A stretch of 64,000 nt of DNA, from contig RDXB01000033.1 in the NCBI GenBank assembly GCA_004292515.1, positions 1-64,000 on the forward strand, in the 5' to 3' direction. The stretch's first letter is position 1; every line of letters starts with the position of its first letter. Below, piece by piece: positions 1-64,000 of the stretch. Position numbers and translations under genes: made by a program. The notes below the pieces were generated by a model. The model had not been told where the DNA came from, did no database searches, and worked only from the letters and a program-made list of their open reading frames with translations. The DNA is from Oscillatoriales cyanobacterium. GTDB lineage: Bacteria > Cyanobacteriota > Cyanobacteriia > CACIAM-69d.

Positions 1-930
1 TTGTTCCAGTAAATTTGCACCTGAACGAGCCAGATATTCACTCAGGTTGCTGTTCGCATCTTCGCAAGTTGCACCGGCAATAATTTCCATCGCTTTGGCA
101 TTCCCGCCATAGGAATGATGAATTTTGGACAATGTAGGTGAATGAATCACGATGCCGCGATTCTCAAAAAAGGCATTCCATGCCGACAAAGGCAAACCAG
201 GCAGCCAATGCATCACTGCGGTGATCGACGGTTCACAAATTCGTGCCCGAGTCGTAATCAAGGTCAAAGATTTCAGCGTGGGATCGCTCAAAGTTCGCAG
301 CAATTCCACATAATCTCGACAATCTTCAATTAATCGTCCCTGCTCATCCAGAGCTGTTTCCAAGTTGTCAATCCAAATCCCCACTGGCGTGATTTGCAAC
401 TGACGCTTCAGACGGAGCAGAGAAATCCCAAGATTTTGACCGGTTTCCTGTTGCAGATCAAATAGCAGCCAATCATCGACAAAACTAGAAGCTGGAGCTA
501 AATATCGAGTTTCTTTGGCAACTGGAAACTCCAGAACTTTGTTGGAAAATTGTGCCTTCAGAAAGTGACTAGCTAGGGTGCTTTTGCCCACACCACCTCC
601 AGCCTGGATCACAATTACGCGATGTTGTTGGCTCAGTCGTTCTAGCTCTAGAATGTCGGCTTCCCGACCTAAAAAACTAGGATTGAAGGCTGGGGTTTGT
701 TGCTGGTTATCAAGTGCAAAATTGGCAATTTCTTGAAGGTCAAGACCCAGGCGATCGCAGATGTTTTGAAAGTATTCGCGATCAATGGCTCGACCTCGGC
801 AAAAGTTGGAAACTGTATCCCGAGAAATTCCCAGATCTAAAGCAAGTGCCGATTGACTCAAGCCATTACGTCTCAGGGCAATTTTGACGCGATCGAGGCA
901 ACGGTCAGCAACTTGTAGTGATCTGCTCAT
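1..930 (-). CDS. HTH / STAND (NB-ARC-like) ATPase, C-terminus cut by window edge
   Basis: This open frame runs from an ATG at 930 off the left edge, leaving 310 residues. Residues 10-70 form a helix-turn-helix of the Cro/C1 kind (SQSALALDLGISRDTVSNF). A GRE linker at 88-90 leads into a P-loop with Walker A GGGVGKST at 111-118. A likely Walker B (VGIWIDNLE) and a downstream TTRAR sensor-like motif follow. This order is typical of cyanobacterial STAND proteins, which are signal-responsive ATPases whose sensor repeats (WD40, TPR or HEAT) lie at the C-terminus, here outside the window. The effector or target is unknown. Seen: HTH and P-loop. Inferred: regulatory or defence-like switch. Confidence 0.8.
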   Translation of the reverse strand, partial: MSRSLQVADRCLDRVKIALRRNGLSQSALALDLGISRDTVSNFCRGRAIDREYFQNICDRLGLDLQEIANFALDNQQQTPAFNPSFLGREADILELERLSQQHRVIVIQAGGGVGKSTLASHFLKAQFSNKVLEFPVAKETRYLAPASSFVDDWLLFDLQQETGQNLGISLLRLKRQLQITPVGIWIDNLETALDEQGRLIEDCRDYVELLRTLSDPTLKSLTLITTRARICEPSITAVMHWLPGLPLSAWNAFFENRGIVIHSPTLSKIHHSYGGNAKAMEIIAGATCEDANSNLSEYLARSGANLLEQ

Positions 931-957
931 GGGACACTCATCAAGCGTTTCAGTCCG

Positions 958-987
958 ATTATACAAGCCATAAATCGAGACTCCCAA
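958..987 (-). promoter_or_regulatory. Candidate sigma70-type promoter of the STAND gene
   Basis: On the minus strand a perfect TATAAT (963-958) lies 18 bp downstream of TTGGGA (987-982). It would place transcription start about 20 nt before the ATG at 930. Based on sequence match only. Confidence 0.45.
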
Positions 988-1020
988 TGGTGAGTTGGTG
1001 CCTCAATTCCAAACTGAAAA

Positions 1021-1338
1021 TTAGACTGTTTGCACGAGTAACTGATTACCGTTGTCGTAGCCCACAACCTCTAGGCGATCGCTCTCTTTGAGCTGCAACC
1101 CGTCCCCATTGGCGATCGACCAATAGGACGATTGAAACCAGACCCGCCAACCACCCGTCACGGGGCTGTGATATTTGACGATCGCAGTCCCGATCACTTC
1201 GGCCTTGCGATCGACATCTTTGACGAGCATCGTCTTGACTATCCCGATTGCTTCCGTCGCCTCGTAATCGACATAATGTCGCACCTGTTGACTGGCTTGC
1301 ATACCCACCGCAGACGACCAAGCAATTGCAATTGACAT
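1021..1338 (-). CDS. Small protein with NfeD-like C-terminal OB-fold (tentative)
   Basis: About 105 residues. The second half (GTAIVKYHSPVTGGWRVWF, then ESDRLEVVGYDNGNQLLVQ) has the strand and glycine pattern of the soluble OB-fold found at the end of NfeD-type proteins, which assist membrane quality control. No NfeD membrane segments are present and the N-terminus is only weakly hydrophobic. The ATG at 1338 is preferred over the GTG at 1341 because GAGAGG lies about 8 nt upstream. It stands alone between the STAND gene and the P450. The family assignment is by pattern only; it may be an unrelated small beta-rich protein. Confidence 0.5.
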   Translation of the reverse strand: MSIAIAWSSAVGMQASQQVRHYVDYEATEAIGIVKTMLVKDVDRKAEVIGTAIVKYHSPVTGGWRVWFQSSYWSIANGDGLQLKESDRLEVVGYDNGNQLLVQTV

Positions 1339-1341
1339 CAC

Positions 1342-1507
1342 CTTGACCTCTCATAACTCTCTAGACAACGTTGCTTGAACCGATGAATTTAGTTTGAGCG
1401 ACGGCTGCTGGAGTTACGGATGGTGCTGCGTGGGTGGTTGTCGGACTTGCTGGGAAATTTGTCGGACTTCTGCGGAAGTTGCAGGTGATCCATGAAAACC
1501 AGATGCT
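1342..1507. other. Short spacer, no gene seen
   Basis: Spacer between the NfeD-like gene and the MITE copy. It contains two direct copies of TTGTCGGACTT about 20 bp apart (around 1438-1470). No coding signal or clear terminator was seen. Confidence 0.4.
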
Positions 1508-1621
1508 CAGGGCGGGCTGTCATTGCCTCAGCTACGGTAGATAAGAGGCTGAAGCCCCTTGCTGCCCCACGACCCGCCCACGATGGAATCAGAGTTTCAG
1601 ACGAAATGACGACATCCCCTA
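1508..1621 (+). mobile_element. MITE-like palindromic element, family A, copy 1 (shortened)
   Basis: About 114 bp. The left end CAGGGCGGGCTGTCATT and the right end GACGACATCCCCTA are imperfect inverted copies of each other. The core hairpin AGGCTGAAGCCCCTTG and the flanking CCCACGA match the other family A copies at 11037, 43689 and 50232. It lacks part of the left arm. Its right-end CTA (1619-1621) is the reverse complement of the TAG stop codon of the P450 gene, so the element abuts and completes that reading frame. Confidence 0.7.
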
Positions 1622-2989
1622 GACTTCCGCAGGGGGTGTGCGACGAGTCACCCGCAGGCGAATTGGCCCCGACGGCCCCACCGTCACCCCACGTCGCGCC
1701 GGCACTGGGGGCACAAGGCCCGCATAGCCCAAGCCCAGATCCCAATCCATCACTAAGGTTGCGAGCACGAGCTTCATTTCAAACTGGGCGAAGGCCATGC
1801 CAATGCAACTGCGACTGCCCCCGCCAAAGGGCATAAACTCCGAGGCTGTGAACGATCGCTCCAAAAACCGCTCTGGCCGGAACTGTTCTGGGTTGGGGTA
1901 GAGTTCTGGCCGGCGATGCACAAGATAGGTGCAACCAAACAGGGAAACACCACTGGGATAGGCTTGGTTGCCGACGGTGACCGGTTGGGTCAGGGAGCGG
2001 GGAAACAGCGCGATCGCCACGGGGTAGATCCGCAGGGTTTCTTGGCAAAAGGCATTGAGGTAGGGCAGGCGAGTGATTGCCACGGGGTCAGGGCGATCAC
2101 CGAGGGTGGCAATTTCCTGGCGAATGCGATCGACCATCTCGGGGTTTTGGGTCAGCCACCACAGGGCCCAACTCAAGGAAATCGCGGTGGTTTCGTGCCC
2201 TGCCAGCAGCAGCGTAATCAGTTCATCGCGAATTTCGGCGGAAGTCATGGGCTGGCCGGCTTCGTCTCGGGCCGCCAACAACAGACTCAAAATATCGGTG
2301 CGATCGCCGCCGCTGCCGGTCGCCTGTTCTGCCTGCCGATCGGTAATTTCCGCGTAGAGCAGCTCGTCCAGCTGCGATCGATAGGCCAAAAACCAGCCCC
2401 AAGGACTCCATTGGCCCCAGTCCTGTTGGAGCGATCGATTAAACAGAAACAATGTCCCGATCGGTGATCCCAACAAATCCAAAATCGTGGTCGTGAGCTG
2501 TTGAATGCGGTGATAGCGATCGCCTGCTACCAGCCCAAACACTGCTTGCAAGATGGTTTTGAGCGTGATGGTCTGCATGAGTTGGCGACCACCGACCACT
2601 TGACCGGATTGCCAGGTTGCTGTTTGGTGGCGCGTCAGGTCGCAAATCAGCTTGCCGTAGGTCGTCATCCGTTCACCGTGGAAGGGTGGCAACAGCAATT
2701 TCCGTTGACGGCGATGGGCGCGATCGTCCAACAACAGAATTGACGAGCTACCTACTAAAGGTTCCAGCAAGCTGTTCGATGAGCCACTGGTAAATTGGCT
2801 CGGGTCGAGGGCAAACAAATCGGCGATCGCTTTTGGATCCGAGATGATCGCCATGTTCAACCCCACTAAATTCATCAAAAAATGGGAGCCATAGCGATCG
2901 ACACATTCATCGAGAAATTTCAGGGGATCGCGCAACCAGCGAAACATTTGCCAAGCGCGAGGCGCAAACAAGCGAGGAGGGAGAGTCAT
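1619..2989 (-). CDS. Cytochrome P450 (CYP110-like)
   Basis: A 456-residue haem monooxygenase. The I-helix oxygen-activation motif AGHETT is at 263-268, the K-helix ExxR (ETLR) at 317-320, and the haem-ligand loop FGGGSRSCIG at 388-397 with Cys395 as the axial thiolate. No membrane anchor is evident, so it is probably soluble or peripheral, as usual for bacterial P450s. Length and the ETLRIYP and SRSCIGMAFAQFE context resemble the cyanobacterial CYP110 group, whose members hydroxylate fatty acids, alkanes or terpenes. The substrate cannot be read from sequence and no terpene synthase or redox partner lies nearby. The stop codon TAG is contributed by the end of an adjacent MITE-like element. 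Confidence 0.93.
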   Translation of the reverse strand: MTLPPRLFAPRAWQMFRWLRDPLKFLDECVDRYGSHFLMNLVGLNMAIISDPKAIADLFALDPSQFTSGSSNSLLEPLVGSSSILLLDDRAHRRQRKLLLPPFHGERMTTYGKLICDLTRHQTATWQSGQVVGGRQLMQTITLKTILQAVFGLVAGDRYHRIQQLTTTILDLLGSPIGTLFLFNRSLQQDWGQWSPWGWFLAYRSQLDELLYAEITDRQAEQATGSGGDRTDILSLLLAARDEAGQPMTSAEIRDELITLLLAGHETTAISLSWALWWLTQNPEMVDRIRQEIATLGDRPDPVAITRLPYLNAFCQETLRIYPVAIALFPRSLTQPVTVGNQAYPSGVSLFGCTYLVHRRPELYPNPEQFRPERFLERSFTASEFMPFGGGSRSCIGMAFAQFEMKLVLATLVMDWDLGLGYAGLVPPVPARRGVTVGPSGPIRLRVTRRTPPAEV

Positions 2990-3538
2990 GGTCGATCGCG
3001 ATGATAACGATAGGAACGAAGGTTAATCAACAGTTAATCAACAGTCAGAAATGAACGCCACCATCGGGCAGCCAGTGACACCAATCTCGTGTCGTCATGA
3101 ACCAAGCACCAATAGTCCCAGCAGCAAGGCCCCTAGAGGATGTCTGGAAAGTATCTTTTGGCCCGGGCCAAGCATCAATAGTCATCGGGGCAAGATGCTC
3201 AAGCCCCTTATCTGCCTCGATCGATAGGGCATCTAGACTATCAACTTTGGCTTCTCAGACATCCTCGAAGGAAACCAGGCAGTTGGCTTCATAGTCGATG
3301 AGGCATATTTTTGGCTAAATACTTGATCTAATTCATGTTTTTTAAATTATCTCCGCTTCAATTATCTTCTGCTGATGATTACCTATTGATTATCCATAAG
3401 CTGATTTATATAACTTTGCGATCAAACCCAGAAATTTGAATCGATTTAAGGCAATGTGTGGAATGGATAACCCGCTTCTGTAATCTATGTAACTATAGAC
3501 ATCAGCCCGCCTATCGTCCCCCAGACTGAGCGACGCTG
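2990..3538. other. Spacer between P450 and nuclease-ParA operon
   Basis: No convincing gene. It contains GTTAATCAACAGTTAATCAACAG direct repeats near 3023-3045, the family B palindromic element (3137-3266), and an AT-rich stretch (3300-3460) that could hold promoters for the operon starting near 3940. A small open frame at 3097-3294 is explained by the repeat element. Confidence 0.5.
3137..3266 (+). repeat. Family B palindromic element, copy 1
   Basis: About 130 bp bounded by perfect 11-bp inverted repeats GAGGATGTCTG (3137-3147) and CAGACATCCTC (3256-3266). Inside are AAAGTATCTTTTGGCCCG and a core CTCAAGCCCCTTATCTGCC. A second copy at 25039-25178 shares the same internal order. The CAAGCCCCTT core resembles that of family A, so the two may be related non-autonomous elements. 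No transposase is encoded. Confidence 0.65.
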
Positions 3539-3594
3539 AATCAATCCAGACCAATCAATCCAGACCAATCAATCCAGACCAATCAATCTAGACC
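3539..3594 (+). repeat. 14-bp tandem repeat, four units
   Basis: Four head-to-tail copies of AATCAATCCAGACC, the last with one change (TCTAGACC). Together with the 15-bp array at 3805-3909 it lies just upstream of the nuclease-ParA/ParB-like genes and may form part of an iteron-type partition or regulatory site. Confidence 0.85.
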
Positions 3595-3804
3595 AATCAA
3601 CTCAGCCTCAATCTGTTTGGGACAACTGCACGGGAGCCTGATCTGCACAGGTGTCAGAGCGGGTTGCAGGCTCGATACACAGCCCCACTTTGTCTAGTCC
3701 AGACCGAGGTGGCATCGACCAATAGATCAAGCGCCAATAGATCAAGCACCAAGAGATGGGATACCAAGGCACACCGTACTGATTCATCGGGTTCTCGCAC
3801 AGCC

Positions 3805-3909
3805 AATGTTGTCAGTTCAAATGTTGTCAGTTCAAATATTTTCAATTCAGATGATATCAATTCAGATGATATCAATTCAGATGTTGTCAGTTCAAATGTT
3901 GTCAATTCA
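3805..3909 (+). repeat. 15-bp tandem repeat, seven units (iteron-like)
   Basis: Seven contiguous units matching RATRWTNTCARTTCA, for example AATGTTGTCAGTTCA and GATGATATCAATTCA. The unit is a multiple of three, so the array is open in the frame of the downstream ParA gene and would read as Ser/Asn/Asp/Val repeats. Such arrays upstream of parA serve as centromeres in several partition systems; that role here is inference. Two looser CCAATAGATCAAGCR units lie at about 3718-3750. Confidence 0.85.
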
Positions 3910-3939
3910 ATAGATGCAGCACCAATAGATTGGGTTCCG

Positions 3940-5448
3940 ATGAATCGGAACCTAATTGATGCAGCAATCAGCAATCTCTATCTCTTTAGATCTATGATGG
4001 CTCCCGAGGATTTTTACCGCCAGTGGGTTGCGCTCCTCAAACAAGTGGAACAATGCCAAACCGAGAAAGATCTCGAAGATCAGGTGATTGTCCCACTCTT
4101 GCAATTATTGGGTTATGAGTCCGCAAATATTGCTCAACAGGTTCCCTTTGGCCGCCATCGAGTGGACTTTTTAGTCAAGGCCCAACAGCGTGGACCCCAC
4201 ATCCACTACTTGGTTATTGAAGCCAAAGCACCTAGTAAATCGATCGCACATAATAGTTGGCAATTGCGACAATATCTGCGCGATTCTGGCAGTTTGTTGG
4301 GACTGCTGACCAATGGCAACCAGTTCAAGCTGTTGTATAACGATGGCAATGTGATCCACACCCTTTGGCAGTTCAATCGGGCAGAACTGCTGGAGGATTA
4401 TCGCCTGTTAGGATCATTGCTGTGGCGGCACAATTGCGATCGAGTCATGGCCATTTTTCATGACAGCTATCGCCGTGTCCAACAGCGGTTTGTACAAGCG
4501 ATCGCCCGCCTATCCCATGATCCAAAGGTAATGACTCTGCTTTCGATCGATGATCAACATCAGCTCGCTGTAGACAATCAACGCAAAAAATCGATGATTA
4601 TTACTGTTTTCAACAACAAAGGCGGCGTGGGCAAAACCACACTGACAATCAACCTAGCCGCCGCCCTCAGTCAACTGGGCAAGCGCGTTTTGCTAGTAGA
4701 CATTGACGCACAGGCCAACCTCACCACTGGTCTTGGCATCGATCCCCTAGAAGATATTGAAAAACAAGGACTCAAAGATATTACGCATTTGCTGACGGAA
4801 CCCAAAACTACAGCCAAGTCCGTCACCTTGAGCAAGCGTTGGGGCAATGTGGTGCTGGATATTATTCCGGCCCATATTCGCCTCAGCAATATGGAAAACC
4901 AACTGATTCAGCTTGTGGATAGCGATCGGATCCTGGCCAAAAAGCTGAAAAACCATGACTATGATTTTGTGTTGATTGATCCGCCGCCTTCTTTTGGTAA
5001 GGTCAACCGCATTTCGCTAATGGCATCCGCTGGTATTTTGATTCCGACACAGCTTTCGCCCTATCCAATTCGCGCTTTGGAATATGTTCTCACCCAAGTA
5101 GAAGAGGTCGGGCAATTTCGCGAAACACCGTTACCCGTAGTCGGCATTGCAGTCAGTATGCATGACAAGGCTGCGCGGGTTTTCAACCAATCGATGGTTG
5201 ACGAAATCCATCACCAGCTATCTCGAATTCCAGGGGGCGATCGCGTCTCATTGTTCTCTGACAAAACCTGGATTCCTCGCCTCAATGTTTTGTCGAAATC
5301 TCAAGATAAAGGCTATCCTTTATGCGCCGCTGATTTTGATGATGATCTCAACAGTCAAGATCGCGACTCTGTTGAAAAAGCCACCTATGCGTTTGAATCC
5401 CTAGCCCGGGAGTTTCTGAGTACCGTCGGATTTGCAGTGGAAGCCTAA
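3940..5448 (+). CDS. HsdR-N-like nuclease domain fused to ParA ATPase
   Basis: Two modules in one chain (residues numbered from the longest open frame, which begins at 3664). Residues 115-230 resemble the N-terminal nuclease domain of type I restriction HsdR: Asp168 in RHRVDFLV and Glu186-x-Lys188 in LVIEAKAP match the PD-(D/E)XK core, followed by QLRQYLRD and LTNGNQFKLL. Residues 311-590 are a ParA/MinD ATPase with deviant Walker A KGGVGKTT (319-326), Walker A' DIDAQ (346-350) and Walker B FVLIDPPPS (435-443). The start is placed at ATG 3940 because the preceding 92 codons are tandem repeats and low-complexity sequence; ATG 3994 or 3997 are alternatives. The stop is followed after 3 bases by a ParB-like gene. 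Likely role: DNA-bound ATPase with nuclease activity, either a segregation device or a defence system. The coupling of the two activities is unknown. Confidence 0.85.
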   Translation: MNRNLIDAAISNLYLFRSMMAPEDFYRQWVALLKQVEQCQTEKDLEDQVIVPLLQLLGYESANIAQQVPFGRHRVDFLVKAQQRGPHIHYLVIEAKAPSKSIAHNSWQLRQYLRDSGSLLGLLTNGNQFKLLYNDGNVIHTLWQFNRAELLEDYRLLGSLLWRHNCDRVMAIFHDSYRRVQQRFVQAIARLSHDPKVMTLLSIDDQHQLAVDNQRKKSMIITVFNNKGGVGKTTLTINLAAALSQLGKRVLLVDIDAQANLTTGLGIDPLEDIEKQGLKDITHLLTEPKTTAKSVTLSKRWGNVVLDIIPAHIRLSNMENQLIQLVDSDRILAKKLKNHDYDFVLIDPPPSFGKVNRISLMASAGILIPTQLSPYPIRALEYVLTQVEEVGQFRETPLPVVGIAVSMHDKAARVFNQSMVDEIHHQLSRIPGGDRVSLFSDKTWIPRLNVLSKSQDKGYPLCAADFDDDLNSQDRDSVEKATYAFESLAREFLSTVGFAVEA

Positions 5449-5451
5449 GCC

Positions 5452-6378
5452 ATGAGTGATTATCAAGAGCGCCGTCAGCGGATTCGTGACAACCTGAAAA
5501 TTCAGTCAGTCAGCCACGGTCAAGTCCATACCTGTTTGATTGGGATGGCTGAAATTCCACAAATTTCTGATGATCGCCGCAATGAATTAGCCTGGAGTTT
5601 GCAAAATCATCAAGGCAATTTAATTCCGATTGTGGTGCGACGCAATGATCGCTTGGGAGCTGACCTGGAATATGAGGTGATTTATGGGGCAGAGTGGGTG
5701 GTGGTTGCTGATGCATTGGGCATTGAAATGCTCTGGGCTTGGGTCTTTGATCTCAATGATGATGAAGTCGCGGCAACTCGCGAGGAGCTGACCATTCTGT
5801 TAGATGCTCCGACGGGTGGTCGCTCATTGCCTAATCAGGGTGTTGAACATAATCAGGGTGTTGAACAATCGATTCCTGTGGCATCGTTGAATGTGTCGCG
5901 TGATGAGTTGGTGCAACTGTTTGATGAACGGCTCGATCGCTATTTAACTCGCCAAGAAACCCTATCACCGGCCGCCCCTGCACTGGAGTCGGTCAATCAC
6001 AATCACTCAGAAATAGCCCATCAATTGCAAGCACTGACCCAAAAGGTCGAGCAATTGAGCGACCAAATGAGTCAGCCAGCAAAATCTACAGGTAGCTCGA
6101 TCGAGTCTATGCAAAAAGTGCTCGAAAGCTTGGAGCGATCGGCCTCAGCTTTTGGTCGAGTAATCGTTCCTGGAACAACAATTACGGTTACAGTTAAAAT
6201 TCCTGCTGACACCAATCCAAATAAGCCCTTACTCACCCGCGATGAGTCCGAAAAGCTCTATAAATCAATGACGGTTGATCGACTTCAGGAGATTGCTCAA
6301 CAACAGGAGATTGAACTCCCTGCTAGAGCCAAAAAAGCTGCCATTGTTGAGTGCTTAGTTGCGGCTCAATATGGGTGA
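5452..6378 (+). CDS. ParB-like protein with divergent CTP motif and SAP/Rho-N-like tail
   Basis: 308 residues starting 3 bases after the ParA fusion, so the two are almost certainly co-transcribed. Residues 30-110 follow the ParB N-terminal pattern (IPQISDDRRNELAWSL, then LIPIVVRRND). Where ParB has GERRxRA, this protein has GAEWVVVADALG (79-90), so the arginines used for CTP binding are absent. There is no recognisable KorB-type helix-turn-helix. Instead there is a predicted coiled coil (about 185-235) and a C-terminal VDRLQEIAQQQEIELPARAK segment (275-294) like SAP or Rho-N DNA-binding modules. An in-frame 18-bp duplication gives NQGVEH/NQGVEQ at 128-139. Inferred: DNA-binding partner or adaptor of the upstream ATPase. 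Confidence 0.75.
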   Translation: MSDYQERRQRIRDNLKIQSVSHGQVHTCLIGMAEIPQISDDRRNELAWSLQNHQGNLIPIVVRRNDRLGADLEYEVIYGAEWVVVADALGIEMLWAWVFDLNDDEVAATREELTILLDAPTGGRSLPNQGVEHNQGVEQSIPVASLNVSRDELVQLFDERLDRYLTRQETLSPAAPALESVNHNHSEIAHQLQALTQKVEQLSDQMSQPAKSTGSSIESMQKVLESLERSASAFGRVIVPGTTITVTVKIPADTNPNKPLLTRDESEKLYKSMTVDRLQEIAQQQEIELPARAKKAAIVECLVAAQYG

Positions 6379-6441
6379 TCTTGATGGGTAATTTTGCACC
6401 AGTTATTCCCCAGTTATCCCATCGTTTCTCTGGCCAGCATG

Positions 6442-6473
6442 GGAATGATCAGTATCCCATTTAGGAATGATCA
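6442..6473. promoter_or_regulatory. Candidate operator: direct repeat GGAATGATCA spaced by 22 bp
   Basis: GGAATGATCA occurs at 6442-6451 and again at 6464-6473, a start-to-start distance of 22 bp or about two helical turns. It lies just upstream of the small gene at 6514. Each copy contains the palindrome TGATCA. Function is inferred from spacing only. Confidence 0.3.
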
Positions 6474-6513
6474 AACAATCCACAGCCTCGCTCAACAAAT
6501 TTTGGTATGACTC

Positions 6514-6750
6514 GTGAAGCTCAACACTGATCGCGCCACCGAAGCAGGATTCAAAGAGCGCGTTGCCAACGTTCGCAATCTATTCTGTGCCGAGGGAGGC
6601 GAATGGACAGTCGATCGCGCCGCCAGCCGATTCAGCAGCAAAAGCACCAAAGCCAAAAGACAACAAATTACCCAGGCGATCGCAGCCCTTGAAGGTGCGG
6701 GCCTGCTGCTGTCCCACACCAACAATGGCGAGCAATATTGGCAACATTGA
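6514..6750 (+). CDS. Small possible winged-helix protein of the par/nuclease unit
   Basis: 78 residues beginning at a GTG, 135 bp after the ParB-like gene on the same strand. The sequence (EWTVDRAASRFSSKSTKAKR, then ITQAIAALEGAGLLL) reads like a small winged-helix: an HTH followed by a helix that ends before a short hairpin. No Shine-Dalgarno sequence stands out, so the start is uncertain. It could be a repressor of the operon, a DNA-binding subunit, or an unrelated small protein. No family was recognised. Confidence 0.5.
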   Translation: MKLNTDRATEAGFKERVANVRNLFCAEGGEWTVDRAASRFSSKSTKAKRQQITQAIAALEGAGLLLSHTNNGEQYWQH

Positions 6751-6814
6751 TATAGTGCCAAGATATAATGCCAACTTCCAGGCGATCGCCTAGATTTAGC
6801 CCTAGCCAGTGGGT

Positions 6815-6893
6815 TAGGTAGAGCTTGCTAAACCCAACACGATCAATGTGAGCTTTACTGGTGTTGGGTTTCGTGCCTCAACCCAACTTACTG
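6815..6893 (+). repeat. Family C palindromic repeat (GTTGGGTTTCG type), copy 1
   Basis: Contains AAACCCAACACGATCAAT and TGGTGTTGGGTTTCGTGCC followed by TCAACCCAACTTA, able to fold as a long imperfect hairpin. A reverse-oriented copy lies at 16165-16229. Repeats of this type are common in cyanobacterial spacers. Confidence 0.65.
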
Positions 6894-6895
6894 AT

Positions 6896-7318
6896 CTAAT
6901 TGGGACGCAGCGGATTGATCGAGGGATAGGGGCCAAATTGCACTTGGCGCAACCCGCAAAGATCGTAGGGTTGGTCTTCTAAAACCGCTTCCGAACCATC
7001 AGAATAAACTGCTTTAATTCGATAGTTACAACCGGCCTTATATAGCTCTTCATAGTTAAGTTCTACGTCGATCGTCTCGCCTGATTTCAAGATTTTGCTG
7101 CCGAGCAGTTCTCGCCATTCACTGGAATAGCGCGGCGCAATGTAGAGCGCATACAAACTGCGAACGTTGTTGTTCCGAAACCGAATCTGTGCCACACGGT
7201 TCTCGGGGCGAGTGTTTTCCCACTCCGCCTGGGCAGGGCTAGCCGCCACCCCGATCGCAGCAAACATCGCGAGGCTGAGGGCGATCGGTCGGGCGCTCCA
7301 CTGCTTGAACGTGATCAT
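6896..7318 (-). CDS. Exported hypothetical protein
   Basis: 140 residues. An N-terminal signal peptide is clear (ALSLAMFAAIGVAASPAQA, cleavage after residue about 31). The mature part begins EWENTRPENRVAQIRFRNN and contains SLYALYIAP, an acidic FN-like stretch (SGETIDVELNYEE) and two cysteines (CNYRIKAVY and YDLCGL) that could form a disulphide. The beta-rich pattern resembles small secreted proteins often named Tat-pathway signal or hypothetical proteins in bacteria. Function unknown. The family C repeat lies just past its stop codon. Confidence 0.75.
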   Translation of the reverse strand: MITFKQWSARPIALSLAMFAAIGVAASPAQAEWENTRPENRVAQIRFRNNNVRSLYALYIAPRYSSEWRELLGSKILKSGETIDVELNYEELYKAGCNYRIKAVYSDGSEAVLEDQPYDLCGLRQVQFGPYPSINPLRPN

Positions 7319-7381
7319 GGTTGGGCTGAGGCTTGGGTCAATTTGAGTGCGTCCAGTGTACGCGCGATCGCCCTTGGGTTG

Positions 7382-8140
7382 CTAGGGTTCGTGTCGATCG
7401 CGCAGGGTTTGTAGCTCCAATCGCACCCGATCGCCCACCTGCAAGGCTTGGTCCAAAACCTGCTCATAGTCCACAGCCCGATCGGTCATCAGTTGGGCAT
7501 AGTTGCCTACCGTAGCCCCTTCAAATTGATCGACTTGGGCTGCCACTACCTCTTGGTTTTCGCGCAACACCCGCTCCACTTTTAGGGCGCTTTCAATCTG
7601 CGATCGCAGTTGAGCCAAGGTCTCTAGGGTTTGCGATCGCGCCTCGATCGCCACCGTTTGCCCCGTCGCATCCCGCAGCCGATCTTTCACATCGGCCGCC
7701 CGCACCAGCCGATTAAACTTTTCCACTTCGCGAGTTAGGGGCAACAGACTACGGAGCGCCTCTTCCTTCTTTTCCTCATCCCGCGAAAACCAAATCGACA
7801 TCGGAATGCCGGTGAGTAAACATAAGCCAGCCGTGGCTTTAAACACCGTCGAAAAATGCAACCCTGCCACCCAGCCGAGCAGCTTCAAAACATAGAAACC
7901 CCCAGCGGCGATCGGGATGACTAAGATGCCTAAAAAGATTGCCCAAATGATCGAGAACCATAGCCCGTTCCAAGCATACTTCAACAGTCGCTGACTCCAG
8001 CGCGATCGCTTGGGCAAACCGCGATCGGTATAGGCCGCTTGGCAGAGATCTTGGGCTTTTTGAAACTCGATGCCCGTTAAGGTTTGAAACTCAGACGGCG
8101 ATAACAGCAACGTATTCCATTCGGGGTTGAGGGAACTCAT
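7382..8140 (-). CDS. Membrane protein with C-terminal coiled coil, unknown function
   Basis: 252 residues from ATG 8140 (a GTG at 8152 is the alternative). A soluble N-terminal part (SEFQTLTGIEFQKAQDLCQAA) is followed by two membrane helices near residues 58-85 and 90-115. After them comes a long helical region (about 120-250) rich in charged residues and Gln, predicted coiled coil. No enzyme motif is visible. It is divergent from clpB with a 280-bp spacer. Probably an inner or thylakoid membrane protein of a cyanobacteria-restricted family. Confidence 0.7.
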   Translation of the reverse strand: MSSLNPEWNTLLLSPSEFQTLTGIEFQKAQDLCQAAYTDRGLPKRSRWSQRLLKYAWNGLWFSIIWAIFLGILVIPIAAGGFYVLKLLGWVAGLHFSTVFKATAGLCLLTGIPMSIWFSRDEEKKEEALRSLLPLTREVEKFNRLVRAADVKDRLRDATGQTVAIEARSQTLETLAQLRSQIESALKVERVLRENQEVVAAQVDQFEGATVGNYAQLMTDRAVDYEQVLDQALQVGDRVRLELQTLRDRHEP

Positions 8141-8420
8141 GGCAACAATCACCGGAGAAGGACAGCCAAACCCGGCCAGCCCAGCCGAGCGCCCAGGCCA
8201 CCCGGCAGGATCGATCGCTTGGGTCTTGATCCTAGCGAACCGGCCCAGCTCCTAGCGATCGCACCGGCCGCAACCCCCAGCGTCCACCCGGACGGCAAAT
8301 CCCCCTGGTCACAGTCGTAAAACCCGACCGTGCGCGATCGACCTCCCTGCCTACAATAATCGCTACAGCCGTGCAGTCGGGGTGCTTGCCCTGTTGGTGA
8401 TTCCTGCCGGCTTGAGTCCT

Positions 8421-11039
8421 ATGCAACCCACCGATCCCAATAAATTCACAACTAAGGCTTGGGAAGCAATCGCCCAGTTGCCAGATATTGCCAAACAAAA
8501 TCGCCAACAACAACTCGAATCAGAGCATTTACTAAAAGCTTTATTAGAGCAAGAAGGACTCACCAGCAGTGTTTTGACCAAGGCAGGCAGCCAGCCCAGT
8601 CGCCTCCGCGATTTAGTGGATGCATTCCTGAACAAACAACCGAAGATTTCTGGAGAGATTGGCTCAGTTTATCTGGGTCAAAGTTTAGATAAACTGCTTG
8701 ACCGGGCTGATGCCTATCGCAAAGAACTAGGAGACGACTATCTCTCGATCGAGCATCTCATTTTTGGGTTTGCCAAGGACGATCGCTGCGGTCGCAAACT
8801 GTTCGATCAAGTGGGTCTCAATGAAAGCAAACTCCGCACCGCGATTCAGCAAGTACGAGGCAACCAAACCGTGACCGATCGTGATCCCGAAGGTAAGTAT
8901 GAAGCCCTCGAAAAATATGGCCGCGACCTGACCCAATATGCCCGCCAAGGGAAGCTCGATCCGGTGATTGGGCGGGATGATGAAATTCGCCGCACGATTC
9001 AAATTTTGTCGCGCCGCACAAAAAATAACCCGGTGTTAATTGGTGAACCGGGCGTGGGCAAAACGGCGATCGCAGAAGGTTTGGCCCAACGGATTGTCAA
9101 AGGGGATGTGCCCGAATCCTTGCAAAATCGCACCCTAATTGCCCTCGATATGGGGGCACTGATTGCGGGAGCCAAATATCGCGGGGAATTTGAAGAACGC
9201 CTAAAAGCAGTGCTGAAAGAAGTCACCGATTCGGAGGGAAATATTATTCTCTTCATCGATGAAATTCACACAGTAGTGGGAGCCGGAGCCACCCAAGGGG
9301 CAATGGATGCGGGCAATTTGCTAAAGCCAATGTTGGCTCGGGGTGAGTTGCGCTGCATTGGGGCCACAACCCTCGATGAGTACCGCAAATATATCGAGAA
9401 AGATGCGGCCCTAGAACGACGCTTCCAACAGGTTTATATTGATCAGCCGTCGGTGGTAGACACGATTTCGATTTTGCGCGGGCTGAAGGATCGCTACGAA
9501 ACCCACCACAACGTGAAGATTTCTGATAATGCGTTGGTGGCGGCGGCGACGCTGTCCAATCGTTATATTAGCGATCGCTTTTTGCCTGACAAGGCGATCG
9601 ACTTGGTGGACGAGGCGGCGGCTAAACTAAAAATGGAAGTCACTTCCAAGCCGGAAGAACTGGACGAAACCGATCGCAAGATTTTGCAACTGGAAATGGA
9701 GCGCCTTTCGCTGCACCGGGAGAGTGATTCGGCTTCTAAGGAGCGGCTGGAACGGCTCGATCGGGAATTGGCTGATCTGAAAGAAACCCAAAGCCACCTG
9801 AATGCCCAATGGCAACAGGAAAAAGACCTGCTCGATCGTCGCAAGGAAATTAAAGAACAGATTGATCGGGTAGAGCTAGAAATCCAGCAAGCCGAGCGGG
9901 ATTATGACCTGAACAAAGCGGCAGAGTTGAAGTTTGGCAAACTGAACGAGTTGCAACAACAATTACTGGAGATTGATCGCACAATCACCACCCAGCAGGC
10001 TAGCGGTCAAATCCTGTTGCGGGAAGAAGTCAGTGAGTCGGACATTGCCGAAATTATTGCCAAATGGACGGGAATTCCAGTTAGCAAGTTGATTGCTTCC
10101 GAAATGGAAAAGCTGTTGCATTTGGAAGATGAATTGCATCAGCGGGTGATTGGTCAAAATGAGGCGGTGACGGCGGTGGCCGATGCCATCCAGCGATCGC
10201 GCGCAGGCTTGGCCGATCCGAACCGCCCGATCGCTAGCTTCATTTTCCTGGGGCCAACGGGTGTGGGCAAAACCGAACTCGCCAAATCCCTGGCGGCCTA
10301 TCTGTTCGACACCGAAGAAGCAATGGTGCGAATTGATATGTCTGAATACATGGAAAAACACGCCGTTTCGCGGTTGGTGGGTGCGCCTCCTGGCTATGTG
10401 GGCTACGAAGAAGGCGGCCAACTGACCGAAGCAATTCGCCGTCGTCCTTACTCGGTGATTCTGTTTGATGAAATCGAAAAGGCGCACCCTGATGTTTTTA
10501 ATGTGATGCTGCAAATCCTCGATGATGGGCGCGTCACGGACTCCCAAGGGCGCACGGTGGATTTCAAAAACAGCATCATTATCCTCACCAGCAACATTGG
10601 TTCCCAATACATTTTGGATGTGGCGGGGGATAACAGTCGCTATGAGGAAATGCGATCGCGCGTGATGACGGCTATGCGCGAAAGTTTCCGCCCGGAATTT
10701 CTGAATCGGATCGACGACTGGATTATTTTCCACAGCCTCGAAAAATCCGAGCTACGGCAAATTATCCAGATCCAAGCCCAGCGCCTAGAAGCTCGCCTCA
10801 TCGACAAGAAAATGACCCTGAAGCTATCAGAAAAGGCGATCGACTTTTTGGCCGAAGTGGGCTATGACCCCACCTATGGTGCGCGGCCGCTGAAGCGGGC
10901 AGTCCAGCGGGAATTGGAAACCCAAATTGCGAAGTGTATCTTGCGGGGCGAATTCACCGAAGGGGATACGATTTGGGTCGATATCGAAAACGAGCGGCTG
11001 GCTTTTAAACGGTTAACCGCTGAGTTGGTGGCTCGCTAG
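8421..11039 (+). CDS. clpB: ATP-dependent disaggregase ClpB
   Basis: 872 residues from ATG 8421. This start is chosen because [17 protein letters not shown] matches the usual ClpB N-terminus; in-frame codons upstream to 8382 are unlikely. Order: N-domain (1-145), first AAA+ module with Walker A GEPGVGKT (208-215), the coiled-coil middle domain that marks ClpB rather than ClpA/C (about 405-535), second AAA+ module with GPTGVGKT, and a C-terminus with [15 protein letters not shown]. It rescues aggregated proteins with DnaK. Cyanobacteria usually have two copies, one heat inducible and one not; which this is cannot be told. Its TAG stop is the probable left end of a MITE-like element. Confidence 0.96.
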
Positions 11040-11194
11040 GGGCGATCGTCCTCGCTGGCAATCGCCCTGCCTGACATCACACTGAAACGGTTGATGGTTC
11101 ATGCGCCAGTTGTCGTCACAAGGGGCTGCAGCCCCTTGCTGCCCCACGATCTCGTCACGGTGGGATCAAAGTTTCAGACCATTAGACGACACCA
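11037..11194 (+). mobile_element. MITE-like palindromic element, family A, copy 2
   Basis: Begins TAGGGGCGATCGTC at the clpB stop codon and ends near GACGACACCACC. The interior (CTGAAACGGTTGATGG, GTCGTCACAAGGGGCTGCAG, CCCCACGATCTCGT, AAAGTTTCAGAC) aligns with the copies at 43689 and 50232. The ends have decayed more than the core, so the borders are approximate. Confidence 0.65.
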
Positions 11195-11366
11195 CCGGTT
11201 GGGCGATCGCGCTCCAGTCGTCCGTGGGTCGTCCTGTTATGGATCGGTTACGGATCGGTTATTGCCAGTAATGTAAGGTCAATTTGATGATGGGTTGATC
11301 GACTGTGACCCGATCGAGCAGCCGTTCCTCCATTATGGGAGATCGCCCACTCAGGCTCAGATTTTC
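11195..11366. other. Spacer, no gene seen
   Basis: Between MITE copy 2 and the DUF4126 gene. Nothing recognisable except an overlapping ATCGGTTACGGATCGGTTA direct repeat near 11240. Promoters for the downstream gene probably lie here. Confidence 0.3.
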
Positions 11367-11933
11367 ATGATTGAACTGTTGGCAGTCTTAGCGGCATCGG
11401 CAGCAGGGGGAATGCGGGTTGCGCTCCCCCTGTTGTTGATCGGTCTGTTGCAGGGCGAGCGGCTGTGGTCGCAAGTGCCGTTGCTGTCGAGACTGTCACC
11501 TCAATTGGTGTTGGGGGTGTTGGTCAGTTGGTCGCTGTTTGAGCTATTTGCCTCCAAAAAACTGCTCGGGCAGCGGGTGTTGCAAGTTGTCCAACTGACT
11601 TTTAGTCCCTTGGCGGGTGCAGTGATGGGCATGGCGATCGCCCGGGCCACGGGCCGCACCGAACATACCGTCGTCATTTTGGGCATCGTCGGCGGCTTGC
11701 TGGCCCTGGTGCTGCAAATGGTGCAGGTTGGGTGGTTTTTTCGGCTGGGGGGCTTGCCGCTCTGGGCGATTTTTACCCAAGATGCCCTCTGTATTTTTTT
11801 GGTGCTGTTTGCCTTTGATGCGCCCACCCAAGGCGGCACGATCGCCCTGATGCTGCTTTGGCTAGCGATTCGCAGCTCCAAGGCCTGGTATTTCCACTAT
11901 CGCCAAGGCGATCGCATCCCAAAAGATGATTAA
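11367..11933 (+). CDS. DUF4126-family integral membrane protein
   Basis: 188 residues from ATG 11367, preferred because upstream in-frame codons are hydrophilic and not conserved-looking. It starts directly with a membrane segment (IELLAVLAASAAGGMRVALP), has a Gly-rich loop, and contains four to five further hydrophobic helices (about 45-65, 80-98, 108-128, 133-155). The pattern AAGGMRVALPLLLIGLL and the pairing of small residues fit the DUF4126 family. Function unknown. Stands alone between clpB and mazG. Confidence 0.7.
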   Translation: MIELLAVLAASAAGGMRVALPLLLIGLLQGERLWSQVPLLSRLSPQLVLGVLVSWSLFELFASKKLLGQRVLQVVQLTFSPLAGAVMGMAIARATGRTEHTVVILGIVGGLLALVLQMVQVGWFFRLGGLPLWAIFTQDALCIFLVLFAFDAPTQGGTIALMLLWLAIRSSKAWYFHYRQGDRIPKDD

Positions 11934-12081
11934 TGACGCAGAAATGGTAAATGACGCAGAAACGATAAATGACTGTTTGGCCTGGCAGTAGGACGACTAC
12001 CTTAATCCATTGGGTCAAAGCCGCTTGCGAGTTTTGTAGTGCTGATCCCGATCGATGGGCGATCGAATCAGCGGGAAATGG

Positions 12082-12954
12082 TCAGGCTTCCCAACGGGAG
12101 CCTTGGCGCAGTCGATCTTTGGCCTGTTCCCAGAGTGCATCTAGCTCGCTGAGGCTGTAATTTTCCAAGGGGCGATCGCTCAGGGACTCCATAATCTGCA
12201 ACCGCTGCACAAACCGGCGACTGGTGCTGTGCAGGGCCGCTGCTGGGTCGAGCCGTTGCCACCGGGCCACCTGCACCAGGGCAAACAACAGATCCCCCAG
12301 CTCCGATTCTTGGGCTGCTTGGTCACGCTGGGCGATCGCAGCCTTGAGTTCCGCCAGCTCCTCGTCGAACTTCGCCCAAACCTGCGGCATATCTTCCCAC
12401 TCAAAACCCGCTTGGGCCGCCTTTTGGGACATTTTGAGGGCAGCCATCAGGGGCGGCAGGCGACGCACATAGCGATCGAGCTTGGCGCTGAGGGGCGGGG
12501 CTTGATCGATCGGCTGGCCCTTCTCAGTGGCCTTGATTTGATCCCACTGGTGGCGCACAGCAGCCGCATCTTCTGCCACCGCATCACCAAACACGTGGGG
12601 ATGGCGACGCACCAGTTTTTCGGTGATCCCTTGGGCGATCGCACCTAAATCAAAGTCACCGGTCTCGCTGGCAATTTGGGCCTGCAACACCACTTGCAAC
12701 AACAGATCACCCAGCTCCTCCGCTTGGGCCGGGCGATCGCCACTGCGAATCGCGTCCACGGTCTCGTAGGCCTCCTCGATGATGTAGGGGATCAGGCTTT
12801 CGGGCGTTTGGGCCAAGTCCCAAGGACAGCCCTCGGTGGGATGGCGCAACTGGGCCACCACTTCCACCAGGCATTGCAAAGCGGCCAAGGTCTCGGGCAG
12901 GTGATCGATCGCCGCAGACTCAACAGCAGGATCAACGACAGGATCAACAGACAT
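12082..12954 (-). CDS. mazG: Nucleoside triphosphate pyrophosphohydrolase MazG
   Basis: 290 residues with two MazG repeats. The first carries GCPWD and EEAYETVDAI, then EELGDLLLQVVLQAQIA, which are the EExxE/ExxD magnesium-binding motifs of all-alpha NTP pyrophosphatases. The second (FDEELAELKAAIAQ and SELGDLLFALVQVARW) repeats the pattern. The enzyme hydrolyses NTPs and dNTPs to NMP and pyrophosphate, cleaning aberrant nucleotides. Residues 1-20 are a variable tail rich in VDPAV repeats. It is the first of a run of minus-strand genes leading to DUF3146 and pth on the same strand. Confidence 0.93.
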   Translation of the reverse strand: MSVDPVVDPAVESAAIDHLPETLAALQCLVEVVAQLRHPTEGCPWDLAQTPESLIPYIIEEAYETVDAIRSGDRPAQAEELGDLLLQVVLQAQIASETGDFDLGAIAQGITEKLVRRHPHVFGDAVAEDAAAVRHQWDQIKATEKGQPIDQAPPLSAKLDRYVRRLPPLMAALKMSQKAAQAGFEWEDMPQVWAKFDEELAELKAAIAQRDQAAQESELGDLLFALVQVARWQRLDPAAALHSTSRRFVQRLQIMESLSDRPLENYSLSELDALWEQAKDRLRQGSRWEA

Positions 12955-13121
12955 AGGAAATTCCGGTACAGGTGACGGTGAGTAGCGTCAGATCTAGCAG
13001 CGTCAGATCTATAAGAACCGTAGGGGTTGGGTCTCCCAAACCTCACCCGAGCGATCGCCACCACTCGATCCAAGACTGGCAATATTGGGAATCATAGGGG
13101 CTGGGCAGAGAGACACCGCCC

Positions 13122-13391
13122 CTACAATTTGGCGCGGATTGGGAATGAATAATCGCCGCCCGCTTCGAGCTGGTAATCGTAGGTTTCCAGAAATCGCGCC
13201 AACGGCTCCCGAATCAAGGCCCGACCCATCGATGGCTGCACGCGCAGTCCCCCTTGGCGAAAATTCCAAACAAACTCCCACAGGAATTCGCCCGCCGTCA
13301 CCTCACCCACCAGCTGGCCCTCGCTCCAAGACTGATGGGTGATGCGGACGCGGGCGATCGTTTGGGGCAGGCGGTTTTCTCGGCGGCTCAC
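13122..13391 (-). CDS. DUF3146 family protein
   Basis: 89 residues. Sequence such as ARVRITHQSW, LVGEVTAGEFLWEFVWNFRQ and GRALIREPLARFLE followed by LEAGGDYSF matches the short beta-rich DUF3146 family, which is confined to cyanobacteria and some plastid lineages. Function unknown. It lies 14 bp downstream of pth on the same strand and is probably co-transcribed with it. Confidence 0.85.
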   Translation of the reverse strand: MSRRENRLPQTIARVRITHQSWSEGQLVGEVTAGEFLWEFVWNFRQGGLRVQPSMGRALIREPLARFLETYDYQLEAGGDYSFPIRAKL

Positions 13392-13405
13392 AGCGCAGAT
13401 TAAAG

Positions 13406-14113
13406 CTAGGCAGCAGGTTGGGAATCGGGCTGGGGGGCGGTTTTGGGGTCGGGCTTTGACTCAGGTTTTGGCTCAGGCTTGGGGGCTGGCGGGGCCACGT
13501 CGCGATTGTTGTAGAGGCTGGCGGCTTTGGCCACACCGTCCACAAGCGATCGCTCAATGGTTTCCACACTCAGGCGCAACAGGGCTTGGACGGTGGGGGC
13601 TTCATCGGGCGCAAATTTCCCCAAGACGTGGGACACCGTTTCGCCACTGACAGCCCGGGGACGACCGATGCCCAACCGCAACCGAGGAAAGTCCTGGGTT
13701 CCCAAATGGGCGATCGTGGATTTCATGCCATTGTGGCCACCGGCCGATCCTGACAGACGCAATCGCAACCGCCCCAAGGGTAGATCCATATCGTCGTAGA
13801 TCGTCAGGACAGATTCCGGTGGCAGCTTATACCAATCGATCGCGGCGCGGATCGCCTGACCTGATCGGTTCATGTAGGTCAAGGGTTTCAGCAAGTAAAC
13901 CTTGCCGTGGGGCGATCGCCCTTCCCCCGCTTGGGCATTGAAACGGCGATTTTCGCTGAGGGGAATTCCCCAGACCCGCGCCAGTTCGTCAATCACCTCA
14001 AAGCCAATGTTGTGGCGTGTGCGATCGTATTTGGGTTCTGGATTGCCCAGTCCCACAATCAGTTTGGGAATCACCCGTTCCGAGCTGGACTCGGTGGCGG
14101 CAGGCTTCGGCAT
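13406..14113 (-). CDS. pth: Peptidyl-tRNA hydrolase
   Basis: 235 residues from ATG 14113; this start gives MPKPAATESSSERVIPKL and then the family start LIVGLGNPEPKYDRTRHNIGF. The catalytic His is in RTRHNIGF, the conserved Asn in TYMNRSG and the Asp in YDDMDLP. SAGGHNGMKS completes the active site. It releases tRNA from peptidyl-tRNA dropped by ribosomes. The last 35 residues are a Pro/Lys/Glu/Asp repeat tail (PKPEPKPESKPDPK) not needed for activity and unusual in length. It sits in the conserved tatA-pth neighbourhood of psbH. Confidence 0.95.
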   Translation of the reverse strand: MPKPAATESSSERVIPKLIVGLGNPEPKYDRTRHNIGFEVIDELARVWGIPLSENRRFNAQAGEGRSPHGKVYLLKPLTYMNRSGQAIRAAIDWYKLPPESVLTIYDDMDLPLGRLRLRLSGSAGGHNGMKSTIAHLGTQDFPRLRLGIGRPRAVSGETVSHVLGKFAPDEAPTVQALLRLSVETIERSLVDGVAKAASLYNNRDVAPPAPKPEPKPESKPDPKTAPQPDSQPAA

Positions 14114-14249
14114 GGATCGGCAGGGTTGGATAGGCGGGGGCAGCCAGCGGGCGATCGGCCACTGGATGGGCCGAAACGATCTCCCGAAAGATTGGTGAGC
14201 AGTCACGGCCCAACGGGATCGTTGTGGGAACAAATCGTTGCGGGAACAA

Positions 14250-14576
14250 CTAGGCCGGGTCGGCGGGGCGATCGCTGGTGGTGGCGATGGCCTCAGTCGC
14301 TTCCACAGCCGTCGGGACAGGAGCGGTTTCAGAGCTGGACAAGGCCGGTTGAGTGGGCGGCTCGATCGTGGCCGTCATCGTGGTGGCCGGGGCCGCCTCA
14401 GCCCGTTCTACCTCGCGTTTAAATTCCGACTCAAACTCGCGTGATGCTTCCTGGAACGACTTGAGGGTTTTGCCCAAGCTCCGGCCAATTTCAGGTAACT
14501 TTTTGGGCCCGAAAACCAGCAACGCCACCACACCAATTAAAAATAACTCTGCCGGGCCGATACCAAAAATGTTCAT
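14250..14576 (-). CDS. tatA: Sec-independent translocase subunit TatA/TatE
   Basis: 108 residues from ATG 14576. A single membrane helix (AELFLIGVVALLVF), the FGPKKLPEIGRSLGK hinge and an amphipathic helix are the TatA signature. The tail from residue 55 is acidic and Ala/Thr/Pro rich. TatA oligomers form the passage for folded proteins across the thylakoid and plasma membranes with TatC (not in this window). Located between psbH and pth, all on the minus strand, an arrangement commonly conserved in cyanobacteria. Confidence 0.93.
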   Translation of the reverse strand: MNIFGIGPAELFLIGVVALLVFGPKKLPEIGRSLGKTLKSFQEASREFESEFKREVERAEAAPATTMTATIEPPTQPALSSSETAPVPTAVEATEAIATTSDRPADPA

Positions 14577-14702
14577 GGCAACAATCCTTGTTAGGGAGCG
14601 ATAGGAAGCCTTGGGAGGGGCAAACGGGCGATCGCCCACCGTCAAACGTTCCAGACACTCTAATCTGAAGCGGTCGATCGTGGCGGTTTAATCCAGAAGT
14701 TG

Positions 14703-14736
14703 GCTAGAACTCTGGGCTAGAACTCTGGGCTGAAAC
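14703..14736. repeat. 14-bp direct duplication
   Basis: CTAGAACTCTGGG occurs twice in tandem with a third decayed unit (CTGAAACCGG), between tatA and the psbH terminator. Confidence 0.6.
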
Positions 14737-14821
14737 CGGTACTCAACAGGATACGGCCGGGATACGGTGGCCAGGACTGACGGCTCGCGCCAGAACTGGC
14801 AAATCGCGCCGCTTCAGCCAT

Positions 14822-14844
14822 AAAAAATCCCGGTGATACCGGGA
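14822..14844 (-). terminator. Rho-independent terminator of psbH
   Basis: On the minus strand TCCCGGT-ATC-ACCGGGA is a perfect 7-bp stem with a 3-nt loop, followed directly by TTTTTT. It lies 55 bp past the psbH stop and separates psbH from tatA. Confidence 0.85.
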
Positions 14845-14898
14845 CGGGTTGATAGCAGGGCGTTTGGATGACCTCAAAAAAGGATCGCCCTAGGGGAA

Positions 14899-15102
14899 TT
14901 ACTGACCCAGCGATCGCCAGTCAACGTTCACGCCATCAATCAGAATCGAGGTGTTGTACACCTGCAAAATGATCAGCAAAAACACAAAAAACAAACCCAT
15001 GAAAACAGCCATCAGCGGGGTCGTGCCCCAGCCGGGAGCCACCTTACCGTATTCCGCATTTAAGGGGCGGAGAATGTCGCCCAGGCGAGTCCGTTGAGCC
15101 AT
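14899..15102 (-). CDS. psbH: Photosystem II protein PsbH
   Basis: 67 residues from ATG 15102 ([20 protein letters not shown]). The sequence [21 protein letters not shown] then LLIILQVYN is the single PSII H-subunit helix. It is a core thylakoid protein that stabilises PSII and the QB site; cyanobacterial PsbH lacks the phosphorylated N-terminal extension of plants. Divergent from psbN, as in other cyanobacteria, with an unusually long spacer, and followed by its own terminator. Confidence 0.97.
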
Positions 15103-15694
15103 CTTATGTCTACCGTTTCCTACCGTAATGTATTGCGGCAACGAGGTGTCACCGCTGTAAAAGCAACCAGGCTAGCCCCGATCGCGTGCTAACGATCGAT
15201 TGCGTTTGAGTTGCTTTTTGTTAAATAGTGCAGCGATCGCCGCCCAACAGCTGCAAGCTGCTCGTGCTATTCGATCACATACTTTATCAAATTATCAAAC
15301 GCCAGCGCTTGGTGCTTTCAGACTGGCCGGGCAGCGGGCAGTCGGCGGGCAACTGGCAAACCAGCGGCAGCCCTCACGCCCGGCTGGTCGGCACAATGGG
15401 GTGATCGGGCAGCAATCAGGGGACGCTCGCAGGACAACCAGGGGGCGATCGACAGCGAGGCGTTTCCTGAGCGCGGGGGGTGAGGGAAATTTGCCGTTTT
15501 GATTAATGGATTGTTACAATTTGAAACGATTGGTGAGCACCCTGCACGGCTAGCACCTCGCGCGGCTGGTACTGTGGGGCCACTGGCCAGCTCACTCGAA
15601 CATGAGATCACGATCTCGCCCCCGGCTACCGAGCTAGGCCTCGTTTTCCAGGTTCGCGTGATGTTCTAAAGACTTGTTAGTACGGGTTTAAACC
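15103..15694. other. Long psbH-psbN divergent spacer
   Basis: 592 bp without a convincing gene. It must hold the promoters of both photosystem genes. An AT-rich segment (15200-15300) contains ACTTTATCAAATTATCAAA. GGCCGGGCAGCGGGCAGTCGG-type GC-rich low-complexity sequence occupies 15320-15400. A short open frame at 15200-15502 lacks coding features. Confidence 0.5.
15491..15520 (+). promoter_or_regulatory. Candidate promoter of psbN
   Basis: TTGCCG (15491-15496) and TACAAT (15515-15520) are separated by 18 bp, about 170 nt upstream of the psbN ATG. Match to the sigma70 consensus only. Confidence 0.35.
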
Positions 15695-15835
15695 ATGTTT
15701 GAAGATAATTCAGCACTGACGCTAGGCATTTCCCTCGGAACAATCTTGATCGCTATTACCGGCTACTCGATCTATGTGGCCTTTGGCCCGCCGTCGGTGG
15801 ATCTAGCTGACCCCTTTGAAGATCACGAAGATTAA
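15695..15835 (+). CDS. psbN: PsbN, photosystem II assembly protein
   Basis: 46 residues, too short for most gene finders. MFEDNSALTLGISLGT leads into one membrane helix (ILIAITGYSIYVAF) and the invariant tail GPPSVDLADPFEDHED. PsbN is a thylakoid protein needed for PSII repair and assembly and not a stable subunit. It is transcribed opposite to psbH. Start and stop are both unambiguous (ATG 15695, TAA 15833). Confidence 0.95.
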   Translation: MFEDNSALTLGISLGTILIAITGYSIYVAFGPPSVDLADPFEDHED

Positions 15836-15893
15836 AGTCGATCGCCAAAATCGCCTGCAACCTCAATCCCGCCACTAGCGGCTCGTAGGGTAT

Positions 15894-15913
15894 CAAGGGG
15901 CTTCTGCCCCTTG
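15894..15913 (+). terminator. Hairpin downstream of psbN
   Basis: CAAGGGG-CTTCTG-CCCCTTG, a 7-bp perfect stem about 60 bp after psbN, without a T-run. It may act as a 3' stabiliser or weak terminator. It resembles the core hairpin of the family A and B elements and may instead be a relic of one. Confidence 0.4.
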
Positions 15914-16164
15914 GGATGATCACCAGTAGCAAAATTCAATTAATTATTAGCAAAGTTAAATTGTTGCCTTAAGATTCAAGCGCTGCATTGGTAGTGGTGT
16001 AACTAAATTAAAAATTAAATCACTGGTCTAAAGGTCAAGGGTAAAGGGTAAAGGGTTAGATCAGTGGTGGCATAACTATTCTGATTCGCTGGGTTGATCG
16101 TTTTTTTGGGCTTATCTTGTCCAGATTTCAGCCCCTATCAACCCAGTGGATTAGCCTAGGAGAA

Positions 16165-16229
16165 CTGGTAGGTTGAGTTGCGGCGCGAAACCCAACACCA
16201 GCAAAGTTCGTATTGATCGCGTTGGGTAC
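16165..16229 (-). repeat. Family C palindromic repeat, copy 2
   Basis: Reverse-complement match to the copy at 6815: GTACCCAACGCGATCAAT then TTTGCTGGTGTTGGGTTTCG on the minus strand. Located between psbN and the convergent hydrolase gene. Confidence 0.65.
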
Positions 16230-16286
16230 GATCTGCCACTGTTCGGGCAGACCGGGATTCATCCACCGCAACAGACGGGGGCATGG

Positions 16287-18038
16287 TCAACGCTTGGGTT
16301 GGGGCGGTGGGTCGGCGGGCGGCGTGGCTCCCGGCACCAACAACCGATCGGCGATCGGGGTTCTGCCCGGTGTCGGCAATTGATTGGGGTTCAGTTGGTC
16401 GAGCAACCAAATCGGCAAGTCCGATTGCGACACGGATTTGGCCCAGGCGGGAGTCAGGTAGCGATCGACTGAGCGATCGCCCTCCAGATAGCGCACTAAA
16501 AAAGCTGTGACAAAGGCCTTGAGATAGTTGCGGGCCAGATCGGGCCGGGGCCCAACCACTTGGGGCGGAAACTGAAAGGTTTCATCGCCAGTTTCGCCCA
16601 TGGTCGAGAAGTGCGTGGCTCCCCGCATGATCACGAGGCGCTTGTCGGATGCGGGGAGCTGGGTAAAGGGGCGCAACTGTTCAGGGAGGGGCAGCGCGAT
16701 CGGGTCACTGCTGCCAGAAACGATCGCTGTGGGTACGCGCAGTTGTTCGATCCCCGCTTGGCCAAACAGGCTGCTGGTGATCGGATTAATGGCAATCACG
16801 GCTTTCACGCGCGGATCGACCAGCGAGAGGCGATCGACCTGCGGTGAAGGCCGCGCCACCAAGGCCCGGCATTGCAGCAGCAGTGAGGTGTTCCAGTTGG
16901 AGAGCACATCATCCGAGTTGCAGTCTTTGTCCAGTTGCTGAAAGTTAAGGGCGGCTCCGGCGGTGGCTAGGGCCGTGTAGCCGCCAAAGGACTGACCAAT
17001 CACACCCACATGATTGATTGCAAGGCTACCCATAAACTTGATGGGGGGCTGAGGATCCGTGGCCAACAGGTTCAGCATGTCCTTGACATCGGCAGGGCGA
17101 GCTAAGAACTCCAGGGGATCGGCTAACTCGCTGGCACGGCCGTCGATCAGGGCTTGGATATAGCGGCTGTCGCTGCCGGGGTGTTCCAGCAACACGGCCA
17201 CAAACCCGCGCGAGGCTAGATGCAGTCCCAAATAGGCGTAGGTGCGGCGATCGGAGCCAAGGCCGTGGGAGATGATCGCGATCGGACGATCGCCCTTAGC
17301 TCCGATGGGCCAGTAAACATCCGCCCCAAACGGTCGGCGATCGGGTGGGGTGATTTGGCGACTGGTTTTGACAATCTGATAAGGCCCCGACAGGCCCAGC
17401 TCCCATTGGGGCGGCATGGGTGGCAGGGTGCTGGTGGCATCACGAAACGCTTGCTCCACGTTCTCGATCGCCTGGGCATGGTGGATCGAAACCTCCTCAA
17501 TTTGCCGCCAAATGCTGAGGGCCTTGGCTAAGTCCACCCGTAGGGACGGGGTGGGATAGTAGCGCAGCAGGTTGAGTGGTGTGAGTCCGGCCGGATCGGC
17601 GGCCGACTGGATAATTGCCGATCGCAGAGCGGGCACACTGGGCAGATTGCGCCCAGTCCGAATCACCACGGCCAACCGCCGCAAAATGGCTTCACCCTGA
17701 GGGGAGTTAAAAAACTGCGAGACGGCTAAAACGTTGATGTCGAGGCGCTCTGTCAGGGCGGCACGCACCTCGGCTAACTGGTCGGGTTTGATGAAGCGGG
17801 TATAGAACGACAGCTCATCGGAAATTTCACCGGTCTTGGCAAAGCGTTCTAGAGATTGCAGCTCCAGCGACAGGCCAAACGCGCCAAAGGTCAGCTCAAT
17901 TCGCTCCGCTGCCCTGGCGATCGTGGGCATCGTCAGGCCAGCCAAAATACCTGCACCTAGGGCGATCGCCCAACGTCGTAGGGTTTGACCACGATCGCCC
18001 CATAATTGCTTCACCACTCCAATCCTCCTCACAATCAC
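16287..18038 (-). CDS. Exported alpha/beta hydrolase with DUF1400 N-terminal domain
   Basis: 583 residues. A signal peptide (LRRWAIALGAGILAGLTMPTIARA) precedes a helical domain (about 45-180) of the DUF1400 type seen only in cyanobacterial hydrolases. The C-terminal part has the oxyanion region ISHGLGSDR, the nucleophile elbow GQSFGGYTA, and a late His in MRGATHFSTMGE, resembling platelet-activating-factor acetylhydrolase or dienelactone hydrolase relatives. It probably acts on an ester substrate in the periplasm or lumen. Substrate unknown. The C-terminus is a Pro-rich tail. Confidence 0.85.
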   Translation of the reverse strand: MIVRRIGVVKQLWGDRGQTLRRWAIALGAGILAGLTMPTIARAAERIELTFGAFGLSLELQSLERFAKTGEISDELSFYTRFIKPDQLAEVRAALTERLDINVLAVSQFFNSPQGEAILRRLAVVIRTGRNLPSVPALRSAIIQSAADPAGLTPLNLLRYYPTPSLRVDLAKALSIWRQIEEVSIHHAQAIENVEQAFRDATSTLPPMPPQWELGLSGPYQIVKTSRQITPPDRRPFGADVYWPIGAKGDRPIAIISHGLGSDRRTYAYLGLHLASRGFVAVLLEHPGSDSRYIQALIDGRASELADPLEFLARPADVKDMLNLLATDPQPPIKFMGSLAINHVGVIGQSFGGYTALATAGAALNFQQLDKDCNSDDVLSNWNTSLLLQCRALVARPSPQVDRLSLVDPRVKAVIAINPITSSLFGQAGIEQLRVPTAIVSGSSDPIALPLPEQLRPFTQLPASDKRLVIMRGATHFSTMGETGDETFQFPPQVVGPRPDLARNYLKAFVTAFLVRYLEGDRSVDRYLTPAWAKSVSQSDLPIWLLDQLNPNQLPTPGRTPIADRLLVPGATPPADPPPQPKR

Positions 18039-18069
18039 TCCAGTGATCCGTCGCCAATTGCGGTTCCAA

Positions 18070-18188
18070 GAGACACAAGCCCCTTACGTCCGATCATCGA
18101 CAATTTCAGCAATTGCGGCAATTAACGGCGAAAAATGGCAAAAAGCGGCGAAATTTTGGTTTCAGACGCAATGCCGACACACACCCTA
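18070..18188 (+). mobile_element. MITE-like element, family A, degenerate copy 5
   Basis: The right end GGTTTCAGACGCAATGCCG followed by ACACACACCCTA (18159-18188) aligns with the family A right end at 1595-1621, and ACAAGCCCCTTACGTCCGAT with the core. The left end is not recognisable. It lies between two genes and, unlike the other four copies, does not overlap a stop codon. Confidence 0.5.
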
Positions 18189-18308
18189 GATTTCCTAAAA
18201 TTTCCTAGCCGCCCTCACCGACAGTGCAACCCGCTTACTGCACTGCCGGTCGTCGGGTTAACCAGCCGGGCCGATGGCGATCGGCCAGCACGGAGGGGAG
18301 GATGGCGA

Positions 18309-19850
18309 TTAGCGGCGTGGGCGCTGAGGCCGTTGGGGTCGATCGCGCCGCTGACTGCGTGGTTGCAACCCGGCCGCCCGATTGTAACGGGCTTCATTGG
18401 CAGCAGCCGATTCAAATAAATCGACGATCGGGCGGGGATAGTCGCGGTCGAGTTGCAGACCCGATCGCACCTGTTCGATCGGCAACAGTTTCCAAGGCGC
18501 GTGGACTTTTGCCGCCGGAATCTGCGCCAGCTCCGGTAACCAATGTTTCACATAATCACCCTGAGGATCGTAATCTTGCGCCTGTTTCAGAATATTGAAA
18601 AATCGAAACCCTCGCGCATCATTACCAACACCCGCCGTGTAGTTCCAGTTTCCCCAATTACTGCAAACATCATAGTCAATTAAGCAGGATTCAAACCACT
18701 CAGCCCCCATTCGCCAATCAATGCCCAAATTTTTGGTCAAGAAACTGGCAACATTTTGTCGCCCACGATTGGACATAAACCCAGTTTCTTGAAGTTCTCG
18801 CATATTGGCATCTACTAGGGGATAGCCGGTTTGCCCTGTACGCCATTGTTCAAACTGCTCCCAATGTTGAAACCAAGGGAGAGTCAGCCCTTGCAGACCT
18901 GAGACTCGAAAAATTCGGTTGCCATGTTTGGCAGCAATCCAGCGAAAATAGTCTCGCCAAAGTAATTCAAAAATCAGCCAATAGGTCGAATCATTCCGAG
19001 TCACTTGTTGTTCATAGCTTTGAACTTCTGCATGAATTTGGCGCGCCGAAAGACACCCGATTGCCAACCAAGGCGAGAGCTTCGAGGAGTCATTGGGATG
19101 CAACATTCCATTGCGAGTTTCTTTATAAATTCGCAGGCGATCATTAGTCCAAATATAGTCTTGCAAACGCTGAAGACCCGCCGTTTCACCCCCAGTAAAG
19201 GTGATTTGCGATCGTGGACTCGGGCTGGGTGATGTTAGGCCTAAATCGACCAGGTTTGGTAACTGACCCGGTTCAATTCCCTCGGTCAAGGGTGGTAGGC
19301 GATCGGGACGGGGCAAGGGTGCAGAAATCTCCGATCGCCCCTCCACATCCTTACGAAACTGGGTAAAGAGTTCGGGTAATTGCTGAATCGACCAAGGCAG
19401 TTGATCGGGATGATGTAGGGTATGACCCCAGGTAGCTTGGATAGTAATAGGCAGCGTAGCCAGGGCTTGGGTTAGGGCCGCTTCCACCGCTAATTCTTCG
19501 GCGGTAACTTCTTGGTGATAGAACAAGCGATCGAGCTGAAATTGGTGGGCAAGCTGGGGAATCACCACCTCTGGCTGCCCCATTCGCACGATCAAATCAC
19601 TACTGATCGCCCGCAATGAGGATCGCAAGTCGGCGATCGCTTCGAGCATAAATTCAGCCCGAAAAGAGCCAGTTTTAGCAAATCCAAAGGAAGTTGTTTC
19701 AAACTGTCGTGGATCGATACAATAGACAGGCAAAAGTTGCTGGCTATTGGCGATCGCCGTGACAAGCGGCTGATGATCATGCAAGCGCAAATCATTCCGA
19801 AACCAAACAATAGATCGCCCCAAAGATTTCCCAGAAGATTTTTGCATCAT
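18309..19850 (-). CDS. Cryptochrome DASH / photolyase-family flavoprotein
   Basis: 513 residues. The photolyase domain begins SIVWFRNDLRLHDHQPL. Sequence characteristic of the DASH group includes PELFTQFRKDVE, LLWRDYFRW, and the FAD-binding CSNWGNWNYTAGVGNDARG followed by FRFFNILKQAQDYDPQGDYV. DASH proteins bind FAD and an antenna (MTHF) and repair cyclobutane dimers in single-stranded DNA, with possible signalling roles. The C-terminus carries a short RDRPQRPQRPRR tail. It is divergent from a flavin-binding PNPOx-like gene 41 bp away. Confidence 0.93.
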   Translation of the reverse strand: MMQKSSGKSLGRSIVWFRNDLRLHDHQPLVTAIANSQQLLPVYCIDPRQFETTSFGFAKTGSFRAEFMLEAIADLRSSLRAISSDLIVRMGQPEVVIPQLAHQFQLDRLFYHQEVTAEELAVEAALTQALATLPITIQATWGHTLHHPDQLPWSIQQLPELFTQFRKDVEGRSEISAPLPRPDRLPPLTEGIEPGQLPNLVDLGLTSPSPSPRSQITFTGGETAGLQRLQDYIWTNDRLRIYKETRNGMLHPNDSSKLSPWLAIGCLSARQIHAEVQSYEQQVTRNDSTYWLIFELLWRDYFRWIAAKHGNRIFRVSGLQGLTLPWFQHWEQFEQWRTGQTGYPLVDANMRELQETGFMSNRGRQNVASFLTKNLGIDWRMGAEWFESCLIDYDVCSNWGNWNYTAGVGNDARGFRFFNILKQAQDYDPQGDYVKHWLPELAQIPAAKVHAPWKLLPIEQVRSGLQLDRDYPRPIVDLFESAAANEARYNRAAGLQPRSQRRDRPQRPQRPRR

Positions 19851-19891
19851 ACAAGCTGTCTTGGTTTAGTTCCTTCGAGCCTTATAAATCA

Positions 19892-20449
19892 ATGGCTAAA
19901 TTCTACTCGGAAATCACCCCTGAATTGCAGGCATTCATTGCAGACCAGAAGCTCTTCTTTACTGCAACTGCCCCGACGGCAGGACTCATCAACCTATCGC
20001 CAAAGGGAATGGACACCTTTCGCTGTTTTGATGCCAAAACCGTGGGCTACCTAGATGTGACGGGCAGCGGCAATGAGACATCAGCTCATTTGATTGAAAA
20101 TGGGCGGATGACGATTATGTTTTGCAGCTTTGTGGGCGCTCCACTGATTTTGCGTCTCTATGGGCAAGGGCGCGTAGTGCGATCGCGTGATGCAAACTGG
20201 GAAGCGATTCATGCTCAGTTTCAATCCTTACCCGGCGAACGGCAAATCATTATTTTAAATGTAGATTCTGTCCAAACATCTTGTGGCTTCGGTGTGCCAT
20301 TATTTGACTATCAAGGCGATCGCACCCTACTAGTGGATTGGGCTGAGAAAAAAGGGCCCGACGGATTGTACGAATACTGGAAAGCGAAGAATCAGCAAAG
20401 TATTGATCAGATCCCAACCTATCTATTATCGGAGCCGCCATCAGACTGA
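19892..20449 (+). CDS. Pyridoxamine 5'-phosphate oxidase-like FMN protein
   Basis: 185 residues. A split-barrel flavoprotein fold is indicated by KLFFTATAPTAGLINLSPKG, TVGYLDVTGSGNETSAHL and GRMTIMFCSF followed by RLYGQGRVV. These pattern with the PNPOx-like family that includes general stress proteins. The true vitamin B6 oxidase residues are not present, so the substrate is unknown. Divergent from cry-DASH with only 41 bp between start codons, suggesting a shared regulatory region. Confidence 0.8.
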   Translation: MAKFYSEITPELQAFIADQKLFFTATAPTAGLINLSPKGMDTFRCFDAKTVGYLDVTGSGNETSAHLIENGRMTIMFCSFVGAPLILRLYGQGRVVRSRDANWEAIHAQFQSLPGERQIIILNVDSVQTSCGFGVPLFDYQGDRTLLVDWAEKKGPDGLYEYWKAKNQQSIDQIPTYLLSEPPSD

Positions 20450-20768
20450 TCATTGGATTAAAGGCTGACTTCTTGGATACAAGACCCACTAAAATACCCA
20501 TTCAATCATGCCCATTCACTGCTTGGTCACTTCAATCATCCAGATCATCAAGGTCAGTTAACTTGATCCTCTCGATGATCATTAACTTGACCATTCCCTA
20601 GGTCATCAATCGACAATCGCTTGATCAACTCCCGTGGCCAGGGTAGGTTCAGATGGCGGGCTTATCCCTCAAATAGCGGTTACAATTTGCCCAGGTTACA
20701 CTGATTTTCTCATCATCAATTTGGCCATTTCTAATCATTGGGCCATCTTCAATCTTCACTGACCACCT
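20450..20768. other. Spacer before tadA, no gene seen
   Basis: 319 bp rich in short related words (AATCATCC, GATCATCAAG, GATGATCATTAACTTGA), giving weak dyads around 20550-20600. No coding potential or clear terminator. Confidence 0.4.
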
Positions 20769-21335
20769 GTGTTACTGACTTCCGATGCGAGTAGCCCCCA
20801 GCTACTGACCCGAGGTAATGCAGCTCGCAAGGGCTGCCAGGTCGATCCGGCACTGCTGAATCCCCTCCACCCCAGCCATGATCATTGGATGGCTGCAGCG
20901 ATCGCCCTCGCCGAAATCGCCGCAGCAGAGGGCGACATTCCCGTGGGAGCGATCGTGGTTGATCGACATGGCCAGGCGATCGCCCAGGCCAATAACCGCA
21001 AGCAACGGGACGGCGATCCCACAGGTCATGCGGAAATTTTGGCCTTGCGAGCAGCGGGGCAATCACGCCAGAATTGGCACCTAAACGACTGTACGCTGTA
21101 CGTTACCCTTGAGCCTTGCCCCATGTGTGCGGGAGGCTTGATTCATGCGCGGTTGGGCTTGCTGGTTTTTGGTACGGCTGACCGCAAAACCGGCGCAATT
21201 CAATCGGTGCTCAATCTGCCCGCTAGCGCTGCCTCCAATCACCGGCTTCCCATCATCAGTGGGGTCTTAGCCGATCGCTGCCAAGCGCAACTTCAAGACT
21301 GGTTTGCCCAACGGCGTGCCACAATCCATCATTAG
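20769..21335 (+). CDS. tadA: tRNA-specific adenosine deaminase TadA
   Basis: Up to 188 residues from GTG 20769; the conserved region begins near HDHWMAAAIALAE (residue 38), so the true start may lie further in. Zinc site: His and catalytic Glu in GHAEI, and PCPMC with both Cys ligands, the hallmark of TadA. GDIPVGAIVVD and NNRKQRDGDPTGHAEI match the family closely. It converts A34 to inosine in tRNA-Arg(ACG), an essential step. Neighbours are unrelated. Confidence 0.92.
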   Translation: MLLTSDASSPQLLTRGNAARKGCQVDPALLNPLHPSHDHWMAAAIALAEIAAAEGDIPVGAIVVDRHGQAIAQANNRKQRDGDPTGHAEILALRAAGQSRQNWHLNDCTLYVTLEPCPMCAGGLIHARLGLLVFGTADRKTGAIQSVLNLPASAASNHRLPIISGVLADRCQAQLQDWFAQRRATIHH

Positions 21336-21929
21336 GTTTTGTACTTCTACTGCATTTCTGAGCGCGGCTTGGCGCTTTTTCTACTATCAGGTGTCGCAAT
21401 ATACTGAGATGCAAGTAACCTGTTAAAATGGGGGGCTGATTGATCGGGATTAAACGATCAAGACGGAACGATCAAGACTAAACAATCAAGATGGAAACTG
21501 AGGTAGCGTTCCCCGCAACGCTCCTACAATTGCAATTCTTAAAGGTTATCGCTCACAGCCTACTGTCCCGATCGCCTTGCTCATTATCATCATTGACATG
21601 AGTGAAACTGCTCATCACCTTACTCAGGACGGGTGCAACTAATTGTATTAACTAATCGCATCGGAACGCCATTATCGCGATTGTAGCAATTCATGCTGAT
21701 CTTGCAGTTGCTGGGTTGATTAGGGGTTCTATTGCTGCCTGTTTCCCATCATTTTTATGATTCCAATCCAACCTTCATCAACGTGAACTGATCAGGAGAG
21801 CGCAAGACCACGGAAACGGTGCAACCTAGGTCATCTTCAGCCATCACACAGATCCATCCGATCCAGTGACCATTCATTGATTAGGAAAATCAGCCTAAAT
21901 CGTTTCAAAACATTATAGGAGCAGGCTAG
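21336..21929. other. Long spacer before the Ras-like GTPase
   Basis: 594 bp without a gene. It contains a 14-bp tandem array (21453-21494) and a small hairpin, GTAGCGTT-CCCCGC-AACGCTCCTAC (about 21504-21528). The 5' untranslated region of the GTPase gene is likely included; ATAGGAG precedes its ATG by about 9 nt. Confidence 0.45.
21453..21494 (+). repeat. 14-bp tandem repeat, three units
   Basis: AACGATCAAGACGG, AACGATCAAGACTA and AACAATCAAGATGG in direct succession. Confidence 0.8.
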
Positions 21930-22484
21930 ATGGCAACCCTATCCAAGAAAATATGTTTAGTCGGTGATTTTAGCGTTGGCAAAACAAGTCTCATTCGACG
22001 ATTTGTTGATCGACAATTTAGCGATCGCTACCTTTCAACGATTGGGGTCAAAATCTCTAAAAAATTGGTCAATTTTGATAATGATCGTCCCGATCAGCTC
22101 CCCGGTTTGCAACTGATGATTTGGGACATTGAAGGACGCACAGATTACAAGCCGATCGATGCATCATACCTGCGTGGGGCCAGTGGTGCGATCGTCGTGG
22201 CCGACAGTAGTCGCCCAGAAACAATCACAAACCTAGAACGACACCTCACGATGTTCTACAGCGTGAATCAAGTGGGATCTGTGGCGATCGCCTTCAACAA
22301 ATCCGATCTCGTGGATCCCAGCACCCTCCAAAAATTGATGACCCTCAACAGCTTCAGTCGGGAGCATCGTGTGGTTGGTCAATATGCCACCTCCGCTAAA
22401 TTAGACTTGAACGTCGATCGCATGTTTCTAGACCTTTCAAACTCAATTTTGGATGCACAGGTGCTTAAACCCAGCCACCTGTAG
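21930..22484 (+). CDS. Ras-like small GTPase (Rab-type fold)
   Basis: 184 residues, a complete small GTPase: P-loop GDFSVGKTS (12-20), switch I threonine in RYLSTIGV (Thr37), G3 motif DIEGRTD (66-72), G4 NKSD (123-126) and G5 TSAK (154-157). The catalytic Gln61 position of Ras (DxxGQ) is Arg70 here, predicting low intrinsic hydrolysis or dependence on a partner. Such prokaryotic Ras-like proteins occur in cyanobacteria; roles are mostly undefined. No lipidation cysteine is seen. The next gene downstream (265 bp) is a PAS-GAF-adenylate cyclase on the same strand, a possible effector by proximity only. ATG preceded by ATAGGAG. Confidence 0.92.
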   Translation: MATLSKKICLVGDFSVGKTSLIRRFVDRQFSDRYLSTIGVKISKKLVNFDNDRPDQLPGLQLMIWDIEGRTDYKPIDASYLRGASGAIVVADSSRPETITNLERHLTMFYSVNQVGSVAIAFNKSDLVDPSTLQKLMTLNSFSREHRVVGQYATSAKLDLNVDRMFLDLSNSILDAQVLKPSHL

Positions 22485-22748
22485 GGTACATTAAAACAAG
22501 ATGATGCCTACAGTTGCAGTCCCCTAACTGACTGAAATTATCCTGATCGGTTGAATTCTTGTAACCACTTCAGCCAATTATACGCAGAAAGTTTCAGCAA
22601 ATTGTGGTAGACAAGCGCACGCCGTTCATTCTCTAAGCTTCAGGTGAGATTGTCATTAGATTTTCATTAGGTTGTCATTAAAAATTAAGTACCACCGCCC
22701 CCTCCAGTCCTAGATCAATCGGTCAATCCTAGCCCTACCTAAACCTGA
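22485..22748. other. Spacer between GTPase and cyclase genes
   Basis: 264 bp with no gene. Contains three partial copies of the word TTGTCATTAGATTTTCATTAG (near 22651-22680). A promoter for the cyclase could lie here; no terminator was identified. Confidence 0.35.
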
Positions 22749-24782
22749 ATGGTCATGAATCATTCATTGCCCAGTCACATCAAGTCCATCACCATCGATC
22801 GCGACCTTATTGTTTGTCAAATTCATGGTGAGATTCAGCCCTTTGTTGACCCCAGTTTGCTAGAACCCCTACTGGAGTCCCATCCAAGTGAAACTGGCCA
22901 CTCAGATCAGGTAATCAATCATGAAAGCTTGATTGGTTTAGACATTCGAGATTTATTTCCAGAACTCTATGGTTCAGAAGACTGCTTGAGCGAAGTGGCT
23001 GAAGCTCTCCAACCAGAATTTAGTATTAAGAGTATTGGGCGTTTCCCCAGCAATCGATCGCCCCTCTATTTAGATATCTATGTCTTACCGCCGAATGTTT
23101 CCACAGAAACATCTTATTTACGCCTGCTCATAGAAGATGTAACCGATCACATGAGTCTTGAGCAGGTTTTGGTGCAAGCCACCAACGAAAATCATCTGCT
23201 CATTCAAGCCCTAGAGTCTACCAAACTGCAACTGAACAAAATTATTTCTGCAATGACAGAAATCCTAATTGTTGTTTCAGAAAGTGGCTCTATTCAGTTG
23301 GTTAATTCAGCAACCACCACGCTGTTTGGCTATGATGAATCAGAGCTGGTTGGGAAGCCCCTATTCAAGATCATCGCGATGGACAAGCTCGATCAATCCA
23401 CACCTCTGAACAATCTATTCTCACTGCATGAAGGTGAAATAACCTGTCAGAAAAAAAGCGGTGAATCACTAATCATTGCATTTTCAAGATCAATCCTCCG
23501 CACAGCACTGAAAGGTCAAGCTGGTCAAGAAGGCGAAGTACAAGAATTTCTATACGTGGGTCGTGACATCACCCATGAAAAACAACAGCAACGTTATCAG
23601 GAAATTCAGCATCTAGTCACACGCATCATGTCTGAGTCGGCCATGGCTACTCAGGCTCTGTCTGCCATCATGCGAACGATCTGTCAGGAATTCTCTTGGC
23701 AAATTGGTGAATTTTGGATTGCTGATCGCACAGAATTTGGGATTGATCGCCCCACAGTTTGTTGCATGGACTGTTGGGTTTCTAAGGAGCTACCCTCGAT
23801 TAAATGGCACGACGAGATTCAATCCGTTGTGTCCCTGCCAAATCAACAGTTGATCGGCAAAATTTGGCAATCTGGTCGCTGTTTATGGAGTAACAACGTT
23901 GAAGAATTAGCTCCCTCAGTTAATGCCGAGATAATCCAGCTCTTAGATCTCAAAACCGGATTTGGTTTCCCCATCCAATCAAACGGCAAAATTTTGGGAC
24001 TACTGGTTTTCTTCAAACAAAGTTGTCAAGTCATTACACAAGACTTACTCGACTTAGGTGACAGCTTGGGCGAACAGCTAGGGCAGTATCTAGAACGAAG
24101 AAGAACAGAAGAAGCATTGCTGATTGAACAAGAGCGATCAGAACGGTTGCTACTCAATATTTTGCCGGAACCGATCGCCCGATCGCTCAAACAAAACACA
24201 CGCACGATCGCTGAACAATTTGCCAACGTCACCGTTCTGTTTGCAGATATTGTTGGTTTCACAGAAATTGCTGCCACCCTAAGTCCGATCAACTTAGTTG
24301 AATTACTCAACGAAATTTTCTCAGAGTTCGATCGCCTCACGGAAATTTATAACCTCGAAAAAATCAAAACCATTGGTGACTCCTACATGGTGGTCGCCGG
24401 CCTACCCACACCGCGAGACGACCATGCCACCGCCGTTGCAGCCATGGCGCTAGATATGCAAACCGCTATTCAAAACTTCAATAACCGTAACCAACGACAC
24501 TTTCAAATTCGGATTGGCATTCACAGTGGCTCAGTGGTGGCCGGTGTGATCGGCTTAAAAAAATTCATTTATGATTTGTGGGGTGACACTGTCAATACCG
24601 CTTCGCGCATGGAGTCCCATGGCATTGCTGGTGCTATTCAAGTCAGTGAAGATACCTATCAATTACTCAAGCAATCCTATGAGCTAGAGCCACGAGGATT
24701 AATTGAAATCAAAGGAAAAGGCGAGATGAAAACCTACTTCTTAACTAGAAAATCTCCTGCTGGCTTGCACTTTCCAACTTAA
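22749..24782 (+). CDS. Class III adenylate cyclase with PAS and GAF domains
   Basis: 677 residues. Order: weak N-terminal sensor region (1-135), PAS domain (160-275) with LFGYDESELVGK, GAF-like domain (290-450), the linker LLLNILPEPIARSLK (467-481), then the cyclase domain (485-665). Both metal aspartates are present (Asp500 in LFADIVGF, Asp544 in IGDSY), as are the adenine-selecting Lys540 and Asp609 and the transition-state Asn616 and Arg620. It should therefore make cAMP rather than cGMP. It is likely cytoplasmic, with no membrane helices. It follows a Ras-like GTPase gene on the same strand. Confidence 0.93.
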   Translation: MVMNHSLPSHIKSITIDRDLIVCQIHGEIQPFVDPSLLEPLLESHPSETGHSDQVINHESLIGLDIRDLFPELYGSEDCLSEVAEALQPEFSIKSIGRFPSNRSPLYLDIYVLPPNVSTETSYLRLLIEDVTDHMSLEQVLVQATNENHLLIQALESTKLQLNKIISAMTEILIVVSESGSIQLVNSATTTLFGYDESELVGKPLFKIIAMDKLDQSTPLNNLFSLHEGEITCQKKSGESLIIAFSRSILRTALKGQAGQEGEVQEFLYVGRDITHEKQQQRYQEIQHLVTRIMSESAMATQALSAIMRTICQEFSWQIGEFWIADRTEFGIDRPTVCCMDCWVSKELPSIKWHDEIQSVVSLPNQQLIGKIWQSGRCLWSNNVEELAPSVNAEIIQLLDLKTGFGFPIQSNGKILGLLVFFKQSCQVITQDLLDLGDSLGEQLGQYLERRRTEEALLIEQERSERLLLNILPEPIARSLKQNTRTIAEQFANVTVLFADIVGFTEIAATLSPINLVELLNEIFSEFDRLTEIYNLEKIKTIGDSYMVVAGLPTPRDDHATAVAAMALDMQTAIQNFNNRNQRHFQIRIGIHSGSVVAGVIGLKKFIYDLWGDTVNTASRMESHGIAGAIQVSEDTYQLLKQSYELEPRGLIEIKGKGEMKTYFLTRKSPAGLHFPT

Positions 24783-25007
24783 ATTAATCTTCAATGACAG
24801 CCTTTGCCTAAAATATTGGGGATAGCATATTGTCGATGCTATAAGGCTGTTAACACTATAAAGCTGTCAACTGGTGGGTATTTTCGCTCTGTGAGTCACT
24901 ACATTTAGAATACTTAAAGTGCCCAATACCAGTTTCGATTACCAATGATCTAAATCCTGTGCTGAAATCCTTGTCAGGCAAGAATCTTAAGTAGCACCAA
25001 CTGACGA

Positions 25008-25037
25008 AGTTGGGATCAGTTGGAATCAGTTGGAATC
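25008..25037 (+). repeat. 10-bp tandem repeat, three units
   Basis: AGTTGGGATC followed by AGTTGGAATC twice, abutting the family B element. Confidence 0.7.
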
Positions 25038-25038
25038 A

Positions 25039-25178
25039 GAAGATATTTGGAAAGTATCTCAAGTATCTTTTGGCCCGAACCGAGCACCAATAATTGTGGG
25101 GGCAAGGAGCTTCAGCCCCTTGTTTACCTGGATCGATGGGGCATAGGGGGCATCAAGCTTGGCTTGTCAGATTTCTTC
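25039..25178 (+). repeat. Family B palindromic element, copy 2
   Basis: About 140 bp. Shares with the copy at 3137 the run AAGTATCTTTTGGCCCG, a GAGCTTCAGCCCCTTG core and TACCTGGATCGATGGGGC. Decayed ends GAAGATATTTG and CAGATTTCTTC still show inverted symmetry. No coding capacity. Confidence 0.6.
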
Positions 25179-25254
25179 TCAGACTGGTTCTCCAGCAGCG
25201 ACCCATGAAGCGTCAACCCATGATCTAGTTGGATGGCTGCAGTTGTCCGGTGAG

Positions 25255-25300
25255 GGACGGAATCCCCAAGCCTTCAGGCGGGGGAGAATACCCAACTGTT
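25255..25300 (+). mobile_element. Probable relic of an IS200/IS605-type right end
   Basis: GGAATCCCCAAGCCTTCAGG followed by CGGGGGAG forms an imperfect hairpin of the kind found at the right end of IS200/IS605 and TnpB elements, where it is recognised by the Y1 transposase and forms part of the omega RNA end. No tnpA or tnpB remains here. Assignment rests on this one motif. Confidence 0.4.
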
Positions 25301-25508
25301 GGTCTACCGTGCTGATGGGTTGCTCCGATTCACATCGGTCTGAGGAGTCATTCCTGTGGGTTAACTGGTAACAAATGGGTAACAATTAGTGGGCGTATGG
25401 CGGGCATGGTGGGCTAAGGGGCACGTTAGCGCCCTTCATACCCTCATCCCCAGCCGTCAACTGAGATTGATCGCTTTTTACTAACTCGCAAGCAATACAT
25501 TTGAACCT

Positions 25509-27812
25509 ATGAGTGGATGGATGCGTTGGATGCCACCCGCACCCCTATGGACAGCAGTGGGGGCTGGAGCCGTCGCGGCGGCGGTTGTTCTGCAAGTCAG
25601 TACAACCGCTCAGGCTGCCTTGAGTTCAACTGAAATTGCTCGCAGGGCGGCCCAAATCACTGTGCTAATTACAGTTGAAGGCGAAACTGGCCCCGGCCGA
25701 CGTTACGGATCGGGGACTTTGCTTAGTCGGGAAGGCAGTACCTACTACTTGCTGACGGCTAATCACGTGCTGGACGGGCAACAAAACTACCAAGTTCGGA
25801 CAGCAGATGGTCAAACCCATCGATTGAGTTCAATTCGACCATTGCCAGGGGTGGATTTGGCGATCGCCCAGTTTTCGAGCAATGGCACTTATCCAACAGC
25901 ACAGATTGGGCAGGGTTCTCCCATCCTCCCTGGCATGGATGTCTATGTGGCGGGCTATCCAGTCCCGAGTGACGTGCTGCCTGCAAACACCTTCAATATT
26001 ACGGACGGGAAGGTGACTGCGGCTCCGTCAGCGGGGGCAACGGCAGAGAACCTCGGCTATACGGTGCTCTACAACAACTTGACCCGGGCAGGCATGAGTG
26101 GTGGCCCGGTGTTGGATAACGAGGGGCAGGTGATTGCAATTCACGGCCGCACTGAGGGCGGGACGGAGGTGGGCAAGGGCCTGAATGCCGGAATTCCAAT
26201 CTCGACATTTTTGGCGCTGGTGCCCAAGGTCTATGAAGAGCAGGGGACGGAGCGGCTGATTGCGGGGGATTATGATGGGGCGATCGCGGCCTTCCGGCAG
26301 GGATTGCGCTTCAACCAAACCTCGGCGGATGTGCTGTCATCGCTGGCCTATGCCTACTTTGCCAAAGGGGATTATCGACAGGCGATCGAAATGGCCAGCC
26401 AGTCCTTGCAGAATGACCCGCGATCGATCAATGCCTTGCGGGTGCGGGGGGCTGCCTACATCCAATCCAATAATTTTGGGCGGGCTGTTGAGGATCTCAA
26501 CCAAGCTGTGAGTGGTCGTGGTCGGGCGATTGACTATGGCTTGCGTGGTCTAGCTCAAATGCGGAGCAGCCGATTTCAGGAGGCTAATCAAGACGCAACC
26601 CGAGCAGTTGAGTCGGCTACCGATAGTCCCGTGTCTTACTTGCTGAGTAGTTCGATTCGATCACAAGCCGGTGATAGCCGTGGAGCCCAAGAGGATCGCA
26701 ATCGGGCGACTCAGTTGCTGGCGACTGCCCAGCCCAATGCCTATGAATTGGCGATCGCCCGTGGGTTACGCCTACCCTTAGATGGCAACACTCTGAGAGA
26801 TGAGGGGAACCAAGGAGGCAGGGTTTCTCCTCCTGGCGACAATGGGGTTCAAGGCCCGACTGGCAACCCCAACCCACCTGGTACTGGTAACACCCCCAAC
26901 CCGCCGCCACCGCCGGCAGGGGGGACTCGTATAACTGCCGCCGTGCCCATGACTCCTGCGGCTCAGGCGATTGCCCGAGCTTTGGAAAACCAACGTCGTC
27001 ATAGGTTTGGTAATCGAGGGTTTAACCCACAAATTTTGCCCACTGGGGTTCCAGGCTATGACTTCTCGATTCGTACCACGACGCGCAGTGTTTACTATTA
27101 CGCCAAGCCTGAGCGATCAGGCCCTGCATCCTATGTGGGTGCAATTTTCCTAGACCAAAACTCTGAAACTAATGCTCCCAGAGTGGGTTTTGCTTCAGTA
27201 CTCTGTGGCGATCCTCGGGGGATTCGTCCCGCTGATCCAGTCTACGTGCGTGGGTCGGTGCGCTGTGGTGGGGAATCTTTGCCAGTTGGTAATTCAGCGG
27301 CCAATAATCCATCGCGGTCGCCAGGACCAACGGGCAATACACCCCCACCACCTGGAGGAAATGCGGGCAATTCTACACGGACTGCAAATCCGGCAACTCG
27401 TCCGGCCCCGCCAACTGTTGCGGCCAGTTCTCCCGCAGTGGCCACATTGATGCAGATGATTCGGATTCAGCAATCGGCGCGATCGAGTAGCCAGGAGTTT
27501 ATTCGGTTTCCCGGGCAAATGACCCGACCGCCCTACAACCTGTCCCTAGCGAGTCGCTATGACTACTCGATTCGCACCACCACACGCGGGGCGTTCCACT
27601 ACGCCATCCCCGACAGCGGTAGCGATCGGGCCTCGGTGGCAGCGATTTTCCTGGCGGCAAATGCACCCACCAATGCTCGCAATCCCAACATGGTTTGGGT
27701 GGCTTGTCAGGCGATCACACCCGGGCGCGTGCGGCCGGCGGATCCGTCCTATGGAGCGGGTGGGCTGCGTTGTGGCCCCGGCACGGAACCGGTGGACATG
27801 GGGCAGCGCTAG
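25509..27812 (+). CDS. Exported trypsin-like protease with TPRs and a duplicated C-terminal domain
   Basis: 767 residues. Signal peptide or anchor at 10-36 (ends TTAQA). Residues 40-235 are a trypsin-like domain with His86 (TANHVLD), Asp116 (GVDLAIA) and Ser197 (GMSGGPV). There is no PDZ domain. Residues 240-410 contain about four TPRs (DYDGAIAAFRQGLRFNQ). A Gly/Pro/Asn linker is followed by two homologous units (about 480-590 and 650-765), each with a YD[FY]SIRTTTR motif, an A[IA]IFL segment and two cysteines. They resemble the cyanobacterial type IV pilin-like G/H domain. Likely a cell-envelope protease; substrates unknown. The pilin-like assignment is tentative. Confidence 0.85.
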   Translation: MSGWMRWMPPAPLWTAVGAGAVAAAVVLQVSTTAQAALSSTEIARRAAQITVLITVEGETGPGRRYGSGTLLSREGSTYYLLTANHVLDGQQNYQVRTADGQTHRLSSIRPLPGVDLAIAQFSSNGTYPTAQIGQGSPILPGMDVYVAGYPVPSDVLPANTFNITDGKVTAAPSAGATAENLGYTVLYNNLTRAGMSGGPVLDNEGQVIAIHGRTEGGTEVGKGLNAGIPISTFLALVPKVYEEQGTERLIAGDYDGAIAAFRQGLRFNQTSADVLSSLAYAYFAKGDYRQAIEMASQSLQNDPRSINALRVRGAAYIQSNNFGRAVEDLNQAVSGRGRAIDYGLRGLAQMRSSRFQEANQDATRAVESATDSPVSYLLSSSIRSQAGDSRGAQEDRNRATQLLATAQPNAYELAIARGLRLPLDGNTLRDEGNQGGRVSPPGDNGVQGPTGNPNPPGTGNTPNPPPPPAGGTRITAAVPMTPAAQAIARALENQRRHRFGNRGFNPQILPTGVPGYDFSIRTTTRSVYYYAKPERSGPASYVGAIFLDQNSETNAPRVGFASVLCGDPRGIRPADPVYVRGSVRCGGESLPVGNSAANNPSRSPGPTGNTPPPPGGNAGNSTRTANPATRPAPPTVAASSPAVATLMQMIRIQQSARSSSQEFIRFPGQMTRPPYNLSLASRYDYSIRTTTRGAFHYAIPDSGSDRASVAAIFLAANAPTNARNPNMVWVACQAITPGRVRPADPSYGAGGLRCGPGTEPVDMGQR

Positions 27813-27883
27813 TTCCCTCAATTCCCCTCAAGGGTCGATGCCCTGAATGGGCTGGGGTGATTACTGACCTGATGAGGCTAGCT

Positions 27884-27922
27884 GGATTGGGAGACTGGGA
27901 GACGATCTCGATCTCCCAATCC
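27884..27922. terminator. Hairpin between convergent protease and pcrA genes
   Basis: GGATTGGGAGA (27884-27894) and TCTCCCAATCC (27912-27922) form a perfect 11-bp stem between two convergent genes. No T-run follows on either strand, so bidirectional termination is only likely, not shown. Confidence 0.4.
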
Positions 27923-27927
27923 CTCGA

Positions 27928-30312
27928 TCAAAGTTTCTGTAGCGGGGCAAGGGTCGGGTCAAAAATCTTTTGGCCTAAACCCGGAAAACGCACGGAGATC
28001 GTCACCTTTCCGCCCGTTCCAAACACATGCATCACCTTGCCTTCCCCGAAAGAGTCGTGGGCCACGCGATCGCCCACGGCCCAGATCTGGGGTTGCATGG
28101 CCTCAGCCTTTTTGCGAGCGGCGGCGGCGGCGGCACTCTGGGGCGATTGCGTCCGCACGCCGAGGGCCGATGCACCGCCCCCTTGGCCTTGGCGTGACGA
28201 TCGACGCGATTTCCCTTCAACCGCCAGTTGCTCAGGGGGCAATTCCCCTAAAAATAGCGAGGCAACCGATGGTTCCCGCGCACCACCCCACAGTCGCCGC
28301 TCTTGGGCGTGGGTCAAAAACAGTTGCTCTTGGGCGCGCGTAATCCCCACGTAACAGAGTCGCCGCTCTTCTTCGAGCAAGCGCGGATCGTCCATCGATC
28401 GAAAGTTGGGGAACAACCCTTGCTCCAACCCCACCAAAAACACCACGGGGAATTCCAGTCCCTTGGCAGCATGTAGGGTCATCAAGGAAACGGCATTTTT
28501 GCCATCTTTGAGATCATCGAGATCCGATGCTAAAGCTGCATTTTCCAAAAAGTTGGTGAGGGATTGGTCATCACTGTCTTCGGCATATTGAGTCATGGCG
28601 TTGGCTAACTCGGCCAAGTTCGCCAGTCGATCGTTCGCTTCGTCAGTGCCTTCCAGTTCCAACTCACGTGCATAGCCCGAAGCAAGCAAAATACCCTCCA
28701 AAATCGTCGCCGCCGATTCAGTTGCTACCTTGGCTTGCCAGGTTTGAATCAAATTGACAAACCCCAACAGGGCCTTCGCCGATCGCCCCGCCAGAGTTTT
28801 GACCGAAGTTTCATCACTCAGAATTTCCCAAAGGGGCACACCCAACTGCTCGGCGGCATTGTCGAGGCGATCGAGCGTGGTTTTGCCAATGCCCCGTTTA
28901 GGCACATTCACCACCCGCTTGAGACTAACCGCATCGGCGGGGTTCACCAGCAACCGTAAATAGGCAATGGTGTCCTTAATTTCACGGCGATCGTAAAACC
29001 GCAATCCCCCGACCATGGTGTAGGGAATACCCAAGCGCAGCAACACATCTTCAAAGGCCCGAGACTGGGCATTGGTGCGATACAAAATCGCGAAGCCGCC
29101 CCAATTTAGCTCGGGATGTTGACGCTCAAGTTTCTGAATTTTACCGATCACATAATCAGCTTCATCCATTTCATGATCGGCTTCGTAGAGGGCGATCGGG
29201 TCGCCCGGCCCGCGTGTGGGCCGCAACACTTTGTCAATCCGCTCGGTGTTGCGCTCGATCAATTCGTTGGCCACTTGCAAAATATTTTCACGCGATCGAT
29301 AGTTTTCTTCCAACTTCACCATGGTGCGCGTATCGTCATCGGGCAGGCGATCGCCAAAGTCATCCTGAAACTCCAGCAAAATGGTGAAGTCAGCCGCCCG
29401 AAACGAATAGATTGACTGGTCAGCATCCCCTACCACAAAAATCGATCGATGCTGCCATTCATCAAAACTGGTGGAGGGCGCACCATTGGTTACCAGCAGT
29501 CGAATCAGATCGTATTGGGTGCGATTGGTGTCTTGATATTCGTCCACCAAAACATGGCGAAACCGATTGTGCCAATAGCCCAACACCGACTCATTTTGCT
29601 GAAAAAGTTGTACCGGCAAGCCAATCAGATCATCAAAATCTAGTGCATTATTAGCGGCCAAGGCTGCCTGATAGCGTTCGTAGACCTGGGCGATCGTCCG
29701 GCCACGAAAATTCGGCTCCGTACGCTCCACATCATCAGGCGATAGTCCTTGGTTTTTAGCCTTGCTGATCGCATGGCGAACTTGCTTGGGCTGAAACTTT
29801 TTATCGTCTAGATTCAAATCTTTAGTGACAATTTGTTTGACGATCGACTGCACATCCGATTCATCAAAAATTGTGAAATTCTTCGTCCAGCGATAGCCTT
29901 TGGGATGCTGGAATTTCTCGATGTCAAAGCGCAAAATTCGGGCACAAAGGGCATGGAACGTACCGATCCACAGGTGCTTGACGGTGTCTTTGTAGACCTG
30001 GGATTTCAGCCGCATTTGCTCATCGGGCCGCAGCAGATCAAAGGACTTACCCAGGCGCGATCGCGATTCCTGCTGGACAAACAGGGTTTCGATCCGCTCC
30101 TTCATTTCCCGGGCAGCTTTGTTGGTGAAAGTGACGGCCAGGATTTGGTCGGGATCGACGCGATGGTGCTGAATCAGATGGGCAATGCGAAAGGTGAGGG
30201 CGCGCGTTTTGCCCGACCCGGCCCCGGCAACCACTAAGAGCGGCCCTTGGTAATGCTCAACGGCGCGACGTTGGGCGGGATTCAACTGGGCTAGGGACGC
30301 AGACATAGGCAA
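27928..30312 (-). CDS. pcrA: ATP-dependent DNA helicase PcrA/UvrD
   Basis: 794 residues of superfamily 1A helicase. Q-motif region LNPAQRRAVEHYQGP, Walker A AGAGSGKTRALTFRI, motif II DEYQDTNR, motif III VGDADQSIYSFR, motif IV NYRS, motif V HAAKGLEFPVVF and motif VI VGITRAQEQL are all visible. The C-terminal region ends in a Tudor-like segment (VGDRVAHDSFGEGKVMHVFG), as in PcrA. It unwinds DNA in nucleotide-excision and recombination repair and displaces RNA polymerase. Convergent with the protease gene upstream in the window. Confidence 0.95.
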   Translation of the reverse strand: MPMSASLAQLNPAQRRAVEHYQGPLLVVAGAGSGKTRALTFRIAHLIQHHRVDPDQILAVTFTNKAAREMKERIETLFVQQESRSRLGKSFDLLRPDEQMRLKSQVYKDTVKHLWIGTFHALCARILRFDIEKFQHPKGYRWTKNFTIFDESDVQSIVKQIVTKDLNLDDKKFQPKQVRHAISKAKNQGLSPDDVERTEPNFRGRTIAQVYERYQAALAANNALDFDDLIGLPVQLFQQNESVLGYWHNRFRHVLVDEYQDTNRTQYDLIRLLVTNGAPSTSFDEWQHRSIFVVGDADQSIYSFRAADFTILLEFQDDFGDRLPDDDTRTMVKLEENYRSRENILQVANELIERNTERIDKVLRPTRGPGDPIALYEADHEMDEADYVIGKIQKLERQHPELNWGGFAILYRTNAQSRAFEDVLLRLGIPYTMVGGLRFYDRREIKDTIAYLRLLVNPADAVSLKRVVNVPKRGIGKTTLDRLDNAAEQLGVPLWEILSDETSVKTLAGRSAKALLGFVNLIQTWQAKVATESAATILEGILLASGYARELELEGTDEANDRLANLAELANAMTQYAEDSDDQSLTNFLENAALASDLDDLKDGKNAVSLMTLHAAKGLEFPVVFLVGLEQGLFPNFRSMDDPRLLEEERRLCYVGITRAQEQLFLTHAQERRLWGGAREPSVASLFLGELPPEQLAVEGKSRRSSRQGQGGGASALGVRTQSPQSAAAAAARKKAEAMQPQIWAVGDRVAHDSFGEGKVMHVFGTGGKVTISVRFPGLGQKIFDPTLAPLQKL

Positions 30313-30428
30313 CTAGGACTCATCAATACCAACCATCTTTCAATCCTGTGACCATCACCCCATCAATTCTCCATCTGGCCGAGAACCAATGGTTAATGAC
30401 AAGGTTTTTGAGCGGCACAGAATTCGCC

Positions 30429-30851
30429 CTAGGACTGCTTGACCACCAAGACAGAGCAGGGGGCTTGTTCTAAAACTTCGCTGCTGACGGAGCCGTGCAA
30501 AATGCGATCAATGCCGCTTAAGCCGCGACTGCCAATCACGATCAGATCCGCCTGGTGAATATTGGCTAAACGCACAATCTCCGCCGCTGGATCGCCGGAA
30601 GTAATTTCGATCGCACTGGGGCAGGGTAATTGCTGTTGATAGGCCACTAGGTGGGTTTCCACATCGCGGTAGAGATCAGAGGTGGCCGTGTGGGGACGAT
30701 CAGCGGCGATATCGAGATCAGCACTGGTTGGCGCGATCACGTGGGTCAAAATCACCTTGGATTGATCGCTGAGGTTCAGCGATCGCAGCATGACGATTTC
30801 TGATTCTGAGATTGCCGAGCGATCAAGCGCCACCAAGACTGATTTCAACAC
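30429..30851 (-). CDS. Universal stress protein, UspA family
   Basis: About 140 residues. The core begins LKSVLVALDRSAISE; starts at GTG 30851 or TTG 30848 fit the family, while the GTG at 30896 would add 15 residues. The ATP-binding UspA loop is visible as VIGSRGLSGIDRILHGSVSSEVL then VLVV. These small nucleotide-binding proteins respond to stress; the precise role is unknown. No partner genes lie nearby. Confidence 0.85.
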   Translation of the reverse strand: MLKSVLVALDRSAISESEIVMLRSLNLSDQSKVILTHVIAPTSADLDIAADRPHTATSDLYRDVETHLVAYQQQLPCPSAIEITSGDPAAEIVRLANIHQADLIVIGSRGLSGIDRILHGSVSSEVLEQAPCSVLVVKQS

Positions 30852-31089
30852 TGCACCACAATGGCTAATCGTTTTGTGAATAAATGCAGCATACACCGGC
30901 CCTTCAAGACCCCGGAGAAAGCTCCCACCAGACTTAACATTGCGGGACTTTGGGATTGCAGAACTTTGGGATTACGGGACCTTGGGATTACGGGTTGGGC
31001 GATCGCCCTGTGGGTGGAATCCTGACCAAGGCCGCCCCATGCAGATCCAGGGCACAACGGAGCTAGCCAAAACCTTGCGCAGACTGGGG

Positions 31090-32406
31090 CTACATCTCAA
31101 GGTCACCACTGGGTCGATCGCACCGCACCTTCACGGAATAGCCGTGGGAGGGCAGCCCTTCGGCTTCTGCCAAAGCCTGTACCGCTTGGGATACATCGTT
31201 GAGCGCGCCAGCCGAATAGGAAATGATGCTGGAATGCTTCATGAAGGTTTCGGTGCTCAGGGGCGAGGCATAGCGAGCGGCCCCGGAGGTGGGCAGGGTG
31301 TGGTTGGGTCCCGCCAGATAATCCCCGACGGCTTCTGGGGTGGCATGGCCCAAGAAAATGGCGCCTGCATGTTTGATGTGCTCTAGCAAATCCCAGGGAT
31401 CAGCAACCTCTAATTCCAGGTGTTCGGGCGCGAAATCGTTCGATAACTCGGCGGCCACTGGCAGGCTCTCAACCACGATTACCACGCCAAAATGGGCGAT
31501 CGCCTTTTCGGTGTCCGTGCGGCGCGGGTGATCGAGGAGTTGATCATTGACCGCCGCCACTACCTTTTGGGCCAGATCCATTTCGGTGGTGATCAACACG
31601 GCCGAGGCCATCGGGTCGTGCTCTGCTTGGGCTAGCAAATCAGCAGCTAAGTGGGCTGGGTCGGCCGTGCGATCGGCAATCACCAGCACCTCCGATGGCC
31701 CCGCCAGGGAGTCAATGCCCACAGTGCCGTAGACCTGCCCTTTGGCCAGCATCACATAGATATTTCCCGGCCCGGTAATCACATCCACCTTGGGGATCGT
31801 TTCTGTGCCGTAGGCCAGGGCGGCGATCGCTTGGGCTCCACCAACGCGATAGATTTCGCTCACGCCAGCCTCTTGGGCCGCCACCAGGACGGCAGGATTC
31901 ATCAGCCCTCCCGGCCCCGGTGGTGTCACCATCACAATTCGCTCGACTCCGGCCACTTTGGCTGGAATCGCATTCATCAGCACAGTGCTGGGGTAGGCGG
32001 CGCGTCCACCGGGCACGTAGAGTCCTGCGCGATCGACCGGCGTATAGCGCTTACCTAGAACCACATCGCGATCGCCAAACTGGACCCAGCTTTTGGGAAC
32101 CCGCAGGCGGTGAAACGCTTCAATCTGACGGCTAGCCAGTTGGATCGCCGACAGAAGCTCCTTGGAAACCTGTTGGTAGGCCGCGTCCAATTCCGACCCC
32201 GTGACGCGAAGTTGGTCGGCGGTTAAAATCTGCTTGTCGAATTCTTCGGTGTAGGCGAGCAGGGCGCGATCGCCTTGGCGCTTCACGGTTTGCAGGATTT
32301 GACGCACGGTGGCTTCCTTATGCGTCACCTGTTCATCGTGGGTGCGATCGCAAATCCGCCGCAGCTCCGACCGGGCCTCGGCCAATTCGGTAATAATTCG
32401 CAACAT
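31090..32406 (-). CDS. hisD: Histidinol dehydrogenase
   Basis: 438 residues, the usual length. NAD-linked zinc enzyme oxidising L-histidinol to histidine in two steps. Visible signatures are VPGGRAAYPSTVLMN, VTPPGPGG, YGTETIPKVDVITGPGNIYV, DSLAGPSEVLV and the zinc-ligand region AEHDPMASAVLI. NHTLPTSGAARYASPL lies near the C-terminus. It is not linked to other his genes here, as usual in cyanobacteria, and is divergent from rpsT. Confidence 0.96.
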   Translation of the reverse strand: MLRIITELAEARSELRRICDRTHDEQVTHKEATVRQILQTVKRQGDRALLAYTEEFDKQILTADQLRVTGSELDAAYQQVSKELLSAIQLASRQIEAFHRLRVPKSWVQFGDRDVVLGKRYTPVDRAGLYVPGGRAAYPSTVLMNAIPAKVAGVERIVMVTPPGPGGLMNPAVLVAAQEAGVSEIYRVGGAQAIAALAYGTETIPKVDVITGPGNIYVMLAKGQVYGTVGIDSLAGPSEVLVIADRTADPAHLAADLLAQAEHDPMASAVLITTEMDLAQKVVAAVNDQLLDHPRRTDTEKAIAHFGVVIVVESLPVAAELSNDFAPEHLELEVADPWDLLEHIKHAGAIFLGHATPEAVGDYLAGPNHTLPTSGAARYASPLSTETFMKHSSIISYSAGALNDVSQAVQALAEAEGLPSHGYSVKVRCDRPSGDLEM

Positions 32407-32752
32407 GGAGTCTTCGCGTCCTGGTCGTCCAACTCGGCGACCTCGCAGCGCCCCTTGGCTGCCAGCGAGATCGGTCTAACGATCATTATAGGTTTGCGGA
32501 TCGATTGCAACCGCTCTCGCAGAACTGACTGGATGACGTTCTAGGCGATCGGCTGCCACCAAAGACTTGAGTTAGACCGAGTGGTGGCGCTGGCTAACGG
32601 GGAATGCAATTGGGAGTTAGCAAAAAACTTGGCGATTCCTAGGAATTGACTTGCGCGAGTCCGGGTTATGAGTGCTATTATGGATCGCCGGACAATTCCC
32701 GAGACTGTCCCAAGCCTCTTATCGTTGCAATCGAAATTCTAAGAGATCGACC
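32407..32752. other. hisD-rpsT divergent spacer
   Basis: 346 bp. Contains the candidate rpsT promoter at 32651-32681. No gene or strong hairpin was noted. Confidence 0.4.
32651..32681 (+). promoter_or_regulatory. Candidate extended -10 promoter of rpsT
   Basis: TATTAT (32676-32681) preceded by TGC gives an extended -10. TTGCGC at 32651-32656 may serve as -35 (19-bp spacer). It lies about 70 nt before the rpsT start codon. Confidence 0.4.
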
Positions 32753-33043
32753 GTGGCTAATATTAAGTCTGCAATCAAGCGCGTTCAGATCGCAGAGCGC
32801 AATCGACTGCGTAATAAAGCTTATAAATCAGCGGTTCGCACCCTGATGAAGAAATATCTGCTGTCGGTGGATGCCTACAAAGCGAATCCTTCGCCCACAG
32901 CGATGGAGACCGTGCAAGCAACGCTGTCCGCCGCTACCAGCAAGATCGACAAGGCCGTCAAGCGTGGGGTTTACCACCGCAACAGCGGCGCGCGCAAGAA
33001 ATCGCAATTGGCGAGTTATCTCAAGAAGGCCGTTACTGCCTAG
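32753..33043 (+). CDS. rpsT: 30S ribosomal protein S20
   Basis: 96 residues from GTG 32753 ([20 protein letters not shown]). Basic helical S20 sequence is complete through [18 protein letters not shown]. It binds 16S rRNA in the body of the small subunit. First gene of the conserved rpsT-tatD-rpoB-rpoC1-rpoC2 group. Upstream in-frame sequence back to 32672 is untranslated leader, not part of the protein. Confidence 0.96.
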
Positions 33044-33153
33044 GGATTCCGTTCGCGCAGCAGGCTCACCATCGGGTCGGGCTTCGCCGAACAGCCATGC
33101 TCGGGCCCGAAGTCCAGCATTCACCCCTAGTCGTCGAGGTGGGTAAACGCGCC

Positions 33154-33960
33154 GTGAAAGCGATCGACACGCACGTTCACGTTAATTTTCCCAACTTTAG
33201 TGATGATTTCAGCGCCGTTCGCCAGCGTTGGTTGGCGGCCGGCGTTGGCGCGTTGATCCACGCTTGCGTGCATCCGGGCGAGTTTGCGGCGATCCAGGCG
33301 ATCGCCCAGGCCTGCCCCGAAGTGTTTTTCGCAGTTGGATTGCATCCGCTAGAAGCTGAGCACCAGTGGGCCGATGCCTTGGGCGCTCAACTCCGCCAAC
33401 TTGCCCAATCCGATCCCAAGGTGGTTGCCATTGGCGAAACCGGTCTCGACTTCTACAAATCGACAGCTCGCTCCGCCCAGTTTGCGTCCTTTGCGGCTCA
33501 ACTCGATCTAGCTTGCGATCTCGGTTTGCCGGTGATTATTCACTGTCGCGATGCCGCCGACGACATGCTTGAGTTCCTGCGCGATCGTCCTTGTCCAACG
33601 GGTGTTTTGCACTGCTGGGGTGGTACACCCCAGCAGGCATTGCAGTTTGTCGAGCTGGGCTTCCACATCAGCTTCAGTGGCACGGTCACCTTCAAAAATG
33701 CGCGGGAGATTCAAGACACCGCCCGCGCGGTGCCGCTCGATCGCCTACTGGTCGAAACAGACTGCCCGTTTTTGGCCCCGGTGCCCCACCGGGGTCGCCG
33801 CAATGAACCCGCCTACGTGATCGATGTGCTCAATCAAGTGGCTACGTTGCGGCAGCTTGACCCCATCGCCCTGGCTGAGCAAACCACCCGCAATGCCCGC
33901 CAACTGTTCCAGTTGCCCCAGGCGATCGACCCTGCCACCCCCGCCCTAGCCCTCGCCTAG
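33154..33960 (+). CDS. tatD: TatD family metal-dependent DNase
   Basis: 268 residues from GTG 33154 ([15 protein letters not shown]), the usual TatD start; longer forms from 33097 are possible. Metal ligands are in [30 protein letters not shown] and ETDCPFLAP. It is a TIM-barrel amidohydrolase-like nuclease used in DNA repair and quality control. It lies between rpsT and rpoB on the same strand, an order widely conserved in cyanobacteria. Confidence 0.94.
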
Positions 33961-34093
33961 GGCCGCCGCCGGGCCAGAGCGATCGCTACCCCGGGCGATC
34001 GCCCCCTCCCAGATCCCGGCCGCCGCTCGTTTTGCTGCCTGCATTCCATCCGCCAACGGGTTTGCACTTGGCATCACCGCCCCCAGGAGACGC

Positions 34094-37000
34094 ATGACCG
34101 ACAAACTCGCGACCACGACCCCCTCGTTTCTGCTACCCGACCTGATTGAGATTCAACGGGCCAGCTTCCGTTGGTTCCTCGAAGAAGGCTTGATCGAAGA
34201 ACTCGACAGCTTCTCCCCCATAACGGATTACACCGGCAAGTTAGAGCTGCACTTCATCGGCAAAAACTACAAGCTGAAGCGGCCTAAATACGACGTTGAT
34301 GAAGCCAAGCGGCGGGATGCGACCTACTCGGTGCAAATGTATGTGCCGACCCGCTTGATCAACAAAGAAACCGGCGAAATCAAAGAGCAAGAGGTTTTCA
34401 TCGGCGATCTGCCCCTGATGACGGAGCGCGGTACCTTCATCATCAACGGCGCGGAACGGGTGATCGTGAACCAGATCGTCCGTAGCCCCGGCGTTTACTA
34501 CAAGTTCGAAATCGACAAGAGCGGTCGCCGCACCTATTCGGCTAGCTTGATTCCCAACCGGGGGGCTTGGCTGAAGTTTGAGACCGACAAAAACGACATG
34601 GTTTGGGTGCGGATCGACAAGACCCGCAAGCTGTCGGCCCAAGTGCTGTTGAAGGCTCTGGGCTGGACGACGGCGGAAATTCTCGATGGGCTGCGTCACC
34701 CGGAATATTTCCAACGGACGATCGAAAAAGAAGGCGACTTCTCAGAAGAAGAAGCACTGATGGAGCTGTACCGCAAGCTGCGACCGGGCGAACCGCCGAC
34801 GGTCTCTGGCGGTCAGCAACTGTTGGATTCGCGATTCTTTGATCCCAAGCGCTACGACCTGGGCAAGGTGGGCCGCTACAAGATCAACCGCAAGCTGCAC
34901 CTGAACATTCCCGACACGGTGCGGGTGTTGACCCCGCAGGATATTTTGTCGGCGATCGACTACCTAATCAACCTGGAATTTGACCTGGGCAGCACCGACG
35001 ACATCGACCACCTGGGCAACCGCCGGGTGCGATCAGTCGGTGAGCTGCTGCAAAACCAAGTGCGTGTAGGTCTGAACCGGTTGGAGCGGATTATTCGCGA
35101 ACGGATGACCGTTTCCGATGCCGATTCCTTAACCCCCGCATCTTTGGTCAACCCGAAGCCCTTGGTGGCGGCGATTAAGGAGTTCTTTGGCTCCAGTCAA
35201 CTGTCCCAGTTCATGGATCAAACTAACCCCCTGGCGGAGTTGACCCACAAGCGCCGCCTCAGCGCCCTCGGCCCCGGCGGTCTGACTCGGGAGCGGGCGG
35301 GCTTCGCGGTGCGGGATATTCACCCCAGCCACCACGGCCGGATCTGCCCGATCGAAACGCCGGAAGGCCCGAACGCCGGTTTGATCGGCTCGCTGGCTAC
35401 CCATGCCCGCGTTAACCCCTACGGCTTCATCACCACGCCGGTTTTCCCGGTCGAAAACGGTCGCGTCCTGCTCGATCGCCGGCCGATCTACATGACCGCC
35501 GATGAAGAAGATGATGTGCGTGTCGCACCCGGCGACGTGCCTATGGATGAAAACGGCTACATCCTCGGGGAATCGGTACCTGTGCGCTACCGCCAGGAAT
35601 TCACCACCACCAGCCCCGACCAGGTGGACTACATCGCCGTTTCTCCGGTGCAGATCATCTCGGTGGCAACGTCCCTGATTCCGTTCCTGGAGCACGACGA
35701 TGCCAACCGTGCCCTGATGGGATCGAACATGCAGCGGCAGGCCGTGCCCCTGTTGCGGCCCGAGCGGCCCTTGGTGGGCACTGGCTTGGAAGCCCAGGCC
35801 GCCCGCGACTCGGGGATGGTGATCGTCTCGCGCACCCCCGGCGAAGTGGTTTACGTTTCCGCCAAGGAAATCCGCGTCAAAGACCCCCAAGGCAACATCC
35901 TGGCCTACGAGCTGCAAAAGTACCAGCGATCGAACCAAGATACCTGCCTGAACCAACGGCCCCTGGTCTACAGCGGTGAGCGCGTCGTGGCTGGGCAAGT
36001 GCTGGCCGATGGCTCCTCCACCGAAGGCGGCGAACTGGCCCTCGGTCAAAACGTCACCGTCGTCTATATGCCCTGGGAAGGCTACAACTACGAGGACGCA
36101 ATCCTGATTAGCGAACGTCTCGTAGCCCAGGACGTGTACACCTCGATCCACGTCGAAAAGTTCGAGATCGAAGCGCGCCAAACCAAGCTCGGCCCCGAAG
36201 AAATCACCCGCGAAATTCCCAACGTCGGGGAAGATGCCCTGCGCCAACTGGATGAGCACGGGATTATCCGAATTGGGGCTTGGGTCGAGTCGGGCGACAT
36301 CCTGGTTGGTAAGGTCACGCCCAAGGGCGAGTCGGATCAACCCCCCGAAGAAAAACTGTTGCGGGCGATCTTCGGTGAAAAGGCCCGGGACGTGCGCGAC
36401 AACTCCCTGCGCGTGCCCAACGGTGAAAAGGGGCGCGTCGTCGATGTGCGCGTGTTTACCCGTGAGCAGGGCGACGAACTGCCCCCCGGCGCAAACATGG
36501 TCGTGCGGGTCTACGTGGCCCAAAAGCGCAAAATCCAAGTGGGCGACAAGATGGCCGGTCGTCACGGCAACAAGGGGATTATTTCCAAGATCCTGCCCGT
36601 GGAAGATATGCCCTACTTGCCCGATGGCAGCCCTGTGGATGTGGTGCTGAACCCGCTCGGTGTGCCGTCCCGGATGAATGTGGGTCAGGTGTTCGAGTGC
36701 TTGCTGGGTTGGGCCGGTGAGCAGTTGGGCATGCGGTTCAAGGTCACGCCCTTTGACGAAATGTACGGTGCAGAAGCTTCGCGCTTGGCGGTGCATGGCA
36801 AGTTGCAGGAAGCCCGTGACGAAACCAGCAAGGATTGGTTGTTTGATCCGACCAATCCTGGCAAGATCACGGTTTACGATGGGCGCACGGGTGAACCGTT
36901 CGATCGCCCCGTCACTGTCGGCAAGGGCTACATGCTGAAGCTGGTGCACTTGGTCGATGACAAGATCCACGCCCGTAGCACCGGCCCCTACTCGCTGGTG

Positions 37001-37393
37001 ACCCAGCAGCCCTTGGGCGGTAAGGCCCAACAGGGCGGTCAGCGGTTTGGGGAAATGGAAGTGTGGGCCCTCGAAGCCTTCGGGGCCGCCTACATCCTGC
37101 AAGAGCTGCTCACTGTCAAGTCCGACGACATGCAGGGCCGCAACGAAGCGCTGAACGCCATAGTGAAGGGCAAGGCAATCCCGCGGCCGGGTACGCCGGA
37201 ATCCTTCAAGGTGCTGATGCGGGAGTTGCAATCCCTCTGCTTGGACATCGCCGTGCACAAGAGCGAAATCCAAGACGACGGCACCAGTCGCGACGTGGAG
37301 GTGGACTTGATGATCGACATCCCCGGTGTCCGCCGCGCGCCGACGCGCCCCACCTATGAGGTCTTTGCCCGCGAAGGGTTTGATGAAGAGTAA
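34094..37393 (+). CDS. rpoB: RNA polymerase subunit beta
   Basis: 1099 residues, standard for cyanobacteria. Motifs include the rifampicin region ([20 protein letters not shown]), [20 protein letters not shown], the catalytic-site lysine region [16 protein letters not shown] and the C-terminal clamp REGFDEE. AGGAG precedes the ATG. Core subunit forming the active-centre cleft with RpoC1 and RpoC2. Confidence 0.98.
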
Positions 37394-37492
37394 GGTCTGA
37401 GTTCTGCCGGTCGATCGCGCCCTCAACCCTTGTGCTGGGGCGATCGACCCGATCCTATTTGCCTGCTGATTGCCCACCGCCACCGAACAACC

Positions 37493-39571
37493 ATGTCGAA
37501 ACTCAAGCAGCGCTTTGACTACGTAAAAATCGGCATCGCCTCGCCCGAGCGGATTCGCCAATGGGGCGAGCGCACCTTGCCCAACGGTCAAATCGTCGGT
37601 GAAGTGACCAAGCCCGAAACGATCAACTACCGGACGCTGAAGCCCGAAATGGACGGGCTGTTCTGCGAACGGATTTTTGGCCCCGCGAAGGACTGGGAAT
37701 GCCACTGTGGGAAGTACAAGCGGGTGCGTCACCGTGGCATTGTCTGCGAACGTTGCGGCGTGGAAGTCACGGAATCGCGGGTGCGTCGCCACCGGATGGG
37801 CTTCATTAAGCTGGCAGCCCCCGTCACCCACGTTTGGTATCTGAAGGGGATTCCCAGTTACATGGCGATCCTGCTGGATATGCCCCTGCGCGATGTGGAA
37901 CAGGTGGTTTACTTCAACTCCTACGTGGTGCTCGACCCGGGCAATGCGGCCGACTTGAGCTACAAGCAACTGCTGAGTGAAGAGCAATGGATCGAAATTG
38001 AAGATCGACTCTACGCCGATGACTCGGATCTTGAAGGCGTGGAAGTGGGCATCGGGGCCGAAGCGATTCAGCGCCTGCTACAAGACATTCCCCTAGAGCA
38101 AGAAGCCGAGCGACTGCGGGAAGATATCGCCACAGCCAAGGGTCAAAAGCGGGCCAAGCTGATTAAGCGCCTGCGGGTGATTGACAACTTTGTGGCCACC
38201 GGGGCCCAAGCAGACTGGATGGTGCTGGAAGTGATTCCGGTGATTCCGCCCGACCTACGCCCGATGGTGCAGTTGGATGGCGGTCGGTTTGCCACCTCGG
38301 ACTTGAACGACCTCTATCGCCGGGTGATCAACCGTAACAACCGGTTGGCCCGCCTGCAAGAGATTCTGGCTCCGGAAATCATCGTCCGTAACGAAAAGCG
38401 GATGTTGCAAGAAGCCGTGGATGCGCTGATCGATAACGGTCGGCGCGGTCGGACGGTGGTGGGTGCAAACAACCGCCCCCTGAAGTCCCTGTCGGACATC
38501 ATCGAAGGGAAACAGGGTCGCTTCCGCCAAAACCTGCTGGGTAAACGGGTGGACTACTCCGGCCGTTCCGTAATCGTGGTGGGGCCGAATCTGAAGATTC
38601 ACCAGTGCGGTTTGCCCCGGGAAATGGCGATCGAGCTGTTCCAGCCCTTCGTGATTCACCGGCTGATTAAGCAGGGCTTGGTCAACAACATCAAGGCCGC
38701 CAAGAAGATGATTCAGCGCAACGACCCTGCCGTGTGGGATGTGCTGGAAGAGGTGATTGACGGTCACCCGGTGATGCTGAACCGCGCACCGACCCTACAC
38801 CGGTTGGGGATTCAGGCCTTTGAACCGATTTTGGTCGATGGTCGTGCGATCCAGTTGCACCCGCTGGTCTGTCCGGCCTTCAACGCAGACTTTGACGGTG
38901 ACCAAATGGCGGTACACGTGCCCCTGTCCTTGGAAGCCCAAGCGGAAGCACGCTTGCTGATGTTGGCTTCTAATAATGTGTTGTCTCCGGCTACGGGTCG
39001 CCCGATTATTACGCCGAGCCAAGATATGGTCTTGGGCTGCTATTACCTGACGGCCGAGAACCCCAACCAGAAGGCCGATGTGCTGCGTTACTTTGCCAGC
39101 CTTGATGATGCGACGATCGCCTACGATCGCGGCATGGTGGGCTTGCATACCTACGTGTGGGTGCAGTACCAGGGACTGGTGGAGCAGGACGAGGCCGAGG
39201 GCGATCGATTCGTGATGATCGGCAATGACATCGTGGAAGTGCCCCTCAATGGCGAAACCCCGATCGTCAATACGGGCCATGTGGTGCTTGAAGGCACAGC
39301 TCTGGCCGCTGGGATCAATTCTCCCGCCACGGGTCAGGCGATTCAGGTGTTGGCCGATCGCGTGGTGATTCGGGTCGCCCAGCCCCTCGAGAGTGTTGAG
39401 CTGCCCACCGATGAAACCGTTACCCATCTGGTGTTTGGCAAAAAGACCCGCCGCCCCCTGAGTATGCGTCGCGAACGCAATGGTGAAGTGCTCGCCCAAT
39501 ATATCCGCACCACCCCTGGCCGGATTCTGTTTAACCAAACGGTGCAACAGGCTGTCCTCAGCATCGGCTAA
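37493..39571 (+). CDS. rpoC1: RNA polymerase subunit beta' N-terminal part (gamma)
   Basis: 692 residues from ATG 37493 ([20 protein letters not shown]). The zinc ribbon is visible (ECHCGKYK and CERCGVEV) and the invariant catalytic loop NADFDGDQM holds the Mg-binding aspartates. [10 protein letters not shown] and RAPTLHR are also present. In cyanobacteria and plastids beta' is encoded as separate rpoC1 and rpoC2 genes. Lies 100 bp after rpoB and precedes rpoC2. Confidence 0.98.
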
Positions 39572-39665
39572 TTCCTCCTCCCCCGCCGATCGCTCCGCCT
39601 CAACCTAGGCCCGGCGATCGGCTTGCTTTGCCCCGGCCCATCCCCGCAACCCGATCGAACCGATC

Positions 39666-42600
39666 ATGGCTGACCAACCAACCCAACCCATCTTCCATAA
39701 CCGCGTGATCCGCAAAGGCCAACTGCGGAATCTGATCGCCTGGGCCTTTACCCACTACGGAACGGCCCGCACTTCCCAACTGGCCGATGCCCTCAAGGAT
39801 CTGGGCTTCAAATTCGCCACCCGCGCCGGGGTCTCGATTAGCGTCGATGACCTACAAATCCCCCCGATCAAGCGCCAACTGCTAGAAGCTGCCGAGGAAG
39901 AAATCCGCCGCACAGAAACCAAATATGTGCGCGGCGAAATCACCGAGGTGGAGCGCTTCCAAAAGGTGATCGACACCTGGAACGGCACCAGCGAAAACCT
40001 GAAAGACGAGGTGGTACGCAACTTTGAGGCCAATGACCCCCTGAACTCCGTCTACATGATGGCCTTCTCGGGAGCACGGGGGAACCTGTCCCAGGTGCGC
40101 CAGTTGGTGGGGATGCGCGGCTTGATGGCGAATCCCCAAGGGGAAATCATCGACTTGCCGATTAAAACCAACTTCCGCGAAGGCTTGACCGTTACTGAGT
40201 ACATCATTTCCTCCTACGGGGCCCGTAAGGGGTTGGTGGACACGGCATTGCGGACGGCGGACTCGGGCTACTTGACCCGTCGCTTGGTGGATGTGTCCCA
40301 GGACACGATCATTCGGGAGCACGACTGCGGCACCGAGCGGGGAATTCCCGTGCGGGCGATGACCGATGATGAAAAAATCCTGATTCCGATCAGCTCGCGC
40401 CTGTTGGGCCGGGTGGCGGCGGTGGACGTGATTCACCCCACGACCGGCGAGGTGCTGGCGGCCCGTAACCAGGATATTTCCGATGAACTGGCCAAGGCGA
40501 TCGAAGCGGCCGGCGTGGAAGAGGTGATCGTGCGATCGCCCTTGACCTGCGAAGCGGCTCGCTCCGTTTGCCGTACTTGCTATGGCTGGAGCTTGGCCCA
40601 CGGTGACCTGGTGGACATGGGCGAAGCGGTGGGGATCATTGCCGCCCAGTCGATCGGGGAACCCGGGACGCAACTGACCATGCGGACATTCCACACGGGT
40701 GGCGTGTTCACCGGGGAAGTGGCCGGTCAAGTCTGCGCCCCCTTTGATGGGGTGGTCAAATATCCCAAGAATCTGCGAGCGCGCTCCTTTCGGACTCGTC
40801 ACGGCGAAGACGCTTTGGTGCTGGAAGCCGCAACCAAAATCACTGTGGAAGGCAGCGGCAAAAAGGAAACCTTTGAAGCCAGCCAAGGTTCGATCCTGAT
40901 TGCCCGCAATGGCGAAGAGGTGAAGCTGGGGCAAATGCTGGTGGAAGTGCAAGCCCAAGGCCGCACCACCCGCAAATCCACGGAAAAAGCCACCAAGGAC
41001 GTGCCTTCGGACATGGCCGGTGAGGTGCTGTTCGATGGGGTCTATCCCGAAGAGAAGAAAGACCGCCAAGGCAACACCACTCGAATTGCCCAGCGGAGTG
41101 GTCTGATTTGGGTGTTGTCCGGGGAGGTTTATAACCTACCGCCGGGGGCCGAGCCGACCGTGCGCAATGGCGACACGATCAACTCCAACAGCATCCTGGC
41201 CGAAACCCGCTTGGTGACGGAGCATGGCGGCGTGGTGCGCCTGCCGATCGAAGTAGCCGAAGCCGACGGCAAAGCCAGCAGCCGCGAAATCGAAATCATC
41301 ACCGCCTCGGTGCTGCTCGATGAGGCCCGCATCCGCACCGAAAGCGCCCAAGGTCGTGACCACTACCTGATCGAAACCGATCGCGGTCAGTTGTTCTCCT
41401 TGATCGCCACCCCCGGCACCAAGGTGCTGCACAACCAAGTGGTAGCCGAGCTGATCGACGATCGCTACCGCACCAGCACCGGCGGCATTTTGCGCTACTC
41501 CGGCGTGGAAGTGGCCAAAAAAGCCAAGGGCAAGCAGGGCTATGAAGTGCTCCAAGGCGGCACGCTGCTGTGGATTCCCGAAGAAACCCATGAAATCAAC
41601 AAGGATATTTCCCTGTTGATGGTGGAAGACGGCCAATATGTGGAAGCGGGCACAGAGATCGTCAAGGACATCTTCTGCCAGAGCGCCGGCATCGTCGAAG
41701 TGATCCAGAAGAACGACATTCTGCGGGAAATTTCGATCAAACCGGGCGATTTGCGGATGGTGGATGATCCGGAACTGGTGGCTACCGTCGATGGTCAAAT
41801 CATCGCGCCGGGTCAAGACGTGGTGCCGGGTTTGACCGCCGAAGAGTTGGTCTGTGTGGAATATGTGGAAACACCGGAAGGCTCGGCCCTGTTGCTGCGC
41901 CCGGTGATCGAATTCCAAGTGCCCGACGAGCCGGCCGTGCCCAGCCAAGATTCGGCGGAGGAAGCAGGGCGATCGATCAAGCTGCGGGCTGTCCAACGGA
42001 TTCCCTTCAAGGATGGCGAACGGGTCAAGTCTGTGGAAGGGGTTGACCTGTTGCGTACCCAATTGATCCTGGAAATGGATAAGGGCACACCCCAATTGGC
42101 CGCTGATATTGAATTGGTGCCCGATGCTGCCGATGCGGATGTGCAGCGCTTGCAGTTGGTGATTTTGGAATCGCTGGTGGTGCGGCGTGATGTGTCCGCC
42201 GACCCGACTCAGGGCAGCACCAACACGCGCCTACTGGTGAAGGATGGCGATCGTGTCGATCCGGGGGCTGTGGTGGCTCGTACCGAAATCGAGGCCAAAG
42301 ATGGCGGGGAAGTGCGCGGCATTCGGGGCGATGGCGAAAGCCTGCGCCGGCTGCTGGTGATGCGTCCGAGTGATCGAATCGTCCTTGAAACCCACGACAA
42401 GCCCACCGTGTCGCTCAACGATCTGGTGGTCGCAGGCAAGAGCGAACTGGCCGCCGGTCAAATCAGCACCGAATCGGGTCAAGTGTTGTCGGTTAGCGAC
42501 AATCAAGTCGTGTTGCGTGTGGCTCGGCCCTACCGAGTGTCTTCCCAAGCCGTGCTGCACATCGACGATGGCGACCTGGTGCAACGGGGTGACAACCTGG

Positions 42601-43691
42601 TGCTGCTGGTGTTTGAGCGCACCAAAACCGGCGACATCATTCAGGGTTTGCCCCGGATTGAAGAGTTGCTGGAAGCCCGCAAACCGAAGGAAGCCTGCGT
42701 CTTGGGCCGCCGTCCTGGCACGGCCCAAGTAGTCTACGGCGACGACGACTCCGTGGAAGTGAAGGTGATCGAAGCCGACGGCACCTTGGCCGAATACGCG
42801 ATCCGCACGGGGCAAAACGTGCAGGTGGTGGACGGCCAAACGGTGAACGTGGCCGAACCGCTCACCGACGGCCCGGCCAACCCCCACGAAACCCTGGAAA
42901 TCTTCTACAACTACTATGCGGAGTTGATGTCGCCCTACGAAGCGGCCCTCGACAGTCTGCAACGGGTGCAGAAGTTCCTGGTGGATGAAGTGCAATCGGT
43001 GTACCAATCCCAGGGGATCGAAATCTCTGACAAGCATATCGAAGTGATTGTGCGGCAGATGACCTCGAAGGTGCGGATCGATGACGGCGGCGACACGACG
43101 ATGCTGCCGGGTGAGCTGGTCGAGCTGCAACAGGTGGAGCGGGTGAACGAAGCCATGTCGATTACCGGCGCGGCTCCGGCCCTCTATACACCAGTGCTGC
43201 TGGGGATCACCAAGGCCTCGCTGAACACCGACAGCTTTATCTCGGCGGCGAGTTTCCAAGAAACCACGCGGGTGTTGACGGAAGCGGCGATCGAAGGCAA
43301 GTCCGACTGGTTGCGCGGCCTGAAGGAAAACGTGATCATTGGTCGCCTGATTCCGGCCGGGACGGGCTTCAATGCCTACGAAGAGGGCTTGGTGGACGAA
43401 ATCAGCCCCTACGAAATCAGCGGCTACACCTTGGCAGACTCGCTCTATGGGGACGATGGCGAGCTGGCCGATGTGGTGCTCGACGATCGCACGGCCCGAG
43501 CCTACGAGCTGGAAGGGACGATCGACCTCGGAGCCGAAGCGGCGGCAGGCTATGGCCTGAACCGTAACCCCGCAATCATCGATGATGAGAATATTGGGGG
43601 CAGCTACGGCAGCCGCTACACCGGGGCTGGCGAGGACGAGGAAGAAGAAAGCTACACCGATGGCGGTGAAGACTTCGACGAGGAAGATTAG
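39666..43691 (+). CDS. rpoC2: RNA polymerase subunit beta' C-terminal part
   Basis: 1341 residues. It starts [19 protein letters not shown] and contains the zinc-site cysteines CRTCYGWSL, the trigger-loop region and the bridge motif [20 protein letters not shown]. The large cyanobacterial insertion of repeated beta-barrel sandwich domains occupies the middle (about 345-970). The C-terminal end is acidic. Its TAG stop codon (43689-43691) is also the left end of a MITE-like element. Confidence 0.98.
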
Positions 43692-43835
43692 GGACTGTCA
43701 TCAAATCGTCCAAAACCCTGATTCCACCGTTACGAGATCGTGGGGGACAAGGGGCTTAAGCCCCTTGTTACGACCATTGGGGCATAGAAATCAGCCATTT
43801 CAGCCCCAATGGATCGAATCTGATGACACGCCCTA
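43689..43835 (-). mobile_element. MITE-like element, family A, copy 3 (best preserved)
   Basis: 147 bp with end repeats TAGGGACTGTCATCAAATCG and, inverted, TAGGGCGTGTCATCAGATTC. Core GGGGCTTAAGCCCC lies mid-element, with flanking GTCGTAAC and CCCACGATCTCG as in copies 2 and 4 but reversed. A TA at each end fits a TA target duplication. Its first three bases are the rpoC2 stop codon. Confidence 0.8.
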
Positions 43836-43869
43836 GAACTCGGTTCGAGTCGTCATCCGACTCATTCCC

Positions 43870-43895
43870 AAGGGAGGCGATCGCCTCCCTTTTTT
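43870..43895 (+). terminator. Strong terminator of the rpoBC1C2 operon
   Basis: An uninterrupted palindrome (43870-43891) built on GGGAGGCGATCGCCTCCC is followed by TTTT. It lies 180 bp after rpoC2, just past the MITE. The octamer GCGATCGC forms the middle of the stem. Confidence 0.85.
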
Positions 43896-43970
43896 GGGCC
43901 CCGCGCACCAACCAGCAGGCGATAATGGGGTTAATCCACAGGTCGCTGTCCCCCTCACCGTTTTCCCATC

Positions 43971-43975
43971 AGGAG
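43971..43975 (+). promoter_or_regulatory. Ribosome binding site that fixes a TTG start for gcvT
   Basis: AGGAG with 8-nt spacing to TTG 43984. An in-frame GTG at 43975 overlaps the AGGAG and is therefore disfavoured. Confidence 0.6.
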
Positions 43976-43983
43976 TGCTTCCC

Positions 43984-45075
43984 TTGAGCGCGATCGAGCT
44001 ACGCCGTACCCCGTTGTTTGAGGCCTGTGCGGCCCTCGGAGCCAAGCTGACCGGCTTTGGCGGTTGGGAAATGCCGGTGCAGTTTTCGGGGTTGATGGAC
44101 GAGCACCGAGCCGTGCGATCGCGCGTGGGCTGCTTTGACATTTCCCACATGGGCAAGCTGGAACTGCATGGCCCTTGGCAGGCGGCGCTCGATCGGCTCG
44201 TGCCCAGCGACCTCAGCGCCCTGCAACCGGGCCAGGGCAAATATACGGTGCTGCTGAATCCAACCGGCGGCATTGTGGACGACTTGATTGTGTATAGCGA
44301 AGGGGCCGATCGCGCCACGGTGATCATCAACGCCGCCACCACCGCCAAGGATCTGGCCTGGTTAGCCGCTCACTTAGATCCAGCAGTTACGGTGGTCGAT
44401 CGATCGCCCGACCAACTGTTGATTGCGGTGCAAGGCCCAGCAGCAGCCGCGACGTTGCAACCTTGGCTAGAGACAGATCTCGGTCAACTGAAGTTTTATC
44501 GATCGATCCGCACTCGTTTGGGCGATCGCCCGGCCTTCATCGCCCGCACTGGCTACACCGGGGAAGATGGCTTTGAAATCATGCTCGATCGCGAGGCGGG
44601 CCAAGAGCTGTGGCAGCAACTGATCGCGGCAGGGGTTGCGCCCTGTGGACTGGGGGCCCGGAATACGTTGCGCCTAGAAGCGGCCATGGCCCTTTACGGT
44701 CAAGACATCACCGACGACACCACGCCCTTTGAGGGCAGTCTTGATTGGCTCGTGCAGCTCGATCGCAAAGGGGACTTCATCGGTCGCGCGGCCCTGGAAG
44801 CCCAGCAAGCCGCTGGCATTCCCCGGCGATTGGTGGGGTTGAGCCTACCCGATCGCCAAATTGCGCGCCACGACTACCCGGTGTTGCACCAAGGGGAGCC
44901 GGTGGGCATCGTCACCAGCGGCACCTTTTCACCGACTCTCAACCGCCCGATCGCCCTGGCCTATGTGCCCACGGCCCTGGCTGCCGTGGGACAACCGGTG
45001 GAGGTGCTGATTCGCAACAAACCGATCGCCGCCATGGTGGTCGATCGCCCCTTCTACCGTCGCCCCAAGCCCTAG
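43984..45075 (+). CDS. gcvT: Aminomethyltransferase (glycine cleavage T protein)
   Basis: 363 residues from TTG 43984. The family N-terminus (RRTPLFEACAALGAKLTGFG) and GGWEMPVQF are clear. The folate-binding segments FDISHMGKLELHG, LLNPTGGIVDDLIVY, TGYTGEDGFEI and GLGARNTLRLEAAM follow. GDFIGRAAL and TSGTFSPTLNRPIALAYV mark the C-terminal domain. T protein transfers the aminomethyl carbon of glycine to tetrahydrofolate, linked to photorespiration. Its 3' end overlaps that of radA by 4 bp (convergent). Confidence 0.94.
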   Translation: MSAIELRRTPLFEACAALGAKLTGFGGWEMPVQFSGLMDEHRAVRSRVGCFDISHMGKLELHGPWQAALDRLVPSDLSALQPGQGKYTVLLNPTGGIVDDLIVYSEGADRATVIINAATTAKDLAWLAAHLDPAVTVVDRSPDQLLIAVQGPAAAATLQPWLETDLGQLKFYRSIRTRLGDRPAFIARTGYTGEDGFEIMLDREAGQELWQQLIAAGVAPCGLGARNTLRLEAAMALYGQDITDDTTPFEGSLDWLVQLDRKGDFIGRAALEAQQAAGIPRRLVGLSLPDRQIARHDYPVLHQGEPVGIVTSGTFSPTLNRPIALAYVPTALAAVGQPVEVLIRNKPIAAMVVDRPFYRRPKP

Positions 45076-46583
45076 GCCTCGCCGGCCTCGTCGCCGTCGG
45101 GTCCATCGGCCGCCGTTGACCGGGCCATGGCCGCCCCGATCGCATCCACCAGCCGGCCCACGGGAATCAACTCCATGCCCCGCACCGCCACGGAGGATCC
45201 CTTGGGAACGATCGCCCGCTGAAATCCCAACTTGGCCGCTTCCTTGAGGCGCAACTCCAACTGGGACACGGGCCGCACCTGACCGCCCAAACCCACTTCC
45301 CCAATCAGCACGGTGCCCGGATCGACGATCCGATCGCGAAAACTAGCGACCAGGGCCACCGCCACCCCCAAATCCGCCGCCGGTTCCTCCACACTCATGC
45401 CACCTGAGGTGGACACATAGGCATCCAGCCGCGACAGAGGCACCCCCACGCGCTTTTCCAGCACCGCCAAGATTTGCAGCAGTCGGTTGTATTCCATGCC
45501 CGTGGTGACGCGACGGGGTGAGGAATAGCTGGTGGGACTGACCAGGGCTTGCAGTTCCGCCACGATCGGGCGGGTGCCTTCGCAAGCGACGATCGTGGCT
45601 GTGCCCGGTACGCGCTCGTCCCGGCTGCCCAAAAATAACGCCGACGGGTTGCGGACTTCTAGCAACCCCCGATCGACCATCTCAAACACGCCCAATTCCT
45701 GGGTCGCCCCAAACCGGTTTTTGACCGATCGCAGCAACCGAAAACTAGCAAACCGATCGCCCTCAAAGTAGAGCACCGTATCCACCAAGTGCTCCAGCAC
45801 CTTTGGCCCGGCGATCGCCCCTTCCTTGGTCACATGGCCCACCAACAGCATGGCCACATCCTGCCGCTTGGCCAGCCGCATCAGGGCAGATGTACATTCG
45901 CGTACCTGAGCCACCGATCCCGGTGCCGAAGCCAGAGCGGGCAAATAAATCGCCTGGATACTATCGATGATGGCCACAGCCGGGCGCAGGCTCTCAATTT
46001 CCGCCAAAATCGGCTCCAGATCCGTTTCGGGCAGCAAATACATCCCGGCGCGATCGTCTAGGGGTTCCGGAGGTAACGGATCGGTCGGGGTCTCGCCGAT
46101 CGCCTCGGTGGGCGGCCCTTGCACCCCCAGTCGCTGGGCCCGCAGCTTCACCTGCTGCCCCGATTCCTCGGCACAGACGTAGAGCACCCGGCGCGATCGT
46201 GCCAGTTGGTTGGCCGTTTGCAACAGCAGGGTGGATTTGCCAATGCCCGGATCGCCGCCAATTAGCACCAACGATCCCGGCACGATTCCGCCGCCCAAGA
46301 CCCGATCGAGCTCCCGAAAGCCCGATTCCCAACGAGATCGGGGGCGATCACGAATTTCGGCCAGGGTGCGCGCGGCGATCGGGGCGGCTGGCTCATTCGA
46401 TCGAGTGGTTTTCCGCGATCGAGTGGCCGCGGCGGCCGATCGCCCCGTCACGGCCGCGGGCTCCGCCGCCAGAATTTCCTCAACCAACGTGCCCCACTGG
46501 CCGCAACTGGGACAGCGCCCAAACATTTGCGCCTCCACTCCGCCACAGGCCTGACAGACATAGCGTGTTTTTGTCTTGGCCAC
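45072..46583 (-). CDS. radA: DNA repair protein RadA (Sms)
   Basis: 503 residues from GTG 46583, chosen because CGGGAGGT lies 8-9 nt upstream; a longer frame to 46622 would put that site inside the gene. Zinc finger CQACGGVEAQMFGRCPSC, Walker A GGDPGIGKSTLL, KNRFGATQELGVFEM (RadA KNRFG motif) and a Lon-like C-terminal domain (SVEEPAADLGVAVALVASF) are present. It is a hexameric helicase that promotes branch migration during recombination. Adjacent to and divergent from rpaB. Confidence 0.95.
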   Translation of the reverse strand: MAKTKTRYVCQACGGVEAQMFGRCPSCGQWGTLVEEILAAEPAAVTGRSAAAATRSRKTTRSNEPAAPIAARTLAEIRDRPRSRWESGFRELDRVLGGGIVPGSLVLIGGDPGIGKSTLLLQTANQLARSRRVLYVCAEESGQQVKLRAQRLGVQGPPTEAIGETPTDPLPPEPLDDRAGMYLLPETDLEPILAEIESLRPAVAIIDSIQAIYLPALASAPGSVAQVRECTSALMRLAKRQDVAMLLVGHVTKEGAIAGPKVLEHLVDTVLYFEGDRFASFRLLRSVKNRFGATQELGVFEMVDRGLLEVRNPSALFLGSRDERVPGTATIVACEGTRPIVAELQALVSPTSYSSPRRVTTGMEYNRLLQILAVLEKRVGVPLSRLDAYVSTSGGMSVEEPAADLGVAVALVASFRDRIVDPGTVLIGEVGLGGQVRPVSQLELRLKEAAKLGFQRAIVPKGSSVAVRGMELIPVGRLVDAIGAAMARSTAADGPDGDEAGEA

Positions 46584-46590
46584 CCAACCT

Positions 46591-46598
46591 ACCTCCCG
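46591..46598 (-). promoter_or_regulatory. Ribosome binding site deciding the radA start
   Basis: CGGGAGGT on the minus strand, 7-8 nt before GTG 46583; supports the GTG start. Confidence 0.6.
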
Positions 46599-46960
46599 AT
46601 CTTGAGCATTGAGCACCGTCAAATCCGCAGTTTTGCCGACGAGGGCCGGCAGTATTCAGGAATCTTTCAGGGCATTTCTAAAGATTAAGAAAATTCCGCG
46701 ATTGTTGCATTTTTGTTGCAACGTTGCGACAAATCCCCCACTTGCTTTTAATGAAGAGTGCGATCAAGCTAAATCTCTTGGTTAAACGGCTTCACCACCA
46801 TCGATGGTCACCAATCCCGTTGTCATAAATGGTGTCGTAAAAACGCTGGATAGAGCTTAAGGTAGGTCTTTTGTCAATCAATTGCTTGCTCGATCGCTCG
46901 ATCGCGCTACCGAACGCCCATTAACCATCGGCAAAACGGAAGATAAACCAGCAATTGGAA

Positions 46961-46988
46961 TTGCACCTCTAAACGTACTCGGTACAAT
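46961..46988 (+). promoter_or_regulatory. Candidate rpaB promoter
   Basis: TTGCAC (46961-46966) and TACAAT (46983-46988) with 16-bp spacing, about 70 nt upstream of the rpaB start. Weak -35 match. Confidence 0.35.
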
Positions 46989-47044
46989 CAAGTTATAAAA
47001 GCCGAAACATAGCGACTCAAAAACACGCAAAAGTTAAAGCCATT

Positions 47045-47052
47045 GGAGGAGG
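47045..47052 (+). promoter_or_regulatory. Strong ribosome binding site of rpaB
   Basis: GGAGGAGG, 7 nt before the TTG start codon at 47060; the strength of this site explains use of TTG. Confidence 0.7.
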
Positions 47053-47059
47053 CATCTCC

Positions 47060-47788
47060 TTGGATAGTCACAAAGAAAAAATCCTGGTTGTAGACGACGA
47101 AGCGAGTATTCGTCGGATTTTGGAAACGCGCCTGTCGATGATTGGCTACGAAGTGGTCACGGCCGCCGACGGTGAAGAGGCTTTAGAGATTTTCCGCAAA
47201 TCCGGCCCCGACTTGGTTGTGCTCGATGTGATGATGCCCAAGCTCGATGGCTACGGTGTGTGTCAAGAGCTGCGTAAAGAGTCCGACATTCCCATCATTA
47301 TGCTCACGGCGTTGGGGGATGTGGCCGACCGGATCACTGGCTTGGAGCTGGGGGCCGATGACTATGTGGTCAAGCCCTTTTCGCCCAAGGAGCTGGAAGC
47401 ACGGATTCGATCGGTGCTGCGACGGGTGGACAAAAACCATGCTTCGGGCATTCCCAGCTCGGGCGTGATTCAAGTCACCAATATTCGGATCGACACCAAC
47501 AAGCGCCAAGTCTATAAGGGTGATGAGCGGATTCGGCTGACTGGAATGGAATTCAGCCTATTGGAATTGTTGGTGTCGCGATCGGGCGAGCCGTTCTCGC
47601 GGGCAGAAATTCTCCAGGAAGTCTGGGGCTACACGCCTGAGCGCCACGTGGACACGCGGGTGGTGGATGTGCACATTTCACGGCTACGGGCCAAGCTGGA
47701 GGAAGATCCGAGCAACCCAGAACTAATTTTGACTGCGCGCGGCACGGGCTATCTGTTTCAGCGCATTCTTGATGCCAACGAAGTCTAG
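47060..47788 (+). CDS. rpaB: OmpR-family response regulator RpaB
   Basis: 242 residues from TTG 47060. Receiver domain: acidic pair DDE near 12-14, phospho-acceptor Asp56 in LVVLDVMMPKLDGYG, Thr and Lys in LTALGD and VVKPFSP. Winged-helix domain with GYTPERHVDTRVVDVHISRL and the RGTGYLF end. The sequence EKILVVDDEASIRRILETRL and LELGADDYVVKPFSPKELEA are hallmarks of cyanobacterial RpaB (ycf27), an essential regulator of light acclimation acting with histidine kinase Hik33/NblS. It is divergent from radA, an arrangement common in cyanobacteria. Confidence 0.93.
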   Translation: MDSHKEKILVVDDEASIRRILETRLSMIGYEVVTAADGEEALEIFRKSGPDLVVLDVMMPKLDGYGVCQELRKESDIPIIMLTALGDVADRITGLELGADDYVVKPFSPKELEARIRSVLRRVDKNHASGIPSSGVIQVTNIRIDTNKRQVYKGDERIRLTGMEFSLLELLVSRSGEPFSRAEILQEVWGYTPERHVDTRVVDVHISRLRAKLEEDPSNPELILTARGTGYLFQRILDANEV

Positions 47789-48318
47789 ATCTTCCCGGTT
47801 TTGTGTCGCTGATCGGTTCACGTCAAATGCCCTGAGCAAGTCGCCCTGAGCCAATCAAAATCGGCGATCGCTAGGATAACAATCGCAACCTAGCCAGCTT
47901 GCTGCCGGCCATTGCTCAGATTCATCACCCAAACAAAAAGCGGCCGCCCGGAGGCGATCGCCGCTTTGTCGTTTTTATGACGTTGTCGTTTAATGCATCC
48001 GCAGGACACGAGGAGCCGGTCGTAACACAGTCAGCGTCTCCCAAAACGCAACTGCATCAGAGCTAGGACATCAGGCGCATCAGAGCTAGCGCATCAGAGC
48101 TGGCGTATCTGATCGAAGTTGATTTCGACCTAACTGTAGCTGAAGATACGAAAAACTCAGTAACAAATTATTGCAAACTTCCGCAATTCTTTTTTAAAGA
48201 TTCTGCAAACTCCTAGTTATCATTTCATTCACGCGATCGCGGGCCAAATCGCGCAACTACGCAACTACCCCGCTGTTCTGTTCCGATCGCCCCCCCCGTT
48301 GAGCGCCCGTTCCTGTTT
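47789..48318. other. Spacer between rpaB and JAMM protease gene
   Basis: 530 bp. It includes the rpaB terminator (47937-47975), an imperfect array of GCATCAGAGCTAG-type words (48054-48113) and an AT-rich stretch (48120-48230) that could hold a promoter. No gene seen. Confidence 0.5.
47937..47975 (+). terminator. Terminator after rpaB
   Basis: Stem AAAGCGGC (47937-47944) and GCCGCTTT (47960-47967) with a loop containing GGCGATCGCC, followed by TCGTTTTT. About 150 bp downstream of the stop codon. Confidence 0.65.
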
Positions 48319-48906
48319 ATGTCTGAGTTGCCCCCTGAGTCGTTGCCCCCTGAGTTGCTGCCCCCTGAGTCGTTACCGGTTGCGACCGCGCCCTTATGGC
48401 TGCCGCAACCACTACTCGATCGCCTTTGCACCTTGGCCGCCGCTGCCCTACCCCACGAATGCTGCGGGCTGTTGCTGGGCAACACCACCAGGGCTGATGA
48501 ACCGGGCGATCGGGCGATCGTTGTGCGGGAACTGTGGCCTGCTCCTAATGATTGGGAGCAACTGGCCGATAAACCGTTTCGTGACCTCGATCCCTTGTCA
48601 GTGGGGGAAGTGGGCAGCGAGCGCCGCTATGCGATCGCCCCAAAAACGTTCCTGGCCGCCATGCGCGCGGCCCGCTCTCACCAGCTTGATATTATTGGGG
48701 TTTATCATTCACACCCCCAGCAGCCCGCGATTCCCTCTGAGTTCGATCGCGCCTGCGCCTGGCCCAACTACTCATACTTGATTTTGTCAGTGCGAGGCGA
48801 TCGGGTTGTCGATTGGCAAAGCTGGCGACTGGATGATCACCAACTGGATGATCACCAACTGGATGATCACCGACAGTTTCAAGCCGAAGCGATCGTGCTA
48901 ATTTAA
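48319..48906 (+). CDS. JAMM/MPN-domain metalloprotease (Mec-like)
   Basis: 195 residues. The JAMM zinc-protease signature is complete: Glu47 in PHECCG, His130 and His132 in YHSHP, Ser140 and Asp143 in SEFD. Relatives remove ubiquitin-like or sulphur-carrier proteins from conjugates or precursors (for example Mec in actinobacteria). The gene lies 164 bp before a MoeB/ThiF-rhodanese E1 gene on the same strand, supporting a sulphur-carrier role. Both termini carry triplicated 15-bp units: PPES/PPEL repeats at the N-terminus and LDDH[QR] x3 at residues 171-185. Confidence 0.88.
   Translation: MSELPPESLPPELLPPESLPVATAPLWLPQPLLDRLCTLAAAALPHECCGLLLGNTTRADEPGDRAIVVRELWPAPNDWEQLADKPFRDLDPLSVGEVGSERRYAIAPKTFLAAMRAARSHQLDIIGVYHSHPQQPAIPSEFDRACAWPNYSYLILSVRGDRVVDWQSWRLDDHQLDDHQLDDHRQFQAEAIVLI
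48331..48375 (+). repeat. 15-bp tandem repeat, three units, in the JAMM gene start
   Basis: CCCCCTGAGTCGTTG and two variants (CCCCCTGAGTTGCTG, CCCCCTGAGTCGTTA), in frame. Confidence 0.85.
48829..48873 (+). repeat. 15-bp tandem repeat, three units, in the JAMM gene end
   Basis: CTGGATGATCACCAA twice, then CTGGATGATCACCGA, in frame as LDDHQ/LDDHR. Confidence 0.9.
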
Positions 48907-49070
48907 GCCACCTAAGCCACCGCACTCCTCCCTCAAACAACCCGATCGCCATCGATTCGATGGCGATCTCTGGCCCGTAACGTCTCGTTACTCACCCCAA
49001 TCCACTCGGGGTCGGGCTGGGTAACATATGGAAAGCGCTCGGGTATCGCACCCCACTCAACCCGCAACCT

Positions 49071-50234
49071 ATGCTGAATATCGACACCAGCAATACACAA
49101 CTTCTCAAGGAAGAGTACGAACGCTACTCTCGCCACCTGATCCTGCCGGAAGTCGGCTTAGAAGGGCAAAAACGCCTAAAAGCCGCCAGCGTTCTCTGCA
49201 TCGGCAGTGGTGGTCTTGGCTCGCCGCTGCTGCTTTACCTCGCCGCCGCTGGTGTAGGACGCATCGGTCTCGTGGACTTTGATGTGGTGGACTACTCCAA
49301 CCTGCAACGCCAAGTGATCCACGGCACTTCCTGGGTGGGTAAACCCAAAATCGAATCCGCCAAAGACCGCATTCTGGAAATCAACCCCTACTGCCAAGTT
49401 GATCTTCACGAAACCCGTCTGAGCGCCGACAACGCCCTCGAAATCTTTGGGCCTTACGACATTGTGGTGGACGGAACTGACAACTTCCCCACCCGCTACT
49501 TGGTCAATGACGCTTGTGTGCTGCTCGACAAGCCCAACGTCTATGGCTCGATTTTCCGGTTTGAGGGGCAAGCCACAGTCTTTAACTACGAAGGCGGGCC
49601 CAACTATCGCGACCTCTATCCGGAACCCCCGCCGCCGGGGATGGTTCCTTCCTGCGCGGAAGGCGGCGTGTTGGGGATTTTGCCGGGGATCATTGGCGTG
49701 ATCCAAGCCACGGAAACGGTCAAAATTATCCTGGGTAAAGGCACGACCCTGAATGGGCGACTGTTGCTGTACAACGCCTTAGATATGAAGTTCCGGGAGC
49801 TGAAGCTGCGGCCCAATCCCGAACGGCCGGTGATCGAGAAGCTAATCGATTACCAACAGTTCTGTGGTTTGCCCCCGATCGGTCAGGCCGAAGAAAAACC
49901 CGATGTGGCCGAAATGAGCGTCACCGATCTGAAGACGCTGATCGACAGCGGCGAAGATTTCCTGCTGTTGGATGTGCGCAATCCCAATGAGTTTGAGATC
50001 GGCCGAATTCCGGGATCGGTGTTGATTCCCTTGCCGGACATCGAAAGCGGCGACGGCGTGGAGAAGGTGAAGAGCCTGCTAAACGGTCGCAAACTGGTGG
50101 CTCACTGCAAAATGGGTGGGCGATCGGCCAAGGCCCTGGGCGTTTTGCAAAAGGCTGGTCTTGACGGGATCAACGTCAAGGGCGGGATCAATGCCTGGAG
50201 CCAAGAGGTGGATGCTTCAGTGCCGCAATACTAG
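49071..50234 (+). CDS. moeB: MoeB/ThiF-type E1 adenylyltransferase with rhodanese domain
   Basis: 387 residues. Residues 15-250 are a ThiF/MoeB domain: YSRHLILPEVGL, ATP loop GSGGLGSP (45-52), DFDVVDYSNLQRQ, DGTDNFPTRYL, and the E1-like cysteine Cys195 in VPSCAEGG. Residues 285-387 are a rhodanese domain with active Cys346 in CKMGGRS. It activates the C-terminal glycine of a sulphur-carrier protein (MoaD, ThiS or CysO type) by adenylation and supplies sulphur. The zinc CxxC pairs seen in many MoeB proteins are absent. It probably works with the adjacent JAMM protease; no carrier protein gene is in the window. The TAG stop is the left end of a MITE-like element. Confidence 0.93.
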   Translation: MLNIDTSNTQLLKEEYERYSRHLILPEVGLEGQKRLKAASVLCIGSGGLGSPLLLYLAAAGVGRIGLVDFDVVDYSNLQRQVIHGTSWVGKPKIESAKDRILEINPYCQVDLHETRLSADNALEIFGPYDIVVDGTDNFPTRYLVNDACVLLDKPNVYGSIFRFEGQATVFNYEGGPNYRDLYPEPPPPGMVPSCAEGGVLGILPGIIGVIQATETVKIILGKGTTLNGRLLLYNALDMKFRELKLRPNPERPVIEKLIDYQQFCGLPPIGQAEEKPDVAEMSVTDLKTLIDSGEDFLLLDVRNPNEFEIGRIPGSVLIPLPDIESGDGVEKVKSLLNGRKLVAHCKMGGRSAKALGVLQKAGLDGINVKGGINAWSQEVDASVPQY

Positions 50235-50385
50235 GGTCTGTTGTCATTCCCTGGGAGCAAGCTGAAGCGGTTGATTTTCCTTGCCCCAATCGTCGTAACA
50301 AGGGGCTTAAGCCCCTTGTCTCCCACGATCTCGTGGCGGTGGACTTGGGCCTGTAGACGGTAGAACGATCCGCCCGGTAACACAA
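50232..50385 (+). mobile_element. MITE-like element, family A, copy 4
   Basis: Starts TAGGGTCTGTTGTCATTCCC at the moeB stop codon, contains CTGAAGCGGTTGATTTTCC, the core GGGGCTTAAGCCCC and CCCACGATCTCGTGGCGG, and decays near 50370-50385 (GTAGACGGTAGAACGATCC). About 150 bp. Confidence 0.75.
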
Positions 50386-50404
50386 TGCTGAAGATGGTAG
50401 AACT

Positions 50405-50788
50405 TTAGTTGATCTGACTCAGATCTGGCTCAAACTCTCCTAGGGATTGGTTTTCAGCGAAGGCTTCATCGGCCTTCGCTAATTTTTTGGGCCGGGTGAT
50501 GGGTGCTCGATCGCCTCTGGCCGGCCTTGGCGCTGGTGTAGACTTTTCTGCCCCTTTGGATAGAATGGGAGGGGAGTGATCAGTAGAAATCCCTAGTTTC
50601 CGATCAGCACTCGTTACTCGTTTTGTCGGTCTGTTGATCTGTTGATCTGTCGCCCTGTTGATCTGAAGGATGCGATCGCCCAGGGTCAGAGTTCCTTGCT
50701 CACTGGCTGCCTGGTTTACCCTGGGCTGAGGTTGCCGTTGGATCGACCACTTCGATCCGGTGGTTTTCGCTTCAGACTTAGCCAACAT
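50405..50788 (-). CDS. Low-complexity hypothetical protein
   Basis: 127 residues from ATG 50788, divergent from the anti-sigma gene at 50830. Composition is rich in Lys, Arg, Pro, Ser and Gln (SIQRQPQPRVNQ, RATDQQINRPTKR, STPAPRPARG), with no hydrophobic core or domain. It could be a real disordered protein or just an open frame in spacer DNA that contains CTGTTGATCTGT repeats. A longer version to 50890 would overlap the neighbouring gene. Function unknown. Confidence 0.35.
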   Translation of the reverse strand: MLAKSEAKTTGSKWSIQRQPQPRVNQAASEQGTLTLGDRILQINRATDQQINRPTKRVTSADRKLGISTDHSPPILSKGAEKSTPAPRPARGDRAPITRPKKLAKADEAFAENQSLGEFEPDLSQIN

Positions 50789-50832
50789 CGATCGGTGTCT
50801 TCGGTCGTTCAAACGCTCTTTCCTCAGTTGTG

Positions 50833-51396
50833 ATGGCCCCCACAGTCCGCCTGGAAAAGCATCAGTGGCGCAAGCTGAGTTTCCCCTCAACGTTGCACTT
50901 GTGCCCCGTTCTTGATTTGTTAGTGGACAATGTGCCCGAGCCTTGGCGCTTTGAAGTGCGCTTGGGTCTACAGGAAGCCTTGGTCAATGCGGTGAAGCAT
51001 GGCAATGGTTTAGACCCATCTAAGCGAGTTTGTGTGCATTTTTCAGCCCGTAACCACCGCTATTGGTGGACGATCGCCGATCGCGGGCCTGGGTTCAAGC
51101 CCCCCTGCTGTTGCCACTTGCCGCCGATTCCGACCATGGATGACGACTTTGAACCCGCAGACATGGACGCAGCCGCCGTTGAAGAGCTATTGCCCGAAAA
51201 CAAGCAGGAATGTGGGCGCGGTCTGTTTATTTTGCATCAGGTGTTCGATCGCGTGGAATGGCGCGAGGATGGCCGGGTGCTGCATCTCTATAAAGAAACG
51301 GAGGCGGTGCAGGTGTCGAAGCGTCAACGCTTGGCCCATGCTGCCCGCGAGCTGAAATCTAACCTACGCGATCGCTACGTGGCCTTGGTGCGCTAG
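50833..51396 (+). CDS. RsbW-like anti-sigma factor / serine kinase (HATPase)
   Basis: 187 residues from ATG 50833 (GTG 50830 overlaps it). GHKL ATPase motifs: N-box EALVNAVKHGNGLD, G1 ADRGPGFKP and G2 CGRGLFIL. The insertion between G1 and G2 (CCCHLPPIPTMDDDFEPADM) includes three consecutive cysteines, an unusual feature. Such proteins control sigma factors by binding or phosphorylating anti-sigma antagonists. Partner unknown; none is adjacent. Confidence 0.85.
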   Translation: MAPTVRLEKHQWRKLSFPSTLHLCPVLDLLVDNVPEPWRFEVRLGLQEALVNAVKHGNGLDPSKRVCVHFSARNHRYWWTIADRGPGFKPPCCCHLPPIPTMDDDFEPADMDAAAVEELLPENKQECGRGLFILHQVFDRVEWREDGRVLHLYKETEAVQVSKRQRLAHAARELKSNLRDRYVALVR

Positions 51397-51695
51397 CGGC
51401 CGTGGTCGGGGCAGGGGGGCACGGCCAGGGTGCGATCGAGCCAGCCGGTAGCCTGTTGTAAATGGCTCAGGGCTTCCTCGGGGCGATCGCGCAGCAAATA
51501 GACCAAGGCGGCGGCGGCCTGCTCGCGGGCACGGGTTGATCGATTGCCCTTGAGTCGATGCCAGTCGCCATTGCCTAGGGCCAACCGCCCCGCCAAAATT
51601 TGCGCCAGTTCCAGATCGCTGAGATCTTGGCAGGTTTTGGCTTCCAGGGGGTTGGCGATCGGCTGATGGGCAAACAGGGAAGGCTTCATGGTCAA
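51393..51695 (-). CDS. Conserved cyanobacterial protein (DUF6439-like)
   Basis: 100 residues, helical. Sequence such as LAQILAGRLALGNGDWHRLK, REQAAAALVYLLRDRPEEAL and LQQATGWLDRTLAVPPCPDH appears in a family found only in cyanobacteria. The domain number is from memory and uncertain. It converges with the anti-sigma gene, overlapping its end by 4 bp. Function unknown. Confidence 0.65.
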   Translation of the reverse strand: MTMKPSLFAHQPIANPLEAKTCQDLSDLELAQILAGRLALGNGDWHRLKGNRSTRAREQAAAALVYLLRDRPEEALSHLQQATGWLDRTLAVPPCPDHGR

Positions 51696-51862
51696 ACCAA
51701 CGGGTTAATCAGTTGAATAGGAGCGAAATCTGAATAGGAGCTAAATCGGAGCGCTGCGGCGGCTGCACCGATCGTAGCAACTTCCAACGGGCCAGGTGGG
51801 GATCAGGGTGCAAACCTGAAGAACACGAACATGCACCCCAACCCACAATGGGGATCGACCCA

Positions 51863-52822
51863 CTAGGCGTTGGCGAGCCAGTCGAGGACACGATCGCCTA
51901 ACCGTACACCATCTAGGCGATCGATTTCGCGCATACCGGTGGGGCTGGTGACGTTCACCTCGGTTAGGTAGCCGCCGATGATGTCGATTCCCACAAACAC
52001 TAGCCCGTCGCGCCGCAGCATGGGGGCCAACGTTGCTGCGATTTCCCGATCGCGATCGGTCACCTCAATTTTGACCGCCGCGCCGCCCACGGCCATATTG
52101 CCGCGAAACTCACTGCCGGTGGGGACGCGGTTCACTGCCCCGATTGGCTCCCCATCCAGCAAAATCACCCGCTTATCGCCATCCTTCGCTTCCGGCAAAA
52201 ACTGCTGCACCATCACCGGCACTTGCCCGCGATCGGTGCTGATTTCCACTAGGGAATTGAAGTTGCGATCGCCCGGTTCCAGCAGCAAAATGCCCTCGCC
52301 CGCCTTGCCGCCTAGGGGTTTTAGCACCGCTTGGCCGCGCCGTTCCACGAAGGCCCGAATGGTGTCGCGATCGCCCGTGACAATCGTTTCAGGAATCACC
52401 GAGCTGAATTGCAGGGCATACATCTTTTCGTTGGCAGCCCGAATCCCGCGCGGCGCATTAATCACGCGGGTTTTGGCTGGATTCACATAATCCAAAATAT
52501 AGGTGGCGTAGAGATAGGGAATTGTCACGGGCGGGTCAGTTCGCATCAACACCGCATCCATCGTTTCCAGGGGCAACCACTCCGCCGTGCCGACGCTGAA
52601 CCAAGGATCGATCGCCAACCAACGATTTTCGCCCAGCGTCACCGGCACAAGCTGCACCGGAGCCAGCCGCGCCCAAGCCTGGGAATCGCGCACGCTCAGA
52701 TCGGTGGCTTGGGTGATGAACACCTCATGGCCCGCCTGTTGGGCCGTTTCCATCAGGGCCACGCTGGTGTCGTGGGTCGGGTCAAGCCGTTCGATCGGGT
52801 CAATGATAAATGCCAGTTTCAC
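51863..52822 (-). CDS. gshB: Glutathione synthetase
   Basis: 319 residues, ATP-grasp family. Family start KLAFIIDPIERLDPTHDTSV; ATP-binding LKPLGGKAGEGILLLEPGD and VMVQQFLPEAKDGDKRVILLDGEPIGAVNR; metal region DIIGGYLTEVNVTSPTG. It joins gamma-glutamylcysteine and glycine. The neighbouring genes are unrelated; gshA is outside the window. Confidence 0.96.
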   Translation of the reverse strand: MKLAFIIDPIERLDPTHDTSVALMETAQQAGHEVFITQATDLSVRDSQAWARLAPVQLVPVTLGENRWLAIDPWFSVGTAEWLPLETMDAVLMRTDPPVTIPYLYATYILDYVNPAKTRVINAPRGIRAANEKMYALQFSSVIPETIVTGDRDTIRAFVERRGQAVLKPLGGKAGEGILLLEPGDRNFNSLVEISTDRGQVPVMVQQFLPEAKDGDKRVILLDGEPIGAVNRVPTGSEFRGNMAVGGAAVKIEVTDRDREIAATLAPMLRRDGLVFVGIDIIGGYLTEVNVTSPTGMREIDRLDGVRLGDRVLDWLANA

Positions 52823-52849
52823 GGTTGCGGTTCCTTTGCGGGTTGCATC

Positions 52850-52890
52850 AGTTAGTCAACATATCCCGACTAGTCAACATATCCCGACCG
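52850..52890. repeat. Direct duplication of about 17-18 bp upstream of gshB
   Basis: TAGTCAACATATCCCGAC occurs twice in tandem (about 52853-52889), just before the gshB start on its strand. Confidence 0.6.
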
Positions 52891-53045
52891 GCTGCTGATC
52901 TAGCAAAAATCCCCGTAAATCCTCAGAGTTAGAAAACCCCAAAAAAGGTAGTAGCTAATGTGGCTAATGTGGCTAATCATTTGGGATTGAGGCTGAATCG
53001 GCTGACTCGCGATCGCTGGGTTGGTGGGATGGATGGGGGCAAAAT

Positions 53046-54281
53046 TTAACTGGGTGCGCGGCCCAATTCACCGATCGCCTCTAGGACGGCGTTGGGTGCG
53101 AGTCGATCTTTAAACCAAATAATTTTGGCGGGGAGCTGCTGTGGATCTAACCCTGCCTTATCGAGATTTAAGCGATCGGAAATAGCCAAAATCCAATCAT
53201 TTCGATTCGCTTTCATCACCTGAGCAAATTTTTTGCGTAAGTATTCAGGTCGCCAGTAACCCACAATTTCTAAAATCCACGATCGCCCATCGGGATGCAC
53301 CAACCGAAAATCGGGAATAGCCACGCTGCCAGGAATGGGAACTAGGTTGACTTCTCGCTCTAGCTGCCAATCGGTTTTGGTGGTTTCCCAGCGTTTAGCA
53401 AAGGACTCTTCGATCAGGCTGTCGAAGGGTTTTCCCGGTGGATAATGGCTGACCAATTGACAGTCTGGCGTGAGTTCATAAAACCGTTCTTGGGGCGATC
53501 TCTGGAGTGGGTCGGCATCCTGAAGGGTGGCGATCGCTCGCCATTTGGTGACATGTAATAGAGCGGGGATCGCCTTGGCCAGTGCCAATCCATAGCGCGT
53601 GCTGGTTTTAAATAAGCTAGTGGGTCCATCAATACTGATAGTAAATCCAGTGTCTTCATCCCCTTCGATATAGGTCATTAACTGAAAAAGTTTTAAATAA
53701 CGAAACAGTAATTTATATTCTCCAGGGTCATTGCGATAGGCATCAATTTTTAAGTGACTGGCTCGATAGAAAATTCCTTGCACCTGCGACAGGTTATATC
53801 GATGAATTAAATCCTCGGGTGTCAGGGTTTCAAATTGCGTCAGGATGCGGTTTTGCGGTAAATCAGCATATAAACAAGCCTGCAGTTCGACAGGCAAAAT
53901 TTCCCGATCGCCTGTTGCTGACAGTTCTTGAGCTAACTGTTCCCACACAGTGACGGTGCGATCGTGACTAGGAGCCTGGCGATTGGCTAGTTCAAAAACC
54001 CGGCGACGCAAGTCGATCGGTTCGATCGGACTGACCACTTCAAAGGTACAAAATCCCGATTCCAAGAGATGGGCCAGCCCGCGTTGCACTTTGAAATCAG
54101 GACTGGTGCCTTCCAGTTCCGCCAGGGTGCGATCGAGCGCTAGTTTGGGCTGGCCCACAGCATTCTGGAACTGCACAATCAGCGATCGCGCCTGTGCCAG
54201 TTGGGCCGCGTCGAGGGACAAACGTTTGGGAATAATTTGCTCACCGCGCCGTCGATGAATGAGCAGCTCAGAAGGCAACAT
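53046..54281 (-). CDS. DUF790 (Bax1-like) nuclease
   Basis: 411 residues. Signature near the C-terminus: IPDFRLVHPDG (Asp324) and ILEIVGYWRPEYLRKK (Glu338), the modified PD-(D/E)XK site of DUF790. N-terminal LLIHRRRGEQIIPKRLS is also typical. In archaea Bax1 nuclease works with an XPB helicase in DNA repair; in bacteria DUF790 genes are usually near an XPB- or DEAD-type helicase. No such helicase is within this window, so the partner is elsewhere or absent. Function in cyanobacteria is inferred. Confidence 0.85.
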   Translation of the reverse strand: MLPSELLIHRRRGEQIIPKRLSLDAAQLAQARSLIVQFQNAVGQPKLALDRTLAELEGTSPDFKVQRGLAHLLESGFCTFEVVSPIEPIDLRRRVFELANRQAPSHDRTVTVWEQLAQELSATGDREILPVELQACLYADLPQNRILTQFETLTPEDLIHRYNLSQVQGIFYRASHLKIDAYRNDPGEYKLLFRYLKLFQLMTYIEGDEDTGFTISIDGPTSLFKTSTRYGLALAKAIPALLHVTKWRAIATLQDADPLQRSPQERFYELTPDCQLVSHYPPGKPFDSLIEESFAKRWETTKTDWQLEREVNLVPIPGSVAIPDFRLVHPDGRSWILEIVGYWRPEYLRKKFAQVMKANRNDWILAISDRLNLDKAGLDPQQLPAKIIWFKDRLAPNAVLEAIGELGRAPS

Positions 54282-54869
54282 AGCCTGAGTAGGTAAAAGG
54301 ACAAATAATTCGTCGTGCTGGTTACAAATTAAAGTTGAGTGATCTAGTGATCTATCGATCTAGTGATGATCAATCCAGCCGAAATCCAGCCGAAATCCAG
54401 CCGAAGTCTAGCCAAAAGTCAGCTCAAAGTCCAGCCAAAATTGCACCACCAATCAACCATACATTCCCAAAATTCATGACCGGCTCAGTTCACTGATTCA
54501 GATTAACTTAGGCTCAACAATTCATAACCGGCTCAGTTCACTGATTCAGATTAACTTAAGCTCAACAACAGAGCAGGCATCCCCAAGCAACAGCGATCGG
54601 GAACTTTTGTTAATTGAAACGGAAAATTGCGGACTCTAACAATTTCCGTAACGAGGTGCAACTACTCATGAAATCTTTTGTCAGTTCCCGCGTGAAATCC
54701 CTGATGGACGGTTCAATCAAGATACGGTCATGAAGTGCCCAGCACAATATCCGCAACCGCTTAGTCCAAGCCGATGGCAGAGCCGATAGCAGAGCCGATA
54801 ACTAACTGGTGTTGTGCAGTGGTGTTGTGCAATTGACCGCCCGTTACGATCGCGGGAGGATACCCAACG
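54282..54869. other. Repeat-rich spacer
   Basis: 588 bp. Contains 14-bp CAGCCGAAATC-type units (about 54373-54440) and a 48-bp tandem duplication (54473-54568). GGGAGGAT precedes the ATG at 54870. No gene apart from this. Confidence 0.5.
54473..54568 (+). repeat. 48-bp tandem duplication
   Basis: Two copies (54473-54520 and 54521-54568) beginning TTCATGACCGGCTCAGTTCA and TTCATAACCGGCTCAGTTCA and ending GCTCAACAA. Only two differences, so the duplication is recent. Confidence 0.9.
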
Positions 54870-55169
54870 ATGAACTTTAACCCCGACTTTGGGCACGTTA
54901 TCCTCGATTTCTATCGCGAAGATCCTGAGATCGGTCGTCGATTACAAATTTTGCGACAATGTCGGATTCGGCGGCGCTGGCGATCGCTAGAAATTCACTG
55001 TCCCAATCGGGTGGTTGCAGAAGGGTTGCTCAGTGTTTATGGTCTCCTGGTTGAACCCATTGCAGCCCTCAGTTTGGCACGACATGTTGCCCTATTTGCG
55101 AGTGGCATTCCATTCATGACCCTGCCCCTGGGTGATGGTAGCGGGTTCCCTTGGGAAGAAGCGGTTTGA
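54870..55169 (+). CDS. Hypothetical protein of 99 residues
   Basis: Starts at ATG 54870 with GGGAGGAT about 10 nt upstream, a good ribosome site. The sequence DFGHVILDFYREDPEIGRRL, RRRWRSLEIHCPNR and ALSLARHVALFASGIPF suggests a small mixed alpha/beta protein. No family or motif was recognised. It stands alone on the plus strand before the ktr genes. Confidence 0.65.
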   Translation: MNFNPDFGHVILDFYREDPEIGRRLQILRQCRIRRRWRSLEIHCPNRVVAEGLLSVYGLLVEPIAALSLARHVALFASGIPFMTLPLGDGSGFPWEEAV

Positions 55170-55367
55170 TCCTAGTCTTTGCCCTCGCAATTCCTTCAGA
55201 ATTGGGATCGTTTGAATTGCCCTATGAGCTTTGGAGTCCATGGCAACTGGTGACTCGTTCGCTTCCATTCCCGTTCAGCCCTATCCCCAGCAAAATCCCG
55301 ACCAAAGCCCAACAACTTGTTTAGATTGCTATTGTTAGATTGCTATTTTTGGTATTGCATGGTGGGC

Positions 55368-56084
55368 TTAATCCATGGGCAGTTTTTCAATGCCTTCATT
55401 GGAACCAATAATGATTAAAACCATGCCCTTTTGCAGCTTTTCGTGAGGATTGGGATTGACTTGTAGATTTTCGACTCCTCCACTATTGCATTGTTGCGCT
55501 AAAGCCAGCACATTAACGCCATAGCGCGGTCGAAGTTGCAATTCCTGGAGAGTTTTACCTTCAAACTCTGCGGGAACCACGAGTTCAACAACACTATTAT
55601 TGGCATCCAAGTCAAGCCGCTCAAGCACATTGGGTCTGGTCAACATACGAGCCACTTGGCAACCCATTTCTCGCTCTGGAAAAATCACGAGGTCAGCGCC
55701 TACTTTACCGAGCAGTTGACCATGGATTTCTGTAGAAGCTTTCGCTACCACATATTTCACACCCCCATCCTTCAGATTGAGAGTGGTGATTGTGCTGGCT
55801 TCGATGTAGTTTCCGATCGCAACGATCGCTGATTCAAATTCAAAAACTCCCGCTTCGGCTAGGGCTTGGCGATCAGTTGTATCCAACTGCAACGCATGGG
55901 CCACAATGTTGTCGTTGACGGCTTGGGCAACCTGTTTTTCACCAGAATCAATCCCCATGACCTCATAACCCATTTGGTGCAGGGTGGAGCAAACAGCGCG
56001 CCCAAACCGCCCGAGTCCTAAGACAACATATTGTTTGTTGTTGCTGCGAAACTTGCTCCAAAAGTTAAGTGAACCGAGCTGCAT
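55368..56084 (-). CDS. ktrA: Potassium channel regulator KtrA (TrkA-N/TrkA-C)
   Basis: 238 residues. RCK (TrkA-N) Rossmann domain with VLGLGRFGRAVCSTL (GxGxxG), VMGIDSGEKQV and IVAIGNYIEASTITTLNL. TrkA-C domain from about 150 (VELVVPAEFEGKTLQELQLR). It binds NAD/ATP and gates the KtrB transporter. It follows ktrB on the same strand after 236 bp; part of the cyanobacterial Ktr sodium-dependent potassium uptake system. Confidence 0.92.
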   Translation of the reverse strand: MQLGSLNFWSKFRSNNKQYVVLGLGRFGRAVCSTLHQMGYEVMGIDSGEKQVAQAVNDNIVAHALQLDTTDRQALAEAGVFEFESAIVAIGNYIEASTITTLNLKDGGVKYVVAKASTEIHGQLLGKVGADLVIFPEREMGCQVARMLTRPNVLERLDLDANNSVVELVVPAEFEGKTLQELQLRPRYGVNVLALAQQCNSGGVENLQVNPNPHEKLQKGMVLIIIGSNEGIEKLPMD

Positions 56085-56122
56085 AGCCCATCTCCATAGG
56101 ATTGATAAGGGTTGATCAATTA

Positions 56123-56176
56123 CACTGACTCATGCTGATGCACTGACTCATACTGATGCACTGACTCATACTGATT
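56123..56176 (+). repeat. 18-bp tandem repeat, three units, between ktrB and ktrA
   Basis: CACTGACTCATGCTGATG, CACTGACTCATACTGATG and CACTGACTCATACTGATT in succession. Confidence 0.9.
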
Positions 56177-56320
56177 CAAAGTGAGCTAATCTATCGGGAT
56201 TTTGCTGGTCATGACTGGTAATCTAGCCCAATTTTGTAGCCCAGCCTCGTAGCTCAAAAAACCTAAAAACAACATGACATGGGTAAACACTGGCAATGTT
56301 TGAGGCGATTCTTGCAGAGA

Positions 56321-57676
56321 TTATCCCACCAATAGCTCCTCTTCTGGGTATCGAACCACACTGCGGCTGCTGTCACTAATCAATGATCCCATTAGCAACA
56401 AAATACCCACTCGCCCCACGTACATCGTGCCAATCAAAACTAGCTTTCCTGATACTGAGATACTGGCAGTAATGCCGGTAGAAAGCCCCACAGTGGCAAA
56501 TGCTGAAACTGCTTCAAAAAAGAGTTGGGCAAAGGGAATTGATGGGTCAAAAATAGCGAGTAATGTTGTAGACACAACCACGACGCTGAGGGATCCTAGA
56601 AACACAGCGATCGCCTTCATCACCAAGGCCATAGGAATTTGTCGCTGAAAGGTAATCGCTGAATCCTTGCCTTGCAACACAGCTCTTGTGACGCTAACCA
56701 AAATGCGAAGGGTCGTGGTTTTGATGCCTCCCCCTGTTCCACCTGGGCTGGCACCAATAAACATGAGGGCGATCGTCAGGAATAGGGCGGCTGATCCCAG
56801 TTTGCCATTGTCGATCGTGTTGAATCCGGCGGTTCTAGCAGTCACAGACTGGAACCAAGCTGCTAGGAGTTTGCTGCTGAATGAGAGTGGCCCGAGGGTC
56901 TGGGGATTATGAAACTCGGTAACCAAAACGGCGATCATTCCCAGAAGTAGCAGGGCTAAGGTCGTGGTGGTGACGATTTTAAAATTGAGTGAAAAGGCAA
57001 AGCGATCGGGTCGCAATTGCCCTCGCCTAACCCAAAATCCTCCCGATCGCGCCCAGAAAAAAACTTCCATAATCGCTTGATAGCCAATTCCACCCAGAAT
57101 GATTAACCCTGTAATAGTTAAATTCAGTAAGGGGGAATCGACAAACTGCATGAAGTTATCAGTCAGCAGCCCAAAGCCAGCGTTGTTAAATGCACTGACA
57201 CTGTGGAACAGCGCAAACCAAATTGCTTCCAGGTTCCAGCCCAGCTTTGGCACAAACACACCCAACAGCAAAAAAGCTCCCGTTAGCTCAAAAATGAGCG
57301 TGGAGCTGATGATAGATTTGACCAGTTGCACAACACCTGAAATTCCTGGCATATCGAGGGATTGTTGGAGTGCAATCTTATCCTTGAGTCCAAATCGGCG
57401 ACCGAGCAACAACAACAGGAATGTTGTGGCTGTCATGTAGCCTAAACCGCCAATTTGAGCTAGTAGGGCAACGATAAACTCACCAAAAAATGAGTAGTAT
57501 TTGCCAACATCCACTACCGAAAGGCCGGTAACACAAACTGCGGAGGTGGAAATGAAGAGTGCAACAATGGGATCTCCCCACTGATGGCTGCTCAAGGAAG
57601 CGGGCAGCATCAGCAGCAAGGCTCCAACAATAATCACGGTCAGAAAGCCCAGGCAAATCGTTCTGGCTGGGGTCAT
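56321..57676 (-). CDS. ktrB: Potassium transporter KtrB (TrkH/NtpJ family)
   Basis: 451 residues with about nine membrane helices arranged as four M-P-M units. Filter-like loops with the expected glycine include STSAVCVTGLSVVD, HSVSAFNNAGFGL, QSVTARTAGFNTID and EAVSAFATVGLSTGIT. It is the K+-translocating subunit, energised by Na+. GASPGGTGGGIKTTT is the loop following. Paired with ktrA downstream. Confidence 0.94.
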   Translation of the reverse strand: MTPARTICLGFLTVIIVGALLLMLPASLSSHQWGDPIVALFISTSAVCVTGLSVVDVGKYYSFFGEFIVALLAQIGGLGYMTATTFLLLLLGRRFGLKDKIALQQSLDMPGISGVVQLVKSIISSTLIFELTGAFLLLGVFVPKLGWNLEAIWFALFHSVSAFNNAGFGLLTDNFMQFVDSPLLNLTITGLIILGGIGYQAIMEVFFWARSGGFWVRRGQLRPDRFAFSLNFKIVTTTTLALLLLGMIAVLVTEFHNPQTLGPLSFSSKLLAAWFQSVTARTAGFNTIDNGKLGSAALFLTIALMFIGASPGGTGGGIKTTTLRILVSVTRAVLQGKDSAITFQRQIPMALVMKAIAVFLGSLSVVVVSTTLLAIFDPSIPFAQLFFEAVSAFATVGLSTGITASISVSGKLVLIGTMYVGRVGILLLMGSLISDSSRSVVRYPEEELLVG

Positions 57677-57948
57677 AGATGGAGAATAAATTTTGTGAAT
57701 TTGAGGATCTAGATATCAATTTCTACGGCGTTGACTACGGAGGATGCCTTGAACAGTTGCTTAGACATGGCATCTTCGTTAGCTTGCTTGGCGAAATTGG
57801 TATTAGCAGAATACCGGATTCCTATGGCAATCAACGTTATTGTTAACATTTATCGCTAGGCTCTCAAGGGTCGATCGCCCGGTCTTGGCTTCCCGATCGC
57901 ATTTTCTGTGGGTTGTAACCCAAGGGTTGGTAATGACTGCGGCGGGAA
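57677..57948. other. Spacer upstream of ktrB
   Basis: 272 bp with no gene. AT-rich near 57800-57850; probably holds the ktrB promoter. Confidence 0.35.
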
Positions 57949-59001
57949 TTACTCAGGGGTGTCGCCTAACAAATCAGCCATGGCAAAAGCCCGTTTATCA
58001 AATAGGGTCATGGCTGCGGGCATGGCCGGCGATTTTGCCCGATCGCCTAGCTTGAGCTTGTCCACTGCCTCCAAATACGTTTCACCACTCATCATGCGAC
58101 GGGCGATCGCCTCGATTTCTGACCAGCTTAGGCTGCTTTCAATAAAAGCCTGGGTCAGGGAAATCAACAGCGGCGCATAGCGGTTGCCTTCGGCCTGGGT
58201 CATCATCGTGTGGGGCACATCCAGCACCCGATTGAAGGTCAAATGCCAAGCGATCGGCTGGCGTTTGCGGGTGTCTTCCCAAAGGGATCGATGATCCCAG
58301 TTGCCCACGGCTTGGTCGCTCTGGCTGGAAATGATGAAGCTGGGGGCGCTGGGTTGCCGCTCGGCTCGATCGAGCACCTGTTGGCCCATCGTCAGCATGG
58401 TGGCCAGGGCAGGAATCGCAAACCCACCATAGCCGGGGCGATCGAAGGCGGCCGCTTCTGCGCCTTTGCCCCAAGTCAAATAACCTGGCATTTTGGACAC
58501 AAACAGGTCTAGGACTTTGCTGCTGCTACTCAGGTAGGGGGCATAGAGAATCGATCGGTAAATTTCTTGGGGCCGCTCTTGGGCAAGCCAGGCGGCCAAA
58601 GTACCGCCGCCCGACAACCCGCCGATCGACAATTGCTTGCCCAGGGTGCGGGCCCGGGCCAGCCACTCCAGCCCAAATTGTTGATAAACCTTGGGATCGG
58701 TGGGCAGGGGAGGTGGGTTGGTGTTGCTCCACTTGCCGGCGCGACCGTGACCCGGCATCAAGGGCGCAACCACGTTGTAGCCGGCTCGATGCAGTGCTTC
58801 GGCGATTGGGACGAATTGATAGGGAGCAGCCGTAAACCCATGAAACAGCAAGCAAACGCGATCGACTGGCCGATCATGCAGCCAAAAGCGCGATCGACAG
58901 TCCGGGTGCTTCAGCGGTAGCTTGGCTTCGAGGGCTTTGACCTGCTGGGTTAGTGATCCGATCGCCTGCCGATAGTTCGCGCTGGGAAGATTGGCACTCA
59001 C
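57949..59001 (-). CDS. Alpha/beta hydrolase
   Basis: 350 residues. Esterase/lipase fold: oxyanion FHGFTAAPYQF, VVAPLMPGHG, nucleophile elbow GGLSGGGTLAAWLA, a possible acid in SSQSDQAV, and the His in VPHTMMTQ. No signal peptide, so probably cytoplasmic. Resembles carboxylesterase or monoglyceride-lipase relatives found in cyanobacteria. Substrate unknown. Confidence 0.8.
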   Translation of the reverse strand: MSANLPSANYRQAIGSLTQQVKALEAKLPLKHPDCRSRFWLHDRPVDRVCLLFHGFTAAPYQFVPIAEALHRAGYNVVAPLMPGHGRAGKWSNTNPPPLPTDPKVYQQFGLEWLARARTLGKQLSIGGLSGGGTLAAWLAQERPQEIYRSILYAPYLSSSSKVLDLFVSKMPGYLTWGKGAEAAAFDRPGYGGFAIPALATMLTMGQQVLDRAERQPSAPSFIISSQSDQAVGNWDHRSLWEDTRKRQPIAWHLTFNRVLDVPHTMMTQAEGNRYAPLLISLTQAFIESSLSWSEIEAIARRMMSGETYLEAVDKLKLGDRAKSPAMPAAMTLFDKRAFAMADLLGDTPE

Positions 59002-59234
59002 GGCTTGCTACTCCTTACAAGGGGGCCCGGCGGGTTCAACACCCCCGGTGGCTTGATGCACCGGTTTGATTCTAGCCACCACCCTGGGCTGGCTGCACCG
59101 ATCGCTCAGGAGGTGCATTGCAATGGTCAATCGTTAGGCCGGTAGGGATGTTTGGGAGTGGGGGCCATCAACGATTGTCGATGGCTATAAATAGAGAATG
59201 GTTATGAGTTGGTAGCTAGAGATAGAGAGTGGCT

Positions 59235-60218
59235 ATGGGCTGTTGTAGGAGTTCTTTGAATCCACTGGTTGCACGAGCATTGGTGCGAAGGCTAGCCCGC
59301 TTGATAGGCTTGGGCTTGGGAGTGACTGGCGCGATCGGGCTGCTGGTGGTTCCGGGTTGGGCCCAAGAGCCGATCGCACCGATCGCTGATCAGTCTGTTT
59401 CCCAGCCCACCGATCGACCCGTGACACAGCAAACCGATCCGTTAGCTGACCAACCAACTGATCGACCAAGTGATCGACCAACTGATCAATCGACCGATCG
59501 ACCGGCCACACAACCCGTTCAGCAGCCTGCTCAACCACCCACCCGATCGCCCGGATTGCCCGCCCTCCAGTCCCTACTCGATCGCGCCAACCAAGCCATT
59601 CTGGCCGGTCAGCACGATGTGGCAGCCGATCTCTATCGCCAAGTGATTGCCCTCGCGACTCCCGACAATCCCCAACGGGTGGTGGCCCATGTGGGACTGG
59701 GATCAATCCTCAGCCAGCAAGGACAAACTGAGCAGGCGATCGCCCAGTTTAACCAGGCGATCGAATTAGCCCCTCAGAGTTCGATCGGCTATGCCCTGCG
59801 CGGTCTCGTTTTCTATGATCTGGAGCAGTGGGATGACTCGATCGCCGATCTGCGGCGGGCCGTTGAGCTTGACCCCCAAAACGCCCAAATCCGCATCAGT
59901 TTAGCCAATAGCCTCTACGAGCGCCACGACCTGCCGGGTGCTACTGAGCAACTGCGAGCCGCCGCCGAGCTAGAGCCTAATGTGCCCGGATTTCGTTACT
60001 ACCTCGGCATGATTTTGGAAGAACAGGAGCAAACTGCCGAGGCGATCGTCCACTACCAACAAGCCGCCCAGCTCAACCCCGACGATCCAGACGTGCAAGC
60101 GGCCCTGAAGCGTTTGCAATCACCCCCGCTCACCACCCCCGCAACCCCGATCGCCGCTCCCACAAATGCCGACTCGCGATCGCCCGAGCAGCCCCCAACA
60201 ACTCGCCCATTACCATAG
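59235..60218 (+). CDS. Exported TPR protein with Thr/Asp/Arg/Pro repeat region
   Basis: About 327 residues from ATG 59235 (GTG 59229 overlaps). A signal peptide (LIGLGLGVTGAIGLLVVPGWAQ) precedes a low-complexity stretch (about 55-105) of TDRP/SDRP units built from GATCGACC-rich DNA. Four TPRs follow (DVAADLYRQVIALATPD, QAIAQFNQAIELAPQ, DSIADLRRAVELDPQN, EAIVHYQQAAQLNPDD). A Pro/Thr-rich tail ends the protein. Probably a periplasmic or membrane-attached scaffold; partner unknown. Confidence 0.8.
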   Translation: MGCCRSSLNPLVARALVRRLARLIGLGLGVTGAIGLLVVPGWAQEPIAPIADQSVSQPTDRPVTQQTDPLADQPTDRPSDRPTDQSTDRPATQPVQQPAQPPTRSPGLPALQSLLDRANQAILAGQHDVAADLYRQVIALATPDNPQRVVAHVGLGSILSQQGQTEQAIAQFNQAIELAPQSSIGYALRGLVFYDLEQWDDSIADLRRAVELDPQNAQIRISLANSLYERHDLPGATEQLRAAAELEPNVPGFRYYLGMILEEQEQTAEAIVHYQQAAQLNPDDPDVQAALKRLQSPPLTTPATPIAAPTNADSRSPEQPPTTRPLP

Positions 60219-60426
60219 CCCGCGGCCAATCTGCATGGTAGGATACTGAATCGGTCAACCCTGGTTGCTGGAGTTCGCCCATAGCCGTCTTCCCCCAGGC
60301 GAATCTAGACCAGTGACTAGCATTCGTATATCTGCCGGAGTTCATCGCCGCGTTCCCTAGTTGACGGCCTAGAATCCCAGAACCCGCGACCCTACGCGCA
60401 GATTGCACTCAAACCATCACGTTAGC
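60219..60426. other. Leader region of ribosomal protein S1
   Basis: 208 bp upstream of rpsA. No gene. It may contain the promoter and a 5' leader; no riboswitch was recognised. Confidence 0.3.
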
Positions 60427-61560
60427 ATGCCCACCCAAGAACTCTCAGCCATTTCCAGCATTGACGTAGGCTTTGGCCTCGAAGACTTTGCCGCCCTGCT
60501 TGACAAATACGATTACCACTTCAGCCCCGGCGACATCGTTGCAGGGACGGTCTTCAGCATTGAGCCACGCGGCGCTTTGATCGACATCGGTGCAAAAACC
60601 TCCGCCTACATCCCCATCCAGGAGATGTCGATCAACCGGATCGAAAACCCGGATGAAGTGTTGCAGCCCAATGAAACGCGCGAATTCTTCATCCTGGCTG
60701 ATGAAAACGAAGATGGGCAGCTCACCCTCTCGATCCGCCGCATCGAATATATGCGGGCTTGGGAACGGGTGCGCCAACTGCAAGCGGAAGATGCCACGGT
60801 GCGATCGGCCGTGTTTGCCACCAACCGGGGTGGTGCGCTGGTGCGGATTGAAGGCCTGCGCGGCTTCATCCCCGGCTCCCACATCAGCACCCGCAAGCCC
60901 AAGGAAGAACTGGTGGGCGAAGAACTGCCCCTCAAGTTCCTGGAAGTGGACGAAGATCGCAACCGCCTGGTCTTGAGCCACCGCCGCGCACTGGTGGAGC
61001 GCAAGATGAACCGCCTGGAAGTGGGCGAAGTGGTGATCGGTACCGTCCGTGGCATCAAGCCCTACGGTGCGTTCATCGACATCGGCGGCGTGAGCGGTTT
61101 GCTGCACATTTCCGAAATCTCCCACGAACACATCGATACGCCCCACAGCATCTTCAACGTCAACGACGAAGTGAAGGTGATGATTATCGATTTGGATGCC
61201 GAGCGCGGTCGGATTTCGCTCTCGACCAAGCAGCTTGAGCCGGAACCCGGTGACATGCTGAAGAACCGCCAAGTGGTTTACGACAAGGCAGAGGAAATGG
61301 CTGCTAAGTATCGTGAACAAATGAAGCTGCAACAGGGTGGTGGCTCCAGCGCGGCTGCTCCGGTGGCAGCAGCTGTGGCTGAACCCGTTGAGGCTGAGGA
61401 CGTGGTGGAAGCCGTGGAAGCTGTTGCAGAAGAAGCAGTTGCAGAAGAAGTGACTGAAGCCGTGGAAGCAGTTGCAGAAGAAGCAGTTGCAGAAGAGGCT
61501 GTTGCAGAAGAAGCAGTTGCAGAAGAAGCGGCTGAACCGACGGCGGCGGCTGACGAGTAG
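60427..61560 (+). CDS. rpsA: 30S ribosomal protein S1 with acidic Ala/Glu repeat tail
   Basis: 377 residues from ATG 60427. Three S1 RNA-binding domains: about 30-100 (GDIVAGTVFSIEPRGALIDI), 115-185 and 200-270 (GEVVIGTVRGIKPYGAFIDI with GLLHISEISHEHI). Cyanobacterial Rps1 normally has three such domains and ends soon after them. Here the last 60 residues are a highly repeated AVAEEAVAEE tail encoded by GTTGCAGAAGAAGCA units (61425-61530). S1 aids mRNA binding by the small subunit. Confidence 0.93.
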   Translation: MPTQELSAISSIDVGFGLEDFAALLDKYDYHFSPGDIVAGTVFSIEPRGALIDIGAKTSAYIPIQEMSINRIENPDEVLQPNETREFFILADENEDGQLTLSIRRIEYMRAWERVRQLQAEDATVRSAVFATNRGGALVRIEGLRGFIPGSHISTRKPKEELVGEELPLKFLEVDEDRNRLVLSHRRALVERKMNRLEVGEVVIGTVRGIKPYGAFIDIGGVSGLLHISEISHEHIDTPHSIFNVNDEVKVMIIDLDAERGRISLSTKQLEPEPGDMLKNRQVVYDKAEEMAAKYREQMKLQQGGGSSAAAPVAAAVAEPVEAEDVVEAVEAVAEEAVAEEVTEAVEAVAEEAVAEEAVAEEAVAEEAAEPTAAADE

Positions 61561-61797
61561 GTGCTGTAGCTGATGTACTCGGTGTGAGGGACGATCGCCC
61601 TTACCGTAGAGACATAGGCCAACGCGCCAACGTCAAATAGCCCAGCGCATCATCGCATAGGCGAAACCTTGGGGGGCAAATCGGACTGGTCAACGACTAG
61701 GCTGGTTTGTCCCCTTATGCGATCGAGTGAATTGAGTGATCCGATCGGGGCATCAGGGATGGCAGGTTAATTGTCGATCCGTTGACTGGGCAAACAA

Positions 61798-62631
61798 GTG
61801 GTGGTGACAGTTCGGGTGAGCGATCGCCCTTTCCCATGCATTGAAGCAGTGTTGTTCGACAAGGACGGAACCTTAGCGGACACGAGCCATTTTTTGAGCC
61901 GCTTGGCCCAGGCCCGTGTGCGAGCTATCCAAGCGAGAATTCCCGAAATTGACGATCGCCTGTTGGTGTCGATGGGTTTGCAGGGCGATGGGTTTAATCC
62001 TTTTGGGCTGATGGCCGTTGGCACGCGCGACGAAAACTGTGTGGCGGCGGCAGCCTATGTGGCCGAAAGTGGCTGTAGCTGGGCGATGGCGTTGATGTTA
62101 GTGCAGCAAGCTTTTGCGGAAGCCGATCGCCAATGTGGTGATAAGTCTGCCCAAACGCCACCCTACAACGACACGGCCGACTGTTTGGAGCGCTTGGCTC
62201 AGGCCGGACTCCAGTTGGCGATTTTGACCGGCGACACCCTCAGCCACACCCAAGCATTTTTAAATCGCTATGGCTTGGCGCAATGGATCCAAGCGATCGG
62301 GGCGGCGGATACGGGCCCCTCGAAGCCCGACCCGGTGAGTGTGGTGCAACTCTGCGATCACATGGGCGTATCGCCCGATCGCGTATTACTCGTGGGTGAC
62401 TCAGAAATTGACATGCAAGTGGCGCGGTTGGCCGGTGTGATTGGTGCGATTGGGATCGATCGCCATCGCCGATCGCCGCAGTTGCCCCAGGCTCAGTTAG
62501 TGCCACCCAAGACCCTGAATCTGCCATCCATCACCTCGGGCACTGAAGCCTTACTCGCAGATGCGATCGTCTTCAGCCTAGATGCCCTACAGGTTGTGAT
62601 GCCAGCCTCTGGTCTGGAGCGATCGCCCTAA
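61798..62631 (+). CDS. HAD-superfamily hydrolase (phosphoglycolate-phosphatase-like)
   Basis: 277 residues from GTG 61798; later in-frame GTGs are possible starts. HAD motif I DKDGT (21-25, nucleophile Asp21), motif II Thr in ILTGDTLSHTQ, motif III Lys in SKPDP, and motif IV VLLVGDSEIDMQVA. Resembles Gph-type phosphatases removing phosphate from phosphoglycolate or small phospho-metabolites. Substrate not determinable. It is upstream of metK on the same strand. Confidence 0.85.
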   Translation: MVVTVRVSDRPFPCIEAVLFDKDGTLADTSHFLSRLAQARVRAIQARIPEIDDRLLVSMGLQGDGFNPFGLMAVGTRDENCVAAAAYVAESGCSWAMALMLVQQAFAEADRQCGDKSAQTPPYNDTADCLERLAQAGLQLAILTGDTLSHTQAFLNRYGLAQWIQAIGAADTGPSKPDPVSVVQLCDHMGVSPDRVLLVGDSEIDMQVARLAGVIGAIGIDRHRRSPQLPQAQLVPPKTLNLPSITSGTEALLADAIVFSLDALQVVMPASGLERSP

Positions 62632-62824
62632 ACGACCCTAAATGACCCAAATAAACCTAAACAAAAACCTAAATAATCTGTGCATAATCTGTGCCGCAGC
62701 GCAAATCTGATGCTGGTTGCGATGGGTGGCGATTGGGTCATTGGGGTGATCGATCGCGACCGAAGGCCCTGCAAACACGGTGATATAATCGCTTCGCTCA
62801 CGAGCAACCAGTCTGTCTCGCTGT

Positions 62825-62831
62825 TGGAGGG
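62825..62831 (+). promoter_or_regulatory. Ribosome binding site fixing the metK TTG start
   Basis: TGGAGGG, 9 nt before TTG 62841; supports the rare start codon. Confidence 0.6.
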
Positions 62832-62840
62832 CAAGTTTCC

Positions 62841-64000
62841 TTGTCTCGTCGCTCCCTATTTACGTCTGAGTCGGTTACGGAAGGTCATCCCGACAAGATT
62901 TGTGACCAAATTTCCGACGCAATTTTGGATGCACTACTCGCGGCCGACCCCAAGGCACGGGTAGCGGCGGAAGTCGTGGTGAATACCGGGTTGGTACTAA
63001 TCACCGGGGAAATTTCGTCCAAGGCGCACGTTAATTTTGTCGATGTTGCTCGTCGCAAAATTGCTGAAATTGGCTATACCGATTCCAGCAATGGCTTTTC
63101 GGCCAATAGCTGCTCGGTGATTGTGGCCATTGACGAACAATCGCCAGACATTGCTCAGGGCGTTGATGCGGCCCAAGAAACCCGCGAAGCCATGAGTGAG
63201 GAAGCTCTCGATGCGATCGGGGCGGGCGACCAGGGTTTGATGTTTGGCTATGCCTGCGATGAAACGCCAGAGTTGATGCCGTTGCCGATTAGCTTGGCTC
63301 ACCGTTTGGCGCGGCGGCTGTCGGCAGTGCGCAAAACGGGGCAGTTGTCCTACCTGCGGCCCGATGGCAAAACCCAAGTGTCGGTGGTCTACGAAAACGG
63401 CTGCCCGGTGGCGATCGACACGATTTTGATTTCGACCCAACATACACCGACCATTGGTGAGATTGCCGATGATGCGGCGATTCAAGCCAAGATCCGCGAG
63501 GATCTGTGGTCGCTGGTGGTGCAGCCGGTGTTCACGGATTTGAGCGTCAAGCCGACGGATGAAACCCGCTTCTTGGTGAATCCGACGGGTAAATTCGTGA
63601 TCGGTGGCCCCCAAGGCGACTCGGGCTTGACTGGTCGCAAAATCATCGTCGATACCTATGGCGGCTATGCTCGCCACGGGGGTGGTGCATTCTCAGGCAA
63701 AGATCCCACAAAGGTCGATCGCAGCGCGGCCTACGCTTGTCGCCATGTGGCCAAAAATGTGGTTGCAGCCGGTTTAGCCCAAAAGTGCGAAGTGCAAGTG
63801 AGCTATGCGATCGGGGTGGCCCGTCCAGTCAGTATCTCGATCGAAACCTTCGGGACTGCCACCGTTGACGAAGACAGCTTGCTGGCGGCCGTGCGCGACT
63901 GCTTTGAGCTGCGCCCTGCTGGCATCATCCAAGCCTATGATCTGCAACGGTTACCGGGCGATCGGGGTGGGCGCTTCTACCAAGATGTGGCGGCCTATGG
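62841..64000 (+). CDS. metK: S-adenosylmethionine synthetase, truncated by window edge
   Basis: 386 complete codons from TTG 62841; the frame runs off the right edge, about 30 residues short of the normal end. [20 protein letters not shown] is the family N-terminus; the ATP-binding [12 protein letters not shown], the active-site [16 protein letters not shown], and [20 protein letters not shown] are present. It makes SAM from methionine and ATP. No upstream SAM riboswitch was recognised. Confidence 0.96.

Follow-up and report, generated by a model that had tools for sequence, protein, structure and literature searches.

Cyanobacteria are polyploid, and to our knowledge no characterised system couples DNA positioning to DNA cutting through a nuclease joined to a ParA ATPase. 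Cyanobacteria have also been reported to lack classical ParABS (PMC7766704). In the canonical system, a Soj-like ParA with a deviant Walker A motif is encoded in an operon next to a partner of the ParB/sulfiredoxin (Srx) fold. The locus described here has the same arrangement; it differs in that its ParA carries a nuclease and its partner has no GERRxRA CTP box and no parS-binding helix-turn-helix (HTH), but a coiled coil and a HeH, SAP, Rho_N or helix-hairpin-helix (HHH) end, and no parS was found. The ParATS system of plasmid SCP2 is plasmid-borne, CTP-independent and without a nuclease, and its ParT lacks any CTPase-type fold while keeping a ParB-like DNA-binding middle domain (PMC12260392). 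It provides a precedent for CTP-independent partition by a ParA and a partner that apparently does not use CTP, as here, whereas the present partner keeps the ParB/Srx fold, has no HTH and is accompanied by a nuclease. ParB/Srx-fold proteins are also found in conflict systems, namely GmrSD, DndB and Osa (PMC12839542, PMC10853773); there, ParB-fold proteins work together with a nuclease or are one themselves, which makes them comparable to the present locus, but they are enzymes without a nuclease-ParA partner. A 2025 survey of ParB-fold domain fusions described a consistent parA neighbourhood only for the DUF3850 fusion, and HsdR went unmentioned. The N-terminal domain of the type I restriction protein HsdR shares with the locus the nuclease family, the D..ExK motif and an invariant Tyr of the QxxxY region; here, SF2 translocase, HsdM and HsdS are absent and the nuclease is joined to ParA. 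McdB is not a ParB-fold protein, and McdAB, which acts on carboxysomes, has no nuclease. McdAB and other ParA cargo-positioning systems (PMC6328274, PMC10241942) resemble the locus in that cyanobacteria encode the ParA on the chromosome together with a small partner.

The window analysed here is a stretch of 64,000 nucleotides from an Oscillatoriales cyanobacterium (contig RDXB01000033.1), and the locus is a two-gene operon within it (Table 1). A reading made from the sequence alone (hereafter, the sequence-only reading) had proposed that one gene joins an HsdR-N-type PD-(D/E)XK domain to a complete ParA. Pfam analysis of the full-length fusion gave AAA_31 at E=2e-43 and HSDR_N_2 at E=1.7e-4 (2.3e-5 with the nuclease domain alone), and both HSDR_N_2 and HSDR_N were matched by 34/34 scanned relatives (best HSDR_N_2 E value, 7.3e-10), indicating that the fusion of an HsdR_N-type nuclease to a Soj-like ParA is real. 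Only these two domains were seen in the polypeptide by Pfam and in the AlphaFold model, and an SF2 helicase/translocase was absent. A search of the open-access literature yielded no account of a nuclease-ParA fusion, in agreement with the earlier statement that no characterised system of exactly this architecture was known to its author. The start codon was assigned to ATG 3994 or 3997, the position to which the first residue of relatives (at 76% identity) aligns. The TTG start at 3664, from which the earlier long-frame numbering was derived, was rejected on the same grounds, and the proposed catalytic residues Asp168, Glu186 and Lys188 are D58, E76 and K78 counted from ATG 3994. With this start, the 15-bp repeats at 3805-3910 are non-coding and lie upstream of the gene.

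Table 1. Features of the nuclease-ParA operon and its surroundings (positions in the window).
Feature	Position	Strand	Basis or remark
Nuclease-ParA fusion CDS (HsdR_N type), 484 aa	3994..5448	+	Pfam, relatives' starts, 37-member alignment, AlphaFold model
PD-(D/E)XK (HSDR_N-type) nuclease domain, residues ~12-150	4027..4443	+	Pfam in relatives, conserved residues, predicted strand-strand-helix order
ParA/Soj-like ATPase domain, residues ~200-475	4591..5418	+	AAA_31, Foldseek, VIA-align
Walker A KGGVGKTT of fusion	4618-4641	+	deviant Walker A motif
Catalytic codons of fusion	D58 GAC 4165-4167; E76 GAA 4219-4221; K78 AAA 4225-4227	+	checked on DNA
Y94 codon in nuclease domain	4273-4275	+	
ParB/sulfiredoxin-fold partner, 308 aa	5452..6378	+	Pfam, Foldseek, adjacency to fusions
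Partner N domain, residues ~1-118	5452-5805	+	
Partner C-terminal HeH/Rho_N-like module, residues 271-303	6262-6360	+	
78-aa ORF	6514-6750		truncated C-terminal end of ~1,170-aa methyltransferase-like protein
Three tandem arrays, 14-15 bp units	3539-3600, 3718-3757, 3805-3910		just upstream of fusion
Near-perfect inverted repeat	3929-3956		ATTGGGTTCCGAT / ATCGGAACCTAAT; ~40 bp before start codon

The AlphaFold model of the fusion, built from the 37-member alignment, had a mean pLDDT of 86.8 and showed a flexible linker (~187-196) between the nuclease domain and ParA. D58 is predicted to lie within one strand and E76 to end the next, with K78 just beyond; the helix that comes after contains Y94. 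This order fits the PD-(D/E)XK fold. The ParA part resembled Soj/ParA closely (Foldseek E=7e-19; VIA-align Z 34, rmsd 1.8, 251 aligned residues). The matches listed from fold searches with the whole model were taken up by ParA proteins, and a PDB sequence search with the nuclease profile gave a designed repeat protein as best match, with weak scores for the restriction enzymes BpuSI and 3h1t. The nuclease fold is thus assigned from profiles and secondary-structure order and not from a structural match.

Conservation analysis showed that D58, E76 and K78, together with E24, Y41, Y94 and G103, were identical in 57/57 aligned rows (53 distinct loci), the conservation that the sequence-only reading had named, for its three catalytic residues, as support; at the Q position of QxxxY, R and K also occur. 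No variation was seen among 37/37 aligned members in the deviant Walker A KGGVGKTT or in the A' and B aspartates, consistent with the complete ParA proposed earlier. Omega of the nuclease domain was ~0.07-0.25 in close pairs and similar for ParA: the domain is under purifying selection and not in decay. A few copies were split or frameshifted (L041, L055, L076 and L247). In type Ia plasmid ParAs, an N-terminal HTH serves as the DNA-binding domain, and the nuclease fold, standing at the same position, might likewise only bind DNA while ParA positions DNA or other cargo without any cutting. The existence of ParA-ParB pairs without the nuclease domain is in keeping with this, but D58, E76, K78 and Y94 are kept in 57 rows down to ~27% overall identity, which is hard to account for without catalysis, and we regard a DNA-binding-only role as improbable.

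The ParB-like gene begins 3 bp after the fusion stop, as originally noticed. Its product was matched by ParB_N (E=1.3e-3), HeH (5.2e-5) and Rho_N (1.5e-3), its predicted model resembled Noc/ParB N-domains (Foldseek E 2.8e-5), and 26/34 partner relatives matched ParB_N (E<=0.05). The linkage held at 52/53 fusions, each with a ParB-like gene directly downstream (exception, L040). The GERRxRA CTP box was kept in 0/34 partners, where a GADW- or GHxEYY-type sequence was found instead, and the ParB HTH of the parS-binding type was not among the top Pfam families of the 34. In the predicted model, a coiled coil links the N and C domains. The C-terminal end was HeH, SAP, Rho_N or helix-hairpin-helix-like among relatives, and the module is exchangeable. 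The exceptional L040 is a clade-A fusion of genome G011 without an adjoining ParB; a nuclease-less clade-B ParA-ParB pair (L242) is located elsewhere in that genome, and the two perhaps work in trans. An additional ParB-like gene of clade-A type (L067:44-1147) was observed at another locus, where it follows a clade-B operon at a distance of ~3 kb.

A search with the nuclease-domain profile found the fusion family in 64/386 cyanobacterial genomes (E<=3.1e-37, followed by a gap in E values to about 1e-13). There was one copy per genome, located on megabase contigs of the main chromosome wherever assemblies allowed judging. The operon was core in a first genus (12/12 species), and the fusion was present in 29/30 species of a second genus (25/25 of those with good genomes, including Lyngbya sp. 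CCAP 1446/10) and in only 2/16 of a third. The accessory setting suggested earlier was not upheld: the operon is chromosomal, has a single copy and belongs to the core of two genera, and defence genes are no more common among its neighbours than in random regions of the same genomes. Matches in plasmid and phage collections were to ParA only, none reaching a coverage of 80% of the fusion, and IMG/VR gave matches to the ParA region and none spanning nuclease and ParA; a plasmid or phage origin was rejected on this basis. Beyond cyanobacteria, the breadth is represented here by two MAGs, assigned to Beggiatoa and Desulfobacteraceae, that carry the fusion with its partner through either transfer or mis-binning.

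An alternative is a non-canonical system for partition or positioning of the chromosome in polyploid cyanobacteria. The ParB-like protein would label a centromere-like site that ParA would move or space, and the nuclease would be an accessory for trimming or resolving DNA that is entangled or in surplus. The chromosomal location, the single copy per genome, the core status in two genera, the nearness of the fusion ParA to chromosomal Soj folds and the dispensability of the nuclease in some relatives all speak for it, as do the reported lack of classical ParABS in cyanobacteria (PMC7766704) and the finding of no canonical ParB in the window's genome. Several fusion genomes also hold canonical ParB, by which a strict replacement of canonical ParB by the operon was rejected. 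The restriction of the fusion to 64/386 genomes, and to 2/16 in one genus, counts against a partition system, as do the partner's lack of the ParB HTH and CTP box and the surroundings of the operon, in which neither a conserved array of repeats nor a conserved site was found. We consider it somewhat doubtful.

Comparison of the upstream regions of relatives revealed no conserved repeat array or target site near the operon, and no conserved block or palindrome was seen beyond the coding start. The closest relatives share none of the tandem arrays upstream of the fusion. One relative has an array of its own, but in a locus rich in repeats; a centromere in the 15-bp repeats is accordingly unlikely. 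The inverted repeat before the start codon is a possible operator. The 78-aa ORF exists as described in the sequence-only reading, where it was taken for a small, possible wHTH gene after the ParB-like gene, but it was rejected as a third component, since it is a methyltransferase-like remnant missing from related operons; a related second copy is found on contig C44 of the same genome (75% identical). PADLOC 2023 models gave only weak or ParA-generic matches to the operon proteins. In a coarse count, 42 PADLOC families were found from 130 fusion neighbours vs 81 from 123 control genes taken from random regions of the same genomes, which gives no support to a defence-island association. No modification gene (HsdM/HsdS) recurred among the neighbours, where the ParB-like gene was the sole recurrent partner.

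The tree of the fusion family showed two deep clades, with the window in clade A (14 rows, support 99/99) and most other members in clade B. ParAs without the nuclease, accompanied by their ParB, were nested in clade B (L238, L239, L241, L242 and L243; partial in L244), a pattern that reads as repeated loss of the nuclease; the rows L076 and L247, entered as stand-alone ParA, are split genes with the nuclease alongside. The persistence of nuclease-less pairs in several genomes implies that the ParA-ParB core has a function without cutting. In genome G121 (L041:1274-4474), a DUF559-like nuclease and an SF1 helicase extend across two consecutive ORFs: the first carries the nuclease domain with the first half of the helicase, and the second joins its second half to a clade-B ParA. 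This helicase-ParA has its own ParB-like gene behind it, and its immediate neighbour is a clade-A fusion operon with a frameshift. At 15/53 fusion loci, drawn from both clades and from several families, the operon is adjoined by another, distinct ParA gene (~294 aa), mostly divergent (for example, L065:4584-5468 and L045:7026-7910); the window has none. In genome G019, a nuclease-less ParA duplicate (L245:6565-7443) is located directly upstream of a complete fusion. The clade-B ParA-ParB pair L243 of genome G247 adjoins clpB, and the clade-A operon of the window is 2 kb from clpB (8382-11039); this may be coincidence. That the fusion arose when domains met by chance in a single genome, and is a remnant or a neutral passenger having no joint function, is scarcely credible: the few split or frameshifted copies fit such a view, but it is contradicted by conservation, namely the spread over 64/386 genomes and two deep clades, the low omega and the conserved partner.

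Polymorphism was compared with one genome per species. In the 12-species genus, the nuclease was 94-98% identical, and the nuclease, Walker A region and ParA C-terminus were 90-98% identical in all pairs, whereas the ParA middle (fusion nucleotides ~690-1060) fell into three types (7, 4 and 1 genomes) that are 72-75% alike. The ParB N domain formed the same three groups (60-72% alike), and its distances correlated with those of the ParA middle (Mantel r=0.98, p=0.0002) while other segment pairs gave r<=0.45. A conserved stretch lies between the two segments, so their agreement is not due to one uninterrupted divergent tract. The ParB C-end grouped independently of the N types, giving six N/C combinations. 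The dS was ~1.0 in the ParA middle and ParB N domain vs 0.11-0.14 in the nuclease, Walker A region and ParA C-end, and the three types were about as distant from one another as from other families, which points to old or imported alleles; we hypothesize that balancing selection acts on them. The second genus had no discrete types, and its ParB C-end was the least conserved part (median identity 0.57), with a dN of 0.29 vs 0.03-0.09 elsewhere at equal dS (omega 0.52). Discrete types were thus confined to one genus, and at the scale of the whole family a partial Mantel test did not mark out the ParA middle as the partner of the ParB N domain. The recognition modules change at a far higher rate than a chromosomal ParB would be expected to show, a further point against the partition alternative.

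Taken together, the operon may be a two-gene chromosomal machine in which a nuclease is gated by ParA and guided by the ParB-like protein on a ParA-ParB chassis, a reading we favour tentatively. The C-terminal HeH/SAP/Rho_N or helix-hairpin-helix module of the ParB-like protein would select DNA, and its N domain would dock on the ParA middle; docking would switch the ATP-dependent ParA dimer, and the switched dimer would pair two nuclease domains on the selected DNA, licensing cutting. Such a reader-adaptor-cutter scheme would explain the motif conservation, the near-obligate partner, the nuclease-less and alternative architectures, and the module polymorphism. The guided-nuclease reading draws support from the catalytic D/E/K in 57/57 rows, the low nuclease omega, the partner in 52/53 loci, the matching ParA-middle and ParB N types, the differing ParB C-modules across the family, and the joining in G121 of the same ParA type to a DUF559-like nuclease-SF1 helicase. 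It is weakened by the lack of a detected target site, the persistence of nuclease-less pairs, the confinement of types to one genus, and the family-wide test that did not single out the ParA middle.

As to the biological role, the sequence-only reading had offered either a segregation device with a nuclease checkpoint or a defence system; the evidence points in both directions, and each is still plausible. Discrimination between DNAs, in a restriction-like or anti-mobile-element conflict, is a possibility that we slightly prefer over maintenance. It is favoured by the diversification of reader modules while the cutter is conserved, and disfavoured by a single-copy core status in two genera that is unusual for defence and by the absence of PADLOC enrichment. 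Maintenance or partition of the polyploid chromosome is possible but less probable; the core single-copy status and the nuclease-less relatives favour such a role for the ParA-ParB core, as do the missing defence-island signal and a window genome without canonical ParB. It is conceivable, if rather uncertain, that the operon represents a novel class of nuclease that discriminates between DNAs: a ParB-like reader, whose target modules can be exchanged, would recruit a cutter-bearing ParA, and allelic specificities would be maintained within a genus. If true, this class would be a restriction-like system built from the chromosome-segregation toolkit. A chromosomal ParA-ParB pair so widespread, and core in two genera, is a direct candidate for the handling of chromosome copies in polyploid cyanobacteria. 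With a nuclease on ParA, the positioning and the cutting of DNA would be coupled and, if the variable recognition modules reflect conflict, the family would represent a new mode of self/non-self DNA discrimination.
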